From Alphaproteobacteria bacterium (GTDB lineage Bacteria > Pseudomonadota > Alphaproteobacteria > Micropepsales > Micropepsaceae), in assembly GCA_947467345.1 (NCBI GenBank), contig CANIHD010000006.1, positions 62,001-126,000 of the forward strand: 64,000 bases of DNA, written 5' to 3'. The notes beneath the pieces were generated by a model. It saw nothing but the letters and a program-made list of their open reading frames with translations. It was not told the DNA's origin and did not search any database. Positions 1 to 64,000 of this stretch are shown piece by piece (the first letter of the stretch is position 1; each line of letters begins with the position of its first letter). A program made the position numbers and the translations under genes.

Positions 1-84
1 GATGGAACGCATGCCCGGAGGGCGACGAGGAATTGTCAGACCAGGACGCGGCCACCGGGACACCCCGCCCGACGATTTACAAAC

Positions 85-272
85 CTGTTCACGGCAGGTC
101 TCCTGGCTTCGCGGGTCGGTGCCGTCATCCCGTCTCCCCAGCAACGCGCCAGTGACCGATGGACGAAGACTCGCCACGTACAGTTGCGGGGGCAGCCCCG
201 GCTCAGCGGGCCTAGCCACCTTCCAGGTTCCCTCTTAGCCCCGGATGTTGCGTTTCCGGAGACCGTGAACAC
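85..272 (-). promoter_or_regulatory. Cobalamin (B12) riboswitch
   Basis: The minus strand carries the B12 box AGCCAGGAGACCTGCC exactly (93-108), the conserved core GGGGCTGCCCCCGCAACTGT, and GTCACTGG in the place of the usual GCCACTG. The closing P1 stem is a perfect 8-bp pair, GTTCACGG with CCGTGAAC (263-270 and 87-94). This aptamer family binds adenosyl- or methylcobalamin and usually represses cobalamin uptake or synthesis genes (btuB-type receptors, cob genes, B12-independent isozymes) when B12 is plentiful. The controlled gene lies beyond the left edge; an ATG at 12-10 on the minus strand is a possible start but has no clear ribosome binding site. The identity of the regulated gene cannot be told from this window. 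Confidence 0.93.
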
Positions 273-277
273 CGTAT

Positions 278-305
278 ATAGTAGAGATTGTCAGAAATCC
301 GTCAA
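278..305 (-). promoter_or_regulatory. Promoter of the cobalamin riboswitch transcript
   Basis: On the minus strand, TTGACG (300-305) and TACTAT (278-283) are separated by 16 bases, a good sigma-70 type pair. Transcription would begin around 271-270, which is exactly where the P1 stem of the riboswitch begins. The agreement of the two signals is the main support. Confidence 0.7.
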
Positions 306-438
306 GATATCTTCGAGAAAATATTTTAGAAGCACGCGAAGGAATCGTTGTCCAGAAGCTGAGCGCGAAATCACGCAAAAGCCTAGGGCAAACTAAAAGT
401 TTCGCCCATCAGACCGCTCGGTGTTGAGAGATCAGCTC

Positions 439-1258
439 GGAATTGTCAGGTTAACTGGCTCGGCCGCACAAAATTCCTAATCTAAAAAAGTCACGCATTT
501 GCAGCGGACGCGGCGGCCCACCCGTCCATGGCGGTTGCCCGGAAGGTGCGGAGTGTGCATCGGGAGATCAGGTGACGCTGGACGTTGAAGAGATTGTAGA
601 TGGAACCGTGGATGGATGCGAAGCGCTGTGCCTGGCCTTGCGATTTGAAGCGCTGCATCTTTCGTTCTCGTCGCCGCACAGCGAGATGAGAGTTTTCTGC
701 ACGGTTGTTGTCGCGCAGTCGCCCGGGTCGGTGACGCCGGCGACATCCCAATGTTTCGAGTGCGGCTCCGTAAGAGAGCAGGCCATCGGTCACGAAGTGA
801 TCCGGAACGTAGCCCTGTTTCTTGAGTAATTTCCGTAGCAATCGCAGTGCTGCATGCTTGTTGCGGCGCTTCTGAACGAGAACGTCCAGCACTTCGCCTT
901 CGTCATCGACTGCACGCCACATGAACATGCGTTTGCCATGAATCCTCACGACCATTTCGTCGAGGTGCCAAACAGAACCTGGTCGAGGGCGGGAGCGCCG
1001 TATGTTGGATGCGATCGCCCGCCCAAACTTCTCAGCCCAACACCGCACCGTTTCATACGAAACATCCATCCCGCGCTCGGCGAGAAGATCCTCCACGTCC
1101 CTCAAACTGAGAGTGAATCGGTAATATAGCCAAACGGCCCGGCGGATGACATAGGGTGGAAACCGGTGCCGTTTGAACGAAATCCCAGCCATTCGCCCCT
1201 CCGTTTCCCCTCACCATCGAGGAATCCAGAGACAAGTTAGCGTTAGACTGACAGCACC
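439..1258 (-). mobile_element. IS6-family insertion sequence
   Basis: One transposase gene fills the element. The imperfect terminal inverted repeats are GGAATTGTCAGGTTAAC at 439-455 and, on the other strand, GGTGCTGTCAGTCTAAC ending at 1258 (12 of 17 positions match). They begin with GG and contain the TGT step common at IS6-family ends. The length of about 820 bp is typical of the family. The 8 bases flanking each side (431-438 and 1259-1266) do not match, so no target duplication is visible; this is common after IS6-type cointegrate or adjacent-deletion events. The 273-438 flank on its left is AT-rich apart from the riboswitch promoter and holds no recognisable gene. Confidence 0.85.
491..1192 (-). 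CDS. IS6-family DDE transposase
   Basis: The protein has 233 residues, the usual length for IS6/IS26-type transposases. It opens with the family's FKRHRFPPYVIRRAVWLYYRF segment, followed by an HTH-like part (SLRDVEDLLAERG, SYETVRCW). The catalytic triad is visible as D78 (WHLDEM), D136 (FVTDGLLSY) and E166 (RAENSH). The enzyme catalyses replicative transposition of the surrounding element. No frameshift or internal stop is present, so it may still be active. The reading frame starts at the ATG 67 bases inside the right end of the element, which is normal spacing. Confidence 0.93.
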   Translation of the reverse strand: MAGISFKRHRFPPYVIRRAVWLYYRFTLSLRDVEDLLAERGMDVSYETVRCWAEKFGRAIASNIRRSRPRPGSVWHLDEMVVRIHGKRMFMWRAVDDEGEVLDVLVQKRRNKHAALRLLRKLLKKQGYVPDHFVTDGLLSYGAALETLGCRRRHRPGRLRDNNRAENSHLAVRRRERKMQRFKSQGQAQRFASIHGSIYNLFNVQRHLISRCTLRTFRATAMDGWAAASAANA

Positions 1259-1605
1259 CGGACTGGCCCTTCATGAAGCCCCCTGCTCCGGATCGGTTCA
1301 TCTTGCTTCGTCCTGTTTTCAAGTTCGCCTAATATATACACCAAATCGCGTGTATTTAATAGCCAGCAAGGTCGAGCCTAAAAATCAGGCCCATTCGTGT
1401 GGCTGACCTATCTCAATATCGACCCCACCCCGTCGAAGGCGAGGGGGGGGGCGGGGGGTGACATGTTTAGCCCCTGCCTTTTAGGCCGGTTGTGTTCTAG
1501 CTTGGGGAAACCAGCCGCTTACATTCTAAAAAGCGGGTATAAAAGCGGGTATAGATTACCTGTGCCGTTTTTATATAGTAATTATATCAAAGGGTTAGTT
1601 ACCAA
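1259..1605. other. AT-rich intergenic stretch between the IS and trpG
   Basis: No gene is supported here. The base composition changes sharply: 1320-1400 and 1540-1600 are AT-rich in an otherwise GC-rich segment. A run of nine G, one C and six G occurs at about 1445-1460, and a perfect 12-base tandem repeat at 1529-1552. In related alphaproteobacteria the gene upstream of trpG is usually trpE, which is absent. The stretch looks like the scar of a rearrangement next to the insertion sequence. It must also hold the promoter of the trp genes, but I cannot place it with confidence. Confidence 0.6.
1529..1552. repeat. Perfect 12-bp tandem repeat
   Basis: AAAAGCGGGTAT occurs twice, head to tail and without a mismatch, 54 bases before the trpG start. 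It may be a duplicated operator half or a replication slippage product; nothing in the sequence decides between these. Confidence 0.8.
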
Positions 1606-2190
1606 GTGCTTCTGCTAATCGATAATTACGACAGCTTCACCTACAACCTCTTCCATTACCTCAGCGAACTGGGGGAAGCCGTTGAAGTTGTGCGGAATGA
1701 TGAGATCTCCACCGCGCAAGCGCTGAGCATGCGCCCGGCCAATATCGTCATTTCGCCGGGGCCGTGCGATCCGGACCGCGCCGGCATTTGCCTCGACCTC
1801 ATCCGTACCGCGAATGGCAGCGTCCCCATTCTCGGCGTCTGTCTCGGACACCAAGCCATCGGCCAGGCCTATGGCGGAAACGTGGTGCGCGCGCCGCAGC
1901 CGATGCACGGCAAGCTCTCGCGCATTCACCACGGCGGCGAAAGCGTATTTCGCGGGCTAGAAGATGGCTTTCAGGCGACCCGTTACCATTCACTGGTGGT
2001 CGATCGCGCCACCCTACCGGCGTCGTTGGAAGTGACGGCTGAAACCGATGATGGTCTCATCATGGGGCTGCGCCACAAAACGCACCCGGTTCACGGCGTG
2101 CAATTCCATCCGGAAAGTATCGCCTCCGAGCACGGGCATGCGCTGCTGAAGAATTTCTTGCGCGCTAGCCGCGCCCGCACGCACGTATGA
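1606..2190 (+). CDS. trpG: Anthranilate synthase component II (glutamine amidotransferase)
   Basis: This class I glutamine amidotransferase subunit supplies ammonia to TrpE for anthranilate synthesis, the first step of tryptophan biosynthesis. The N-terminus (LLLIDNYDSFTYNL) is diagnostic. The catalytic triad is C79 (GVCLGHQ), H168 and E170 (QFHPE). The start is GTG, with CAAAGGG about 12 bases upstream. The stop overlaps the start of trpD (ATGA), so the two are translationally coupled. The paralogous role in folate synthesis (PabA) cannot be excluded and such proteins are often dual-purpose, but position next to trpD and trpC favours TrpG. The usual upstream partner trpE is missing here. Confidence 0.95.
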   Translation: MLLLIDNYDSFTYNLFHYLSELGEAVEVVRNDEISTAQALSMRPANIVISPGPCDPDRAGICLDLIRTANGSVPILGVCLGHQAIGQAYGGNVVRAPQPMHGKLSRIHHGGESVFRGLEDGFQATRYHSLVVDRATLPASLEVTAETDDGLIMGLRHKTHPVHGVQFHPESIASEHGHALLKNFLRASRARTHV

Positions 2191-3215
2191 GCGACGACGA
2201 CATTCTCGGGCTCACGCGAAAATTGGCGGCGCATGGCATGCTCAGCGCCGCCGAAGCGACGCAGCTTTTCACCGCAATGATGGAAGGAAGCGTCGGGCAG
2301 ATTCGCGCGGCGTCCATCCTCACCGCCCTCGCCTTGCGCGACCCCACAGTCGACGAAATCGTCGGCGGTGCGCGCGCCATGCGTACACATGCGCTCGCCG
2401 TGACGGCGCCGGCGAACGCGATCGATCTGTGCGGCACCGGCGGCGACAATCACGGTACGCTCAATATTTCCACGGCCGTTTCGTTTGTTGTCGCGGGCTG
2501 CGGCGTGCCGGTGGCCAAACACGGCAACCGCGCCATGTCGTCACGAACGGGAGCCGCGGATGTGTTGGAATCGCTTGGCGTTGCGTTGGCGCTGAAACCG
2601 GGCGGCGCCGAGGCATGCCTCGCGGAAGCAGGATTGTGTTTTCTGTTTGCGCAGGCGCATCACCCCGCCATGCGTCATGTCGGACCCGTGCGCAAAGAAC
2701 TCGGCTTTCGCACCATCTTCAATCTCCTCGGGCCACTCTCCAATCCGGCGGGCGTGAAACGTCAATTGCTGGGCGTCTATCAGAGCACCTGGGCCGAGCC
2801 GTTCGCGCGCGTGCTGAAGCAGCTTGGCACCGAAAAGGCCTGGGTCGTTCACGGCGCCGACGGGCTCGATGAAATTTCCATTGCCAGCAATACCCATGTC
2901 GCGGCCCTTGAGGACGGACATATTCGTTCCTTCAATGTAACGCCTGAAGAAGCTGGGCTGGAACGCGCGCCTTTGACCGCCATCAAAGGCGGCGCGGCGG
3001 AAGACAACGCGAAGGCTGTCGGCGCGCTACTTGCCGGCAGCAAAGGCGCCTATCGCGATATTGTGCTTCTCAACGCCGCAGCCGCTTTGATCGTCTCTGA
3101 TAAGGCCACGTCACTGCGCGAAGGCGTAGGACTCGCGGAAGGTTCCATCGACAGCGGCGTTGCCGCGCGGTCGCTGGAAAATTTGGTTCGCATTTCACGC
3201 GAATACGCTGCATGA
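2187..3215 (+). CDS. trpD: Anthranilate phosphoribosyltransferase
   Basis: The enzyme joins anthranilate to PRPP, giving phosphoribosylanthranilate. At 342 residues it has the normal family length. Signature parts are visible: the PRPP-binding loop [17 protein letters not shown], the [21 protein letters not shown] segment and the [13 protein letters not shown] anthranilate-site region. It overlaps trpG by four bases upstream and trpC by four bases downstream, so the three are one translational unit. Confidence 0.97.
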
Positions 3216-4021
3216 GCGAGGGTGATATTCTTTCCCGCATCGCGGCTTATAAAATCCGCGAGATCGCCGAAGCCAAAGCAAGGCACGATCTTCCGAGCTT
3301 ACGCGAGATGGCCCGTAACGCGCCCAAGCCGCGTGGGTTTCGCGCCGCGCTCGAACATGCCAAGGCGGCAAAGCGTCCTGGCCTGATCGCCGAGATCAAG
3401 AAGGCAAGCCCTTCCAAAGGCGTGATCCGAAATGATTTCGATCCGCCCGTGCTGGCGCGCGCCTACGAGAAAGGCGGCGCTTCCTGTCTTTCTGTACTGA
3501 CCGACACGCCGTCGTTTCAAGGCGCGCATGACGATCTGGCCGAAGCACGAAATGCCACGTCGCTGCCGGTGCTGCGCAAGGATTTCATGCTTGAACCCTA
3601 TCAAATCGTGGAATCGCGCGCGCTTGGCGCCGACTGCATCCTCGTCATCATGGCCATGCTAGGAGACGATGTGGCCCACGACCTGCTGGAAACCGCACAT
3701 GAATTCGGCATGGATGCGCTGGTCGAAGTGCATGATGAAACGGAGCTCACCCGCGCTCTGGAACTGGGTGCGGATTTCATCGGCATCAACAACCGCAATT
3801 TGAAGAATTTCGTGACCGATATCCAAACCTCGATCACACTTTCGGCGCGTGTTCCCAAGACCTGCCATGTCGTGGCGGAGAGCGGGCTATCCACCTCCGA
3901 CGATCTTTCGCGCCTTACGGCAGCGGGCATATCAAGCTTCCTGATCGGCGAAAGCCTGATGCGTAAAGCCGATGTGGAAATGGCAACGCATGAACTTCTT
4001 TCTGGCGTGAACATGCGATGA
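3212..4021 (+). CDS. trpC: Indole-3-glycerol-phosphate synthase
   Basis: This TIM-barrel enzyme closes the indole ring from carboxyphenylamino-deoxyribulose phosphate. The 269-residue protein shows the expected motifs in order: [13 protein letters not shown] (beta-1 lysine), LRKDFM (catalytic lysine), INNRNL and AESGL (phosphate binding). There is no fused TrpF domain; trpF, trpB and trpA are not in this window. The ATGA overlap with trpD sets the start. It is followed after 34 bases by moaC, a neighbour order widespread in alphaproteobacteria. Confidence 0.97.
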
Positions 4022-4055
4022 GCTTCAGAGCCTCATCGAGAAGGAAGACTGGATA

Positions 4056-4847
4056 ATGAGCAAGCTCAGCCATCTCGACGAACAGGGCCGCGCATCCATG
4101 GTCGATGTGTCAGACAAAGACGACACCATGCGTACCGCGACGGCCGAAGCCGTGATCGTGTTGTCGCCAGAAGCGTTCGATTTGGTGATTTCCGGCAAGA
4201 TGCCCAAAGGCGATGTCTTCGCCGCCGCACGCCTTGCGGGCATCATGGCGGCCAAGAAAACATCCGAGCTCATTCCGCTCTGCCATCCGCTCGCGCTGTC
4301 GCATGTCGGCGTCGATTTCGCGCCCGATGCGGACCGCCACGCGATCGCCATCACGACCTCGGCGAAAACCAAAGGGCCGACCGGTGTCGAAATGGAAGCG
4401 CTGACTGCCGCCAGCGTTGCTGCGCTCACCATTTACGACATGATCAAAGCGGTGGATCGCAGCGCGCGCATCGAAGCTATCCGCATATTGTCCAAAGCCG
4501 GCGGCAAAAGCGGCACCTACGCTTTACCGGAGAAAGAGCGTCCTGCTCCTGGCCCCGTCGCGCAAACACGCGGAGGCCGCAGATCGGCGCCGCGCATATT
4601 GATGGGCGAAGTCGCCGCCGTCCGCGCCGCACCAATAGCCCATGCCGAACGCGACGCCTTACGCGCGTTCATGCTTGAGCGGCGCTTGCGCGTCTCCGAT
4701 TGGGCGAAATCGGCGAATGTACCGTCGAACGAGATCTATGGATTCTTAAGCGGGCGCGCCCGTTCGATTTCGGAGGAGTCCGCCAAGAATCTTGCGCGCG
4801 CCGCGCGTGCGACCGTGGCGGACATGTTCAGCAAAAAGAAAAGCTGA
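4056..4847 (+). CDS. moaC: Cyclic pyranopterin monophosphate synthase MoaC fused to an HTH-like C-terminal domain
   Basis: Residues 1-160 are a full MoaC, which converts the MoaA product to cyclic pyranopterin monophosphate in molybdenum cofactor synthesis. Conserved residues stand at the standard places: K51 (PKGDVF), CHP at 76-78, E112/E114 (VEMEALTAAS), D128 and K131. MoaC is normally about 160 residues, but here the chain continues through a basic, proline-rich linker (161-197) into about 60 residues. Those residues (LRVSDWAKSANVPSNEIYGF, then SISEESAKNLARAARATVADMF) read like an XRE/Cro-type helix-turn-helix. The frame is open throughout and moeA begins at its stop codon, so the fusion is not an obvious sequencing artefact. 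The role of the tail is unknown; autoregulation is a guess. Confidence 0.93.
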   Translation: MSKLSHLDEQGRASMVDVSDKDDTMRTATAEAVIVLSPEAFDLVISGKMPKGDVFAAARLAGIMAAKKTSELIPLCHPLALSHVGVDFAPDADRHAIAITTSAKTKGPTGVEMEALTAASVAALTIYDMIKAVDRSARIEAIRILSKAGGKSGTYALPEKERPAPGPVAQTRGGRRSAPRILMGEVAAVRAAPIAHAERDALRAFMLERRLRVSDWAKSANVPSNEIYGFLSGRARSISEESAKNLARAARATVADMFSKKKS

Positions 4848-6043
4848 TGCTCTCCGTCGACGAAGCCGCTGGGCACATCGCCGCCGGGTTTCCGAGACGT
4901 GAGGCTGAGCGTGTGTCTATCGCCAAAGCAGCGGGCCGCGTTTTGGCTGAAGACATGTTCGCGACCACAGATCAGCCGCCAGCGCCGATGTCGGCGATGG
5001 ATGGCTACGCGGTGCGCGCGGCCGACGTAGCGGACGTGCCGAAACAATTGCGTGTTGTCGGGTCATCTCCCGCCGGGCGACCGTTCAGCGGCAGATTGAA
5101 TAGCGGCGAAGCCGTGCGCATCTTCACCGGCGGGGTCGTTCCCGAAGGCGCCGATTCCATTGTCATACAAGAAGACACCAACTCCTCGGAGGGCGCCGTG
5201 ATTGTCCGCGAGGCGCCGGATGCGGGGCAGCACGTGCGCCCCAAGGGTCTCGATTTTTCGGCGGGCACGCCGCTCGCCGCGGCGGGGCGGAGATTATCTG
5301 CGCGCGATGTCTCGCTTCTTGCCGCCGCCAATTTTGCCGAACTTTCCGTCGTGCGCCGTCCGCGCGTGGCACTGGTGGCCACAGGCGATGAGCTTTCGCG
5401 CCCGGGCGAAAAACGCAACGCCGGCGGCATAGTGGCGTCATCTACCTTTGCGCTGGCAGCGATGGTGGAGAAATGGGGCGGCATTGTCGACGACATCGGC
5501 ATATTGCCCGACCGCGCCGAAGCCTTCGCCGAACTTCCTCAGCGCACGCACGGCGCCGACCTGATCGTTACGCAAGGCGGCGCCTCGGTCGGCGACCACG
5601 ATCTGGTGCAAAGCGCGTTGAAGCCCCACGGCTTCGTTCTCGATTTCTGGAAAATCGCCATGCGCCCCGGCAAGCCGCTGATCTTCGGTCGGCTGAATGA
5701 AACACCGCTCCTTGGCCTGCCGGGCAATCCGGTGTCCGCGATGGTGTGCGCATTGCTTTTCCTGCGCCCGGCCATTGCGGCGATGCTGGGCACGCCTTAC
5801 ACGCCCGCCATCGAGCGCATGCGCCTCGCCGCGCCGCTCAAAGCCAACGGCATTCGCCAGGATTATGTCCGTACACGGATCGTATCGCGCGCCGACGGTC
5901 GCTACGCTGAACCATTCGCGATGCAGGATTCGTCTATGCAAAAGATTTTCGCCGAGGCCGATGGTCTTATAGTGCGCAAAATTGGCGCGCCTGCGGCAAA
6001 GGCCGGCGACGACGTGGACGTGCTTCTTCTGAATGAAGCGTAA
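4847..6043 (+). CDS. moeA: Molybdopterin molybdenumtransferase
   Basis: MoeA inserts molybdate into adenylated molybdopterin, the last step of molybdenum cofactor assembly. The 398-residue product has PMSAMDGYAV near residue 50, the central NAGGIVASSTFAL segment, the molybdopterin-binding TQGGASVGDHD motif and ALLGLPGNPVSAMV. I chose the ATG that shares its A with the moaC stop (TGATG); the frame stays open upstream to 4700, but that part lies inside moaC and has no homology. It is translationally coupled to moaC. The convergent VOC gene ends six bases away. Confidence 0.96.
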   Translation: MLSVDEAAGHIAAGFPRREAERVSIAKAAGRVLAEDMFATTDQPPAPMSAMDGYAVRAADVADVPKQLRVVGSSPAGRPFSGRLNSGEAVRIFTGGVVPEGADSIVIQEDTNSSEGAVIVREAPDAGQHVRPKGLDFSAGTPLAAAGRRLSARDVSLLAAANFAELSVVRRPRVALVATGDELSRPGEKRNAGGIVASSTFALAAMVEKWGGIVDDIGILPDRAEAFAELPQRTHGADLIVTQGGASVGDHDLVQSALKPHGFVLDFWKIAMRPGKPLIFGRLNETPLLGLPGNPVSAMVCALLFLRPAIAAMLGTPYTPAIERMRLAAPLKANGIRQDYVRTRIVSRADGRYAEPFAMQDSSMQKIFAEADGLIVRKIGAPAAKAGDDVDVLLLNEA

Positions 6044-6049
6044 GGCTCG

Positions 6050-6475
6050 CTAATCCGGAATCCGGATGCTGCCGTCTTCAGCCACCGCAAAACCCGGGTT
6101 CCAGGCCAGCTCCCAAAGAAATCCATCGGGGTCGGAGAAATAGGCCGTATAACCGCCCCAGAAAACCTCTTGGGCTTCGCGGGTGATTTTCGCGCCGGCT
6201 TCCACTGCCTTCTGCAAAATAATATCCACCTCATCCCGGCTGCGCGTGTTGTAGGCCAGGGCAACCCGCCCCGGGCCATCGCCGCCGATCTCAATTCCAG
6301 AATCTTTGGCGAGTTCCTCGCGCGGCCATAGAGCCAGCGCCATGCCACCAGTCTGATAAAAGGCGACCCCGTCCGCCGCCTTCATGGCCCGCTTCCAGCC
6401 GAGCCTCTCATAGAAGGCGGAGGACCGCGCCAGGTCGGTAACTCCAAGGGTAACCAAGCTGATTCGCTGTTCCAT
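6050..6475 (-). CDS. VOC (glyoxalase/bleomycin-resistance) family protein
   Basis: The protein has 141 residues and a single vicinal-oxygen-chelate fold: it begins MEQRISLVTLGVTDLARSSA, the usual beta-1/alpha-1 start, and contains the later EVFWGGYTAYFSDPDGFLWELAWNP pattern with the metal-ligand glutamate. Proteins of this type act as isomerases, dioxygenases or drug-sequestering proteins, and the substrate cannot be inferred. Its start faces lexA, and the LexA box at 6514-6528 is 39 bases upstream, so damage control of this gene is possible. A longer frame runs upstream to 6712 but enters lexA and is not believable. Confidence 0.85.
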   Translation of the reverse strand: MEQRISLVTLGVTDLARSSAFYERLGWKRAMKAADGVAFYQTGGMALALWPREELAKDSGIEIGGDGPGRVALAYNTRSRDEVDIILQKAVEAGAKITREAQEVFWGGYTAYFSDPDGFLWELAWNPGFAVAEDGSIRIPD

Positions 6476-6513
6476 CGGCCAACTCCTTCTGCACTTCGAT
6501 TGACGCGGAGTGG

Positions 6514-6528
6514 GAACCAAAGTAGAAC
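6514..6528. promoter_or_regulatory. LexA operator (SOS box), GAAC-N7-GAAC
   Basis: GAAC CAAAGTA GAAC is a perfect match to the alphaproteobacterial LexA site, two GAAC (or GTTC) words spaced by seven bases. It lies 48 bases before the lexA start and 39 bases before the divergent VOC gene, so it can serve both. Autoregulation of lexA is established for the group. Confidence 0.88.
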
Positions 6529-6575
6529 GATTCGCAAGTGTTTTGGCTTTGTTCGCCGAGTTTGGGGGGGAAGCG

Positions 6576-7331
6576 ATGCTGACGAAGAAGCAATATGAGT
6601 TGCTGATGTTCATCCACGAGCGGGTGCGCGAATCCGGGGTTCCGCCGTCCTTCGACGAGATGAAAGACGCCCTCGACCTGAAATCCAAATCCGGCATCCA
6701 CCGACTGATCACCGCTCTCGAGGAGCGCGGCTACATTCGGCGCTTGGAGAAGCGCGCACGTGCCCTGGAAATCGTGCGCCTCCCCGACAACGCCGAAGGC
6801 GTGCGCCCCGCGGCCACGCGCATCCAAGCTCAGCGCCTTGCCAGCACCGCCATGCGCGGACGTGTGGAGCCCCGGCCTGAAAGCCGCATCCCCACGGATT
6901 CGCGCGCGGCCACTTCGGGACCGCGTCGAGCCAGCCAGGACAATGACGGATCGCTCTCCATTCCGCTGGTCGGGCGCATCGCCGCCGGCACGCCCATCGA
7001 GGCGCTGCAGAACCGCATGTCGGACATTTCGGTACCCGCCAGCCTTCTTTCCAGCGGCGAGCATTACGCGCTCGAAGTCACCGGCGATTCCATGATCAAT
7101 GCCGGCATATTGGATGGCGACACAGTCGTGATCCGCAAAGTCGAGTCGGCCAATAACGGCGACATCGTGGTGGCGCTGGTGGACGAAAACGAGGCCACGT
7201 TGAAGCGGCTTCGCCGGCGCGGCGATTCCATCGCATTAGAAGCCGCCAACCCGGCCTATGAAACGCGGCTCTATGGTTCGGACCGTGTGCGCATCCAGGG
7301 AACCTTGGTGGGCTTGATCCGGCGTTATTAG
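6576..7331 (+). CDS. lexA: LexA repressor, SOS regulator and self-cleaving protease
   Basis: LexA represses DNA-damage genes and cleaves itself when bound to RecA filaments. The 251-residue protein has an N-terminal winged helix ([40 protein letters not shown]), a long linker (about 70-125), and an S24 peptidase domain. The A137-G138 scissile bond (GRIAAGTP), S172 (GDSM) and K210 of the catalytic dyad are all present. The start was set at the ATG before LTKKQ, preceded by a GGGGGGG-AAGCG ribosome binding site. An upstream extension to 6510 would run through its own operator. Confidence 0.97.
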
Positions 7332-7354
7332 GCATGCGCTAAAATCGCAATCTG

Positions 7355-8317
7355 ATGATTAAGGATTCCAACGCCATTCTCTTCGTCCATATTGGTCCCA
7401 CGCTGCCGCCATGGCTGGGCGAGGCTTTGCACCAAGCGCGCATTTTCAATCGCGCGCCCATCTATCTGGTGGCGGAGAAGAGCGCACTCGATGCGATAGA
7501 GCTTCCCGCCGAACTGAACATCACCGCCCTCCATCTTGAAGCGGTTCCCATATCGGAAAAGCACAAGACCTTCCGGCGCATCTCGCCGATGGACACGAGT
7601 TTCGCCGAGGGTTTCTGGACCTTCACAACGGAGCGGTTCTTCGTCGTCGAAAGCGCCATGCGCCTTTTCGGCCTGCGCAATGTTCTGCATCTCGAAAACG
7701 ATGTTCTTCTCTATTGCGACATCGCGCGCCTGACTCCGATATTGGCCAGGCTCTACTCGGGCGTCGCCAGCACCTTCATCAATGACGGGCTGTGCGTGCC
7801 GGGGTTGGTCTATATTCCCGATGTTGGCGCAGCGGCGCGGCTGACGCGCGCGCTTCTTGGTGCTTTGGAAGCAGCGATCCGCGCGGCACCGACGCTCGCA
7901 CAATGCCAGCAGACCAATGACATGACTTTGCTGGGAATGCTGCGTGCCGAGGGCGCCTATCTCATCGACCATTTGCCGATCGTGCCGCCCGACTATCCTG
8001 CGCCACTGCGCAGCGAACTGGGGCATGTGCCGGCGGATCCGTCGCGCTATTCGGCACATTTTGACGCGCTGAATTACATCTTCGATGGCGCGGCGCTCGG
8101 CCAATATTTCGGCGGCGTCGACCCACGAAACGCCCCGCCCCCATCAAACGGCTTCGTCAATCCGAGCACCGTGTTCGATCCGCGCTTGCTCAATCCGCAT
8201 ATGATTTCCGACAACGAGGGACGAAAAATTCCTGTCGTGGAAACGGCGAGCGGCATTGTCCGCGTTGCCAATCTTCATATGCATTCGAAAGATCTGCGCC
8301 CCTTTATGTCGGTGTGA
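7355..8317 (+). CDS. Putative glycosyltransferase-like protein
   Basis: This 320-residue soluble protein has no signal peptide. An early strand-helix unit (AILFVHIGPTLPPWLGEAL) and an acidic motif after a hydrophobic strand (NVLHLENDVLLYCD, around residue 110) resemble the DxD metal site of GT-A glycosyltransferases; TNDMTLLGML and a later NLHMHSK histidine motif fit the same reading. The family assignment is by pattern only. It stands between lexA and comEC, where most relatives have nothing, and starts 23 bases after lexA, so it may be cotranscribed. The ribosome binding site is weak. Confidence 0.6.
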   Translation: MIKDSNAILFVHIGPTLPPWLGEALHQARIFNRAPIYLVAEKSALDAIELPAELNITALHLEAVPISEKHKTFRRISPMDTSFAEGFWTFTTERFFVVESAMRLFGLRNVLHLENDVLLYCDIARLTPILARLYSGVASTFINDGLCVPGLVYIPDVGAAARLTRALLGALEAAIRAAPTLAQCQQTNDMTLLGMLRAEGAYLIDHLPIVPPDYPAPLRSELGHVPADPSRYSAHFDALNYIFDGAALGQYFGGVDPRNAPPPSNGFVNPSTVFDPRLLNPHMISDNEGRKIPVVETASGIVRVANLHMHSKDLRPFMSV

Positions 8318-8324
8318 TAGCGGC

Positions 8325-10505
8325 TCAGTCATTGATGGCGGCCTTCGTTACCCAAGGCCGCCGCCCCCGCGTCTCTGCAACCGAAAGCGAACGCGTGGTA
8401 CCATCGCCCAGCCACAGCGCAATCGCACCGCCATCCAAAATTTCGAAGCGATCGACGACACGCTGTGGACCCAGACAGGGACGGCGCAACGGCACTGCTG
8501 AAATCAGCACGTCGGCGCGCTTGCAATCGTCCTGCAGCGCGCCCACTTTTTGCGCCAATGCGATAGTGCGCCCGTAGCCGTATTTCACGACACAACCATA
8601 TTCGTCGCAGTTTCCCTCGACTCTGGCCTCTTCCGCCGGACGTTCATCGCCATCGCGCAAAAGCCATTGCTCCGCGGTGTAATCATCTACCTTGCCGACC
8701 AGCATGAAGCGCCCGTCGGCACCGCGTACGGCAATGCCGCCCGCATCGCGTGCAATTAAAATGTCCGGCCGCGCCGGTGCGAAACTCAGCAATAGACCAG
8801 CCGCGATTGGCGCGAGTCCCAGCCAGCGCCAGCGCCTCTGCCACAGACCGAGCCACAGCCCGCCGAACACAATTAGCGCAAGAACGGCGCTTGACCACGC
8901 CGGCAGAAGACGCACCGCGCCTGGAAGCGAAGCAACATAATGCGCGATGTCGGTCATGGCGCGCACGCCCCACCCCATCATCTGCAACGGCCAATATTCG
9001 AGGCCGAAAGGCATGGCGGCAACGGTGAAACACGCGGACGGCATGATGACGAGGCCAACCACCGGCGTCGCCAGGAGATTGGCAAGCAGCGAATAGCCGG
9101 GCGCGCGATCGAAATGGTAGATCGCAAACGGTGCCGTCGCGAGCCCAGCAATCATGCTGGTGAGTACGAGACCGGTAAAATAGCGGCGGACCCATCGTGC
9201 GACGCGAAACAAACGCGGCGCATCGCCGAGATCGATTTTGGGCAGGCTGCGCTGCCACTCCGCTAAAGCGATCAATCCGATGATGGCGGCAAAGGACATT
9301 TGGAAACTGGGCTCTATGGCGCCTTCCGGCTCGACCGCCAGAATAAGCAGCGCCGAGATCGCAACCGCGCGCATGTTCAGCGCGGGTCGGTCGGCGAGGA
9401 CCGCCAGCAGCATGGCAGTGAGCATGATGTAGGACCGCACCGCCGGCGCGCCCGCCCCAGAAATGAAGAGATAGAATGTCGCTGCAAAGAGTGCGGCGAT
9501 GGACGCCCATTTCTTGATGGGTTGCGTGAGGGCGATGGCCGGCCACAGCGCCAGCAGCGCGCGCACGATCCAAAATGCGCCGAGACCGGCCAGCGCCATG
9601 TGCAGACCGGAAATCGACAGCACATGGAAGAGTCCGGAATCGCGATAGGCCTCGTTATCTTCTTCGCTGATCGCCGCACGGTCCCCCGCGATCAACGCCG
9701 CCGCGATGGCGCCCTCAGGCCCCGGAAGACCGGCGCGAATGCGCGTGGACATAGAGAGACGAAGTTGTTCGATCCAGGCGGCGAAATCCTCCGTCCAAGA
9801 GCGCGTTGGAATTTCGCCGATGATTTGCGGCGCGCCGAGACCGAATCCGACGCCGCCGATACCGGAATAATAAGCCCAGCGCGCAAAATCGTACCCGCCG
9901 GGCTGCGCCGGTTCCGGCGGCGGGCGCAGCATGGCGAGCTGTGAAATGCTGACGCCTGGCGCTACAGCGGCAACGGATTTTTCGCCGCGCAGAGTGATGC
10001 GCACACGGCGCGGCAGATTTTCCGTCTCGCGTCCAATTTTTGAAGGTGACAGCTCAATGCGCGCGCGGGCAGCATCTAGAACGAGCACGTTTTCGTTGCG
10101 CCCTTCGATACGGAGCGCACCGGTGTCGCGCGTGATGATGGGCGCCGCGACACGTTCCGTGCGCCATTTGGCGGCGGCGAAACCTAGACCCGCACCAGCG
10201 ACGAGCGCGCAAACAAAACAGATGAAGACCACATGCGTCATGCGGGCTATCGCGAGCGCAGCCACGGCCACGAGAACAACGACCCAAACCATCGTCCACC
10301 CAGGCTCGTCAGGCAGCGCGAAATAAAATGCGGCGCCGCCGGCGAAGGTGGCAACGCCCCACGGCAGCCAGCGGTCGCGCTCCGCGGCGAGATTGTCCCG
10401 CCACGCCGTCCATACTCGCGCGGGCAGCGTGCGAGGCGTCTCCGATGGCGCGGGCGCGAAATTAACCGTGTTGGCTGCGGGTTGGCCAGCAAAGGACAGG
10501 CGCAT
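8325..10505 (-). CDS. comEC: ComEC/Rec2 family DNA-uptake channel protein
   Basis: This multi-pass membrane protein of 726 residues is predicted to move single-stranded DNA across the inner membrane during natural transformation. An N-terminal membrane pair (about 35-90) is followed by a DUF4131-type periplasmic domain. The Competence domain comes next (SGLFHVLSISGLHMALAGLG, then GAGAPAVRSYIMLTAMLLA) with many helices, and the C-terminal part is short. The catalytic histidines of the beta-lactamase-like nuclease seen in longer ComECs are not visible. I prefer the ATG at 10505: the frame is open to 10613, but that would leave three bases to the divergent gltX start. Confidence 0.9.
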   Translation of the reverse strand: MRLSFAGQPAANTVNFAPAPSETPRTLPARVWTAWRDNLAAERDRWLPWGVATFAGGAAFYFALPDEPGWTMVWVVVLVAVAALAIARMTHVVFICFVCALVAGAGLGFAAAKWRTERVAAPIITRDTGALRIEGRNENVLVLDAARARIELSPSKIGRETENLPRRVRITLRGEKSVAAVAPGVSISQLAMLRPPPEPAQPGGYDFARWAYYSGIGGVGFGLGAPQIIGEIPTRSWTEDFAAWIEQLRLSMSTRIRAGLPGPEGAIAAALIAGDRAAISEEDNEAYRDSGLFHVLSISGLHMALAGLGAFWIVRALLALWPAIALTQPIKKWASIAALFAATFYLFISGAGAPAVRSYIMLTAMLLAVLADRPALNMRAVAISALLILAVEPEGAIEPSFQMSFAAIIGLIALAEWQRSLPKIDLGDAPRLFRVARWVRRYFTGLVLTSMIAGLATAPFAIYHFDRAPGYSLLANLLATPVVGLVIMPSACFTVAAMPFGLEYWPLQMMGWGVRAMTDIAHYVASLPGAVRLLPAWSSAVLALIVFGGLWLGLWQRRWRWLGLAPIAAGLLLSFAPARPDILIARDAGGIAVRGADGRFMLVGKVDDYTAEQWLLRDGDERPAEEARVEGNCDEYGCVVKYGYGRTIALAQKVGALQDDCKRADVLISAVPLRRPCLGPQRVVDRFEILDGGAIALWLGDGTTRSLSVAETRGRRPWVTKAAIND

Positions 10506-10616
10506 CGCACGCTCGAGGCTGCTAAGTCCTATCGGCAAGGGCCGCGTCTCTCGAAATTCATGTTTTCCCCGGAAGGCCCACTTCACAGGCCGCCGGAAAA
10601 TGCTTAGGCACAAATC

Positions 10617-12023
10617 ATGGCAAAATCCGGCACGCCCGTTTTACGTTTCGCGCCTTCCCCCACCGGCTACCTGCATATTGGCGGCGCCCGTACGGCCCTT
10701 TTCAATTGGCTCTATGCCCGCCGCACCGGGGGCACATTCCGCTTGCGGATCGAGGACACTGACCGCCAGCGCTCAACCCCAGAGGCCATAGCGGCCATTT
10801 TCAACGGCCTGACCTGGATGGGCCTCGATTGGGACGACGAGCCGGTCTTCCAATTCGCCCGGGCCGAGCGCCATCGCGAAATCGCCGAAGCAATGGTGGC
10901 GCGCGGTCATGCCTATCGCGCCTATGACACGGCGGAAGAACTCGACGCCATGCGCACGCGCCAGAAGGCGGAAGGTAAGCCCGTGCGCTCGCGCTGGCGC
11001 GACGCGGGGCCGAACGACGCGACGCCGGACATCGCTCCGGTCATCCGTCTGAAAGGTCCAACTAGCGGCGAGACATTGGTTCGCGATGTCGTGCAAGGCG
11101 ATGTGCGCTTCAGCAACGAGAACCTCGACGACATGGTTCTCCTCAGAAGCGACGACACGCCCACTTATATGCTCGCGGTGGTGGTGGACGATTTCGACAT
11201 GGGCGTAACGCATGTGCTGCGCGGCGACGACCATTTGAACAATGCCGCGCGTCAATTGCAGATCATTCACGGCATGGGCTGGCCGGAACCCGTTTACGGT
11301 CACGTACCGCTGATCCATGGCGCGGATGGTGCCAAGCTCTCGAAGCGCCATGGCGCACTTGCCGTCGAGGCCTATCGCGACATGGGCTATCTGTCCGAAG
11401 CGATGCGGAACTATCTCTTGCGCCTCGGTTGGAGTCACGGCGACGAAGAAATCATTCCGACCGCGCAAGCAATCGAATGGTTCAATCTTGAAGGCATCGG
11501 GCGCTCGCCTGCCCGCTTCGATCTGAAGAAGCTGGACAGTATCAATGCGCATTATATGCGCCAATTGGACGAAGCCGCGCTGACGACTGAACTGATGGCC
11601 ACGGCGGAACGGCTGGTTCCGGAGCGGAAGCTGGGCGAGACTATTCGTGCACGGCTGAATAGCGCGATGGGGGGCCTGAAATCCCGCGCAAAAACATTGC
11701 TTGAACTTAATGAGGCGGCGGAGTTTCTTTATGCGGACGGTCCGCCCATTCTCAACGCCAAAGCGGCGCAGGTTCTGAGCCCCGAAGCAAAGGCACTTAT
11801 AAAGAAGTTCATAGCTACTATTGAAAACCTGCCCTGGGAAAGTTCAGAACTTGAGAGCCAAACCAAGACTTTGGCGGAAAAAGAGGGAGTGTCCCTGGGC
11901 GACATAGCGCAACCATTGCGGGCCGCATTGACGGGGAAAACTACTTCTCCGCCGGTCTTCGATGTTCTTATTGCGCTCGGTCGTGAAGAAGCCTTGACAC
12001 GCCTCAGCGCACATGCCGCATAG
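10617..12023 (+). CDS. gltX: Glutamyl-tRNA synthetase
   Basis: This class I synthetase charges tRNA-Glu. The 468-residue protein has the HIGH-type motif (YLHIGGARTALFNW) near residue 18, RIEDTDRQR, and the KMSKS-type motif GAKLSKRHGA. The C-terminal anticodon domain is complete. Alphaproteobacteria often have two GltX copies, one of which also charges tRNA-Gln for amidotransferase correction; which copy this is cannot be told. The start lies close to the divergent comEC gene and is followed by gltA, a conserved neighbour. Confidence 0.97.
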   Translation: MAKSGTPVLRFAPSPTGYLHIGGARTALFNWLYARRTGGTFRLRIEDTDRQRSTPEAIAAIFNGLTWMGLDWDDEPVFQFARAERHREIAEAMVARGHAYRAYDTAEELDAMRTRQKAEGKPVRSRWRDAGPNDATPDIAPVIRLKGPTSGETLVRDVVQGDVRFSNENLDDMVLLRSDDTPTYMLAVVVDDFDMGVTHVLRGDDHLNNAARQLQIIHGMGWPEPVYGHVPLIHGADGAKLSKRHGALAVEAYRDMGYLSEAMRNYLLRLGWSHGDEEIIPTAQAIEWFNLEGIGRSPARFDLKKLDSINAHYMRQLDEAALTTELMATAERLVPERKLGETIRARLNSAMGGLKSRAKTLLELNEAAEFLYADGPPILNAKAAQVLSPEAKALIKKFIATIENLPWESSELESQTKTLAEKEGVSLGDIAQPLRAALTGKTTSPPVFDVLIALGREEALTRLSAHAA

Positions 12024-12040
12024 AAGTCGGTCGGAAGGGC

Positions 12041-12069
12041 GTGACGGCTCTTCAACCGCCTCGTATATA
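12041..12069 (+). promoter_or_regulatory. Probable gltA promoter
   Basis: GTGACG (12041-12046) and TATATA (12064-12069) stand 17 bases apart in the gltX-gltA gap, about 60 bases before the gltA ATG. The match to the sigma-70 consensus is fair rather than strong. Confidence 0.45.
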
Positions 12070-12130
12070 GAAATGGACCGATGCAAAATCGGCGTTTGGG
12101 GAGGCCCGTCCGTCACACACGGAGTTCGAG

Positions 12131-13444
12131 ATGAACAATAAGCCAAGCAACATTAAGGACGTGGGCACTGCCACCCTGAATTACGGGAATCAGCAATACA
12201 AGTTTCCGGTCTTTGGCGGCACAATCGGGCCGAATGTCGTCGACATCAGGAAGCTCTACGAAAAAGCCGATATCTTTACTTACGATCCGGGATTCACATC
12301 GACCGCCAGCTGCGAAAGCGACCTGACGTTCATCGACGGTGATCAAGGCGTTTTGCTCTATCGCGGTTATCCGATTGAGCAGCTCGCCAAACATTCGAAC
12401 TTCCTCGAAGTCTGCCATTTGCTGCTTTACGGGGAACTACCGACACCGGCGAAAATGGCCGAGTTCGATCACACCATCACCTTCCACACGATGGTGCATG
12501 AACAACTGGGATTCTTGTTCCGCGGCTTTCGCCGGGACGCCCATCCCATGGCCGTCATGGTCGGCGTGGTTGGCGCACTCTCGGCGTTTTATCACGACTC
12601 CACGGACATCACGGACCAGAAGCAGCGCGAAATCGCCAGCCATCGTCTGATCGCCAAGATGCCGACCATTGCGGCAATGGCATTCAAATATTCGATCGGC
12701 CAGCCTTTCGTGTATCCGCTGAACAAGCTCGGCTACACCGAGAACTTCATGCGCATGTGCTTTGCCGTGCCGTGCGACGAGTACAAGGTCAATCCCGTTC
12801 TCGCCAAAGCGCTCGACACCATCTTCATCCTGCACGCCGATCACGAGCAGAACGCATCGACATCTACGGTTCGTCTGGCTGGTTCTTCCGGCGCCAATCC
12901 CTTCGCGTGTATTGCGGCGGGCATCGCCTGCCTTTGGGGCCCTGCCCATGGCGGCGCCAATGAAGCGGCGCTGAACATGCTGCGCGAAATCGGCACCATC
13001 GACCGTGTGCCGGAATATGTGAAAAAGGCCAAGGACAAGAACGATCCGTTCCGCCTGATGGGCTTTGGCCATCGCGTCTATAAGAACTACGACCCGCGCG
13101 CCAAAGTCATGCGCGAGCAATGCTATGCCGTGCTCGATGAGCTCGGCATGAAAGACGATCCCTTGCTCAAGACGGCGCTCGAATTGGAGCGCATCGCGCT
13201 GCAGGACGAATATTTCGTCGAGCGGAAACTCTATCCCAATATCGATTTCTACTCGGGCATCACGCTGAAGGCGCTCGGCTTTCCCACCGACATGTTCACG
13301 GCGCTGTTCGCGCTGGCGCGCACGGTCGGCTGGGTGGCGCAGTGGAAAGAGATGGTCGAGGACCCGCAGCAGAAAATCGGTCGCCCGCGCCAAATCTATA
13401 CGGGGCCGACAAAACGCGATTACATTCCGCTAGAGAAACGCTGA
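12131..13444 (+). CDS. gltA: Citrate synthase
   Basis: This enzyme condenses acetyl-CoA with oxaloacetate at the entry of the TCA cycle. The 437-residue protein is a type II (hexameric, NADH-sensitive type) citrate synthase by length. The N-terminal beta domain ([20 protein letters not shown]) is followed by [10 protein letters not shown] (catalytic His), [13 protein letters not shown] and the [18 protein letters not shown] aspartate region. GGAG eight bases before the ATG is a good ribosome binding site. The downstream hydrolase begins on the last base of its stop codon. Confidence 0.97.
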
Positions 13445-14202
13445 TGCGAAAAAGTGCCGGAGGGCTTGTACTTCTGGCGCTGTTCGCGCTGTGCGGCGGC
13501 ATGGGTATGGGCCATGCCGCTGAAGCAACCGGGCGCACCATTACTGTTGCAGCAACCGAGCGCCCGGTTAAGCTGATTGCGTTCGTGGCCCCAGGCACCG
13601 AGCCACGGCCGGCGGCGCTTCTTTTGCACGGCGGCAACGGCTTCAGGAATGGCTTGCCGGGCTATAGCCGCTACGCCGCCGGGCTCGCCGCCTCCGGCGT
13701 AGATGCCTATCTGGTGTATTATTACAGCGATAAGGATCTCCGCGATCGCGATAGCGGCGTCGACAATTTCTATGAGCGTCTGCCGGCGTGGCGCAAATTG
13801 GTAGGCGATGTAGCGACCGCCGTTCTACAGCGCGAGCACGCCTCGGGGAAAATCGGCATCGTAGGCTTTTCGAACGGCGCCATACTCGGCACTGCGGCGA
13901 GCGGCGTCGATCCACGCATCGGCGCATTCGTCGGCTATTACGGCGCCATTCCAGGCCCGCTCGCACGCGACATCACGCGCATGCCGCCGACGCTGCTTCT
14001 GCACGGCGACAATGATCAGGTCATTCCCTTTTCGGCCGGACAGGAATTGGAAAAATTTACACGCGCGCTCAATCGCGATACCGAAATGGTCGTCTATCAT
14101 GGCGAAGGCCATGGCTTCGCCACCGATGAAAACAATGTCGGCAGAAACGGGCTGACGCGCACCATTGCCTTTTTGAAATCGCGTCTGGCTGAAAAGCCCT
14201 AA
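13444..14202 (+). CDS. Secreted dienelactone-hydrolase-like alpha/beta hydrolase
   Basis: The 252-residue protein begins with a signal peptide (RKSAGGLVLLALFALCGG, cleavage near GHAAEA) and so should be periplasmic. The alpha/beta hydrolase core shows LLHGGNG, the nucleophile elbow GFSNGA (S143; true dienelactone hydrolases use Cys), D191 (HGDNDQVIP) and H223 (EGHGFA). The substrate is unknown. It is coupled to gltA by a one-base overlap (TGATG) and to the next methyltransferase gene likewise (TAATG). This pair is an insertion between gltA and lpxB relative to the common order. Confidence 0.85.
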   Translation: MRKSAGGLVLLALFALCGGMGMGHAAEATGRTITVAATERPVKLIAFVAPGTEPRPAALLLHGGNGFRNGLPGYSRYAAGLAASGVDAYLVYYYSDKDLRDRDSGVDNFYERLPAWRKLVGDVATAVLQREHASGKIGIVGFSNGAILGTAASGVDPRIGAFVGYYGAIPGPLARDITRMPPTLLLHGDNDQVIPFSAGQELEKFTRALNRDTEMVVYHGEGHGFATDENNVGRNGLTRTIAFLKSRLAEKP

Positions 14203-14918
14203 TGGCCTGTCCAGTCTGTGGAGCGTTCGATTTCGAAAACCTCGGCGAAAAGAGCGGCTTTCCAGTCGTTCAATGCCGAACTTGCACCCATCGCTTCATC
14301 CATCCCATGCCGTCGCAGGATGTGATCGACGCCTATTACGCGCGCTATTGGATCAATACGAAAAACATCCGCAATGGCGACCTCAAGATTCGGCGTTTGA
14401 AGCGAATCCTGTCCAGCTTCTTGAAGCACGCACCCGGCAAGGATTTTCTCGATATCGGCTGCAACACCGGCTTCGGCGTCGAAGCGGCGCGGCGGCTCGG
14501 CTATCGCGCAAGCGGCGTGGATGTCAGCGCCGAAGCGATTGAAATCGCGCGCGGACTATATCCCGAGAACCGCTTCGTCGATGGCACATCGCAGAATTTT
14601 GCTACGCGGGGCGAACAGTTCGACGCCATCTTATGCCGCGAAGTCATTGAGCACATGCCGGAGGTGCATAGCTTCATGGCTTCGCTGAAATCGCTTATGC
14701 GCGTCGGCGGCGTATTGTGGCTGACCACACCCGATGCCGGACATTTCCGCGTGCCAAAAAACTTTCCGACGTGGAAAGAGGTTATCCCACCGGAGCACAT
14801 AAGCTTCTTCAATCGCGCTTCGCTGGAACGCCTGTTTCGCGAATACGATATCGAGATCGTTCACAAACAATGGCAGTGGAAGCCGTCGCTGCGTGTGCTG
14901 GCGCGGCGGGTTAAATAA
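14202..14918 (+). CDS. Class I SAM-dependent methyltransferase with N-terminal zinc-ribbon-like motif
   Basis: The protein has 238 residues. Two CxxC pairs (C3/C6 and C25/C28) form a probable zinc knuckle. After a short helical linker comes a Rossmann methyltransferase: motif I FLDIGCNTGFG at about 82-92, an acidic ribose-binding residue in GVDVSAEAIEIA, and CREVIEHMPE. This architecture occurs in methyltransferases acting on sugars or polysaccharide precursors, but the substrate is not inferable. The last 58 bases overlap the 3' end of lpxB on the opposite strand. Confidence 0.85.
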   Translation: MACPVCGAFDFENLGEKSGFPVVQCRTCTHRFIHPMPSQDVIDAYYARYWINTKNIRNGDLKIRRLKRILSSFLKHAPGKDFLDIGCNTGFGVEAARRLGYRASGVDVSAEAIEIARGLYPENRFVDGTSQNFATRGEQFDAILCREVIEHMPEVHSFMASLKSLMRVGGVLWLTTPDAGHFRVPKNFPTWKEVIPPEHISFFNRASLERLFREYDIEIVHKQWQWKPSLRVLARRVK

Positions 14919-16120
14919 TCTGACACGCGTGAGATCGCGGCTTTCGTCGCCATATCCATGATGACTTGAGCCGCGCGGGCGATAGGACTTCCCTGCCCCT
15001 CGCCAATCAACGCCATAGCTTCAGCAAGATCGGCGACTTGTGCCGCGCGGGCGCCCTCGTCGCGCAGAAGCGGCGTCAAAGCCTGAACCAAGTTCTCCGG
15101 CGTGCAGCGTTCCTGAACGAATTCAGGAACCGCCGCGCGGCCCAAAATCAGATTGACCAAAGTGATATAGGCGACATCGACAAAGTGGCGGGCTATGGCG
15201 AAAGTAAGCCAGCCGACACGATAGGCCACAACCATCGGCGTTCGCGCCAGGGCAAGTTCGGTGGTTACCGTACCGGATGCAGCCAGCGCGACATCGGCGG
15301 CATCGAAGGCCGCGAATTTCTCGGCATCGCCTTCAACAACGTGGATTTTCGTCGGCCAATCCTTCGCCGCCGCCTGCACAAGAGGCGCAACGTGCCCGAT
15401 GGTCGGCATGACGCAAACGAGATCCGGCATGTCGCGCGCGAGAATTCCGACGGCCTCGCGAAATACCGGCAATATGAAGCGGATTTCGTTGCGGCGGCTT
15501 CCGGGCAGAACCGCGAGCAATGTTGCGTTGGGCGCGATGTTGTGACGGACGCGGAATTCGTCGCCGCCGACCATGTGCTTTGCGCGCTCAATCACCGGGT
15601 AACCGACAAAATGCGCAGCCAGTCCGTGTCGCTCGAAATGCGGCGCTTCAAACGGAAGCAACGTGAGCACCGCATCCATATAGGTAGCCATGCGTTTGGC
15701 GCGGCCGGCGCGCGATGCCCAAACCTGCGGCGGCGCATAATTGAGCGTAAGAAGTTTCGGGTCTGCGCGTTTGATCGCGCGCGCCACACGATGCGTGAAA
15801 TCCGGGCTGTCAATCAGAACGATTACATCGGGCCGCGTCTTCACCGCGAAATCGGCGGCTTGCCGCACGCGGCGCAGGATTTCCGGAATGCGCGGCACCA
15901 CTTCGCGCAATCCCATCACCGATGTGGCATCGAGCGAAAAGAGACTTTGCAGGCCTTCACGCGTCATGGCATCGCCGCCGACACCGACCAGTTTGATGGC
16001 AGGAAGGCCAGCGCGCGCCGCATGCGCCTTCAACTCGCGCATCAACTCGGCGCCCAGCACATCACCCGACGGCTCACCGACCACCAGCATGATCGTCAGC
16101 GGCGCCGACATGCCTGCCAT
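14861..16120 (-). CDS. lpxB: Lipid-A-disaccharide synthase
   Basis: LpxB joins lipid X to UDP-2,3-diacylglucosamine, making the lipid A disaccharide at the inner membrane. The family start LTIMLVVGEPSGDVLGAELM, the FAVKTRPDVIVLIDSPDF segment, ALTYAPP-like LLTLNYAPPQVWASR and GTVTTELALARTPMVVAYR are present. At 419 residues it is slightly long: the last 25 or so residues run into the convergent methyltransferase gene and look non-homologous. The ATG overlaps the lpxI stop by one base. It is the last gene of the long minus-strand envelope operon. Confidence 0.96.
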   Translation of the reverse strand: MAGMSAPLTIMLVVGEPSGDVLGAELMRELKAHAARAGLPAIKLVGVGGDAMTREGLQSLFSLDATSVMGLREVVPRIPEILRRVRQAADFAVKTRPDVIVLIDSPDFTHRVARAIKRADPKLLTLNYAPPQVWASRAGRAKRMATYMDAVLTLLPFEAPHFERHGLAAHFVGYPVIERAKHMVGGDEFRVRHNIAPNATLLAVLPGSRRNEIRFILPVFREAVGILARDMPDLVCVMPTIGHVAPLVQAAAKDWPTKIHVVEGDAEKFAAFDAADVALAASGTVTTELALARTPMVVAYRVGWLTFAIARHFVDVAYITLVNLILGRAAVPEFVQERCTPENLVQALTPLLRDEGARAAQVADLAEAMALIGEGQGSPIARAAQVIMDMATKAAISRVSDYLTRRASTRSDGFHCHCL

Positions 16121-16974
16121 CAGATGCCCGCATCCTTAGCGATGCCAAAGACGAAGAGACCCGCCGCATCAGCCGCTTCGACTACGCCGCGCGGCGAGAG
16201 AAGAAGCGTCGCGCCCGCCTCTACGGCGATGCCCGCGAGGCCCGCTTCCGCTGCAAGTCTCACAGTGCGCAATCCGATGACCGGCAGATCGACCCGCCGC
16301 TCTTGCTTCGGCTTGGGTGCCTTCGCGATAACGCCACGCTTTGCTTCCAGCGTTCCGCGCAAGGTAACCGGCAATGTGGCGACGCGCTGAAGCATCGCAT
16401 CTGTTCCTTCGGCGGCTTCAACCGCGAGCGGCAATCCTTCGCAAACAACAGCCGATTGGCCGACGTCCAAAGCACCGACTGCGCGCACAATCTTAAAAGC
16501 CGCTGCCACGTCGTCGCGTTCGCGGTCACTCGGCTGCCGGAGCGTCAGTACACCCTCGGACGCCAACAGAGCTTTCGCAGCGTCAGCCGAGCCTATCACC
16601 TTAATGCCTTCATTCTCGAATATCGCGAGCACGGCGCGTAAGAGCGCATCGTCGCCTTTGGCTGCGGCCGCGATCAATCTTGGCAGCGCCATGGCGCCAC
16701 GCGCATCCAGTTTTAGCGATGAGAAATTCGGGCGCGGCACGCGGCCGGCGAACGTAACTGAAGCGCAACCCGCCTCTTTTACGAGGCGAAGTGCGCGTCC
16801 GACTTCGCCGAGCGCCGCAACGACATGCGGATAGCTTTTGATCCACTCCGCGTCAGCGATCCCGTCGATAGCGAGCACGTAAACATCGCGTCCATCAGCC
16901 GTTGCCGCTTCTGCAATCGCACGTGGCAATTCACCGCCGCCCGCGATGATGCCAAGCGTGTTGCCGCCACTCAT
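16120..16974 (-). CDS. lpxI: UDP-2,3-diacylglucosamine diphosphatase LpxI (DUF1009)
   Basis: LpxI hydrolyses UDP-2,3-diacylglucosamine to lipid X, the step done by LpxH in gamma- and betaproteobacteria. The 284-residue protein shows the LpxI N-terminal domain (LGIIAGGGELPRAIAEAA), the VTFAGRVPRPNF motif, and the C-terminal part with EGTDAMLQRV and DLPVIGLRTV, expected around the catalytic Asp. It sits in its usual place between lpxA and lpxB, three bases after lpxA, with one-base overlap into lpxB. Confidence 0.95.
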   Translation of the reverse strand: MSGGNTLGIIAGGGELPRAIAEAATADGRDVYVLAIDGIADAEWIKSYPHVVAALGEVGRALRLVKEAGCASVTFAGRVPRPNFSSLKLDARGAMALPRLIAAAAKGDDALLRAVLAIFENEGIKVIGSADAAKALLASEGVLTLRQPSDRERDDVAAAFKIVRAVGALDVGQSAVVCEGLPLAVEAAEGTDAMLQRVATLPVTLRGTLEAKRGVIAKAPKPKQERRVDLPVIGLRTVRLAAEAGLAGIAVEAGATLLLSPRGVVEAADAAGLFVFGIAKDAGI

Positions 16975-16977
16975 GGT

Positions 16978-17799
16978 TTAGGAATTGTCGGCGGCGGAAG
17001 ATCCCGCCCCGGGCATGCAGATCGGACGCTTCGACGCAGCGCGAATGAAAGCAACAATCTCCTGCACCAGCGGGACATCCGGCCAGTTCACAGCGACTTT
17101 CTCCACGCGTTCCTGAAACGAGCCCGCGCCGAAGAACAGCATGTCGTAGGCAGCGCGCATTTTATGAAGGTCCGAACGCACAAGCCCACGGCGCTTGAGG
17201 CCAAGGACGTTGAGCCCTTCCATGACGCCACGCGAGCCTTGCACCAGACCGTAGGGAATAACGTCGGCGGCGATGCCCGTCACACCGCCGATAAAACACC
17301 CGCGCCCCAGCCGCACATATTGCAGCACGGCAGCAAGTCCACCGACGGTAACGCCGTCCTCGACCACAACATGTCCCGCAATCGCCACGGAATTGGCGAA
17401 GGTGACGTCGTTGCCGATGTGACAATCATGCGCAACATGGGAATAGGCCATGAAATATCCGCGGTCGCCGACCTGCGTAAGGTTGCCGCCCTTCGCCGTT
17501 CCCATGTTCATGGTGACGTGTTCGCGGATGACATTGTCGGCGCCGATCCGCAAACCGCTCTCTGCGTCACCACCAGGGGGATTGCGAAATTGCGAGCTGC
17601 CGCCCAATACCGCGTGCGCATGCACGACTGTACGCGGTCCGATTTCCGTGTTGCCGGTTACAACCACATGCGACGCAAGGCGCACGCCATAACCCAGGCG
17701 AACACTGGAACCAATCACGCTATAGGGGCCGATTTCAACATCGGCACCCAGTACCGCCCCATCTTCGACGATGGCGCTGGGATGAATCTTGGACGTCAA
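16978..17799 (-). CDS. lpxA: Acyl-ACP--UDP-N-acetylglucosamine O-acyltransferase
   Basis: LpxA starts lipid A synthesis by adding a 3-hydroxyacyl chain to UDP-GlcNAc. The left-handed beta-helix hexapeptide repeats are obvious (IHPSAIVEDGAVLGADVEIG onward). The catalytic histidine lies in YSHVAHDCHIGND, and the helical C-terminal domain is complete. I start it at a TTG that overlaps the fabZ stop (TTGA), giving [10 protein letters not shown], the usual N-terminus, and 273 residues. No ATG or GTG start fits, and the open frame further upstream is inside fabZ. Confidence 0.94.
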   Translation of the reverse strand: MTSKIHPSAIVEDGAVLGADVEIGPYSVIGSSVRLGYGVRLASHVVVTGNTEIGPRTVVHAHAVLGGSSQFRNPPGGDAESGLRIGADNVIREHVTMNMGTAKGGNLTQVGDRGYFMAYSHVAHDCHIGNDVTFANSVAIAGHVVVEDGVTVGGLAAVLQYVRLGRGCFIGGVTGIAADVIPYGLVQGSRGVMEGLNVLGLKRRGLVRSDLHKMRAAYDMLFFGAGSFQERVEKVAVNWPDVPLVQEIVAFIRAASKRPICMPGAGSSAADNS

Positions 17800-18287
17800 T
17801 CCGATCCGCCTTCCGGAAGCGGCGTTTCGGAGCCGAACATCGCGCTGAACTCCGCTTCCGCAACCAGAGTCTCGTCGGTGAATGCCTTGCCGACAAAACG
17901 CCAAACCGGACCGCGGTTGCGCTGAACGCGCACTTCAAGACGCAACACGTCGCCGGGACGCACCGGCTTGCGGAAGCGCGCTTTGTCGATGGTCATGAAA
18001 TAGACCTGCCGGCGCTCGCCGGAAACGCCGAGCGAATGTACGACAAGCGCGCCGCCGGCCTGCGCCAGAGCTTCCACGATGAGCACGCCCGGCATCACCG
18101 GATTGCCGGGAAAATGGCCGGCGAAATGCGGCTCGGAGGCGCGAACCGTTTTCCAACCGACAGCACTCTCGCCGTCGCGGACATCGGTCAGCCTATCGAT
18201 CAGAAGGAATGGATCGCGGTGCGGAAGCAGCTGCATAATTCCCTCAAGGTCGTAAGATTTCAGTGCTGTGCTGCTATTCTCATCCAT
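17796..18287 (-). CDS. fabZ: 3-hydroxyacyl-ACP dehydratase FabZ
   Basis: FabZ dehydrates 3-hydroxyacyl-ACP in fatty acid synthesis and competes with LpxA for the same substrate, so their coupling matters for lipid A balance. The 163-residue hot-dog protein carries [16 protein letters not shown], the catalytic His in [15 protein letters not shown] and the catalytic Glu in VEALAQAGG. The ATG chosen (DENSST N-terminus) overlaps the lpxD stop by eight bases; its own stop overlaps the lpxA start. Confidence 0.96.
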
Positions 18288-19308
18288 CGCCGTGTTGCTT
18301 CCGGTTCTTGGCCGATCTTGCAAGAACCGCCATTTCACGCCGCCATTCCGAAACCGGTTTGGCGGGAAACCCCCCGTAATCCTTGCCGGCGGCAAGATCG
18401 CGCGTCACGCCAGCCTTGGCAGCGATCCGCGCTCCATCACCAACCGTTACATGATCGGCAATACCGGCCTGCCCCCCTATGACGACAAAATCGCCCAAGG
18501 TTACACTGCCGGAAAGGCCCACCTGCCCAGCAATGATGCAATGTCTGCCGACTGAGCTGTTGTGCCCGATATGGGCCTGATTATCAATTTTAGTGCCTTC
18601 GCCGATGATCGTGTCCGCAAGCGCACCCCGGTCTATCGTCGTGTTTGCGCCGATTTCCACGCGATCCTGAAGGATGACGCGCCCGAGCTGGGGGATCCTG
18701 GTGTGGCCGCGAGGGCTCGTCGCAAATCCAAAACCGGATCCGCCGATTCGCGCGCCCGATTTCACCACGACACCATCGCCGATGAGCGTGAAAGCGATAC
18801 TGGCATTTGCTCCGATCTCGCAATCTTGGCCAATCATCACGCCAGCCCCGATGACGCTGTGGGCGCCAATGCGGGTGCCGGGCCCGATCTCCGCGCAGGC
18901 GCCAATCACCACGCCCGGCGCCAGCACAACGCCCGCACCCAGCCGCGCTGTCTTGTGGACCGCGTCGCCGCTTCGAACATCCATTTCATTAAACGCATAA
19001 AATTTCCGCGCCACCGCAGCAAAGGCGAGTGGCACCGAAGCGGCGGCGAGCGCCACAGTTCCCCGCGGCAGAGTAGCTGTTTCCTTTGCGCCGACGATGC
19101 ACCAACCGGCACGTGTCTCGGCGAGATCATGCTTGCCGCGCTCGCCGACAAAGAAGCTGAGATGTTGAGACGCCGCCTGAGTCAGACCGGCCACATCAAA
19201 GACAAGAGCTGCCGGATCGGCGTCATCAGGCAGGCGTAAGTTCGCCGCCTCACACACAGTGCGAATATCAAACGGGCCGCGATTTTCAAAGAACCGCGGG
19301 TCCGCCAT
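18280..19308 (-). CDS. lpxD: UDP-3-O-acylglucosamine N-acyltransferase
   Basis: LpxD adds the second hydroxyacyl chain in lipid A synthesis. The protein has an N-terminal uridine-binding domain (about 1-105, with [13 protein letters not shown]), then a long run of hexapeptide repeats, with the catalytic histidine in [14 protein letters not shown]. The ATG at 19308 (MADPRFF) is preceded by GGGGGA at seven bases; a TTG two codons upstream is also in frame. The product is 342 residues. A strong hairpin separates it from skp. Confidence 0.95.
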
Positions 19309-19383
19309 TCTCAAATCCCCCGTAACGGCAAGAAGCGATCCATGGCCCGCAATCTCGTTTGGCCGCGCCGCATGTCAGACATA

Positions 19384-19422
19384 TTTAGACCCGATTCCCG
19401 GGTTTGGGGAATCGGGTCTAAA
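19384..19422. repeat. 16-bp perfect inverted repeat between skp and lpxD
   Basis: Arms at 19384-19399 (TTTAGACCCGATTCCC) and 19407-19422 are exact reverse complements around a seven-base loop. No U-run follows on the minus strand, so it is not a textbook intrinsic terminator. It may act as a partial terminator, an RNA processing or stabiliser site, or be a dispersed palindromic repeat. Confidence 0.8.
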
Positions 19423-19456
19423 GTTTGAATCAGAACTGCGTTCTCGGCAGGTCCTC

Positions 19457-20128
19457 TTATTGTGCGGGCCTTGGCGCTGCAGGCGCTCCCGCCGGCGGCG
19501 TGGCCGAAAGCGCCACGTTCACTCTCGGCAATGCCTTATCGAGCGCAGTAATCGCTTGCGCGGTCACATCGACATCGATCGACGACAAGATCACGGCGTT
19601 CCGGTCGAGCACGAGATTGGCGCCGCGATCACGCATGATGTTTTGCAGAATCGGACCGAGCGCCGTGTCGAGCTGCTGGCCAGCGCGCGCGAAGCCGTTT
19701 TGAATGGCGGCCTGACGGTCTGTCACGCGCTTCTGAAACGCTTCCTGCTTGGTGGTGAATTGCTTCTGCTTGGCCAGCCGCGCATCCGCCGCCAGAATCG
19801 CCAATTGCTGTTGCAGGGCCGCTGCTTCTTTCTGCAAGGCCTCGGCTTGAGTCTTGAACTCGGTATCGGCTGCCGCAGAAAGAGCCTGCGTCTGGGTCAT
19901 CATCGTCTTGCCGGCCGCGGAGGCCCGAAGGATGACGTTGCGGTCGATCACGATGATCCGGGGAACCGGAGGTCCCGCCGGAGCCGCTGCCACCGGAGCG
20001 GGAGGACGAGCTGCCGTCCCTGGTGCCGCCGCCGGAACTTGCGCCGAACTGGCCGATCCGATCGAGAGAAGCACCGAGGACAGGATAGCAGCCGCCAACA
20101 GGGGCCGCTGGTAGCGTCGAGAAGTCAT
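19457..20128 (-). CDS. skp: OmpH/Skp family periplasmic chaperone
   Basis: Skp-type chaperones hold unfolded outer-membrane proteins on their way to BamA. The 223-residue protein has a basic n-region and signal peptide (MTSRRYQRPLLAAAILSS, cleavage near SASSAQ). A proline/alanine-rich stretch follows, then IIVIDRNVILRASAAGK, long coiled helices (about 85-150, with FKTQAEALQKEAAALQQQLA) and a C-terminal Pro/Ala tail. The ATG at 20128 has AAGG upstream; an ATG at 20149 overlapping the bamA stop is the alternative. It directly follows bamA, as is common. Confidence 0.9.
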   Translation of the reverse strand: MTSRRYQRPLLAAAILSSVLLSIGSASSAQVPAAAPGTAARPPAPVAAAPAGPPVPRIIVIDRNVILRASAAGKTMMTQTQALSAAADTEFKTQAEALQKEAAALQQQLAILAADARLAKQKQFTTKQEAFQKRVTDRQAAIQNGFARAGQQLDTALGPILQNIMRDRGANLVLDRNAVILSSIDVDVTAQAITALDKALPRVNVALSATPPAGAPAAPRPAQ

Positions 20129-20148
20129 GGCCTTACCATCCTTTTCCA

Positions 20149-22584
20149 TCAGAAATTCGTACTTGTACGGAAGTTGATTGCCTGGATTCGATCGTAGGGT
20201 TCCCGGATATAGGGGTGACCAATATCAAACACGACCGGGCCGAACGGTGACCGCCAGCTGATTGAGATACCCGCAGCCGCCCGCAAAGCCAAGCTGTCCT
20301 TGACGCATTGGTTAACGTCGCACTGACTTGATACGCCGGTTAGATAGCCCAAGGTCCCCATATCGTTAAAGAGGGAAAGCTGGATCCCGTAGCTGGCCGG
20401 AAGGACCGGCGGGAGGCGGACCTGGGTGGTCTGGGCGATATAAAGCTGGCCGCCAAGGGCGACCCGCTCGCGGGTTGCGATATCGCGCGGGCCGACGCCG
20501 GCGATTTCGAAGCCGCGGAAGGTCGGGCCACCTCGGAAGAAGCGTTCCGCCACTCGCAGATTTTGACCGCCATACGAGCTGATATAGCCCGCGCTGAGCG
20601 ACACGCTGCCCACGAACGGCAGACCGAATGTTTCCCACGGGTGGTAAAAATCGACGCCCGCGACGGTGCGTAAGTAGTTCAAATCGCCGCCAAGACCGGC
20701 GAGATCCTGGCTGATCGAAAAGTCCCAGCCGCGGTTAGGCAAAATTGGATCGTCGCGCGTGTCGTAGAAATAGGTGTAGCCGATAGACGAAGTCGTCGCC
20801 TTACCAGCCGACAGCGCGATGGCCAGTGGCGCGCTCGCGAGCGTGTCGACGGTCGCGATGGTAAAATTAAAGTGCGGCGAAAGGCGGCCATATTCAGAAA
20901 CCGGGAAGCCGAAGAGGAGACCGACCGCGCTGGTGTCGATCAGATAGCCGGCCTGATCGGAAAAGTCGGTGATCACCTTATAGAGTTGGAACCCGGCCTG
21001 TAGGGGGCGGCCCATGAAATAGGGCTCGGTGAAGCGCAAATCATATTGCTGTTGGAACGCGCTGTACGAAATCGTGGCGCGCAGGAACTGTCCGCGGCCA
21101 AAAAGGTTGCGCTCAGTATAGCTGAATTCGCCGATCAGATTGGAGGCCGAAGAATAACCCGCACCGAGCGAAAGTTCGCCGGTGGGTTGCTCCGAAACCT
21201 CAACATTCAGAACCGTCCGGTCGGCCTGCGTGCCGGGCTCTTCCGTGATCGTGACTTCGCGGAAAAATCCGAGACCGCGAATACGCGTGCGCGAACGGTC
21301 TACAAGAACGCGGTTGAAGGCGTCGCCTTCGGCAAGCCGGAACTCACGCCGGATGACTTCATCGCGCGTGCGCGAATTGCCGACAATATTGATCCGTTCG
21401 ACATAGACGCGCGGCCCCTCTTCGATCTGGAAGACCAGATCGATGGTGTTGGTATCGGGGTTGCGCGTCACACGCGGGCGAATGTCGATGAAGACAAAGC
21501 CGCGCGTGCCGGCGGCGAAAGTCAGCGCTTCGACCGAGCGGTCGATCAATTCAAGATTATAGACTTCACCGGTCTGCGCCGCGATGAGCGGCATCAGATC
21601 GGCGGGATTGAGATCGCGAATGGCGGACTGAATTTCAATCTTGCCGAAATTGTAGCGTTCGCCTTCCTCGACCGTGAAGGTGACATAGAAATTCTGACGG
21701 TCGGGCGCGAGTTCGGCGACGGCCGCCACGACATGGAAATCCGCATAACCGCGCTGCAAATAGAAACGGCGCAATTGCTCGCGGTCGAAGGTCAGGCGAT
21801 CAGGGTCGTAATTGTCGTTCGTCGAAAGGATGCGCCACCAGGCGCTTTCGACCGTGACAAGCTGCGAGCGCAGATCCGAGTCCGAAAAAACGCGATTGCC
21901 CACAAAGGCGATGGAGGCAACGCCCGTGGTCGGGCCTTCGGTAATTTCAAAAATTAGGTCGACGCGGTTCTGTGGGCGCTGAATAATTTTTGGCTCAACG
22001 ACGGCCGCGAAATGACCTGAGCGACGATAGAGTTCGATGATCCGCTGCACGTCGGCTTGGACACGCGCGCGGGTGAAGACCATGCGGGGGCGCACCTGCG
22101 CTTCGCGCGTCAGGTCCTCATCGGAAATCGTGTCGTTACCTTCGAACACGATCTGATTGAGAATGGGATTTTCAACAACACGCACAAATAAGGTTTGTCC
22201 GTCCCAATTGATGCCGACGTCGGCGAACAACCCGGTTTCGAACAACACTTTCAGCGATTCATCTGCGGCAACGGGATCGTAGGGAACGCCCGGGCGCAGC
22301 GACATATAGGAAAGAACGCTATCCGGCTCGACGCGCTGTGTACCTTGCACGACGATGTTCCGAATGACACCTTCGATTGCCGCGTTGCCGGGAGAAGGTA
22401 CGGGAACAGGAACTGCTTCCGGCGCTGCAGCTTCGGCAGTCGCTTCAGTCGGCGCCTCAACGGGCGGCGCTAAATCTTGCGCTATCGCCTGGCCTGACAC
22501 GGCCTGCGCGACAAGCAAAAGGGCCGCGAACTCGCAGACCGCCATACGGCGCCTGCGGGCGGGGTGCAAGCCGCGAACAATCAT
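20149..22584 (-). CDS. bamA: Outer-membrane protein assembly factor BamA
   Basis: BamA is the central subunit of the BAM machine that inserts beta-barrels into the outer membrane. The 811-residue precursor has a signal peptide (VCEFAALLLVAQAVSGQAIA), an Ala/Pro/Glu-rich linker, five POTRA domains (about 75-420, starting IEGVIRNIVVQGTQRV) and a C-terminal 16-strand barrel. The barrel holds the conserved RGF element (GGPTFRGFEIAGVGPRD), a two-cysteine loop (SQCDVNQCV) and a terminal Phe that serves as barrel signal. It lies between rseP and skp, the standard order. Confidence 0.97.
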   Translation of the reverse strand: MIVRGLHPARRRRMAVCEFAALLLVAQAVSGQAIAQDLAPPVEAPTEATAEAAAPEAVPVPVPSPGNAAIEGVIRNIVVQGTQRVEPDSVLSYMSLRPGVPYDPVAADESLKVLFETGLFADVGINWDGQTLFVRVVENPILNQIVFEGNDTISDEDLTREAQVRPRMVFTRARVQADVQRIIELYRRSGHFAAVVEPKIIQRPQNRVDLIFEITEGPTTGVASIAFVGNRVFSDSDLRSQLVTVESAWWRILSTNDNYDPDRLTFDREQLRRFYLQRGYADFHVVAAVAELAPDRQNFYVTFTVEEGERYNFGKIEIQSAIRDLNPADLMPLIAAQTGEVYNLELIDRSVEALTFAAGTRGFVFIDIRPRVTRNPDTNTIDLVFQIEEGPRVYVERINIVGNSRTRDEVIRREFRLAEGDAFNRVLVDRSRTRIRGLGFFREVTITEEPGTQADRTVLNVEVSEQPTGELSLGAGYSSASNLIGEFSYTERNLFGRGQFLRATISYSAFQQQYDLRFTEPYFMGRPLQAGFQLYKVITDFSDQAGYLIDTSAVGLLFGFPVSEYGRLSPHFNFTIATVDTLASAPLAIALSAGKATTSSIGYTYFYDTRDDPILPNRGWDFSISQDLAGLGGDLNYLRTVAGVDFYHPWETFGLPFVGSVSLSAGYISSYGGQNLRVAERFFRGGPTFRGFEIAGVGPRDIATRERVALGGQLYIAQTTQVRLPPVLPASYGIQLSLFNDMGTLGYLTGVSSQCDVNQCVKDSLALRAAAGISISWRSPFGPVVFDIGHPYIREPYDRIQAINFRTSTNF

Positions 22585-22636
22585 CCGGACGCTTTCATTG
22601 AGTGCTTCGGGCCCAAGGGTTTATCGTTATTCGCTG

Positions 22637-23770
22637 TCAAAAAATCTTGTATCGGACGAGATCGTTGAACGTCGCGAACAACATCAGACACAACACAAAA
22701 GCCAGGCCTAAACGGAATCCCAGTTCTTGTGCGCGTTCCCCCAATGGCCTCCCCCGGATTGCTTCGAATGCATAGTATAGAAGGTGGCCGCCGTCGAGCA
22801 TCGGAATGGGGAAAAGATTGATCAGCCCGATGCTTACGGACAGCAGTCCAGCCAACAGAATCAAATCCACAAAGCCCTGCTCGGCAACCTGCCCGGCAAC
22901 ACCTGCGATGCCGATGGGACCGCTGAGTTGATCCGCGCTTGAGTGACCGCTGACGATTCCGCCGAGTGTGTACATCGTGGTTTTCACGATCCACCATGTG
23001 CGTTCACTCGCTAGGCCGACAGACGTGATAGGTCCCACGGGCTCATACAAAGTGGTGGGCCCGACACCTACCAAATACGCATTGGCGATATGGCCTTCAT
23101 CATCCGGCGGCAATTGACTGAGGCGCGGCGATACCGTGATCTCGTAGATCTCGGATTTGCGCTCCATCTGCAGAAGAACCGGCTTGCCCTCACCGGAGCG
23201 AACGAGACTAGAGAACTCCGCGAATGTATTCACCGTCTGGCCGTTGAAGGATTTGATGACATCGCCGGACTGAATGCCGGCCTCGGCGGCCGCAGAACCC
23301 GGAACGATGGTCCCGATGATGGGATCGGGAACCGCCACCGGCCGGCCGAGCATCATGAAAACGACGGAATAGATGACGATCGCCAGAATGAAATTTGCGA
23401 TAGGTCCGGCAGCAACGACCAATGCCCGCTGATAGAGCGGTTTGAAATGCAGCGAACCGGCGCGTGTTGCCGGATCCATTTCCTTCAGCTCTTCCGCATC
23501 GGGCCGGCTCGCGGCATCGGCGTCACCGGCGAACTTCACATAGCCGCCCAAAGGCAGAAGCGAGATTTTCCAGCGTGTGCCTTTGCTGTCAGTCCAGCCG
23601 ATCAATTCTTTGCCGAAGCCGACGGAGAAACTTTGCACCGAAACGCCGAATGCGCGCGCGACCAGGAAGTGGCCAAGCTCGTGAAAGAATACCACCACCG
23701 TGATGATGAAGAGGAATGCCGGCAGACCCACTGGGAGCCAGGAGACAAAATCACCGAAGATAGAGGGCAT
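22637..23770 (-). CDS. rseP: RIP zinc metalloprotease RseP (site-2 protease)
   Basis: RseP cuts membrane-embedded anti-sigma factors and leftover signal peptides. The 377-residue protein has the zinc motif HELGH (H30, E31, H34) in the first membrane helix, one clear PDZ domain (PIIGTIVPGSAAAEAGIQSGD) and the LFPIPMLDGGHLLYY helix that gives the third zinc ligand. A final helix follows. It sits between dxr and bamA, as in most proteobacteria. Confidence 0.96.
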   Translation of the reverse strand: MPSIFGDFVSWLPVGLPAFLFIITVVVFFHELGHFLVARAFGVSVQSFSVGFGKELIGWTDSKGTRWKISLLPLGGYVKFAGDADAASRPDAEELKEMDPATRAGSLHFKPLYQRALVVAAGPIANFILAIVIYSVVFMMLGRPVAVPDPIIGTIVPGSAAAEAGIQSGDVIKSFNGQTVNTFAEFSSLVRSGEGKPVLLQMERKSEIYEITVSPRLSQLPPDDEGHIANAYLVGVGPTTLYEPVGPITSVGLASERTWWIVKTTMYTLGGIVSGHSSADQLSGPIGIAGVAGQVAEQGFVDLILLAGLLSVSIGLINLFPIPMLDGGHLLYYAFEAIRGRPLGERAQELGFRLGLAFVLCLMLFATFNDLVRYKIF

Positions 23771-23796
23771 GGTGCACTACTCTCCTACGCGCGGCT

Positions 23797-25023
23797 TCAC
23801 GCCGCTTCCACAAGACACGCTTCGCGAGCCTTGAACCGTGCCATGCCATCAAGTGCAAGCACGTCTTCAAGCGTCGCGGGCGCGGCCCCCACAGCCTCCA
23901 GCGCCAACCCGTTAAGCGTACGTTCCACCGTACGCGCAATGCCCAGGAACCCCAAGCGGCGTCCGAGGAACTGCTCGACCGCAACCTCGTTTGCCGCGTT
24001 AAGGATGGTAGGTGCAGCGCCGGCCATACGCAAGCATTGGCGGGCCAAAGCCAGGCAGGGAAACCGGTCTAGATCAGGCTTTTCGAAGGTAAACTGGATT
24101 AAATTGGTAAAATCCATGCGCCTGGCGGGGCTTGGCAGCCGGTGTGGCCAGCCCAGCGCATGGGCAATCGGAGTGCGCATATCCGGTGCGGACATATGGG
24201 CGTGAACGGAGCCATCGACATAGGCGATCAGGCAATGGACCAGCGATTGGGGATGCACGACCACATCCAGCGAATCGGGTGGCAGACCGAAAAGGATCTG
24301 CGCTTCGATGAGCTCCAGCCCTTTGTTCATGAGCGTGGCAGAATCGACCGAGATCTTCGCGCCCATCGACCAATTGGGGTGCGCCACCGCCTCTTCAGGC
24401 GTCGCCGCTGCCATCCGTTCCAAACTCCACGTTCGGAACGGACCTCCCGAAGCGGTGAGCGACACTTTCTCAATCGCCTGCGACTGACGAAAATCGAGAA
24501 GCTGAAAGACGGCGTTGTGCTCAGAGTCGACGGGGATCAGCACCGCCCGCGAGCGCGCGGCCGCCGCACGAAACACATCGCCGGCCGCGACGATACATTC
24601 CTTATTGGCGATCGCGACAATCGTGCCGCGTTCCACGGCAGCCAGCGTAGGCGCCAAACCAGCGGCGCCAACAATAGCGGCCATCACCATTTCAGCGGGG
24701 CGCATCGCCGCTTCAAGCACCGCCTCGGCGCCGCCTGAAACCTCAATGCCAGTCCCGGCAAGTCCATCGCGCACGAGACTGGCGGCGGCAGTATCTGACA
24801 TGGCCACAAAGCGCGGGCGCAATTCGCGCGCCTGTTCCACCATCTTGGCAACGCTGTTTCGCGCCGTCAGCGCTTCGAGTGGAAATGCATCAGCGCCAAA
24901 GCGGGCGCGCGTCGCGCGAATAACATCCAATGTCGCGGAGCCGACAGAGCCGGTGCAGCCGAGCACGGTGATGCGCCGCGCCAATACGGGAGCCAAACCA
25001 AAATCCGGTTGTTCGCTGTTCAA
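23797..25023 (-). CDS. dxr: 1-deoxy-D-xylulose-5-phosphate reductoisomerase
   Basis: Dxr is the committed step of the MEP isoprenoid pathway, making MEP with NADPH. The 408-residue protein shows the NADPH loop VLGCTGSVGSATLDVI, the metal and substrate motifs VDSEHNAVFQLL and LTASGGPFRTWS, and MGAKISVDSATLMNKGLE. The best start is a TTG overlapping the cdsA stop (TTGA), with GGAG seven bases before it; no ATG fits. Its product feeds UppS, encoded two genes upstream. Confidence 0.95.
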   Translation of the reverse strand: MNSEQPDFGLAPVLARRITVLGCTGSVGSATLDVIRATRARFGADAFPLEALTARNSVAKMVEQARELRPRFVAMSDTAAASLVRDGLAGTGIEVSGGAEAVLEAAMRPAEMVMAAIVGAAGLAPTLAAVERGTIVAIANKECIVAAGDVFRAAAARSRAVLIPVDSEHNAVFQLLDFRQSQAIEKVSLTASGGPFRTWSLERMAAATPEEAVAHPNWSMGAKISVDSATLMNKGLELIEAQILFGLPPDSLDVVVHPQSLVHCLIAYVDGSVHAHMSAPDMRTPIAHALGWPHRLPSPARRMDFTNLIQFTFEKPDLDRFPCLALARQCLRMAGAAPTILNAANEVAVEQFLGRRLGFLGIARTVERTLNGLALEAVGAAPATLEDVLALDGMARFKAREACLVEAA

Positions 25024-25853
25024 CCCACCGCTCCAAACAAATCGACACCGCTTAAAAACAGAATTGCCGCGCCGGCCGGCGCTGCAAGCAGCAAGCTATC
25101 TATGCGGTCTAGCATGCCGCCATGCCCAGGGATGAGCGCGCCGGAATTCTTGGCGTGGAATTGCCGTTTCACCCAGGACTCAAAGAGATCGCCACAAGCG
25201 GCTGCCACACCAAGAAATAATCCGAACAGCGCTCCCTGCCAAACGGCACCGACAAAGAAAGCCACATAGATTGCCTCGGCAATCCCGGCGGCGACAACGC
25301 CGCCGATAAAACCCGACCACGTTTTGTTGGGCGATAATTTCGGCGCCAGACGTGGTCCGCCAAGTGCGCGCCCGACAAAGAGCGCAGCGGTATCAGCGGC
25401 CCAAACTGCCGCGAAGAGTCCACCAACAATCGCGCCGCCACGAATTTGATCCTCGCGCATGACGACTAAAGCCAATGTCGGAACGCCGAGATAGATCGCG
25501 CCAAACGCGTGCCAGAGAACCCATGAGCGGCGGGCGGCGGCCGACAATGCAGCAGCCACTGAGCCGGCGACAATGGCGGCGGCGGAGCAATAGAGCGGCA
25601 AATGCAAATGGGCGAAGACCACGGCCAAAATGATCGCAACGATGCCGACGACCGTTTCAAAAGAGAGCTTCCCGACGTTCACCAAACGGTGCCATTCGTA
25701 GAGCCCAAGGCTTCCCGCAATGGCGGCAAAGGTCACAAACCATTGCGCCCCGATCACGACGACCAGAACGACGACACCGATAAGAATGATTCCAGAGGCC
25801 ACGCGGGCTTTAAGTTCGAAAGGCGCCTTCACCGCGGGGCCGGTTTCCGTCAC
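25020..25853 (-). CDS. cdsA: Phosphatidate cytidylyltransferase
   Basis: CdsA activates phosphatidic acid to CDP-diacylglycerol, the precursor of all phospholipids. The 277-residue protein has about eight membrane helices. The family signature is near the C-terminus (SPNKTWSGFIGG, GDLFESWVKRQFHAKNSG, PGHGGMLDRIDSLL). The start is GTG, overlapping the uppS stop (GTGA), and the end overlaps dxr by four bases, so three genes are coupled. Confidence 0.95.
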   Translation of the reverse strand: MTETGPAVKAPFELKARVASGIILIGVVVLVVVIGAQWFVTFAAIAGSLGLYEWHRLVNVGKLSFETVVGIVAIILAVVFAHLHLPLYCSAAAIVAGSVAAALSAAARRSWVLWHAFGAIYLGVPTLALVVMREDQIRGGAIVGGLFAAVWAADTAALFVGRALGGPRLAPKLSPNKTWSGFIGGVVAAGIAEAIYVAFFVGAVWQGALFGLFLGVAAACGDLFESWVKRQFHAKNSGALIPGHGGMLDRIDSLLLAAPAGAAILFLSGVDLFGAVG

Positions 25854-26662
25854 GACGAAGCGGTCCTTAGTTCACCGGAAGGTTGAGACCCTGTCGCCTC
25901 GCCCGCGCTCTGTTCAGGACGAATGCGGCCGAAGCGGCGTTCGCGCGTGGCGTATTCGGCAATAGCCGTTTTCAATTGATCTTCACCGAAATCCGGCCAG
26001 AGATCCTCGATGAAAACAAATTCCGCATAGGCCGCCTGCCACAAGAGAAAATTGCTGATCCGCTTTTCTCCGCCAGGACGAATGACGAGATCGACATCGG
26101 GAAACCCGCCGGTCTGCAATCTCTGTTCGAATTCAGCTTCCGTAACGTTTTCGGGTTCAAGTTCGCCGGCCACAATGGAGCGGGCCAAGGCGCGCGCTGC
26201 CGAAACCAATTCCTCACGGGCGCCATAATTAAACGCGATGGTGAGAAAGAGGCCGGTATTCGCCTCAGTCATCCGCTCGCCTTCCTCGATCAGCTTGCCG
26301 ATGTCGGGAGCGAGACCGGCTCTGCGGCCGATGAAACGAACGCGAACGTTTTCTTTTTGAAGCTTGTTCATATCGGCGTGGAAGAAACGCCGAAACAGAC
26401 TCATCAGAGCCGTAACTTCGGTAAGCGGGCGGTTCCAATTCTCGGTGGAGAAGGCGTAGACGGTCAAATACTCGATGCCCATGATGCGGGCAGCGGCCAC
26501 CGTGCGGCGCAGCGCGGAAATGCCGCTCACATGTCCGGCTTGGCGCGGGAGAAGGCGCTTCTTCGCCCAGCGACCATTGCCGTCCATGATGATGGCGACA
26601 TGCCGCGGCACGACGCCATGCGTCGATGTCGGCGGCTCCGCTTTTTGTTGTGGCTCGGCCAC
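25850..26662 (-). CDS. uppS: Isoprenyl (undecaprenyl diphosphate) synthase
   Basis: UppS builds the C55 lipid carrier for peptidoglycan and O-antigen from IPP and FPP. The catalytic aspartate is D27 in HVAIIMDGNGRWAKKR; AFSTENWNRP and VIRPGGEKRISNFLLWQAAYAE are the other family signatures. The 270-residue length is normal. The start is GTG, with AGGAG nine bases upstream. It overlaps cdsA by four bases. Confidence 0.95.
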   Translation of the reverse strand: MAEPQQKAEPPTSTHGVVPRHVAIIMDGNGRWAKKRLLPRQAGHVSGISALRRTVAAARIMGIEYLTVYAFSTENWNRPLTEVTALMSLFRRFFHADMNKLQKENVRVRFIGRRAGLAPDIGKLIEEGERMTEANTGLFLTIAFNYGAREELVSAARALARSIVAGELEPENVTEAEFEQRLQTGGFPDVDLVIRPGGEKRISNFLLWQAAYAEFVFIEDLWPDFGEDQLKTAIAEYATRERRFGRIRPEQSAGEATGSQPSGELRTASS

Positions 26663-26699
26663 CGCAATCCACTCCTACAAATCAAAATCACGCACGCCG

Positions 26700-27266
26700 T
26701 TAGACGTGCATGATTTCCTGGTCCTTGGCTTGAAGAGTCGCGTCAATTTCCCGAATCGTTTCGTCGGTTAGTTTCTGCAACTCGTCGCTATGTTTGCGCT
26801 GCTCGTCTTCGCCAATGATATGGTCTTTTTCGAGGCGCTTGAGGTGATCCATGCCATCGCGGCGAACGTTGCGCACGGCCACGCGGGCGAGCTCGGTATA
26901 TTTGTGAGCCAGCTTAACCAGCTCTTTGCGCCGATCTTCGTTCAATTCCGGAATCGGAATGCGCAAAAGCTGTCCATCGACTTGCGGATTTAGACCCAGC
27001 CCGGAATCGCGCACCGCTTTGTCCACAGCCTTGACCAGGCCGCGATCCCAAACCTGAACCGTTATAAGCCGCGGCTCAGGCGTCGATATCGTACCAACCT
27101 GATTGACCGGCACGGAATTGCCATAGGCTTCGACATGCACAGGGTCCAACAGGGCGGCAGAGGCGCGACCGGTGCGCAAGCCCGCGAATTCCTGTTTCAA
27201 GGTTGCGACGGCGCCTTTCATACGGCGCTTCAATTCTTCTTTGTCGTATTTCGGCAGGGCAGCCAT
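26700..27266 (-). CDS. frr: Ribosome recycling factor
   Basis: Frr splits the post-termination ribosome together with EF-G. The 188-residue protein is the normal length and shows the tRNA-like three-helix-bundle pattern ([57 protein letters not shown]). The ATG at 27266 follows a strong GGGAGGAAAGC ribosome binding site; the open frame further upstream is ignored. Confidence 0.97.
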
Positions 27267-27325
27267 GCTTTCCTCCCAGCACATTCCGGCAGCGCGACTC
27301 ATGCGCTGCAACTAACCTATATAGC

Positions 27326-28051
27326 CTAGCGTTTCTCGCCGATCACCGTGCAGCGGCCTTCGCCCCTGAGCACAGATGTCAGATTTCCCCGCTCGTGAAT
27401 CGAGAAAACGACGATCGGGATGTTGTTTTCGCGCGATAGCGAAATGGCGGACGCGTCCATCACCTTCAAATCGCGCGAAAGAACTTCGTGGTAGGTGAGA
27501 AAATCATATCTTTCGGCATCGGGAACATGTTTGGGATCGGCGCTGTAAACGCCGTCCACCTGCGTAGCCTTAAGCATGGCGTCACAGCCCATTTCCGCCG
27601 CCCGCAACGCCGCCGCTGTATCGGTCGTGAAGAACGGATTGCCCGTGCCGGCAGCAAAAATAACCACCCGCCCTTTTTCCATATGCCGAACCGCACGGCG
27701 ACGAATATAGGGCTCGCAAATCGACATCATCGGAATGGCGGTTTGCACCCGCGTCGGCATACCGCTGCGCTCAAGCGCCGCCTGCACGGCCAGCGCATTC
27801 ATGACCGTTGCCAGCATGCCCATATAGTCCGCGGTGGACCGATCGATGCCTGCAGCCGCGCCGGACAAGCCGCGGAAGATGTTTCCCCCGCCAATCACCA
27901 AGCAGATCTGGCAGCCGGCAGCCGTCGCTTCCTTGATGTCGGCGGCGATACGTTCGATCGTGCCGACATCAATGCCGTAGGACTGCGACCCCATCAAAGC
28001 CTCGCCGGAGACCTTCAAAAGAATTCGGCGATATTTCGGGGCACGCGCCAT
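27326..28051 (-). CDS. pyrH: Uridylate (UMP) kinase
   Basis: PyrH phosphorylates UMP to UDP. The 241-residue amino-acid-kinase-fold protein shows [44 protein letters not shown] and [19 protein letters not shown]. The ATG at 28051 has GGAG six bases upstream. It lies in the near-universal order rpsB-tsf-pyrH-frr. Confidence 0.97.
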
Positions 28052-28067
28052 GATCTGCTCCAAGGTC

Positions 28068-28979
28068 TTAGTGGCCGGCCGTCGCTTTCACTTCCGCGGC
28101 GAAGTCTGTCTCGACCTTCTCGATGCCTTCGCCTACGGCGAAACGCAGAAAGCCGACAAGCTTGATCGGCGCGCCCAGATCCTTGCTCGCCTTCTCGATC
28201 ACTTTTGCCACCGGCGTCTCACCGTCGATGACAAAGACCTGCGAAATGAGAACGGATTCTTCGTGGAACTTGCGCATGCGCCCTTCAATCATCTTTTCGA
28301 TGACGTTTTCAGGCTTGCCGGTTTGACGTGCCGTATCGGCGTGGATGGCGCGCTCGCGCGCAACCACTTGCGGATCCAATTCCTCGACGTTCAACGCCAG
28401 CGGATTTGCCGCCGCGACGTGCATAGCGATCTGTTTGCCCAGCGCGGTCAGTCTATCGGCATCGGCCGAAGATTCGAGCGCAACCAAAACGCCGATCTTG
28501 CCGAGATCCGGCGCAAGGGCGTTGTGCACATAGCTTGCGACGACGCCTTGCGACACCGAAAGTCCGGCAGCGCGGCGCACAGTCATGTTCTCGCCGAGTT
28601 TGGCGATAAGATTGGCAAGGGCTTCTGAGCCTGCGTCGGCAGATGCTTGCACCTTGGCGAGATCGCCGCCGCCGTTCAGCGCGGCTTTCGCAGCCTTCTT
28701 CACGAAGTCCTGGAAATCGCTGCCACGCGCAACGAAATCGGTTTCGCAGTTCACTTCGATCAAAGCGCCGCGCCCCTTTTCCGAGGCAACGCCGATCAAA
28801 CCGTCAGCGGCTGTGCGGCCGGCTTTCTTCGCGGCTTTGGCGAGCCCCTTCTTACGCAGAAGGTCTACGGACGCTTCCATATCGCCGCTGGTTTCGTTCA
28901 ACGCCGATTTGCAATCCATCATCCCTGCGCCGGTGCGTTCGCGCAGATCCTTCACCATATTGGCGGTGACATTTGCCAT
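28068..28979 (-). CDS. tsf: Translation elongation factor Ts
   Basis: EF-Ts exchanges GDP for GTP on EF-Tu. The 303-residue protein begins with the UBA-like [20 protein letters not shown] and contains the core signature [15 protein letters not shown]. The gap of 99 bases to rpsB is longer than elsewhere in the operon, with no clear terminator. Confidence 0.97.
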
Positions 28980-29078
28980 GGCTATTACCTCTTCTTTGCC
29001 CCGCGCCGTTTGCAGCGCAGGTTTTCAAACGCCGGCGGACGAGCCGATTTAAACGGCCCACCGCCAGCATCTCCCACC

Positions 29079-29873
29079 TTACGCGGCGGGGCTTGCTTCT
29101 GTTCCAGCTGTCAAGCCGGCGATCGGGCCAAGATCTTCCATGATCTCTGCCGAGGCTCCGATATCGGTGCCGCCCGCGACTTGTCCTTCCGAGAGGCCGT
29201 CGATGATCGCACGCGCGATGAGATCGCAGTACAACGCGATGGCGCGCGCGGCGTCGTCATTGCCGGGGATCGGATAGGTGATGCCGTCCGGATCTGAATT
29301 GGAATCCAAAATCGCCGCGACAGGAATGCCAAGCTTGCGCGCTTCGGCGACGGCAATGGATTCCTTGTTGGTGTCGATCACGAACAACATGCTCGGCAGG
29401 CCGCCCATGTCCTTGATACCGCCGAGCGAGCGTTCCAGCTTGTCGCGCTCGCGCATGATCTGCAGCAATTCTTTCTTGGTCAGGCCCGAAGCTTGAGCCG
29501 AACTTAGCGTCTCTTCGAACTGGCGCAGGCGCCGGATCGAACCCGTGATGGTCTGCCAGTTGGTCAGCGTGCCGCCAAGCCAACGATGGTTGACGTAATA
29601 TTGCGCGCAGCGCTTCGCGGCCGCGGCAACCGGATCGGAGGCCTGACGCTTGGTACCGACGAACAACACGCGGCCACCACCGGCAACGGCATCGCGCATC
29701 GTGAGCAGCGCTTGATGCAGCAGCGGAACGGTCTGCGTGAGGTCGATGATGTGAATATCGTTGCGGACGCCGAACAGATAGGAAGCCATCTTCGGATTCC
29801 AACGCTGGGTACGATGTCCAAAGTGCACGCCGGCTTCGAGAAGCTGACGCAAATTGAAATCTGGCAATGACAA
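29079..29873 (-). CDS. rpsB: 30S ribosomal protein S2
   Basis: S2 is a late-assembling small-subunit protein. [33 protein letters not shown] and [12 protein letters not shown] are diagnostic. I place the start at TTG (29873), because it has AGGAG six bases upstream and gives [11 protein letters not shown], the usual N-terminus; an in-frame ATG at 29903 lacks a ribosome binding site. Length is 264 residues. It is the first gene of the long operon that reaches lpxB. Confidence 0.96.
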
Positions 29874-30005
29874 AGTTATCTCCTGTTCTCCGGTTGGCCT
29901 CATGCGGGAGTCACCAATCGCAAGGACAATTCCCTGACGACCGGCACCGGATGGAGGAGCGCCCCTAAGGAACGCTCCGCCTGCCCCGCATTGCGGAATG
30001 GGCGG

Positions 30006-30034
30006 CTTATAGGGATTAAGGTCTTAAGGCGCAA
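30006..30034 (-). promoter_or_regulatory. rpsB operon promoter
   Basis: TTGCGC (30029-30034) and TATAAG (30006-30011) on the minus strand have the ideal 17-base spacing. The leader to the rpsB TTG would be about 125 bases and contains one hairpin. Confidence 0.65.
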
Positions 30035-30259
30035 GGTTCTAAAGGCTGAGAAAATCGGCCGAAAGCCAGGAAAACAAACGGAAAAGCGGTTCTCAACCGT
30101 TCAAGACCGCCCCAGGGGTGGCCTCCGCCCTCCCCAAGTCCGGCAGAGGGCTTCCTTCGCGTATCAGGCGGCATTGCCCGCCAATTCGAGCGAACACCTA
30201 TGGACGCAACACGCGCGCTCGCGCGAATTTGAGGCGTGGCCTCAGCTTCGCGTCAGCGC

Positions 30260-30282
30260 CGTAACAGCAAGCCCCTGTTACG
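30260..30282. repeat. Inverted repeat CGTAACAG-N7-CTGTTACG
   Basis: Two perfect 8-base arms flank a seven-base spacer upstream of the first DUF5916 gene. The geometry fits a dimeric repressor operator or a small hairpin. No second copy was noticed before the other two DUF5916 genes. Confidence 0.65.
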
Positions 30283-30338
30283 ACGAATTCATGCGTGGGC
30301 GGAAAGCGAAATCCGCGTCAGTTTATGCGAGGGCAAGC

Positions 30339-32561
30339 ATGCATTGTTTATCCGTGAGAACGCCGCGTATGTCGGGCGTAGCCGCTTTTCTGCTTACCGT
30401 CGGCATGTTTGCCGCTACCCCGTTCGGAAGCGCGAACGCGCAAGACATTGGCCCCACGGCCTTTCCGTCAGCTTCCGCCGCGCGGATCGACGTCGCGGAT
30501 GCGCCAACTATTGACGGCGACCTCAGCGACTTAGCCTGGGCAAAAGCGACCACGATCGAAAATTTCCGGCAATTGGAGCCGGTCGTAGGCGCCGCGCCCA
30601 GCGAACGCACGGTTGTGCGCGTGATGTACGACGAAACCAGCATCTATTTCGGCATCTATTCCTATGACCGCGAGCCGGATTTGATTGTCGCTCGCTCTAT
30701 GGCGCGGGACGGCGAGCTCTACACCGGCGACAACGTGACCGTGACGCTTGATCCGGGGGTGACGCGGCGCAACGCCTATCGCTTCCAGATGGGTCCCTCG
30801 GGCGGCCGCGCCGATTCGCTCATCCTGAACAACACCGCAGAGCTCGAAGAGTGGGACCCGATCTGGAGCGCAAAGGCGCGCCGCGTCGCCGACGGCTGGG
30901 TGGCCGAGATGGCAATCCCCTTCAGCAGCCTTTCCTTTCAGGCGGGCAGCGATTGGGGTTTCGAATTCCGGCGGGAAATTCGCCGCAAAGCGGAGGAGAT
31001 CCGTTGGGCCAGTCAGAACCGGAATTTAGAGTTCACCGACGTCAGCAAAATAGGAACGCTGACCGGCATCAACAATGTCAGTCAGGGGCTCGGGCTCGAC
31101 GTGCAGGCCTATGGCGTTATGCGCGTCAAACGTGATTGGCACATTCCCGGCGAAGACACCGGGCTTAGCTTCACCGGCGGCGGCAACATCTTCTATCGCG
31201 TCACCCCTGCCCTTACCGCGACGCTGACGTACAATCCGGACTTCTCCGACGCGCCGTTGGATGCGCGGCAGGTCAACACCACGCGCTTCTCATTATTTAC
31301 GCCGGAGACACGCGACTTCTTTTTGCAGGATGCTGGTGCCTTCGAGTTTGCGGGACGGGCCTTCGCGCGCGGCTTCGATGATCGCAACGCCAATAATGGC
31401 CGGCCCTTCTTTTCGCGGAATATCGGCCTGGCCGGCGGTCAGCAGGTCAGCATCATCGGCGGTGGCAAATTATCTGGCGAACATGCGGGCTTCAGCATTG
31501 GCGCGCTCAGCGTCGTCACCGACAAAACATCGACGGCGGGAGAACAGGTGCTCTCCGTCGCCCGCGTCAGCAAGGCGATAGGCGAATCCCGGATCGGCAT
31601 GATCGTCACACATGGCGATCCCACAGGCCAAACCGACAACAGTGTTGTGGGCGCCGACTATCAGTTTCGTGACTCTGAATCCCTAGGTGGCGGCGTTTTG
31701 ATCGCCGACCTCTTTTATCAACACAGTTTTTCTAGCGAAGAGGGGCGCGATTCGTCCTTCGGCTTTGCGGCGTCCTACCCCAACGAACCTTGGTTCGGCG
31801 AAGCCGCCTTCAAACAGATCGGCAAGAATTTCACGCCGGCTCTCGGGTTCATCAATCGCAAAGCGGTTCGCGTCTATGAAGGCGCTTTCGGTCACATCAC
31901 GCGCTTCGACAATCAGTGGCTGCGGCAGATGGATATTTCCACCGAGAACATCATGTACACCGATCTGAACGACAGAACGGAAACACGCGAGAGCGAACTT
32001 AGCGTCGAATTCGAAACCAGCGGCGATGACGAGTTCGGATTTTCGACTACAAATTTCTTCGAAGCCGTGCCGGAAATCTTCGACCTCCCCGGCGACATTC
32101 TGGTGCCGCCTGGCAATTACAATTGGAACATCGTGAAAGCCGGCTTCTCCAATTCGGATGCCCGACTCATCGGAGTCGAAATCGAAGTCGAATGCTGTGG
32201 CTTCTATGACGGGAGCGCGCTGCAGGCAGAGGCGGAAATTGGATTCCGTCCCAACGAATTTTACACCTTCGCTCTCACTTACGAATTCAGCCATTTCGAC
32301 ATGCCGGGCGGCGAAACCGACGTGCATCTACTCGAGGCCGCCTCCGTCATCAATTTCACGCCCGACATGGAACTGCGTCTGCAGGCGCAATATGACAATA
32401 TCAGCCGGGATTTCGGTTTCTTAGCCCGCTATCGCTGGGAATTTACGCCAGGGGGCGAGCTCTTCATCGCCTTTGGCCAGGCGGGGCGCATTCCTACCTC
32501 CCGCTTTGTGGCCGAGCGCTCCCAATTCTCCGTGCGCCTGGGGCACACATTTAGGTTTTGA
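30339..32561 (+). CDS. Outer-membrane-type protein, CBM9-like domain plus DUF5916 (copy 1)
   Basis: The 740-residue precursor starts at an ATG behind GAGGG and has a signal peptide (SGVAAFLLTVGMFAATPFGS, cleavage near ANA-Q). Residues of about 40-230 resemble family 9 carbohydrate-binding domains (IDGDLSDLAWAKA, VRVMYDETSIYFGIY, MAIPFSSLSF). The remaining 500 form the DUF5916 part, probably a beta-barrel: NPDFSDAPLDARQVNTTRFS, TPETRDFFLQ, alternating aromatic strands and a C-terminal Phe. No catalytic motif is seen and the function is unknown. It heads a tandem array of three paralogs that separates rpsB from dnaE. An upstream extension to 29991 is unlikely. Confidence 0.88.
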   Translation: MHCLSVRTPRMSGVAAFLLTVGMFAATPFGSANAQDIGPTAFPSASAARIDVADAPTIDGDLSDLAWAKATTIENFRQLEPVVGAAPSERTVVRVMYDETSIYFGIYSYDREPDLIVARSMARDGELYTGDNVTVTLDPGVTRRNAYRFQMGPSGGRADSLILNNTAELEEWDPIWSAKARRVADGWVAEMAIPFSSLSFQAGSDWGFEFRREIRRKAEEIRWASQNRNLEFTDVSKIGTLTGINNVSQGLGLDVQAYGVMRVKRDWHIPGEDTGLSFTGGGNIFYRVTPALTATLTYNPDFSDAPLDARQVNTTRFSLFTPETRDFFLQDAGAFEFAGRAFARGFDDRNANNGRPFFSRNIGLAGGQQVSIIGGGKLSGEHAGFSIGALSVVTDKTSTAGEQVLSVARVSKAIGESRIGMIVTHGDPTGQTDNSVVGADYQFRDSESLGGGVLIADLFYQHSFSSEEGRDSSFGFAASYPNEPWFGEAAFKQIGKNFTPALGFINRKAVRVYEGAFGHITRFDNQWLRQMDISTENIMYTDLNDRTETRESELSVEFETSGDDEFGFSTTNFFEAVPEIFDLPGDILVPPGNYNWNIVKAGFSNSDARLIGVEIEVECCGFYDGSALQAEAEIGFRPNEFYTFALTYEFSHFDMPGGETDVHLLEAASVINFTPDMELRLQAQYDNISRDFGFLARYRWEFTPGGELFIAFGQAGRIPTSRFVAERSQFSVRLGHTFRF

Positions 32562-32678
32562 AGTCTTTGGCGCTGATGGTCGCGGGCGCCTCCTAAGCCC
32601 TTTCGTTTTCCGGCGTCCAGGTGCTAAGGCCTGTCCGCCGCTTCATTGGGGGAAGCGTCGTTCCGGGGGCGGAATTTC

Positions 32679-34859
32679 TTGCGCATCTATTCAAATATTG
32701 TCGTTCTGGTGCTGGCGCTTGCGGCGTCTTCAGCATTCGCCGGGCAGGCCCCGCCTTTGGAGGGCCCCCACCCGATCAGCGGTGCGGTTCGAATCGATGC
32801 CCGTGAGGCGCCCACAATTGATGGTGATATCTCGGACGCGGTTTGGGCCAAGGCGCAAGTCATCGACGAATTCTGGCAGGCGATTCCCGCGACAGGCGAA
32901 CCGGCTACGGAGCGCACCGAAGTGCGCGTCCTCTACGATGCTGAAAATCTCTATTTCGCGATCTATGCCTACGACAAAACGCCCGACCGCATTGTGGTGC
33001 GCGCCATGTCGCGCGACGGGCAAATCGGCACGGGCGATGTCGTTCGCATCATCATCGATCCCGGTTTGACACGGCGGAACGCCTATACGTTTCAGATCGG
33101 CCCTTCTGGCGGACGCGTCGATGCCATCTTGCAGAACAACACCACGAATTTGCAGGAATGGGACACGATCTGGACCGCGAAGACGCGCATCACCGATCAA
33201 GGCTGGGTTGTTGAGGTCGCTCTTCCCTTCCGCAGCATCTCCTACGAAAACGAGCAAAGCGATTGGGGCTTCGAGCTCACGCGCCAGATTCGGCACAAGG
33301 GCGAGACCGTCCGCTGGTCCAATTACAGCCCGGTCATCAGTTTCACCGACGTATCAGGCGCCGGCACGCTGACGGGTATCACCGGCGCAAATCAGGGCCT
33401 CGGCCTCGATCTTCAGGTCTATGGCCTGACGCGTGTCAAACGTGACTGGAACATTCCCGGCGAAGACACCGGCCTTTCCGGCACCGCAGGCGGCAACGCG
33501 TTCTACAAAATCACGCCGGCGCTGACGGGAACGCTCACCTTCAATCCGGATTTTTCCGACGCACCGCTCGACGTACGGCAGGTCAACACCACGCGCTTCT
33601 CATTGTTCACGCCGGAGACGCGGGACTTCTTCCTCCAGGACACGCAAGTGTTCGAATTTGGCGGGCGCAATTTCATCGATGAAAACAATGCGCGGCCATT
33701 CTTCTCACGCAATATCGGCCTGGCGCGCGGCGTCCCCGTCAGCATTGTCGCGGGCGGAAAATTGTCCGGTGAATATGGCGGCTTCGGAATCGGCGCGCTT
33801 TCCGTGCTCACAGACAGAACCCCAACCTCGGACGGCCAGGTGCTGTCGGTAGCGCGCATCACGCATCAAATCTTTGGAGGATCGAAATTGGGCGTCGTTG
33901 CAACCCATGGCGATCCCACTGGGCTTTCGGAAAACAGCCTGGTCGGAACCGACTTCCAATATCGCGACGCCAATTTCTTAGGGGCCGCCAACGTGCTCGA
34001 AACCGACCTCTATTACGAGCGCAGCTTCTCCGACACGCAAGGCGACGACGATTCTTTCGGCATCGGTGTCAATTTGCCGAACGAGCCTTGGGGCGGGCGC
34101 TTAACCGCGAAGGAGGTTGGGACCAATTTTCGCCCTGCTTTGGGCTTCGTCAACCGCACGGGAATTCGCGCCTATCAAGGCGTCGTTGCCCGCACGCTAC
34201 GCTACCGCAACGCTACTTTGCGCAGCTTCGCGCTGACCAACGAAAACAATTTCGTCACTGATCTCGACGACCGATTGGAGTCGCGCAAGAACAGCCTGGA
34301 TGCCACCATTCAAACGGCGGCGACCGATAATTTCTCCATCAATGTCGCCAACCAATTCGAGGCGGTGCCAGTTGCGTTCGACCTCCCAGGACGCGTCGCC
34401 GTGCCGGCCGGGCATTATCAATGGACCACGATCGGCGGGAAAATCGAAACGTCTCAGGCGCGCGTGTTTCAAATTGAAATCGAAGGCACGTGCTGTAGTT
34501 TCTACGATGGCACCGGCGTCGAAACCAAAGTCGAACTGAACTACCGGCCCACCGCGAATTTCGAATTTCAGCCCGCCTATGAGGGGCGTTTCATCGACCT
34601 GCCCACCGGCCATGTTGATATCCATGTCGTGTCGGCGGACGTGATCGTGAACTTCACGCCCGATATGCAACTCGCGATGCAAATGCAATACGACAATATC
34701 AGCGAGAGCTTTGGATTGCTGGCGCGCTATCGCTGGGAGTTCATGCCCGGCAGCGAGTTCTTCGCGTCGTTCGGACAATCGGCGCTAGTACCGAAGTCTA
34801 ACTTCATCGCGCAACGCTCGCAATTGCTGTTCCGCATCGGGCACACCTTCCGCCTCTAG
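32679..34859 (+). CDS. Outer-membrane-type protein, CBM9-like domain plus DUF5916 (copy 2)
   Basis: This is the closest relative of copy 1, with the same domains: IDGDISDAVWAKAQ, VRVLYDAENLYFAIYAYD, then FNPDFSDAPLDVRQVNTTRF and TPETRDFFLQDTQVFEF. The C-terminus ends HTFRL. No ATG lies near the beginning. I choose TTG at 32679, with GGGGGCGGA upstream, giving the signal peptide RIYSNIVVLVLALAASSAFA; the TTG at 32646 is an alternative. Length is about 726 residues. A TCC pair (GTCCSFYDG) matches the cysteine motif of the other copies. Function unknown; surface glycan or substrate binding is only suggested by the CBM9-like part. Confidence 0.87.
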   Translation: MRIYSNIVVLVLALAASSAFAGQAPPLEGPHPISGAVRIDAREAPTIDGDISDAVWAKAQVIDEFWQAIPATGEPATERTEVRVLYDAENLYFAIYAYDKTPDRIVVRAMSRDGQIGTGDVVRIIIDPGLTRRNAYTFQIGPSGGRVDAILQNNTTNLQEWDTIWTAKTRITDQGWVVEVALPFRSISYENEQSDWGFELTRQIRHKGETVRWSNYSPVISFTDVSGAGTLTGITGANQGLGLDLQVYGLTRVKRDWNIPGEDTGLSGTAGGNAFYKITPALTGTLTFNPDFSDAPLDVRQVNTTRFSLFTPETRDFFLQDTQVFEFGGRNFIDENNARPFFSRNIGLARGVPVSIVAGGKLSGEYGGFGIGALSVLTDRTPTSDGQVLSVARITHQIFGGSKLGVVATHGDPTGLSENSLVGTDFQYRDANFLGAANVLETDLYYERSFSDTQGDDDSFGIGVNLPNEPWGGRLTAKEVGTNFRPALGFVNRTGIRAYQGVVARTLRYRNATLRSFALTNENNFVTDLDDRLESRKNSLDATIQTAATDNFSINVANQFEAVPVAFDLPGRVAVPAGHYQWTTIGGKIETSQARVFQIEIEGTCCSFYDGTGVETKVELNYRPTANFEFQPAYEGRFIDLPTGHVDIHVVSADVIVNFTPDMQLAMQMQYDNISESFGLLARYRWEFMPGSEFFASFGQSALVPKSNFIAQRSQLLFRIGHTFRL

Positions 34860-35064
34860 GCACTGCGCGCGTCCCTCGCCTCGGGCATACATTACGTTTC
34901 TGACAGGATAGCGATGACTTGAAGCATTCGCCTCCCAGAGCGACGCTTCGTCCCCTTTTCTCGCTAAGTCTCGGGTGCTAAGGCCACCCCTATTCACGCC
35001 GCCTGACGGCGTGGATTCGTGGGGAAATACCGGGGTGTGTGGCGTGGGGGCGGATATCAGCCAA

Positions 35065-37257
35065 GTGTGGAGGCGTACCATTTTCGTGGCGGGCGCTCTT
35101 ATTTGCGCGGTTCCCGCATTCGCCGCCGACGTCCCGCCGGCCATCCTCCATCCCGAAGCCCGCGCGACGCGCATCGACGTCAGCGAAGCGCCCACGATCG
35201 ACGGTGATCTCTCCGACGCCATCTGGGCGAAGGCGCAAGCCATCCCCGACAATTTTCGGCAGGTAGAAGCCAATAGGGCGGACGCGGGGAGCGAGCGTTC
35301 GGAAGTGCGGATTCTCTACGACGAGAACAATCTCTATTTCTCCATTCATGCCTATGACGACCAACCCGAGCTCGTCGTCTCTCACATCATGACGCGCGAC
35401 GGGAACCTCGGCACCGGCGACAGCTTCCGCATCTACCTTGATCCGAGTATGACGCGGCGCAATGGCTATTCCTTCGAAGTGGGACCAACGGGCGGGCGCA
35501 CGGAAGGCCTTGTTCAGAACAACAGCGATCTTCTGACCGAATGGGACACGCTGTGGGAAGCGCGCGCGCGGCGCACCGTGGACGGCTGGTCGGCGGAAGT
35601 CGCCATCCCCTTCCGCAGCCTCTCCTATGAGCGCGGCCGCACGGAATGGGGCGTGGACTTTCTGCGGCTCATCCGCCGCCGAGGCGAGCGCGTGCGCTGG
35701 ACCTCGCATTCGCCCACCATCACCTTCAACGACATCTCGCAAGCCGGAACGCTGACAGGCCTTAGCGATGTTGCGGAAGGCGCCGGGCTCGACGTGCAGG
35801 TCTATGGAAAGCTGCGCTACAAATACGATTACGAACCCGATCCGGCGCGCGGCGCTCTCTCTGGCGGCGCCAGCGGCAACGCCTTTTATAAAATCACGCC
35901 GGCGCTGACCGGCACGGCGACGATCAATCCTGATTTTTCGGATAGCCCGCTCGATGAGCGTCAGGTCAACACCGGACGGTTTTCGCTGTTTCAGCCCGAG
36001 ACACGCGACTTCTTTCTGCAGGATGCGGCGACATTCGAATTCGGCGGGCGTAATTTCGTCAATGGAAATTTCGGGCTGAATGCACCGAACTCGCGTCCGT
36101 TCTTTTCCCGCAATATCGGTCTGGTTAACGGGCGGCCAGTGACGATCCTCGCGGGTGGCAAACTCTCCGGCCAAGTTGACGATATTGGCATCGGCGCGCT
36201 CAGTGTGGTTACCAATGAAACGCGCACCACGAAAAAGCAGGTCTTGTCGGTGGCGCGCATCACCAAGCCGGTGCTGTCGCAATCCAAGATCGGCTTCATC
36301 GTGACCAATGGTGAACCCACCGGCCAGGGCGAGAACACGGTGGTCGGCGGCGACTTTCAATATCGCAATTCCGATTTCCTAGGCGGCGATACGCTGCAAA
36401 TCGACAACTACTTCCAGCGCAGCTTTTCCGACACGATCGGCGACGGCAATTCGTTTGGAAGTACGATTTATCTGCCAAACGAACCCTGGGGCGGCGAGTT
36501 ACGCTTCAAGCAGATCGACGACAATTTCTTCCCGGCGCTGGGCTTCGCCAATCATCCAGGCATTCGCGACTATCAGGCAACCGCGACACGCACCGACCGC
36601 TATACCGGTCAATTTATACGCGACACGCAATTCGGCGCGACGCATACATTCGTGACCGATCTTCATGACGAGATTCAATCGCGCCAGAGCCGTCTCTGGA
36701 CACGCATCAATTCGCGCAACATCGATACGTTCGATCTTAATGTTTACAACTATTTCGAGAACGTGCCGGAGCCGTTCAACCTTCCCGGTGGCGTTCCAGT
36801 TCCGACCGGGAAATATGACTGGACCAATGTCGTAACCCGCATCGACACCACGCAAGGACGGTGGTGGACCTTCACCATCAGCGCCGAGTGTTGCAGCTTC
36901 TACAATGGCAATTATTTCAAGATCGACAACTCGGTTACGTTCCGCTTCACACCGCAATTCGAAATCAATCCGCGTTATGTCGCGACGTTCATCGATCTAC
37001 CGACCGGCTATGTTGATATTCACGTTCTGCAGTTGAACACGGTTTATAATTTCACGCCTGACATGCAGATCCTCGTTCAAGCGCAATACGACAATATTAG
37101 CGAGAATTTCGGATTCTCACTGCGCTATCGCTGGGAATATTCGCCGGGCAACGACATCTTTGTCGGGTTCGGGCAATCGGCTCTTATTCCCGGAACCGAT
37201 TTCGAACCGCAGACGACGCAGTTCTCCGTTCGCTTGGGACGCACCTTCCGCTTCTGA
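35065..37257 (+). CDS. Outer-membrane-type protein, CBM9-like domain plus DUF5916 (copy 3)
   Basis: This is the most divergent of the three. It keeps IDGDLSDAIWAKAQ, VRILYDENNLYFSIHAYD, INPDFSDSPLDERQVNTGRF, QPETRDFFLQDAATFEF and a terminal Phe. The KRDW-IPGEDTG segment shared by copies 1 and 2 is replaced by an unrelated acidic loop. The best start is GTG at 35065, giving the signal peptide MWRRTIFVAGALICAVPAFA and about 730 residues; the open frame extends to 34975 without a better start. The cysteine pair is kept (AECCSFYNG). It converges with the amidotransferase gene 13 bases away. Confidence 0.87.
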   Translation: MWRRTIFVAGALICAVPAFAADVPPAILHPEARATRIDVSEAPTIDGDLSDAIWAKAQAIPDNFRQVEANRADAGSERSEVRILYDENNLYFSIHAYDDQPELVVSHIMTRDGNLGTGDSFRIYLDPSMTRRNGYSFEVGPTGGRTEGLVQNNSDLLTEWDTLWEARARRTVDGWSAEVAIPFRSLSYERGRTEWGVDFLRLIRRRGERVRWTSHSPTITFNDISQAGTLTGLSDVAEGAGLDVQVYGKLRYKYDYEPDPARGALSGGASGNAFYKITPALTGTATINPDFSDSPLDERQVNTGRFSLFQPETRDFFLQDAATFEFGGRNFVNGNFGLNAPNSRPFFSRNIGLVNGRPVTILAGGKLSGQVDDIGIGALSVVTNETRTTKKQVLSVARITKPVLSQSKIGFIVTNGEPTGQGENTVVGGDFQYRNSDFLGGDTLQIDNYFQRSFSDTIGDGNSFGSTIYLPNEPWGGELRFKQIDDNFFPALGFANHPGIRDYQATATRTDRYTGQFIRDTQFGATHTFVTDLHDEIQSRQSRLWTRINSRNIDTFDLNVYNYFENVPEPFNLPGGVPVPTGKYDWTNVVTRIDTTQGRWWTFTISAECCSFYNGNYFKIDNSVTFRFTPQFEINPRYVATFIDLPTGYVDIHVLQLNTVYNFTPDMQILVQAQYDNISENFGFSLRYRWEYSPGNDIFVGFGQSALIPGTDFEPQTTQFSVRLGRTFRF

Positions 37258-37270
37258 ACCCACTGCGGGC

Positions 37271-37966
37271 TTAGGAAAGCTGGGCCAGCCAATCTGTGAG
37301 AACGTTCTGTCCGGCGCGCGCGGCCGAAGCGCCATACCGGAGACAGTCTTCGCGCAGGCTCTCCACCGACACGTTCGGCGTAACGGCGATTTCCAAGGAA
37401 TGACCGATCAGCCAGCGCTCGAAATTTTTTGGATCGAGTTCAGGATGGAATTGAAGGGCGAGCGCATTCTTGGTGGCGAATGCCTGATGCGGCGTGATGT
37501 GCGTCGAGGCCAATAGGCTGGCGCCAATGGGCAGAGAAAACGTGTCGCCGTGCCAGTGAAGCACGGGAACGTCTTGCAGATGCCTAAGGGGGCTGTGTTT
37601 CCCTGCGGCGCTTAGATCAATTTTGCTCCAGCCAATTTCCTTCTGGGTGCCGGCATAAACCCGGCCCCCCAAAGCATGCGCGATCATTTGCGCGCCCAAA
37701 CATAGGCCGATAGTGGGACGCGCGGTCACAAGGCGGCGACGCAATATGTCCAATTCCAAGCGCAGAAACGGATAGATTGCGTCATCATTGACGCCGATCG
37801 GCCCGCCGAGAACGGCAAGGATATCAGGCGCCAGAGGATCGATTGCGGACAGATCGTCCACGCCCGCTTCGCGATAGATGATTTCATAGCCGGATTGCGC
37901 GAACAAATCCGCGAACACGCCCAGATCTTCGAAATGGACGTGCCGTATGGCGAGAACGGATTTCAT
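37271..37966 (-). CDS. Class I glutamine amidotransferase (GuaA N-domain-like)
   Basis: This free-standing amidotransferase domain of 231 residues carries the triad C89 (GLCLGAQ), H174 and E176 (LQFHPE). Single-domain proteins of this kind are annotated as GMP synthase-like and often hydrolyse glutamine or gamma-glutamyl amides of small molecules; the target is unknown. Its start overlaps the msrB stop (ATGA), so the two are cotranslated. Confidence 0.88.
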
Positions 37967-38367
37967 TTTCCGGTCTTAGGGTCGAGCTTAAGTGAAGCCG
38001 AATTGATGCAATAACGCAGCCCCGTGGGCTCCGGACCGTCCTCGAAGACATGCCCAAGATGGGCGTCGCATTTTGAGCACAACACTTCCGTGCGCATCAT
38101 GCCATGGCTGCCGTCCGTCTCTTCGCTGACGCGGCTGCCGGCTACCGGTTTGGTGAAGCTCGGCCAACCGCAGCCGGCATCGAACTTCGCATCGGACTCG
38201 AACAATTCCTGGCCGCAGCAGACGCAGCGATAAAGGCCGGGCGTGGTTGTTTTTTCGTATTCGCCGCTGAAAGGGCGTTCCGTGGCTTTTTCGCGCGTGA
38301 CCTTATATTGCAGCGGCGTCAGCTGCTCGAGCCACTCATGTTTGCTCTTGCTGATTTTATCGACCAT
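37963..38367 (-). CDS. msrB: Peptide-methionine (R)-S-oxide reductase
   Basis: MsrB repairs oxidised methionine (R-form). In the 134-residue protein the catalytic cysteine is C120 ([11 protein letters not shown]). The structural zinc is held by C48/C51 and C97/C100, and C66 (DAGCGWPSF) is the likely resolving cysteine. No signal peptide is present, so it is cytoplasmic. It is read from the divergent gap shared with the molbindin gene. Confidence 0.96.
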
Positions 38368-38485
38368 CTGGGTTCTCCGGCAAACGCGGCAAATATAGCC
38401 CTATCCTAAAGCGCTAGAATGTTTATGTCGAAGGTCAGCAAGCGGGTCTATGATCGGGCGCAGCAACGCCCGTGGAGATTTCACA

Positions 38486-38692
38486 ATGAAGCTCAGCGCC
38501 CGCAATCAGATCAAAGGCAAAGTCACCGACGTTACAAAAGGTCAGACGACCGCGCATGTCCGCATCAATATCGGCAAAGGCGTGATCATCACCTCGTCCA
38601 TCACCAACGAAGCCGTCGATGAACTGAAGCTCAAAGTCGGCGACAAGGTAACGGCGATCGTCAAAGCCTCGGACGTTATGGTCGGGAAGTAA
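38486..38692 (+). CDS. Molbindin (Mop/TOBE-domain molybdate-binding protein)
   Basis: The 68-residue protein is a single Mop domain (KLSARNQIKGKVTDVTKGQT, VDELKLKVGDKVTAIVKASDV). Such proteins form hexamers that store molybdate or tungstate in the cytoplasm. The ATG follows GGAG by nine bases; an upstream in-frame start at 38450 adds a non-conserved leader. In this window it complements moaC and moeA, although those lie 30 kb away. Confidence 0.92.
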   Translation: MKLSARNQIKGKVTDVTKGQTTAHVRINIGKGVIITSSITNEAVDELKLKVGDKVTAIVKASDVMVGK

Positions 38693-38712
38693 CGCGCGCC
38701 ATTTCAGCCGCG

Positions 38713-41700
38713 TCACACCGTTTCCACCTCGGCAACGCCAGCCATGGCTTTGATCATCGATTTCAGCTGCGGGCTGACAGCCACGCGCTTGGGCAGCGAT
38801 ATCTCGACCTCTTGCGCGTTACCGGCCACCGGAACGACAAGCGTGATGAGACCCTTGCCGGGTTGACGCAATTGCGCCGCGATCTGCGGGATGGGCACCG
38901 GATCGGTCAGGAAAATGCGCAAGCCCTCGCCGGCGTTGGCCGCCGCGACATCCAAATTCTCCACCGAGATGGCGCGTAGTTTCAATTCGTCTTCGTTCCA
39001 ATCGCCGACCACGCGCATGATGACCGAAGCGCCGGGCTCAAGCTTGGTGCGCGCTTCGCGCAAGGCTTCGGCGAACAACATCACCTCGAACATGCCGGTG
39101 GGATCCGAGAGGCCGACAAAGGCGAAAGGATCGCCGCTTTTGCCGCGCCGTTCCTGCCGCCGGATCACCGTTCCTGCCAGCGTCGACTTCACGGCGGAAC
39201 GCCGCGTATCCGCCAAGAGATCGGCATAACGCTGCACGCCGAGGCGCTTCAGCGCTTGCGCATAAGAATCCAGCGGATGGCCGGAGAGGTAAAATCCGAT
39301 GGCGTTGAATTCTTCGGCGAGGCGTTCATGCGTCGGCCAATCATTGGTAGCGAGAAGCGGCAGCGTTTCGCGCGCCGGCTCGGCGGCGACGAACAGGCTG
39401 GATTGCCCGGCATCGCGGTCACGAATATGCCGCGCGGCATCGCCGAGCACGATATCGGCGGAATCGATCAGTTGCTTGCGGTTCTTGTGCAACCCATCGA
39501 AGGCCCCTGCCCGCACCAGGCTTTCAAAGGCGCGCTTGTTGACCAGGCGCGGATCGATGCGGCGCGCGAAATCGGCAATCGAGCGGAATGCGCCGCCCTC
39601 TTCGCGCACCATCACCAAATGGTCCATCGCCTGGCGGCCGACATTTTTCACCGCCGCCAGCGCGTAATAGATGACGCCGCCGCCGATGCCCGCATCGCAC
39701 GCAAAGAAAGCCTGGCTGCCGTTGATGTCCGGCGCGCGCACTTCGATGCCGAGCCGTGACGATTCCTGACGGAACACGTTCAGCCGGTCTGTACTGCCGA
39801 TATCGAGCGTCATTGACGCTGCCAAGAACTCGACCGGATAATTCGCTTTCAAAAATGCAGTTTGATAGGCGACCTGGGCGTAGGCTGCGGCGTGGCCTTT
39901 GTTAAAGCCATAGCCTGCGAATTTCGCCGCCTGTTCGAAAATCAGTTCGGCGACATTCTCGGCAACGCCTTTAGCTTCCGCGCCTTTGACGAATTTGTCG
40001 CGATGCGCCGCCATTTCGGAGGCGATCTTCTTGCCCATGGCGCGGCGCAAAAGATCGGCCTCGCCCAGCGAATAGCCGCCGAGTTCGCGCGCGATGCGCA
40101 TGACGTCTTCCTGATACGTCATCACGCCGAAGGTTTCGGAAAGGATCGGCTCCAGGCTGGGATGGAGGTAATCCGGCTTCTCGCGTCCGTGCTTGCAAGC
40201 GATGTATTTCGGGATCGAATCCATTGGGCCGGGGCGATAGAGCGCCACCAATGCGATCAGGTCGTTGATATGGTCGGGCCTGAGCTTGCGCATAAGATCG
40301 CGCATGCCCTGACTTTCCAGCTGGAACACGCCGACGCCATCGCCGCGCGCCAGCATTTCGAAGGTGGGTTTGTCTTCGAAATCGATACGCTGCGTATCGA
40401 GAATAATGCCGCGCTGCTTCAGCAGCGCTTCCGTCTTGGCGATGACGGTCAGCGTCTTCAGACCGAGAAAGTCGAATTTGACCAGACCGGCTTTTTCCGC
40501 GTCTTCATAATCGAACTGCGTCACCGGCATGACCGAACGGGGATCGCGGTAAAGCGGCACGATCTCGGCCAGCGGCCGGTCGCCGATCACGACGCCGGCC
40601 GGATGGGTGGAAGCGTGGCGGTAAAAGCCTTCGATCTTCTCGACGATGGCAAAGAGATCGCGAACCTTCTGTTCCTCATCCGCGATCTGCTGAAGGCGCG
40701 GTTCGCTTTCCACCGCCTCCTTCAAAGAGATGGATTTTCCCGGCGGATTGGGGATGAGCTTGGCCACGCGGTCGACAAGGCCGAGCGGCAATTGCAGCAC
40801 GCGCCCGACATCGCGCACTGCAGCGCGCGCCTGCAGCGAACCCAACGCGATGATGTGTCCGACGCGGTCGTGGCCATATTTGTCCTGCACATAATGGATG
40901 ACTTCGTCTCGCCGCTCCTGACAGAAATCGATATCGAAGTCGGGCATGGAAACGCGTTCGGGATTGAGGAAGCGCTCGAACAGCAATCCGAAACGCAAAG
41001 GATCAAGGTTGGTAATGTCGAGAGCCCAGGCGACCAGCGACGTCGCGCCAGACCCGCGCACGCCGACCGGAATGCCTTGCGCGCGGGTCCATTTCATGAA
41101 GTCCGAAACGATCAGATAATAGCCGGGGAAACCCATGCCGATGACGACATTGAGCTCGAATTCCAGCCGCGCCCAATAGGCTTTTTCCTCGGCATAAAGC
41201 CCGTGCTCGCCGAGGCGGCGCTTCAGACCAGCTGCCGCCTGGGCGCGCAATTCCGCGTCGGCTTCGAGGCCGGATTCCGGCACGAATTGCGGCAGGATGG
41301 GTTGCCGCTTCTTGGGCCGGAAGGCGCAGCGCCGCGCCACCTCCAACGTGTTCTCGATCGCTTCCGGCAAATCCGAAAACAGGGCGCGCATTTCCTCCGC
41401 GCTCTTGAAGCGGTGCTCGGGCGTCATGCGCCGCCGATCCTCGACGTCGACGAAAGTGCCCTCGGCGATACAGATCAGCGCGTCATGCGCCTCATACATA
41501 TTCGCGCGGCCGAAATGAACGTCGTTCGTGGCAACCAGCGGCAGGCCCTTAGCGTAAGCCATGTCGATCAGCTGGCTTTCAACCGCCGCCTCGTTGGGCC
41601 GGCCATGGCGCTGCAGCTCGACATAAAGCCGGTTGCCGAACATCTCGATAAGGCGGTCGAGCGCGGCTTCGGCGGCTTGCGGCTGGCCTTCGGCGAGGAG

Positions 41701-42153
41701 CCGGTTCACCGGCCCGTTCGCTCCGCCCGTCAAGGCGATCAGGCCTTCTGCATGCGCGGCCAGACGCGCCGCCGTAGCGTGTGGAAGATCGCCCGCCTCG
41801 ACTTCGAGAAAGGCGCTGGAGAGAAGCTGGGAGAGCTGGACATAGCCATCCTCGTCTTTCACCAGCAGCGCGATGGCGGGATAGGAACGGCGCGCCAATA
41901 TCGGCGCCGGCGCAGGGTCCAGATCAACCGTCAGTGTAACGCCGACAATCGGCTGCACGCCGGCCTTGGTGATCTCGTCGCAGATTTCATAGACGCCGAA
42001 GAGATTGTTGCTGTCGGTGACCGCCACCGCCGGCATGCGAATTTCGCGCGCCAGGCTCGCCACTTCCTTGGGCCGCACCGCGCCTTCCAGCAGCGAGTAG
42101 ATGCTGCGGACCCGCAAATGAACAAAACCGGCGTGGCCTTTGACGGCGCTCAT
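38713..42153 (-). CDS. dnaE: DNA polymerase III alpha subunit
   Basis: This is the replicative polymerase subunit, 1146 residues. In order: an N-terminal PHP domain (FVHLRVRSIYSLLEGAV), the polymerase core with the catalytic aspartates in MPDFDIDF, the fingers region (GYSLGEADLLRRAMGKK, GYGFNKGHAAAYAQVAYQTA), a helix-hairpin-helix and the C-terminal OB domain. The length and position next to lolD mark it as the housekeeping DnaE1, not the SOS mutagenic DnaE2. The 3' end converges with the molbindin gene. Confidence 0.97.
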   Translation of the reverse strand: MSAVKGHAGFVHLRVRSIYSLLEGAVRPKEVASLAREIRMPAVAVTDSNNLFGVYEICDEITKAGVQPIVGVTLTVDLDPAPAPILARRSYPAIALLVKDEDGYVQLSQLLSSAFLEVEAGDLPHATAARLAAHAEGLIALTGGANGPVNRLLAEGQPQAAEAALDRLIEMFGNRLYVELQRHGRPNEAAVESQLIDMAYAKGLPLVATNDVHFGRANMYEAHDALICIAEGTFVDVEDRRRMTPEHRFKSAEEMRALFSDLPEAIENTLEVARRCAFRPKKRQPILPQFVPESGLEADAELRAQAAAGLKRRLGEHGLYAEEKAYWARLEFELNVVIGMGFPGYYLIVSDFMKWTRAQGIPVGVRGSGATSLVAWALDITNLDPLRFGLLFERFLNPERVSMPDFDIDFCQERRDEVIHYVQDKYGHDRVGHIIALGSLQARAAVRDVGRVLQLPLGLVDRVAKLIPNPPGKSISLKEAVESEPRLQQIADEEQKVRDLFAIVEKIEGFYRHASTHPAGVVIGDRPLAEIVPLYRDPRSVMPVTQFDYEDAEKAGLVKFDFLGLKTLTVIAKTEALLKQRGIILDTQRIDFEDKPTFEMLARGDGVGVFQLESQGMRDLMRKLRPDHINDLIALVALYRPGPMDSIPKYIACKHGREKPDYLHPSLEPILSETFGVMTYQEDVMRIARELGGYSLGEADLLRRAMGKKIASEMAAHRDKFVKGAEAKGVAENVAELIFEQAAKFAGYGFNKGHAAAYAQVAYQTAFLKANYPVEFLAASMTLDIGSTDRLNVFRQESSRLGIEVRAPDINGSQAFFACDAGIGGGVIYYALAAVKNVGRQAMDHLVMVREEGGAFRSIADFARRIDPRLVNKRAFESLVRAGAFDGLHKNRKQLIDSADIVLGDAARHIRDRDAGQSSLFVAAEPARETLPLLATNDWPTHERLAEEFNAIGFYLSGHPLDSYAQALKRLGVQRYADLLADTRRSAVKSTLAGTVIRRQERRGKSGDPFAFVGLSDPTGMFEVMLFAEALREARTKLEPGASVIMRVVGDWNEDELKLRAISVENLDVAAANAGEGLRIFLTDPVPIPQIAAQLRQPGKGLITLVVPVAGNAQEVEISLPKRVAVSPQLKSMIKAMAGVAEVETV

Positions 42154-42364
42154 GAAAAACCCGTGGCGGACTCTGAAAGACAGTATCGGCGGCGACGCGT
42201 CTCCCCGCGACTCCTACCGAGAATGCTCCACAGGCTTCGCGCTCGAAAATATCGGCCCTCGCCCCGGCCGGCGGCGGCATTGGGCGAAAATGCGGCGAGC
42301 GACCAGTGCGAGGGTACGGCCCGACTTTCCCGGAGCTAAAGGAAAAGCCGGGCCAAAAACGGGT

Positions 42365-42466
42365 TCAGGTAGAGGCGACATCGCCCGCGATGGACAGCAC
42401 AAAGGCCGCCGCCACGAAGATCAGAAGGCTTACGCCCGCAACACATTCTTGAAGCCATATCGCCAT
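42365..42466 (-). CDS. sidA: 33-residue SOS-controlled membrane peptide, SidA-like
   Basis: The short frame begins MAIWLQECVAGVSLL and is almost entirely one transmembrane helix (about residues 8-28), ending GDVAST. It has a good ribosome binding site, GGGGAA six bases before the ATG. A perfect LexA box lies 26 bases upstream, overlapping a promoter. In Caulobacter, SidA is a 29-residue, LexA-controlled inner-membrane inhibitor of cell division that acts on FtsW/FtsN, and I recall it lying beside dnaE; I could not check this. Size, topology, regulation and place all agree. Sequence homology itself is not established here. Confidence 0.75.
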   Translation of the reverse strand: MAIWLQECVAGVSLLIFVAAAFVLSIAGDVAST

Positions 42467-42491
42467 GACACATTCCCCAGAGTGGACGCAT

Positions 42492-42506
42492 GTTCTACAT
42501 CCGTTC
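42492..42506. promoter_or_regulatory. LexA operator (SOS box), GTTC-N7-GTTC
   Basis: GTTC TACATCC GTTC is a perfect alphaproteobacterial LexA site, the second in the window. On the minus strand it covers the -10 region (TAGAAC, 42492-42497) and part of the spacer of a promoter whose -35 is TTGACC (42516-42521). It controls the 33-residue peptide, 26 bases downstream. Confidence 0.88.
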
Positions 42507-42544
42507 TCTTTGGGCGGTCAAGAACAAAACATGATCGAAGTGAA

Positions 42545-44362
42545 CTACCCACCCACGCAGGAAGCGAGGCCGAGGATTTTCTCGGTGTCGAAGACGATGG
42601 CGTCCTCGGCCGACCAGGCCACGAAGAGCTCGGGGCTGATCGCGTGGAAGGCGACCGGTCCTTCCGGGAAGCGCGCGATTTCCTCTTGGGTCCACTCACC
42701 CTTTTCATTTCGCGTCACGCGCAAGGCATAGCCGTATCCGGTTGGCCCATTGCTGATGAAAAGCGTGCCCGGCCCATCGCCCTCGCGCGGTGCCATCCGG
42801 CAGCATTCCCCGAATAGGGCAATGACGCCGCCTTTGATGGGCATGAGGCCGAGAACATTGGTGTCCTTCAGCGCCTGCGATTTCCCGCGTGTAGGCTTCC
42901 AGTACAACTGCCCGCCCCAGCGCCCGATATCAGTGCCGATCATTTCGCCGCCAGGCAATTCGCCTTGCGCGGCTATCGGAATGTGCGATCCGTCGCCCCA
43001 CAGCCCGCGCAGATCTTGCAGCTCCAAGCGCGGCTGGCGAAGCGGCGAGAAGCGCGTTCCACTCCAATCCCAACGTCCGCTTTGGCAGGCGTGGCGCGGT
43101 GTCAGAAAAAGCGGTCCCACTTCGAATGCATCATGCGGTGCCGCCTTGTCGTCCGGTTCGAATTGCGCCGTCATTTGCGACGGCCGGGCGATGCGCCCCT
43201 CCGGCGAGCGCAATGTAACGGCTACGGCGCGCGCGTAATTGCGGACATCGGGAAACCAATGCGCCTCGGCCACATGATCTAGCGCGGGTGCGGCGTCCTT
43301 AGCACCCAGCCAGCCGAGCGCGCGCGCAGAGGCCATCACCACGCGCCAATCGCGATCTTCCAGCCGCGCGATCAAATCCGGTATGGCGGGCGCATAGCCG
43401 ATAAAGCCCAGCATCGTCGCGCCATCAGCGCGGTCGAGCCCGTTGGGCGCCGAGAGAAACCGCGCGGCGAGGACATCGCCGTAGGGGCGCGCGGGCTCAT
43501 TATGCGAAGCGATCTGCTCGCGGCAGCCATCCCAGGCGCGATCCGCCAGCGAGGTATTGCGATCGCTGCGCAGCGGACAGGCGCGCACCAGTGGACCGAC
43601 CGGCGCAATTCCTTTCAGCACGACAATGGCGTTGACCGCAGCGGCCTGCAGCGCGGGATCCGCCTCCGACGTAAGTGGTAGTAAAGAGTCACGCACGGAG
43701 TCCGGCACGCCTTGCAGCGCGGAAAGCCCGCGCAACGCGGCGACGCGGTCGTCGACAGCGCGCGTGTTGTCGAGCGCAATGTTAAGCCAAGGCCCAAGTG
43801 GAATGTGATCGGCATCGTCGATCAGCTGGATGACGTAGGTTGCTTCAAGCCAGCCCGGATTTTTTAATCCCTCGAAGAGGTAGGGAAGCGCGCCGGCACC
43901 CATGCGCGCCAGCGGCTCGTCAGCGCCGAGCATGCCTTTGACGACCTGGTCAACAAGTGCGCGCTTCGCCGCCGGCGTGCCGATGGATGCCAGAGCCCAC
44001 GCGATATGTTCGCCTTCGCGCGTGTGAATGGCGCTTTGCAATGCCGGAATATCGGCATCGGTCAGGCCCTTCCAATGCCACAGAAGTTCGCCCGCCAAAT
44101 CTTTCCAGCCGGAATCGTCGCCCGATGCGCGCGCAAGAATTTCTTTGGTCGCCGCAGGGCCGAAACTTTGCAGATGCACGGCAATGGCGTCTAGATCGCT
44201 CCATTCGCGCAAGCGATAAACGGCGGGGCGGGTGTGCTCAAGAATCTGCATGCAGGCCGGCAGCGTCGCACACGCATCGAACTTACCGTCCTTCACCAGA
44301 GGCGCGGCAGGCGCGGACGACGCGAAAATGGCGAGAGCGGCTGCTGAAAACCAAAGGCGCAT
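42545..44362 (-). CDS. Secreted HEAT-repeat protein of unknown function
   Basis: The 605-residue protein has a signal peptide (RLWFSAAALAIFASSAPA). About 350 residues of alternating helical repeats of HEAT/PBS-lyase type follow (for example IPDLIARLEDRDWRVVMASARALGWLGAKDAAPAL). A C-terminal part with several Trp and Gly motifs (GRWGGQLYWKP, MIGTDIGRWGG) suggests a beta structure. Cysteine pairs (CATLPAC, ECCRMAP) may form disulfides in the periplasm. It is not part of the common alphaproteobacterial order at this place. The function is unknown; a scaffold role is typical of such repeats. Confidence 0.75.
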   Translation of the reverse strand: MRLWFSAAALAIFASSAPAAPLVKDGKFDACATLPACMQILEHTRPAVYRLREWSDLDAIAVHLQSFGPAATKEILARASGDDSGWKDLAGELLWHWKGLTDADIPALQSAIHTREGEHIAWALASIGTPAAKRALVDQVVKGMLGADEPLARMGAGALPYLFEGLKNPGWLEATYVIQLIDDADHIPLGPWLNIALDNTRAVDDRVAALRGLSALQGVPDSVRDSLLPLTSEADPALQAAAVNAIVVLKGIAPVGPLVRACPLRSDRNTSLADRAWDGCREQIASHNEPARPYGDVLAARFLSAPNGLDRADGATMLGFIGYAPAIPDLIARLEDRDWRVVMASARALGWLGAKDAAPALDHVAEAHWFPDVRNYARAVAVTLRSPEGRIARPSQMTAQFEPDDKAAPHDAFEVGPLFLTPRHACQSGRWDWSGTRFSPLRQPRLELQDLRGLWGDGSHIPIAAQGELPGGEMIGTDIGRWGGQLYWKPTRGKSQALKDTNVLGLMPIKGGVIALFGECCRMAPREGDGPGTLFISNGPTGYGYALRVTRNEKGEWTQEEIARFPEGPVAFHAISPELFVAWSAEDAIVFDTEKILGLASCVGG

Positions 44363-44413
44363 GGGAAACGATACCGCTTCCCGCGAGGCCGATCCATCCT
44401 TGGGTGTGGTGCC

Positions 44414-45112
44414 TTATAGGTCGGCGCGTTCGGCCAATTTGCCCTGGTTGAGCACCAAAGTGCGGTCCATTTTCCGGGTCAGGTCGTAATTGTGCGTTGC
44501 GATGAGGGCGCACAAGCCTTCGGAGCGCACCATCTCGATGAGCATCGCGAAGACGCCATCGGAGGTGTGGGGATCGAGATTACCAGTCGGTTCATCGGCC
44601 AAAAGAACTTTGGGCCGATTGGCCAAAGCGCGCGCGATGGCGACGCGCTGCTGCTCACCGCCGGAGAGCTGGCTTGGACGGTGCGTGAGGCGCTGGGACA
44701 AACCAACGGAACCGAGCAGCCGCCGCGCTTCCTTCAGCGCGCTTTGCCGGTCGTCGCCCGCGATACGGCGCGGCATGGCGACGTTTTCCTCGGCGGTGAA
44801 CTCGGGAAGCAGGTGATGCGCCTGATAGACGAAGCCGAGATGATCGCGCCGAATTTGCGTGCGCTCGCGCTCCGGTAATTTCGACGCCGGCTTTCCGGCA
44901 ATGAAGACTTCGCCGCTCGTGGGCGCTTCCAGCAATCCCGCAATATGTAGCAGAGAGGATTTGCCGGCGCCGGACGGCCCGACAAGCGCAACGATTTCGC
45001 CGCGCGAAATGGCAAGTGACACGCGGTCGAACACAAGAAGTTCGGCGGCGCCTTGTTTGTAGATACGCGTCACGTCTTCCAGGCGCAGCGCCGCGCCATT
45101 CGCCTCACTCAT
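44414..45112 (-). CDS. lolD: Lipoprotein-releasing ABC transporter ATPase LolD
   Basis: LolD powers release of outer-membrane lipoproteins from the inner membrane. The 232-residue ATPase has Walker A GPSGAGKSS, Q-loop VYQAHHLLPEF, signature LSGGEQQRVAIARAL, Walker B LLADEPTGNLD and the H-loop ATHNYDL. The ATG before SEANG overlaps the lolC stop by eight bases; the upstream open frame belongs inside lolC. Confidence 0.96.
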   Translation of the reverse strand: MSEANGAALRLEDVTRIYKQGAAELLVFDRVSLAISRGEIVALVGPSGAGKSSLLHIAGLLEAPTSGEVFIAGKPASKLPERERTQIRRDHLGFVYQAHHLLPEFTAEENVAMPRRIAGDDRQSALKEARRLLGSVGLSQRLTHRPSQLSGGEQQRVAIARALANRPKVLLADEPTGNLDPHTSDGVFAMLIEMVRSEGLCALIATHNYDLTRKMDRTLVLNQGKLAERADL

Positions 45113-46367
45113 AGCGAAGCGCCTCGACCGGATCGAGACGCGCGGCGCGCCAAGAAGGATAGAGCGTGGCAAGAAAGGAAAGCGTCAATGCCATGGCAAC
45201 AACGCCGGCAACTTCGTAGGGATCGACCTCGGCCGGAAGTCGGCTGAGATAATAGACCGCCGGATCGAACAGCCGAACGCCGAGCATCCACGACAGAGCC
45301 TGACGCACGGATTCGATATTGGCGCAGAAGACCATCGCCAGAATAAATCCGAGCAGAGTGCCGGTGACGCCCACGCTGGCGCCTGCGATGAAGAAGATAC
45401 GCATGATGGCGCCCTTGCTCGCGCCCATGGTGCGCATGATGGCGATGTCGGGCCCCTTCTCTTTCACCAGCATGATCAATCCGGAAATGACGTTCAGCGC
45501 CGCCACCAGAATGATCAATGTCAGGATCAGAAACATCGTCACGCGTTCGACCTGCAACGCATCGAACAGGCTGATGTTCAATTGCTGCCAATCGACCACG
45601 CGCGTCAGATCCCCGGAGGCCCGTAAAACCTGCCCGCGCATGGCCATAACCGTGTCGGGATTTTGCACCATCAGCATGATACCCTGCACCGTGTCGCCCG
45701 TGCCGAAATAGGCTTGTGCTTCCTCCAGCGGCATGAAGATGAAGCTGCGGTCATATTCGCTCATGCCGATCGAAAACAGACCGGCGATGCGATAGGTTTT
45801 TTGTCGTGGCGTCGTGCCGAACGGCGTGACATCGCCGCGTGGCGCCAGCAGCGTCACAGTCCCACCCGGCGACAGCCCCATCAACGCAGCGAGCCCCTGC
45901 CCGATGATGACGGAATCTCCGGCCGCGAAATCTGCCAAAGCTTCGGGTGTGAGGCTCGCAGCGACCTCGCGCTGAACTTTCAAATCATCGGCGCGAATGC
46001 CGCGCACCTGCGCCCCTTGCGCGCCTTGCGGCGTGCTGACCATCACCTGGCCTTCGATCACTGGTGTGGCGGTGACCACACCGGGGACCGCCTTCACCCG
46101 GGCCACGATCTCGTCAAAATCGGGAATCCCGCCGATTTGGCTTTGCACCACCATGTGCCCGTTTAGGCCGAGGATGCGGCCCAACAACTGCGCCCGGAAG
46201 CCGTTCATCACGCTCATCACGATGATCAGCACGGCGACGCCGAGTGCGATGCCGACAAGCGAGAATCCCGAGATCACCGAGATCAGGCTTTCCTGCCGTT
46301 TGGCGCGCAAGTAACGCCCGGCAATCATCCATTCGAAGGGGGAAAATGCGTGTGTGCTCTTGGCCAT
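45105..46367 (-). CDS. lolC: Lipoprotein-releasing ABC transporter permease LolC/LolE
   Basis: The 420-residue permease has the expected topology: one N-terminal helix (GFSLVGIALGVAVLIIVMSV), a large periplasmic domain (about 50-270) and three C-terminal helices with the FtsX-like core. The start FSPFEWMIAGRYLRAKRQES is typical. Many alphaproteobacteria have a single LolC/E-type (LolF-like) permease, which fits one gene here. It is translationally coupled to lolD. Confidence 0.95.
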   Translation of the reverse strand: MAKSTHAFSPFEWMIAGRYLRAKRQESLISVISGFSLVGIALGVAVLIIVMSVMNGFRAQLLGRILGLNGHMVVQSQIGGIPDFDEIVARVKAVPGVVTATPVIEGQVMVSTPQGAQGAQVRGIRADDLKVQREVAASLTPEALADFAAGDSVIIGQGLAALMGLSPGGTVTLLAPRGDVTPFGTTPRQKTYRIAGLFSIGMSEYDRSFIFMPLEEAQAYFGTGDTVQGIMLMVQNPDTVMAMRGQVLRASGDLTRVVDWQQLNISLFDALQVERVTMFLILTLIILVAALNVISGLIMLVKEKGPDIAIMRTMGASKGAIMRIFFIAGASVGVTGTLLGFILAMVFCANIESVRQALSWMLGVRLFDPAVYYLSRLPAEVDPYEVAGVVAMALTLSFLATLYPSWRAARLDPVEALRYE

Positions 46368-46464
46368 ATGGCTCTTTTATCGCAAATCGGTTTAGGTGCT
46401 TCTTACGAAATCGGATTCTGAAGAGCAATTCACCGGCCCCCTAGAGGCTGGCCTGGAGACATGC

Positions 46465-48024
46465 ATGCAACGCGCCTTGAGCGTTCTCCGCGAGAGCGGG
46501 AATCGCCCCAATTTCCCTGAATGGTACCAGACCGTGGTCCGCGAAGCCGATATGGCCGAACCCAGCCCGGTTCGCGGTTCCATGATCATCAAGCCTTGGG
46601 GATATGGGGTTTGGGAGCAAATCCAAAAGATCCTGGATGGGCGGATCAAGGATACCGGCCACGAGAATTGCTATTTCCCGCTTTTCATCCCGCTCAGCTT
46701 CATCGCCAAAGAGGCGCAGCATGTTGAGGGCTTCGCCAAGGAAATGGCGGTGGTCACCCATCACCGCCTGAAGATGATCGACGGGAAGCTTCAGCCCGAT
46801 CCGACCGCGAAACTGGAAGAACCGCTGGTGGTGCGTCCGACCTCGGAAACCATTATCGGCGATGCCTTCTCGCGCTGGATCCGTAGCCATCGCGATCTGC
46901 CCATGCTGATCAACCAGTGGGCAAATGTGGTGCGCTGGGAAATGCGCACGCGCCTCTTCCTGCGCACGGCGGAATTTCTTTGGCAGGAAGGCCACACCGC
47001 TCACGCCGATGCGGAAGACGCCATGGGCGAAACGCTGAAGATGCTGGAAGTCTATCGCAGCTTCTCGGAAGAGACGCTGGCCATGCCGGTGATCGCCGGC
47101 GAGAAATCGGCGAATGAGCGTTTCCCTGGCGCCGACAAAACTTATTCCATCGAAGCCATGATGCAGGATGGCAAAGCGCTGCAGGCCGGCACATCGCATT
47201 ATCTCGGCACGCATTTCGCGGAAGCGCAGAACATTCGCTTTCAAAATGATGCCGGCGAATTGTTATTTTGCCACACGACAAGCTGGGGCGTGTCCACGCG
47301 TCTTATCGGCGGCGTGATCATGAGCCATGGCGACGATGACGGCTTGCGCTTGCCGCCCGCCATTGCGCCGCGCCAGATCGTTATCGTGCCGATGTTGCGC
47401 GGCAAGCCCGAAGACGCGGATGTTCTCACCTTCGGTGAAAAGCTGGCCGCTGACTTGCGCCAGCAAACAGCCTTCGGCGAGCGTCTGCGCGTGTTGCTCG
47501 ACACCAAGGATATTCGCTCGGCCGAGAAACGCTGGAACTGGGTACGCCGCGGCGCGCCGATCATTATCGAAATCGGTCCGCGCGATGTGGCCGGCGGCGC
47601 CGTCACCTTCATGCGCCGCGATGCGTTGCGCGACGGCGACAAAGTGAAATCCACCAATGCACCGCGCGACCAGTTTATCGCCGATGCGCCACGCCTGCTG
47701 GCTGAGATTCAGGGGCAGCTTTTCACTGAAGCGAAGACGCGTCTCGATTCCAATATACGCCGCGATGTGACGACCATGGCCGAGCTTGAAGCCTTCTTCG
47801 GCGCCTCCACGGGCGACGATGACGAAGCCGCCGAGTTCAAAGGCTGGGTACGCGTGGCGTGGTCGCGCCCCGATGGGCATGAACTTCAGCAGATCGAAAA
47901 TGCGCTGAAAGCGCTGAAACTATCGATCCGCAATGCGCCGCTGGATCAACCTTCCAATTATGCAAATTGCATTTTCACCGGCGCGCCCGGCGTGGAAGAA
48001 ATCCTTATCGCACGGTCGTATTAA
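46465..48024 (+). CDS. proS: Prolyl-tRNA synthetase, archaeal/eukaryotic type (type 3)
   Basis: The 519-residue class II synthetase charges tRNA-Pro. It starts FPEWYQTVVREADMAEPSPVRG, continues MIIKPWGYGVWEQIQ, and has VRPTSETIIGDAFSRWI, GTSHYLGTHFAEAQ and a zinc-binding-type C-terminal extension ending in Tyr. This is the archaeal/eukaryotic form (TIGR00408-like), not the short alphaproteobacterial one. GGAG six bases before the ATG at 46465 supports this start; a GTG at 46396 is in frame but lacks homology and would leave only 28 bases to lolC. It occupies the usual proS place but on the opposite strand. Confidence 0.95.
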   Translation: MQRALSVLRESGNRPNFPEWYQTVVREADMAEPSPVRGSMIIKPWGYGVWEQIQKILDGRIKDTGHENCYFPLFIPLSFIAKEAQHVEGFAKEMAVVTHHRLKMIDGKLQPDPTAKLEEPLVVRPTSETIIGDAFSRWIRSHRDLPMLINQWANVVRWEMRTRLFLRTAEFLWQEGHTAHADAEDAMGETLKMLEVYRSFSEETLAMPVIAGEKSANERFPGADKTYSIEAMMQDGKALQAGTSHYLGTHFAEAQNIRFQNDAGELLFCHTTSWGVSTRLIGGVIMSHGDDDGLRLPPAIAPRQIVIVPMLRGKPEDADVLTFGEKLAADLRQQTAFGERLRVLLDTKDIRSAEKRWNWVRRGAPIIIEIGPRDVAGGAVTFMRRDALRDGDKVKSTNAPRDQFIADAPRLLAEIQGQLFTEAKTRLDSNIRRDVTTMAELEAFFGASTGDDDEAAEFKGWVRVAWSRPDGHELQQIENALKALKLSIRNAPLDQPSNYANCIFTGAPGVEEILIARSY

Positions 48025-48087
48025 CCAGCTCTCGCGCGCCAGCTCGCCCACATTTTGTCATGACCCGGCTTGACCGGGCCATCCAGT

Positions 48088-48107
48088 GCTTACGCGTACG
48101 CGTGAGC
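48088..48107. repeat. Near-perfect 20-bp palindrome with ACGCGTACGCGT core
   Basis: The core (48092-48103) is exactly self-complementary and the flanks GCT...AGC extend it with one mismatch pair. It lies in the gap after proS, between two other stem-forming stretches, and is likely part of a dispersed intergenic repeat unit. Confidence 0.7.
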
Positions 48108-48129
48108 AACTGAGCCTATGATCAGGTGA

Positions 48130-48151
48130 ATGGCCCGCTGTTGCGGGCCAT
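48130..48151. repeat. 9-bp stem hairpin, ATGGCCCGC-TGTT-GCGGGCCAT
   Basis: The arms pair perfectly around a four-base loop in the gap between proS and the small secreted protein gene, whose 3' ends converge here. No U-run follows on either strand, so it is at best a weak terminator. A GC-rich CCCGG/CCGGG stretch at 48063-48078 resembles the intergenic repeats common in alphaproteobacteria. Confidence 0.7.
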
Positions 48152-48184
48152 GACAATAAGAGGACAGCGCTCCTCGATGAATGT

Positions 48185-48499
48185 TTAAGGTTTAGGTTGG
48201 GTCTGCTTCGCGCAAGGTTTCGGATTGAAAGCGCGGTCGAGACTTTCCAATTCCACGCCGACTTCGACATTGCCGATCTGGCGATTGCGCGGCGTCTGCA
48301 TCTTGGGAACGACCGTCGTTCCAACTTTGACGGTGCCGTTGTGCGGCAGATCGGCGGGCACAACGGAGCGGCCATTCACGTCAACACCCGGAACATAGGC
48401 GGCTTCATCGCACGCCTGGGTGGGCGGCGGCGCCTCAGCAGCCAGGCTCGCGCCGGCAGTGAAGATCACAAAAATGGCAATGGGTGCGGCTCTGTTCAT
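48185..48499 (-). CDS. Small secreted protein of unknown function
   Basis: The 104-residue protein begins with a signal peptide (NRAAPIAIFVIFTAGASLAA). The mature part holds two cysteines (C near PTQACDEA and the C-terminal PKPC), a GVDVNGRSVVPADLP segment and no known domain. The disulfide would bracket almost the whole mature chain. I start it at the ATG of MNRAAP; a TTG seven codons upstream is also open. It reads towards proS and follows DUF1467 after about 80 bases. Confidence 0.65.
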   Translation of the reverse strand: MNRAAPIAIFVIFTAGASLAAEAPPPTQACDEAAYVPGVDVNGRSVVPADLPHNGTVKVGTTVVPKMQTPRNRQIGNVEVGVELESLDRAFNPKPCAKQTQPKP

Positions 48500-48583
48500 G
48501 GCGGGAATGATGTCGCCCAAAGCTTAACGAGTGACTACTGGGCGCCACGGTTCCCCATGACGCAAGCGAGTGCCGCGGCGCTT

Positions 48584-48820
48584 CTATCGGCCCAAATAGA
48601 AATAAATGTAGATCACGTCGACGATGACCCAGACCACCGCCGAAACGACGGTGTTCCACAACATGCGCTTGAGCAATTGCGGACGCACGGGTGCGCCCGG
48701 GTCGCTGCCGGGAACGACATCTCCCGCTTCCTGTTGGCTCTGTATACCGAATGGAAGGATCGCAAATAAAATCGTCCACCAGATGACGAAGTAGACAGCG
48801 ATACCAAAGGTCAAATTCAC
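48584..48820 (-). CDS. DUF1467 family membrane protein
   Basis: The 78-residue protein has two transmembrane helices (IAVYFVIWWTILFAILPFG and VVSAVVWVIVDVIYIYFYL) separated by a short polar loop containing VVPGSDPGAPVRP. DUF1467 proteins are a small alphaproteobacterial family of unknown function found right after RNase J; here the gap is two bases, so the genes are one transcript. Confidence 0.9.
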   Translation of the reverse strand: MNLTFGIAVYFVIWWTILFAILPFGIQSQQEAGDVVPGSDPGAPVRPQLLKRMLWNTVVSAVVWVIVDVIYIYFYLGR

Positions 48821-48822
48821 GT

Positions 48823-50466
48823 TCAGACCTCCACCATTTCAACGCGGACGATCGGTTTTTTTCCCCACACATCCTGCGCCGCGCGGCGGGCTGCAAGACG
48901 CACCTGCTCGTTCAGATCGCCGCCGCGCCGCGCCTCGACTGCGCGCGTAACGGCAGTGGCCACCGGGCCGAGCACCGCATCGGGAATGCCTTCCATGTGC
49001 AACACTGGTTCGGCGGCGAGGCGCCCGCTTTTCTTCAACACCAGAGTGATGCCGATAAAGCCCGCTTTTCCAAGCGCGCGGCGCGAACGCGCATAGCCCT
49101 CGTCTTCATTCACCAGAAGCCGGCCGTCCAAATGTACGCGGCCCGACGGTGCCTCATCGATAATCTCGGCTCGTCCAGGTGCCAGGCGCAGCATCTGACC
49201 GTTCACAACCATGGCGGTTTGCGGAACTTGGAGTTCGCTGGTCAGCCGGGCGTGTTCCATCATGTGCCGCATTTCGCCATGCACGGGCACCGCGATGCGC
49301 GGGCGCACCCAACGATACATTTCCGCCAGTTCCTCGCGCCCCGGATGACCGGATACATGAACGAAATGATCGCGCTCGGTCAGCACCGCGACGCCGAGCG
49401 CCGCGAGCTTGTTCTGCAGCTCGAAAATTTCGCGCTCATTCCCCGGAATGATGCGCGATGAGAAAATGACGCTGTCGCCTTCGCTCAACTGGATATTGGG
49501 ATTATTCCCTTCGGCAATGCGCGACAGCGCAGCGCGAGCTTCGCCCTGACTGCCGGTGCAAAGGTACAGCACATTGTCGGCGTGCAATTGCGTCGCGTCT
49601 TCTTCGTCGAGCACGCGCGGGAAATCGCGCAAATAGCCGGTATCCTGCGCCGCGCGTACAATCCGGTGCATCGAGCGGCCGACCAGAACGACCTCGCGGC
49701 CGCTGTCGCGTGCCGCATGCGCGATGGATTGCAGGCGCGCCACATTCGACGCGAAACACGTCACCAGCACGCGGCCGGAAAGTCCTTTGATCAAACCGTT
49801 CAGCGCGCGCTCGACTTCGGCTTCGGATCCAGAATGACCCAGCACCAGCGCATTGGTGGAATCGCAAATCATGGCAAGGACGCCCTCTTCGCCAAGCTTG
49901 CGAAGGGCGCGATCGTCGGTGGGCTCACCCACCAAGGGATCGGGATCCAATTTCCAATCGCCGGTGTGAACGATGTTGCCGAGCGGCGTGCGGATGACCA
50001 GCGCGTTGGGCTCAGGGATGGAATGCGTGATGGTGATAAATTCAAGTTCGAAAGGTGCCAGCCGCAGCTTTCCACCGAGCGGAACAATGCGCACGCGCAG
50101 CGCATCTTCCAAACCGGCTTCCACGATCTTGTCTTGCAGGAGTCGCGCGGTGAAGGGCGTGGCATAAACGGGACAGCGCAAATCCGGCCACACATGTGCC
50201 ACCGCGCCGAGATGATCCTCATGGCCGTGGGTGAGCACGATGGCGATCACGTCTTGGCGGTTCTCCACCAAAAAGCGCGCATCGGGCATGATCACATCGA
50301 CGCCCGGCGTTGCGGATTCGCGCCCGAACATCACGCCGCAATCGACGATGATCCAGCGCCGCTCTTCCGGTGGGCCAAAACCGTAGCAATTGAGATTCAT
50401 CCCGATCTCTCCGGCCCCCCCAAGGGGCAGAAAGACCAGTTCGTCTTTAGTCAGGCGCTTATCCAT
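48823..50466 (-). CDS. rnj: Ribonuclease J
   Basis: RNase J is a metallo-beta-lactamase/beta-CASP nuclease with 5'-3' exo- and endonuclease activity, used in rRNA and mRNA processing. The 547-residue protein shows the metal motif THGHEDHLGA, HTGDWKLD, the beta-CASP region (TCFASNVARLQS, CTGSQGEARAALSRIA) and HVSGHPGREELAEMY. The C-terminal dimer domain is complete. Alphaproteobacteria commonly have it alongside RNase E. Confidence 0.96.
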   Translation of the reverse strand: MDKRLTKDELVFLPLGGAGEIGMNLNCYGFGPPEERRWIIVDCGVMFGRESATPGVDVIMPDARFLVENRQDVIAIVLTHGHEDHLGAVAHVWPDLRCPVYATPFTARLLQDKIVEAGLEDALRVRIVPLGGKLRLAPFELEFITITHSIPEPNALVIRTPLGNIVHTGDWKLDPDPLVGEPTDDRALRKLGEEGVLAMICDSTNALVLGHSGSEAEVERALNGLIKGLSGRVLVTCFASNVARLQSIAHAARDSGREVVLVGRSMHRIVRAAQDTGYLRDFPRVLDEEDATQLHADNVLYLCTGSQGEARAALSRIAEGNNPNIQLSEGDSVIFSSRIIPGNEREIFELQNKLAALGVAVLTERDHFVHVSGHPGREELAEMYRWVRPRIAVPVHGEMRHMMEHARLTSELQVPQTAMVVNGQMLRLAPGRAEIIDEAPSGRVHLDGRLLVNEDEGYARSRRALGKAGFIGITLVLKKSGRLAAEPVLHMEGIPDAVLGPVATAVTRAVEARRGGDLNEQVRLAARRAAQDVWGKKPIVRVEMVEV

Positions 50467-50541
50467 CGATGCGACTTCTACCCGATCCTGGGGGTGCGAA
50501 TACGGAAATCGTGCCCCGGCCGTTGCTTTGCGGGGTTAGGG

Positions 50542-51339
50542 TCAATCGCGGGGCCCGCGTTTGGGCGCCGGCGCCCGGCCTGCATTGCGCGCCTGGATCA
50601 GGATAAGCCCCCGTATCGTGAGGTCGGGATCGACATGGTCGATAACGGGAATCTGAAAAAGGGAGGTGAGACCACCGGTGGCGATGACCGTCATGGGCTT
50701 CTCGTATTCGGCACGGATGCGCGCCACCAGACCTTCGACCAGCCCGACATAGCCCCAGTAAATCCCCGATTGCATGGCAGGCACGGTGTCTTTGCCGATC
50801 ACGCCCTGGGTGCGCCGAACCGCGACGCGCGGCAGCATGGCCGCGGCCTGATGCAGTGCCTCGACCGAGAGATTCACGCCGGGCGCGATGACGCCGCCTT
50901 CGTAATCGCCATTGGTGGCAACAATGTCGAACGTGGTGGCAGTGCCGAAATCGAGCACGATCAGCGCGCCCTCGTAACGCTCATGCGCCGCCACGGCATT
51001 CACGAGCCGGTCGGCTCCGACGGCCTCCGGACGATCAACATTGATGCCAATGCCGAGATCGACATCGGGGCCGCCGACCAGCAATGGCTCACAATTGAGA
51101 TAACGCCGGCAGAGGGCGCGCAAATCGAACACCGCCGCTGGAACCACCGACGCGATAATCGCCTCATTCAAATCCGAGAATTTGAGGCCTTCAAGCGCGA
51201 GAAGCTGCGCCAGCCAAACGCCGTGTTCGTCGGCGGTACGCCCCACTTTGGTGGTGGCGCGCCATTGCGCGCGAATTGCGCCACCGTCGCAAACCGCGAA
51301 GACGATGTTGGTATTGCCGGCGTCGATGGCAAGCAGCAT
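50542..51339 (-). CDS. coaX: Type III pantothenate kinase
   Basis: CoaX phosphorylates pantothenate, the first step of coenzyme A synthesis. The 265-residue ASKHA-fold protein has the phosphate-1 motif [39 protein letters not shown] and GGVIAPGV. A short Arg/Pro-rich tail ends it. It lies between birA and rnj, 14 and 75 bases from its neighbours. Confidence 0.96.
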
Positions 51340-51353
51340 GGGTCAAACCACTT

Positions 51354-52079
51354 TCAGGGACGGAAGAAAACTTCGCCGGCGGTGACACGGGAAATGCCGC
51401 CGCGCACCTCGCGGATCAGCAATGCCCCGTCGCCGTCTAGATCCTGGAACACGCCTTCGATCTCCCTAGCCCCCGCCTTTGCTACGATCTTATCGCCCAA
51501 ACCGGCGGCGCGCGCGAGCCACGCCTGACGCAAAGGCTCGAAACCACCTTCGCGCCAGGCTTCGAACCAGCGGTTCCAATGGCTTCCCAACACGCTTAAC
51601 GCGTCGTCCCGTTCGGGCGCGGCGCCGGTTACTGCGGCGACGGAAATGGCCGGAAATTCAACGTTCTCGGGAAAATGCGAAAGGTTTATGCCAATGCCGA
51701 TCAGCACCCAATCGGCGCAGCCATCTTTCGTACTGGCCGCTTCCAAGAGAATGCCCGCGACTTTGCGCGCCTCCAGCAAAACATCGTTGGGCCATTTGAG
51801 GGCGACATGGGCCTGCGGCGCGAGAGCCGCGACCGTATCGCCCACAGCCAGCGCTGCCGCGAAAGAGAGCTGCGCGCATTGCTCAGCAGAACCGGGCACA
51901 CGCATCAGTAAAGTGGTGAAAAGATTGCCGGGCTCGGACACCCAAACGCGACCGCGGCGTCCATGACCCGATGTCTGTGCATCGGCGACGATCCAAAGCG
52001 GTCCAGTTTCGTCGGCCTCAGCGAGACGGCGTGCTTCGTCATTGGTGGAATCGAGTGTCGCGAAGCGGCGGATATTCAT
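51354..52079 (-). CDS. birA: Biotin--[acetyl-CoA-carboxylase] ligase
   Basis: The enzyme attaches biotin to BCCP. The 241-residue protein has the adenylation motif SGHGRRGRVWVSEPGNLF, LKWPNDVLL with the catalytic Lys, and GIGINLSHFPENV. It lacks the N-terminal DNA-binding domain of E. coli BirA, so it is a monofunctional ligase and should not repress biotin genes. It follows nuoN after 21 bases. Confidence 0.95.
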   Translation of the reverse strand: MNIRRFATLDSTNDEARRLAEADETGPLWIVADAQTSGHGRRGRVWVSEPGNLFTTLLMRVPGSAEQCAQLSFAAALAVGDTVAALAPQAHVALKWPNDVLLEARKVAGILLEAASTKDGCADWVLIGIGINLSHFPENVEFPAISVAAVTGAAPERDDALSVLGSHWNRWFEAWREGGFEPLRQAWLARAAGLGDKIVAKAGAREIEGVFQDLDGDGALLIREVRGGISRVTAGEVFFRP

Positions 52080-52100
52080 CTCACCGGCTCTGGCAACCGC

Positions 52101-53546
52101 TCACGGAAACAGCGTGGCGGCGGCGGCGCTGGCGGATAGGACAAGCGGCTGTGCCGCAGCGATGAAGAAGAGGCTGAACGCGGTGGATGCAATGAGCAGC
52201 ACGCGCAACGATGGCTCAAAGGCAGGCGAGAAACTTTCCGCCGGCGGATCGAAATACATGATCTTGATAATGCGCAAATAATAATACGCGCCCACCACGC
52301 TGGCAAAGACGCCGGCCACGGCAAGGGGATAAAGCCCAGCCTGAATAGCGGCGAGGAAGACGTAGAATTTCGCGAAGAACCCTGCCAAAGGCGGAATGCC
52401 CGCCAGGCTGAACATCAGCATGGCGAAAGCAAAAGCATAGCCGGGGCGCGTCTGCGCCAGCCCGGCAAGATCGCTGATATTCTCGACATTCTTGTCGCCG
52501 CGCCGCATGCCGAGAATGCAAACGAACACGCCGATATTGGTGGCGAGATAGATCGCGAGATAGATCAGCACGCCTTGCACGCCTTGCGGACTGCCAGCCG
52601 CAAGCCCCACCAGCGCATACCCCATATGCCCGATGGAGCTGTAAGCCATCAGGCGTTTGATGTTGTTCTGACCGATGGCGGCGACGGAGCCCAGCACCAT
52701 CGACATCAACGAGATGAAAACGATGATCTGCACCCAAGCGACGCTGGCGTCCGGGAAGGCGCCGAGCATGACGCGCACGAAAAGCGCCATGGCGGCAATC
52801 TTAGGCGACGCGGAAAAGAATGCGGTGATCGGCGTCGGCGCGCCTTCATAGACGTCCGGCGTCCACATGTGGAACGGCACGGCGGAAATCTTGAACGCCA
52901 ATCCGGCAATCAGGAACACAAGGCCAAAGGTGAGCCCGATCGGCGTTCCGATCTCCCGCACGGTGGCAGCAACCTGCTCGAAACCGGTGCCGCCTGCGTA
53001 ACCGTAAATCAGCGAGATGCCATACAGCATCATGCCGGACGATAGCGCGCCGAGGACGAAATATTTCAGGCCGGCTTCGGTGGAACGCAGATTGTCACGG
53101 TTGAACGACGCCAGCACGTAAAGCGCGAGGCTCTGCAATTCGAGGCCCATATAGAGCGCCAGGAAATCGTTGGCCGAGATCATCACCATCATGCCGAGTA
53201 CCGACATGACGACGAGGACGGGGAATTCGAAGTGCCCCATTTTCTCGCGCTCAATAAAACCTTGCGCCATGACGAGAACGAGCGCGGCGCCGACCAGAGC
53301 AAGCACCTTCACAAAACGCCCGAAATCATCGGCAACATAGGCGCCGCCAAATGCTGTCAGGCGCCCATTGCCGGTGCTCATCACGACGACCGCTGCCGCC
53401 AGCGCGAGAAGGAGAATCGCGAGATAGGAGACCGTGCGCTGCGCGGAGTCCCCCAGAAACACGCCGATCATCAGCAACGCCATGCCGCCGACAGCAAGAA
53501 TATATTCCGGCATCAGGATGTCGGAATTTTCGATGCCCGGGATCAT
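52101..53546 (-). CDS. nuoN: NADH-quinone oxidoreductase subunit N
   Basis: NuoN is an antiporter-like proton-pumping subunit in the membrane arm of complex I. It has 481 residues, about 14 membrane helices, and the family elements [39 protein letters not shown] and [14 protein letters not shown]. Its ATG overlaps the nuoM stop by four bases. It is the last nuo gene of the operon. Confidence 0.97.
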
Positions 53547-55063
53547 GGCGCCACCTCGGCGAGACGAGGCGCCTCGAGCTTTGCAGCCTCAAGCCGCGTG
53601 TTGAATTGTTCCACCAGATGGGCGACCGACGGGCCGGTGACGTCGAAGATCGGCTTCGGATAGACGCCCATCGCGATGGTGAGGATCACCAGCGGCGCGA
53701 TGATCGCGATCTCGCGCGGCGACATATCCATGATGTCTTGAAGGTTCTTCTTATCGAGAACCCCGAAGATCACACGACGGTAGAGCCAAAGCGCGTAAGC
53801 CGCTGAAAGTATGATGCCTGTGGTGCCGAAAATGGCGAGCCAGGTATTGGCTTCGTAGGCGCCCAGCAGCGTCAGAAATTCGCCGACAAAACCGCTGGTG
53901 CCCGGCAGGCCGACATTGGCGAGCGTAAACACCATGAAACAGACGGCGTAAATAGGCATGCGGTTGACCAGGCCGCCATAGGCGGCGATCTCGCGCGTGT
54001 GCATGCGGTCGTAAACGACACCGACACAGAAGAAGAGCGCGCCGGACACAATGCCGTGGCTCAGCATCTGGAAGATGCCGCCTTCAATACCCTGATGATT
54101 GAAGGTGAAGGTGCCAAGGGTCACCAGCCCCATATGGGCCACCGACGAATAGGCAATGAGCTTCTTGATGTCTTCTTGCGCCAGCGCGACCAGCGACGTG
54201 TAAACAATCGCGATCAACGAGAGCGAGAACACCAGCGGCGCGAAATATTCGCTGGCCAGCGGAAACATCGGCAGCGAGAAGCGCAAGAATCCGTAGCCGC
54301 CCATCTTCAAGAGAATGCCGGCCAGAATGACGGAGCCCGCCGTAGGCGCTTCCACATGTGCGTCGGGCAACCAGGTGTGCACCGGCCACATCGGCACTTT
54401 CACCGCGAAGGAGGCGAAGAACGCCAGCCACAGCCAATATTGCATATGCGCTGGAATGGGATTGGCGCCACTGAGCAGCGTGACAATGTCGGTCGTTCCG
54501 GTCTGGATGTAGATCGCCATCATGGCGAGCAGCATCAGAACGGATCCAAGCAGCGTGTAGAGGAAGAATTTGAACGTCGCGTAGACGCGCCGTGCGCCGC
54601 CCCAAACGCCGATGATGAGGAACATCGGGATCAAGCCGGCTTCGAAGAACACATAGAACACAAAAAGATCGAGGGCGCAAAACACGCCGATCATCAGCGT
54701 TTCCAAAACCAGAAACGCGATGATGTATTCGACGATGCGCTTCTCGACGGAATCCCAGCTGGCGAGGATGCACATCGGCATCAGCAGCGTGGTGAGCACC
54801 ACGAACAGCATCGAAATGCCATCGACGCCCATTTTGTAATTGATGCCGCCGCCGAGCCAGCTCGTTTGCTCCAGAAACTGGAACGCCGAACTCGCCGTAT
54901 CGAAATTCGCCCACATCACGAGCGCGAGCACCAGATCGAGCAGCGTCACGATCATAGCGATCGGTCGCGCCATCTGTTCGGCGCTCGCCTTCGGCATAGC
55001 CAGAATCGCCAGCGCACCCAGCGCCGGGAGGAAGGTCAGAAGGGAAAGAATAGGCCAGCCCAT
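53543..55063 (-). CDS. nuoM: NADH-quinone oxidoreductase subunit M
   Basis: NuoM is the middle antiporter-like subunit of the membrane arm. At 506 residues it carries the conserved glutamate in [38 protein letters not shown] and [15 protein letters not shown]. It is four bases from nuoL and overlaps nuoN. Confidence 0.97.
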
Positions 55064-55067
55064 CGCC

Positions 55068-57014
55068 TTACCTCGGCCCGTTGAACAGGAACCAGGTGAT
55101 CAGCGCGGCGGCGCCCATCAGCATGGCGAAGGCGTAGTGATAGACATAGCCCGATTGCAGGCGAACCGCGCCGCGCGTCGCGTCGAGCACGCGGGCCGAA
55201 ATACCATCGGGGCCGAGGCCGTCAATGATCTTGCCGTCGCCGGTCTTCCACAAAATCCGGCCAATGCATTTCGCCGGCTGCACGAAGAGGAAGTCGTAGA
55301 GCTCGTCGAAATACCATTTGTTGTAGAGGAACAAATACAACATGCCTCGTTTTGCGGCCATTCGCGGCGGCAGTTCGGGATGACGGATGTAGTAATAGTA
55401 GGCGATGTAGAGCCCGAGCAGCGTTGCGACCAGCGGCGCCAGCAAAACCCAGAGCGGAATTTCGTGGTGCGCTTCTTCGTGCAGGGCGAGCGCGCCGCGC
55501 CAGAATTCATGCGCGCCTTCGCCGACGAATAAAGCGAAGAAGGCCGCGCCCGCGAACAGCGCACCCAGCGACAACACGACCAGCGGGATCATCATCGGAA
55601 GCGGTGATTCATGAACATGTTCAAGATGGTGGTGGTCGCCTTTAAAGCGCCCATGGAAGGTCATGAACATCAAGCGCCAGGAATAAAATGAGGTCATGCA
55701 GGCGGCCACAATGCCGATGATGAAGGCATAGGTGCCTGGTCCGGTGCCGGCGGCAAACGCGGACTCGATGATAAAGTCCTTGGAGTAAAAACCGGCAAAG
55801 CCGAGACCCGGCAGACCGAACATCTCGAACGGGATGCCGAGGCCGGTGATCGCGATGGTTCCGATCAGCATCATCGACCAGGTGGCGGGGATGTGTTTCG
55901 CCAGCCCGCCCATGTGGCGCATGTCCTGCTCGTGATGCATGGCGTGAATGACCGAGCCCGCACCTAAGAAGAGAAGCGCCTTAAAGAAGGCGTGTGTGAA
56001 CAGGTGGAACATCGCGGCGTTGTACGCACCGACGCCCGCAGCGAAGAACATGTAGCCGAGCTGCGAACAGGTCGAATAGGCGATGACGCGCTTGATGTCG
56101 TTCTGAAAGAGGCCGACCGACGCCGCGAAGAACGCCGTGGTAGCGCCGACAATCGCCACCATGTCGAGGGCGATAGGCGCGTGTTCGAACAGAGGCGAGC
56201 AGCGGCAGACCAGGAACACGCCAGCCGTCACCATGGTGGCGGCATGGATGAGCGCGGACACCGGCGTCGGCCCTTCCATGGCATCCGGCAGCCAGGTGTG
56301 CAGGCCAAGCTGCGCCGACTTGCCCATCGCGCCGATGAACAGAAGGATGCAGATCGTCGTCAGGATATCGACCTGCTGACCGGCGAAGACGAAATTCTTG
56401 CCCACCATGTCGGGCGCCGCGGTGAACACCGCTGTGAAATCCAGCGTGCCGAACACATAGAAGACCGCGAACACGCCGAGCGCGAAGCCGAAATCGCCCA
56501 CGCGGTTGACGATGAACGCCTTCATCGCGGCCGCGTTGGCGGAGGGCTTGTGGTACCAGAAACCGATCAGAAGATAGGACGCGAGGCCGACGCCTTCCCA
56601 GCCGAAAAACATTTGGAGAAAATTGTCGGCGGTCACCAGCATCAACATGGCGAAGGTGAACAGCGACAAATAGGCGAAGAAGCGCGGGCGCGACGGGTCT
56701 TCGTGCATGTACCCGACGGAATAGAGGTGAACCAGCGACGAGACGCAGGTCACCACAACGAGCATGACAGCGGTTAGGGAATCGACCCGCAGCGTCCAAT
56801 CCACATGCAGATCGCCGGATGCGATCCATTCGAACAGGCGCACCGTTCCGCCGCTGCCTTCGACGACATTCACGAAGGTCAGGATCGACATCGCCGCGCT
56901 GGCGAAGAGAAGCGCTGTCGTAACGATCTCAGACAGGCGCGCGCCGAGGACGCGGCCGAACAGGCCGGCGATGATCGCGCCGAGAAGCGGAAAAAATACA
57001 ATCGCGGTGTACAT
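55068..57014 (-). CDS. nuoL: NADH-quinone oxidoreductase subunit L
   Basis: NuoL is the distal antiporter-like subunit, 648 residues. It has [39 protein letters not shown] and [15 protein letters not shown], and the long lateral helix region near the C-terminus (about 540-600). A charged, basic stretch before the last membrane helix is typical. Confidence 0.97.
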
Positions 57015-57023
57015 CGGGCCCGC

Positions 57024-57332
57024 CTATCCCTTCATCATGTTGATGTCCTCAACCGCGATAGTGCCGCGATTGCGGAAATAGACCACCAAGATGGCGAGGC
57101 CGATGGCGGCTTCGGCTGCCGCGACGGTTAGGATGAAAAGCGCGAAGATCTGGCCGGTGAGATCTCCGAGAAACGCCGAGAAGGCGACCAGATTGATGTT
57201 CACCGCCAGAAGAATGAGTTCTATCGACATCAGGATGATGATGACGTTCTTGCGGTTGATGAAGATGCCGAACACCCCGATGGTGAAGAGGATCGCGGCG
57301 ACGCTGAGGTAGTGGCCAAGCCCGATGCTCAT
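57024..57332 (-). CDS. nuoK: NADH-quinone oxidoreductase subunit K
   Basis: This 102-residue subunit has three membrane helices ([37 protein letters not shown] with the proton-channel glutamate, and the last helix ending VVYFRNRGT). The ATG shares one base with the nuoJ stop; the frame stays open upstream inside nuoJ, which is ignored. Confidence 0.97.
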
Positions 57333-57946
57333 CACACGCCCTGCCCTGGCTTTGCGTCGACGATTTCGATGGCATCTTTCGGACGGCGGTGAACCTGCGC
57401 CGCGATCGATTGCCGTTTGACGCCTGGACGATGCCGCAGCGTGAGAACGATGGCACCGATCATGGCGACCAGGAGCACCATTCCCGCCAACTGGAAGTAG
57501 AAAACATAATCGGTATAGAGGATGCGCCCGATGGCCTCGGTGTTGCTGACGCCTTCCGGCGTCGGGTGCGCCAAATTGGCAGCGCCGCGTTCGGACACGG
57601 TCCAGATACCGACCGCCAATTCCACCAGCAGCAAAAGGCCGATCAGCGCGCCCAGCGGCAGATAGGTCATCACCCCGCGACGAAGCCCGCCGAAATCGAT
57701 GTCGAGCATCATCACGACGAAGAGGAACAGCACGGCCACGGCGCCGACATAGACGACGACCAGGATCATCGCCAAGAATTCGGCGCCCAGAAGAACGAAC
57801 AGAGCCGCGGCGTTGAAGAACGCCAGGATCAGAAACAACACCGAGTGCACGGGATTGCGCGCCGATATCACCATCAGCCCGGAGAGGATCGTGATCGCGG
57901 CAAAGAGATAGAAGGCGAGCGTCGCTATCAAGAAACGCTCCTCCAT
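57332..57946 (-). CDS. nuoJ: NADH-quinone oxidoreductase subunit J
   Basis: NuoJ has 204 residues and five membrane helices. [20 protein letters not shown] and [20 protein letters not shown], which includes the pi-bulge helix involved in coupling, are diagnostic. The C-terminal tail is polar. A 98-base gap separates it from nuoI, the longest inside the operon. Confidence 0.96.
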
Positions 57947-58044
57947 CCTTCACCACGCTCGGCGTTCTTCTCGTCGAGGAGAAGGCAACGGCGCGGGCTC
58001 TGGTACATATCGATCATTGAATTCATGTTTCCGTTTGGGCGCTC

Positions 58045-58533
58045 CTAGCGATAGGGCGCGTCCAACTCCAGATTTTTTGCGATTTCACGTTCCCAGCGGT
58101 CGCCATTCGCGAGAAGGCGCGCTTTGTCGTAATAGAGCTCTTCCCGGGTTTCGACCGAGAAATCCAAATTCGGGCCTTCCACGATGGCGTCTACCGGGCA
58201 GGCTTCTTGGCACAGGCCGCAATAGATGCATTTCACCATGTCGATGTCGTAGCGCGTGGTGCGGCGGCTGCCGTCTTCGCGGGGTTCCGCTTCGATGGTG
58301 ATGGCCTGCGCCGGGCACACGGCTTCGCACAATTTGCAGGCGATACAGCGTTCTTCGCCCGAGGCATAGCGGCGAAGCGCATGCTCGCCGCGAAAGCGCG
58401 GCGACAGCGCGGAGCGCTCGAACGGGTAGTTCAACGTCGCCTTGGGCCGGAAGAAATATTTCATCGCCACGGCAAAACCCATGACGAAGTCCCAGAGGAA
58501 GATCGTGCGCGCGGTGCGGTCAAGCCAAGCCAT
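58045..58533 (-). CDS. nuoI: NADH-quinone oxidoreductase subunit I
   Basis: NuoI carries clusters N6a and N6b near the quinone site. The 162-residue protein has two ferredoxin motifs, [16 protein letters not shown] and [16 protein letters not shown], each with four cysteines, and the [17 protein letters not shown] lead. It is complete and nine bases after nuoH. Confidence 0.97.
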
Positions 58534-58542
58534 GTTTCACCC

Positions 58543-59586
58543 TCAAACCGGCAAACGATCGAAAACGATGAGATAGCCCGCCGTCAGAATGACCCAGACA
58601 AGAGAGGTCGGCAGGAATACTTTCCAGCCCAGACGCATCAGCTGATCGTAGCGATAGCGCGGCACAATCGCCTTCACCATCGCGAACATGAAGAAGAAGA
58701 ACACGACCTTGGCGATCAGCCAGAGCACGCCGGGAACTGCATTCAGTGGCCAGATATCGATGGGCGGCAGCCATCCTCCGAAGAAGAGAATGGACAACAT
58801 GGCGCACATCAGAACGATGTTCAGATATTCGCCCACCATGAAGAGGAGATACGGCGTCGAGGAATATTCCACCATGAACCCGGCCACGAGTTCGGATTCC
58901 GCTTCCGGCAGATCGAAGGGCGGACGGTTGGTTTCCGCCAATGCCGAGATGAAGAAGATCACGAACATCGGGAAAAGAATACCGAAGGCGTTCCAGCCGC
59001 GAATGTCGGGGCCTTGCGAATTCACGATATCGCTGATGTTCAGCGAGCCCGCAAACAGCAGGACGGTGATCAGCACGAAGCCAATGGAGACTTCGTAGGA
59101 CACCATCTGCGCCGCCGAGCGCAGCGCGCCGAGAAAAGCGTATTTCGAATTCGACGCCCAGCCCCCCATGATGATGCCGTAAACACCAAGCGACGAGATG
59201 GCGAAGAGGTAGAGAATGCCGACATTGATATCGGCGACCACCCAACCTGGTCCCACTGGAACCACCGCCCACGATGCCATGGCGAGAACGAAAGCCAGCA
59301 GCGGCGCAAGCAGATAGACGCCTTTGTTCGCGCCCGCCGGAATCACCGCTTCCTTGGTGGCGAATTTGATAAAGTCGGCGAAGCTTTGCAGCAACCCGAA
59401 TATGCCGACCACGTTGGGGCCGCGCCGCATCTGCACCGCCGCCCAAACTTTGCGGTCGAACAGCAGCAGGAAGGCGAGCATGACCAGCAGAACGACCGAG
59501 AGGACGAGAATGAGAATCCCCTGGCTGAGCACCCATGCCCAGCCATACGGCAGACCCAGTGACGAGAAGAATTCGACCAGCGCCAT
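58543..59586 (-). CDS. nuoH: NADH-quinone oxidoreductase subunit H
   Basis: NuoH forms the quinone entry chamber with NuoB and NuoD. The 347-residue protein has eight membrane helices, [54 protein letters not shown] and the [20 protein letters not shown] end. It lies three bases after nuoG. Confidence 0.97.
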
Positions 59587-59589
59587 GCC

Positions 59590-61713
59590 CTACTCCGCCG
59601 CTTCCTGGGAACGTTGCACATAGATGCGCGAACATTCGGCCATGGTCTCGCTGGCACGCGCGATGGCGTTGGAGAGGTAGTAATCGACGATCGGAGAAGC
59701 GAGCGGACGTGCGGCATCAATTTTGCCCGCGGTACCGACCGCGTTCCAAATCGCGGGGTCAGCGCCCACATGCTGCGCCGGCACATCACGCACCACGAAA
59801 TGCGGCAGTTCTGCATAAAGTTTCTCGCGCAACTGCTCGACGGTGTCGTAAGGCAGCGTCTTCCCGAGCACGTCCGAAAGCGCCCGCAGGATCGCCCAAT
59901 CTTCCTTGGCCTCGCCCGGCGGGAAGGTGGCACGATTGGCAAGCTGCACGCGCCCTTCCGCATTCACATAGAGGCCAGATTTTTCGGTGTAGGCCGCCGC
60001 CGGCAAAATGACGTCGGCGCGGTGCGCGCCAATATCGCCATGCGTGCCCTGATAGACCAGGAACGCTTTGCCCAAACGGCTGGTGTCGATTTCATCGGCG
60101 CCGAGGAGATAGACGAATTCGATATCGCCATTTGCGGCGCCTTCGAGAATGGCGCCGGTATCGCGTCCGCCTGCACCCGGCAGGAAGGAAAGATCAAGAC
60201 CAGCCACGCGCGACGCTGCGCTGTGCAGCACGTTGAGACCGCTCCAGCCGCCTTCGGTTGCATTGCCTGCCGGGCCAATGGCGCCGGTGGAGGCCGCGAG
60301 CTGCGCGGCGAGGCGAAGAATAGCCGCGCCATCGGCACGCGAGAGAGCGCCAGCACCGACAATGATCATCGGGCGCGCGGCGTTCTTCAAAATTTCTGCA
60401 AACGGATTGGCGCCGGAAACGAGATCTTCCAGCACCGAAGCCGACGTGCCGAGCTGCTGCACCGGGTAGGTCAGATCGCGCGGGGCGCCGACATTGGCGA
60501 TCTTCAGATTGCCGTAGAGCCACGTCTTGCGAATGCGCGCGTTCAGCACCGGCGCTTCCCAGCGCGGATTGGTCCCGATCAACAGGATCGCATCGGCCGC
60601 TTCAATACCCGCAAAGGTGGAATTGAAGAGATAGGATTGGCGCGGTCCACCGCCGATCTTGGCGCCGTCCTGGCGGCAATCGAGATTGGCGACATTCAGG
60701 CTGCGCATGAGATCACGCAGCGCTTTGATTTCTTCCGCCGCCGCGAGATCGCCGACAATGGCCGCCATTTTCGCCGGCGCGATCGTCTTCACCTTTGCCG
60801 CGATGGCCGCGAACGCCTCAGCCCAACTTGCGGGCTCGAGCTTGCCGTTGCGGCGGATGAAAGGCCGATCAAGACGCTGGCGCTTCAAACCGTCCCAAAC
60901 AAAACGCGACTTGTCGCCGAGCCACTCTTCGTTCACGCCTTCATTGATGCGCGGCAGAATGCGCATCACTTCGCGGCCACGAGAATCGATGCGGATATTG
61001 CAGCCCATGGCATCCATCACGTCGATGGATTCGGTCTTGCGCAATTCCCACGGGCGCGCCGTGAAGGAATAGGGCTTCGAAAGCAGCGCGCCGACTGGGC
61101 ACAGGTCGATGACATTTCCCGACAATTCGGAATCGATCGCCTTCTCGAGATAGGTAGTGATTTCCATGTCTTCACCGCGGCCCGTGGCGCCCAGATCGGG
61201 AACGCCCGCAATCTCAGTGGCGAAGCGTACGCAGCGCGTGCACTGGATGCAGCGGTTCATGCTCGTCTTGACGAGCGGGCCCATATATTTGTCTTCGACG
61301 GCGCGCTTGTTTTCTTCGAAGCGATTGAACGACGCGCGACCATAGCCCATGGCCTGATCCTGCAAATCGCACTCGCCGCCCTGGTCGCAGATCGGGCAGT
61401 CGAGCGGATGATTGATCAGCAAGAATTCCATCACGCCTTCGCGCGCTTTGCGCGCCACCGGCGATGACGTGTTGATCTTGGCGGGCGTGCCGTCGCGATT
61501 GGGCGGAATGTCTTTGACCTGCAGCGCACACGACGCTTGCGGCTTGGGCGAACCCACCCATTCGACAAGACACATACGGCAATTGCCGGCGATGCTGAGG
61601 CGCTCGTGATAGCAGAAGCGAGGGATTTCCGCGCCCGCCATTTCGCACGCCTGCAACAGCGTGAGCGTGGGGTCCGCCTCGATTTCCTTGCCGTCGATGA
61701 TGAGTTTGGCCAT
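59590..61713 (-). CDS. nuoG: NADH-quinone oxidoreductase subunit G
   Basis: NuoG holds three to four iron-sulfur clusters in the peripheral arm. In the 707-residue protein the N-terminal 2Fe-2S domain has [19 protein letters not shown]; the next cluster has a His-coordinated [19 protein letters not shown] motif and [15 protein letters not shown] molybdopterin oxidoreductase-like but cofactor-free C-terminal domain follows (from about 220). The length is that of the mitochondrial-type alphaproteobacterial NuoG. Confidence 0.96.
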
Positions 61714-61716
61714 CGG

Positions 61717-62190
61717 TCAGTTCGTTCCAGGAAAAGGCGCGAAGGGATCGCCAGGTAAGCCGCCCATCGGATCAAGCGGATCGGGCCCGCCGCCGAGAAG
61801 CGCGCTTTGATCGAGCGCGTTGATACATTCGTTCATGCCAATCCACTCGCTCGTGGCCTCGATGCAAATCGCGGCGGTAGAAGCCGCCGAGCTGTTCAAC
61901 CCGCCAAAACTATCGGATTGCGCTTCAAGCAATTGCAGTGAGTCCACATTTCCGTCGGAATCGAGAAGCCCATTTCCGCCGAGCCAGGACATCACGAACT
62001 CCCGCGCTTCGGTTTGCGCCGCAGTGCACGGCACAATCATATCGGTCTTCTCTTTCACGATGTCGGCGCACAACCGCGCAATGGCCTCTTCCGGCGAGGC
62101 CTGTTCGGCTTCAGGCGCAGAATTCTGCGCGGTCAAAAACACCGCTGCCGAAGCCGCCACGACAAGACGCGAGATGTGCATGCTGGCCAT
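61717..62190 (-). CDS. Secreted four-cysteine protein of unknown function inside the nuo operon
   Basis: The 157-residue protein starts with a short signal peptide (HISRLVVAASAAVFLTAQ). The mature part has four cysteines (C41, C55, C109, C121), enough for two disulfides, and two alpha-helical stretches (EEAIARLCADIVKEKTDM, SAASTAAICIEATSEWIG). The tail is low-complexity Gly/Pro/Asp. It lies two bases after nuoF and three before nuoG, so it is cotranscribed with complex I genes. I recognise no family. Being exported, it is not likely to be a cytoplasmic peripheral-arm subunit; a periplasmic role linked to complex I, or simple insertion, are both possible. Confidence 0.75.
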   Translation of the reverse strand: MASMHISRLVVAASAAVFLTAQNSAPEAEQASPEEAIARLCADIVKEKTDMIVPCTAAQTEAREFVMSWLGGNGLLDSDGNVDSLQLLEAQSDSFGGLNSSAASTAAICIEATSEWIGMNECINALDQSALLGGGPDPLDPMGGLPGDPFAPFPGTN

Positions 62191-62192
62191 AT

Positions 62193-63482
62193 CTATTCCG
62201 CCGCTATCGGTGCTGCGGATTTGTACGCCGCGATGCGCCGTTCAAGTTCAGGGCGGAAATGGCGGATCAGACCTTGGATCGGCCATGCCGCCGCGTCGCC
62301 AAGCGCGCAGATCGTATGGCCTTCAACTTCTTTAGAAACTTCGAGCAGCAAATCGATTTCCGTCACATCGGCGCGGCCCTGCACCATGCGGTTCATCACG
62401 CGCATCATCCAGCCCGTGCCTTCGCGGCAGGGCGTACATTGCCCGCAGCTCTCGTGTTTGTAGAACGCTGCGAGGCGCGCAATTGCCTTCACGACGTCGG
62501 CGGATTTGTCCATCACGATCACGGCGGCGGTGCCAAGGCCCGACTGCACTTCCTTGAGCGAGTCGAAATCCATCAGCACGGTGTCGCAGATCGATCTCGG
62601 CAACAGCGGCACGGACGCGCCACCAGGGATGACGGCGAGAAGATTGTCCCAGCCGCCCCGCACGCCGCCGGCATGTCTGTCGATAAGCTCTCGCATGGAG
62701 ATGCCCATCTCTTCTTCGACATTGCAGGGCTTATTTACGTGCCCTGAAATGCAATACACCTTGGTGCCGGTGTTGTTGGCGCGCCCGATGCCGGCAAACC
62801 ATTCGGCGCCGCGCCGCAAAATCGTCGGCGCCACCGCAATGGATTCGACATTGTTGACGGTGGTCGGGCAGCCATAAAGACCAACATTGGCGGGGAATGG
62901 CGGCTTCAGCCGCGGCATGCCCTTCTTGCCTTCCAGGCTTTCCAGCAGCGCCGTCTCTTCGCCGCAAATATAGGCGCCGGCGCCGTGATGCAGATAAAGT
63001 TCGAAATCGTAGCAGTGAATATTGTTCTTGCCGATGAGCTTGGCTGCGTAGGCCTCATCGATGGCGGCCTGCAATTGCAGACGCTCGGCGATGAACTCAC
63101 CGCGAATATAGATGTAGCAAGCATGCGCGCGCATGGCGAAGGACGCGACCAAGCAGCCCTCGATCAGCAAATGCGGATCGTGCCGCATGATGTCGCGGTC
63201 TTTGCAGGTACCGGGCTCGGATTCGTCAGCGTTGACGACGAGATAATGCGGTCGTTCTTTCACCTCTTTGGGCATGAACGACCATTTCAGCCCGGTTGGA
63301 AAACCAGCGCCGCCGCGTCCGCGCAGGCCTGACTTCTTCAGAACGTCGACAATGCCCTCGGGGCCCTTTTCGAGCATCGCCTTGGTGCCGTCCCACGCGC
63401 CGCGCTTCATCGCCGCCTGAAGGCGCCAATCTTCGAAGCCGTAGAGATTTGTGAAAATGCGGTCTTTGTCCGCGAGGGTCAT
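62193..63482 (-). CDS. nuoF: NADH-quinone oxidoreductase subunit F
   Basis: NuoF binds NADH and FMN and passes electrons to cluster N3. The 429-residue protein has the glycine-rich [13 protein letters not shown], the NADH/FMN-site [32 protein letters not shown], and the 4Fe-4S ligands in [16 protein letters not shown] followed by [13 protein letters not shown]. The ATG overlaps the nuoE stop by four bases. Confidence 0.97.
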
Positions 63483-64000
63483 GTGCTCACCCCTTTGGAC
63501 GCATCATGCGAACCCGTCAATGTGGTGGCGCCGCCTTCCGGCTCGGAGGAATGGCGCGAATTCTGCGGGCCTGGCTTCGGACGCTCGCCACGGCGAAGCG
63601 CGGCGATGATTTTCTCGGTTGAACCGGCGTCGAGATCTTCGAAGAAATCGTTGCCCACCTGAATCATCGGCGCGTTCACGCAAGCGCCAAGACATTCCGT
63701 TTCCGTCCACGACAATTTGCCGTCCGCCGAAACGACACCCTGCTGCGGGTGAATATGTTTTTTGCACGCGTCGACGATGGCGTCGGAGCCGCGCAGCCAG
63801 CACGGCGTGGTGGTGCAGACATAGACGAGATTGTCGCCCACCGGATGCAGGTTGAACATGGTGTAGAAGGTGGCGACTTCCAGCACGCGGATATAGGGCA
63901 TCGAGAGCATCTTCGCGACGGACTCGACGATGGGTTTTGTCACCCACCCTTCTTGCTCTTGCGCGCGCCATAGCAGTGGGATGACTGCAGATGCCTGCCG
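63479..64000 (-). CDS. nuoE: NADH-quinone oxidoreductase subunit E (5' part outside window)
   Basis: NuoE holds the 2Fe-2S cluster N1a. The reading frame is open to the right edge, and the conserved segment before the first internal start ([17 protein letters not shown]) shows that the gene continues beyond it. The cluster ligands are visible as C-x4-C (CTTTPC) and [21 protein letters not shown] is a family signature. The C-terminal tail ([15 protein letters not shown] onward) is long, polar and variable. The true start, about 30-50 residues further on, is not in the window. Confidence 0.95.

Follow-up and report, generated by a model that had tools for sequence, protein, structure and literature searches.

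A LexA-controlled 33-residue membrane peptide encoded before dnaE in a Micropepsaceae genome is probably a SidA-type division inhibitor

An unannotated gene for a 33-residue hydrophobic peptide lies before dnaE in the window, the whole stretch of 64,000 nucleotides of alphaproteobacterial DNA analysed here. We propose that this gene is the organism's sidA, and that its product is a LexA-repressed inner-membrane inhibitor of cell division. We put the probability of this reading at roughly 0.78. The evidence comes from the promoter of the gene, its conservation before dnaE and its relationship to SidA of Caulobacter.

The gene is a 33-codon ATG-to-stop frame on the minus strand at 42365..42466 (read from 42466 to 42365), and orthologous frames are found in relatives. 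It encodes the peptide MAIWLQECVAGVSLLIFVAAAFVLSIAGDVAST. The first-pass annotation of this DNA had described a single-helix membrane peptide, and the product fits this description. Its hydropathy of 2.75 over 17 residues is that of one strongly hydrophobic helix, and AlphaFold2 predicts a single continuous helix at residues 3–32 (mean pLDDT 93.6). The peptide contains no Lys or Arg. The tiny frame itself stands as first described; its ribosome-binding site, which had been called good, is only fair. The site is GGGGAA at 42473..42478 on the minus strand, 6 nt 5′ of the ATG, and relatives have stronger sites (GGAGG or AGGAGG) at the same place. The peptide matches no family of Pfam or NCBIfam, and 17 peptides scanned against both libraries likewise gave no match. 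A 15-bp hairpin follows the stop codon (42317..42355, minus strand) and could mark a transcription end before dnaE; its z value is only −1.6, it has no T-run, and its sequence has no counterpart in the relatives examined.

A perfect LexA box overlapping a promoter had been claimed for this gene, and the letters agree. Both elements lie in the 78-bp gap 5′ of the frame. On the minus strand, the order is GATCATGTTTTGTTC, TTGACC, GCCCAAAGA, GAACGGATGTAGAAC, ATGCGTCCACTCTGGGGAATGTGTC and ATG, with the C preceding TTGACC common to the end of GATCATGTTTTGTTC. The perfect core GAACGGATGTAGAAC is at 42492..42506 (minus strand; GTTCTACATCCGTTC in forward-strand reading, pattern GAAC-N7-GAAC). It covers the −10 element (TAGAAC) of the putative promoter TTGACC–18 nt–TAGAAC at 42492..42521 (minus strand). 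A sigma-70 consensus scan called no promoter at this locus because TAGAAC lacks the final T. What points to a promoter is the kept geometry from TTGAC to the box, since TTGAC stands just 5′ of the box in most relatives. The sequence GATCATGTTTTGTTC at 42522..42536 (minus strand), which abuts the −35 element, is probably a second LexA operator. It has the opposite orientation and one mismatch in the eight core bases. Across genera g1 and g5, 13 of the 14 genomes have a second site with at most one mismatch, as do 2% of shuffles. The second LexA-like site is perfect in three genomes (G002, G029, and G140).

The regulator itself is encoded in the window. The lexA gene at 6576..7331 (plus strand) is the only one in the genome. 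It has its own perfect LexA box, GAACCAAAGTAGAAC, at 6514..6528 (plus strand), with the same layout after TTGAC; the lexA and peptide promoters thus share one layout and have similar operators. In the window, lexA is 35 kb from dnaE, and the Caulobacter genes for LexA (CC1902) and DnaE (CC1926) are likewise near each other. SulA is an SOS-induced division inhibitor with the same proposed role, and its target is FtsZ. No match to its domain (PF03846) was obtained in the genome at E values up to 1, consistent with the suggestion that this organism has LexA and a damage checkpoint without SulA.

To assess conservation, we used the dnaE upstream regions of 164 alphaproteobacterial genomes, 34 of them from the window's family and 30 from Caulobacteraceae, with most of the others picked by dnaE similarity. 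The sample is non-random: these two families are overrepresented, and one genome enters it twice. Of the 164 regions, 61 have a perfect box within 450 bp that points the same way, whereas 200 dinucleotide shuffles gave 1.3 such regions on average and never more than 5. The position and orientation of the box before dnaE are conserved, far from chance. A single-helix hydrophobic frame of 26–63 residues comes after the box in 57 genomes, usually with a Shine–Dalgarno site. Conservation of the frame before dnaE in relatives, a check proposed in the first-pass annotation, was thus found. Within the window's own family, 20 of the 34 genomes show the arrangement. Outside it, 10 of 68 families do so, namely Caulobacteraceae and 9 further ones. 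Some frames differ in length. One orthologue (L024, genome G005) has 63 residues, of which about 30 form a polar extension at the C-terminus. In family f9 (L067 and L086), about 15 residues are instead added at the N-terminus.

The peptides have a mean column identity of about 30% over 17 relatives. Among the alignable frames of genus g5, differences at codon positions 3:1:2 number 91:52:28, and in a second set, mostly from Caulobacteraceae, they number 84:30:7. The sequence pairs compared are not independent, so that chi-square values are only a guide. In the relatives, this pattern indicates a translated protein under constraint.

The Caulobacter genome was recognized by its CcrM, which is 100% identical to the chain in PDB 6pbd; we take this chain to be the Caulobacter protein. 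Its dnaE is preceded by the LexA box GAACATCTTGTGAAC and a 29-residue single-helix frame. SidA also has 29 residues and is LexA-controlled (PMC4211646, PMC12700426). From its length, LexA box, and place, the frame is very likely SidA (CCNA_02004). The location of sidA before dnaE, as given in the first-pass annotation, is therefore very likely right. All 30 Caulobacteraceae genomes have such a frame before dnaE, identified by the box or by the SidA model; 20 pass the strict filter, and the rest were found by a one-mismatch box or the SidA model.

We compared profiles of three groups, namely the window's group (A3), SidA (A2), and a set from other families (A5). An alignment with SidA had been proposed at the outset, and the link that emerged runs through intermediate families. 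The direct comparison of A3 with A2 is not significant, as 45 of 200 column shuffles scored as well, although the best alignment is in the expected register. The matches of A5 with A3 (2.4e-6) and with A2 (4.8e-5) were equaled by 0 of 200 column shuffles each, and by 0 of 150 shuffles in which only the hydrophobic columns were moved. A5 was built from box-associated peptides, and the frames that it retrieved were excluded from its building. When the model from A5 only was run on 1625 frames upstream of dnaE, all hits down to an E value of about 1 were held-out peptides of SidA or the window's family. A model from A3 and A5 retrieves the Caulobacter frame at an E value of 0.0097. These comparisons link the window peptide to SidA as a homologue by way of the intermediate families, whereas the direct match would not suffice alone.

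The resemblance to SidA of Caulobacter crescentus covers the place before dnaE, the LexA box over the promoter, a length of about 30 residues, and one membrane helix that follows a polar start in the same register. There are also differences. SidA begins with MIRVARES, whereas the window peptide is four residues longer and has no basic residues; the inverted second operator and the HEAT-repeat gene that separates lolD from the peptide are likewise unlike SidA. Topology and contacts may differ, because the basic N-terminus of SidA is missing. The points against the SidA reading include the non-significant direct match, the lack of Lys and Arg, the fair ribosome-binding site, and the absence of the gene from some genomes (genus g6, most of g4, and members of the window's own genus). 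As an alternative, the peptide might share its ancestor with SidA and be SOS-induced, but have another membrane partner (FtsI, FtsN, or other) or a reversed orientation. The absence of Lys and Arg, the low identity among the 17 relatives, and the non-significant direct match all speak of fast divergence and favor this alternative. However, the profile alignments keep their register, and the peptide has retained its length, place, and control; we regard a changed partner or orientation as unlikely.

A function like that of TisB or DinQ was also considered. TisB is an SOS-controlled single-helix membrane peptide of the same size class. DinQ is also an SOS single-helix toxic peptide (PMC3567139). 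A peptide of this kind would lower the membrane potential and slow the whole cell instead of inhibiting division. Homology to SidA and the place shared with it argue against such a function. An Rfam scan of the peptide locus gave no credible antisense RNA or other RNA, with the limit that an undescribed RNA would escape it. We give this function only a slight chance.

The neighborhood of the gene bears on a further explanation. The conserved downstream neighbor dnaE, for the alpha subunit of DNA polymerase III, is at 38713..42153 on the minus strand, the same strand as the frame, and the gap between the two is 211 bp. Upstream are the HEAT-repeat protein gene (42545..44362) and a gene for a LolD-like ABC ATPase (44414..45172), both on the minus strand. 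Caulobacter and the relatives G001 and G002 have the order lolD–peptide–dnaE; the HEAT-repeat gene is absent from this position in the related loci tested. Long open frames also run antisense to dnaE or across the locus (39862–42339 and 42140–42817, plus strand), probably as an effect of G+C-rich codon use. The constant position before dnaE, the common strand, and the 211-bp gap could mean that the box controls dnaE and that the dnaE transcript simply carries the frame along, as a leader peptide or a passenger. Yet the peptide sequence is conserved and under amino-acid constraint. In two genomes of the window's genus (G003, locus L025, and G006, locus L027), dnaE follows lolD almost directly and neither the peptide nor the LexA box is present, and in Caulobacter sidA is an independent gene (PMC4211646). 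Control of dnaE with a passenger frame is quite improbable.

The peptide is also missing before dnaE in all of genus g6 and most of g4. A search for a moved copy in the relatives that lack the gene returned only weak fragments, most of them inside long frames. Such patchy loss is as expected of a dispensable checkpoint gene.

The box core alone was also considered as evidence and rejected. The window has four perfect LexA cores compared with 2.0 expected, two of which (at 20035 and 37193) are inside long open frames, and the genome has 78 compared with 58 for the backward control. Because the genome-wide count is close to chance level, the significance of the core by itself was dropped. The same count is the one point in favor of coincidence, with the hydrophobic frame and the box next to each other by accident. 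We consider this highly implausible, as it is contradicted by the box, orientation, spacing, start, and sequence kept across species and families.

We return to the reading of the gene as sidA. In the undamaged cell, LexA would occupy the operator over the −10 element and shut out RNA polymerase, and it probably would also occupy the second operator beside the −35 element. Upon DNA damage, RecA would trigger the self-cleavage of LexA and the promoter would open. This half of the mechanism, repression by LexA and release by damage, appears well supported by the promoter and its conservation. For the other half, we infer from Caulobacter SidA that the peptide would insert in the membrane and keep the septal wall-synthesis complex FtsW/FtsI/FtsN inactive, the mode described for SidA (PMC4211646). 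Division would then be delayed until repair is finished.

Other small inhibitors are comparable in part. DidA of Caulobacter crescentus is likewise a small single-helix membrane division inhibitor (PMC4211646). However, it has 71 residues, is induced by DriD rather than through LexA, and binds FtsN. In Gram-positive bacteria, YneA, SosA, and ChiZ are SOS-induced membrane inhibitors thought to act via FtsW on septal wall synthesis (PMC13396833). YneA carries a LysM domain, and the helix of SosA is extended; the window peptide has neither feature.

SidA is described only from Caulobacter in the SidA literature that we searched. The window gene appears, from sequence comparison, to belong to a SidA family of SOS division inhibitors that is wider than in that literature. 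We favor, with some reserve, the broader view that sidA is an old alphaproteobacterial SOS checkpoint gene. It would be carried in a lolD–sidA–dnaE cassette in about 11 of the sampled families, would have been repeatedly lost and missed by Pfam and NCBIfam, and would have diverged so far, as the lack of basic residues in the window's peptide illustrates, that the division machinery may now be contacted in a rewired way. The finding points to a gene overlooked by domain libraries, and it would offer a division checkpoint for lineages that have LexA and lack SulA. With its dozens of aligned sequences, the family would serve as a map of natural mutations in a 30-residue inhibitor of septal wall synthesis. 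The alignment shows which residues are kept and which genomes are without the gene, and it makes co-variation with FtsW testable.
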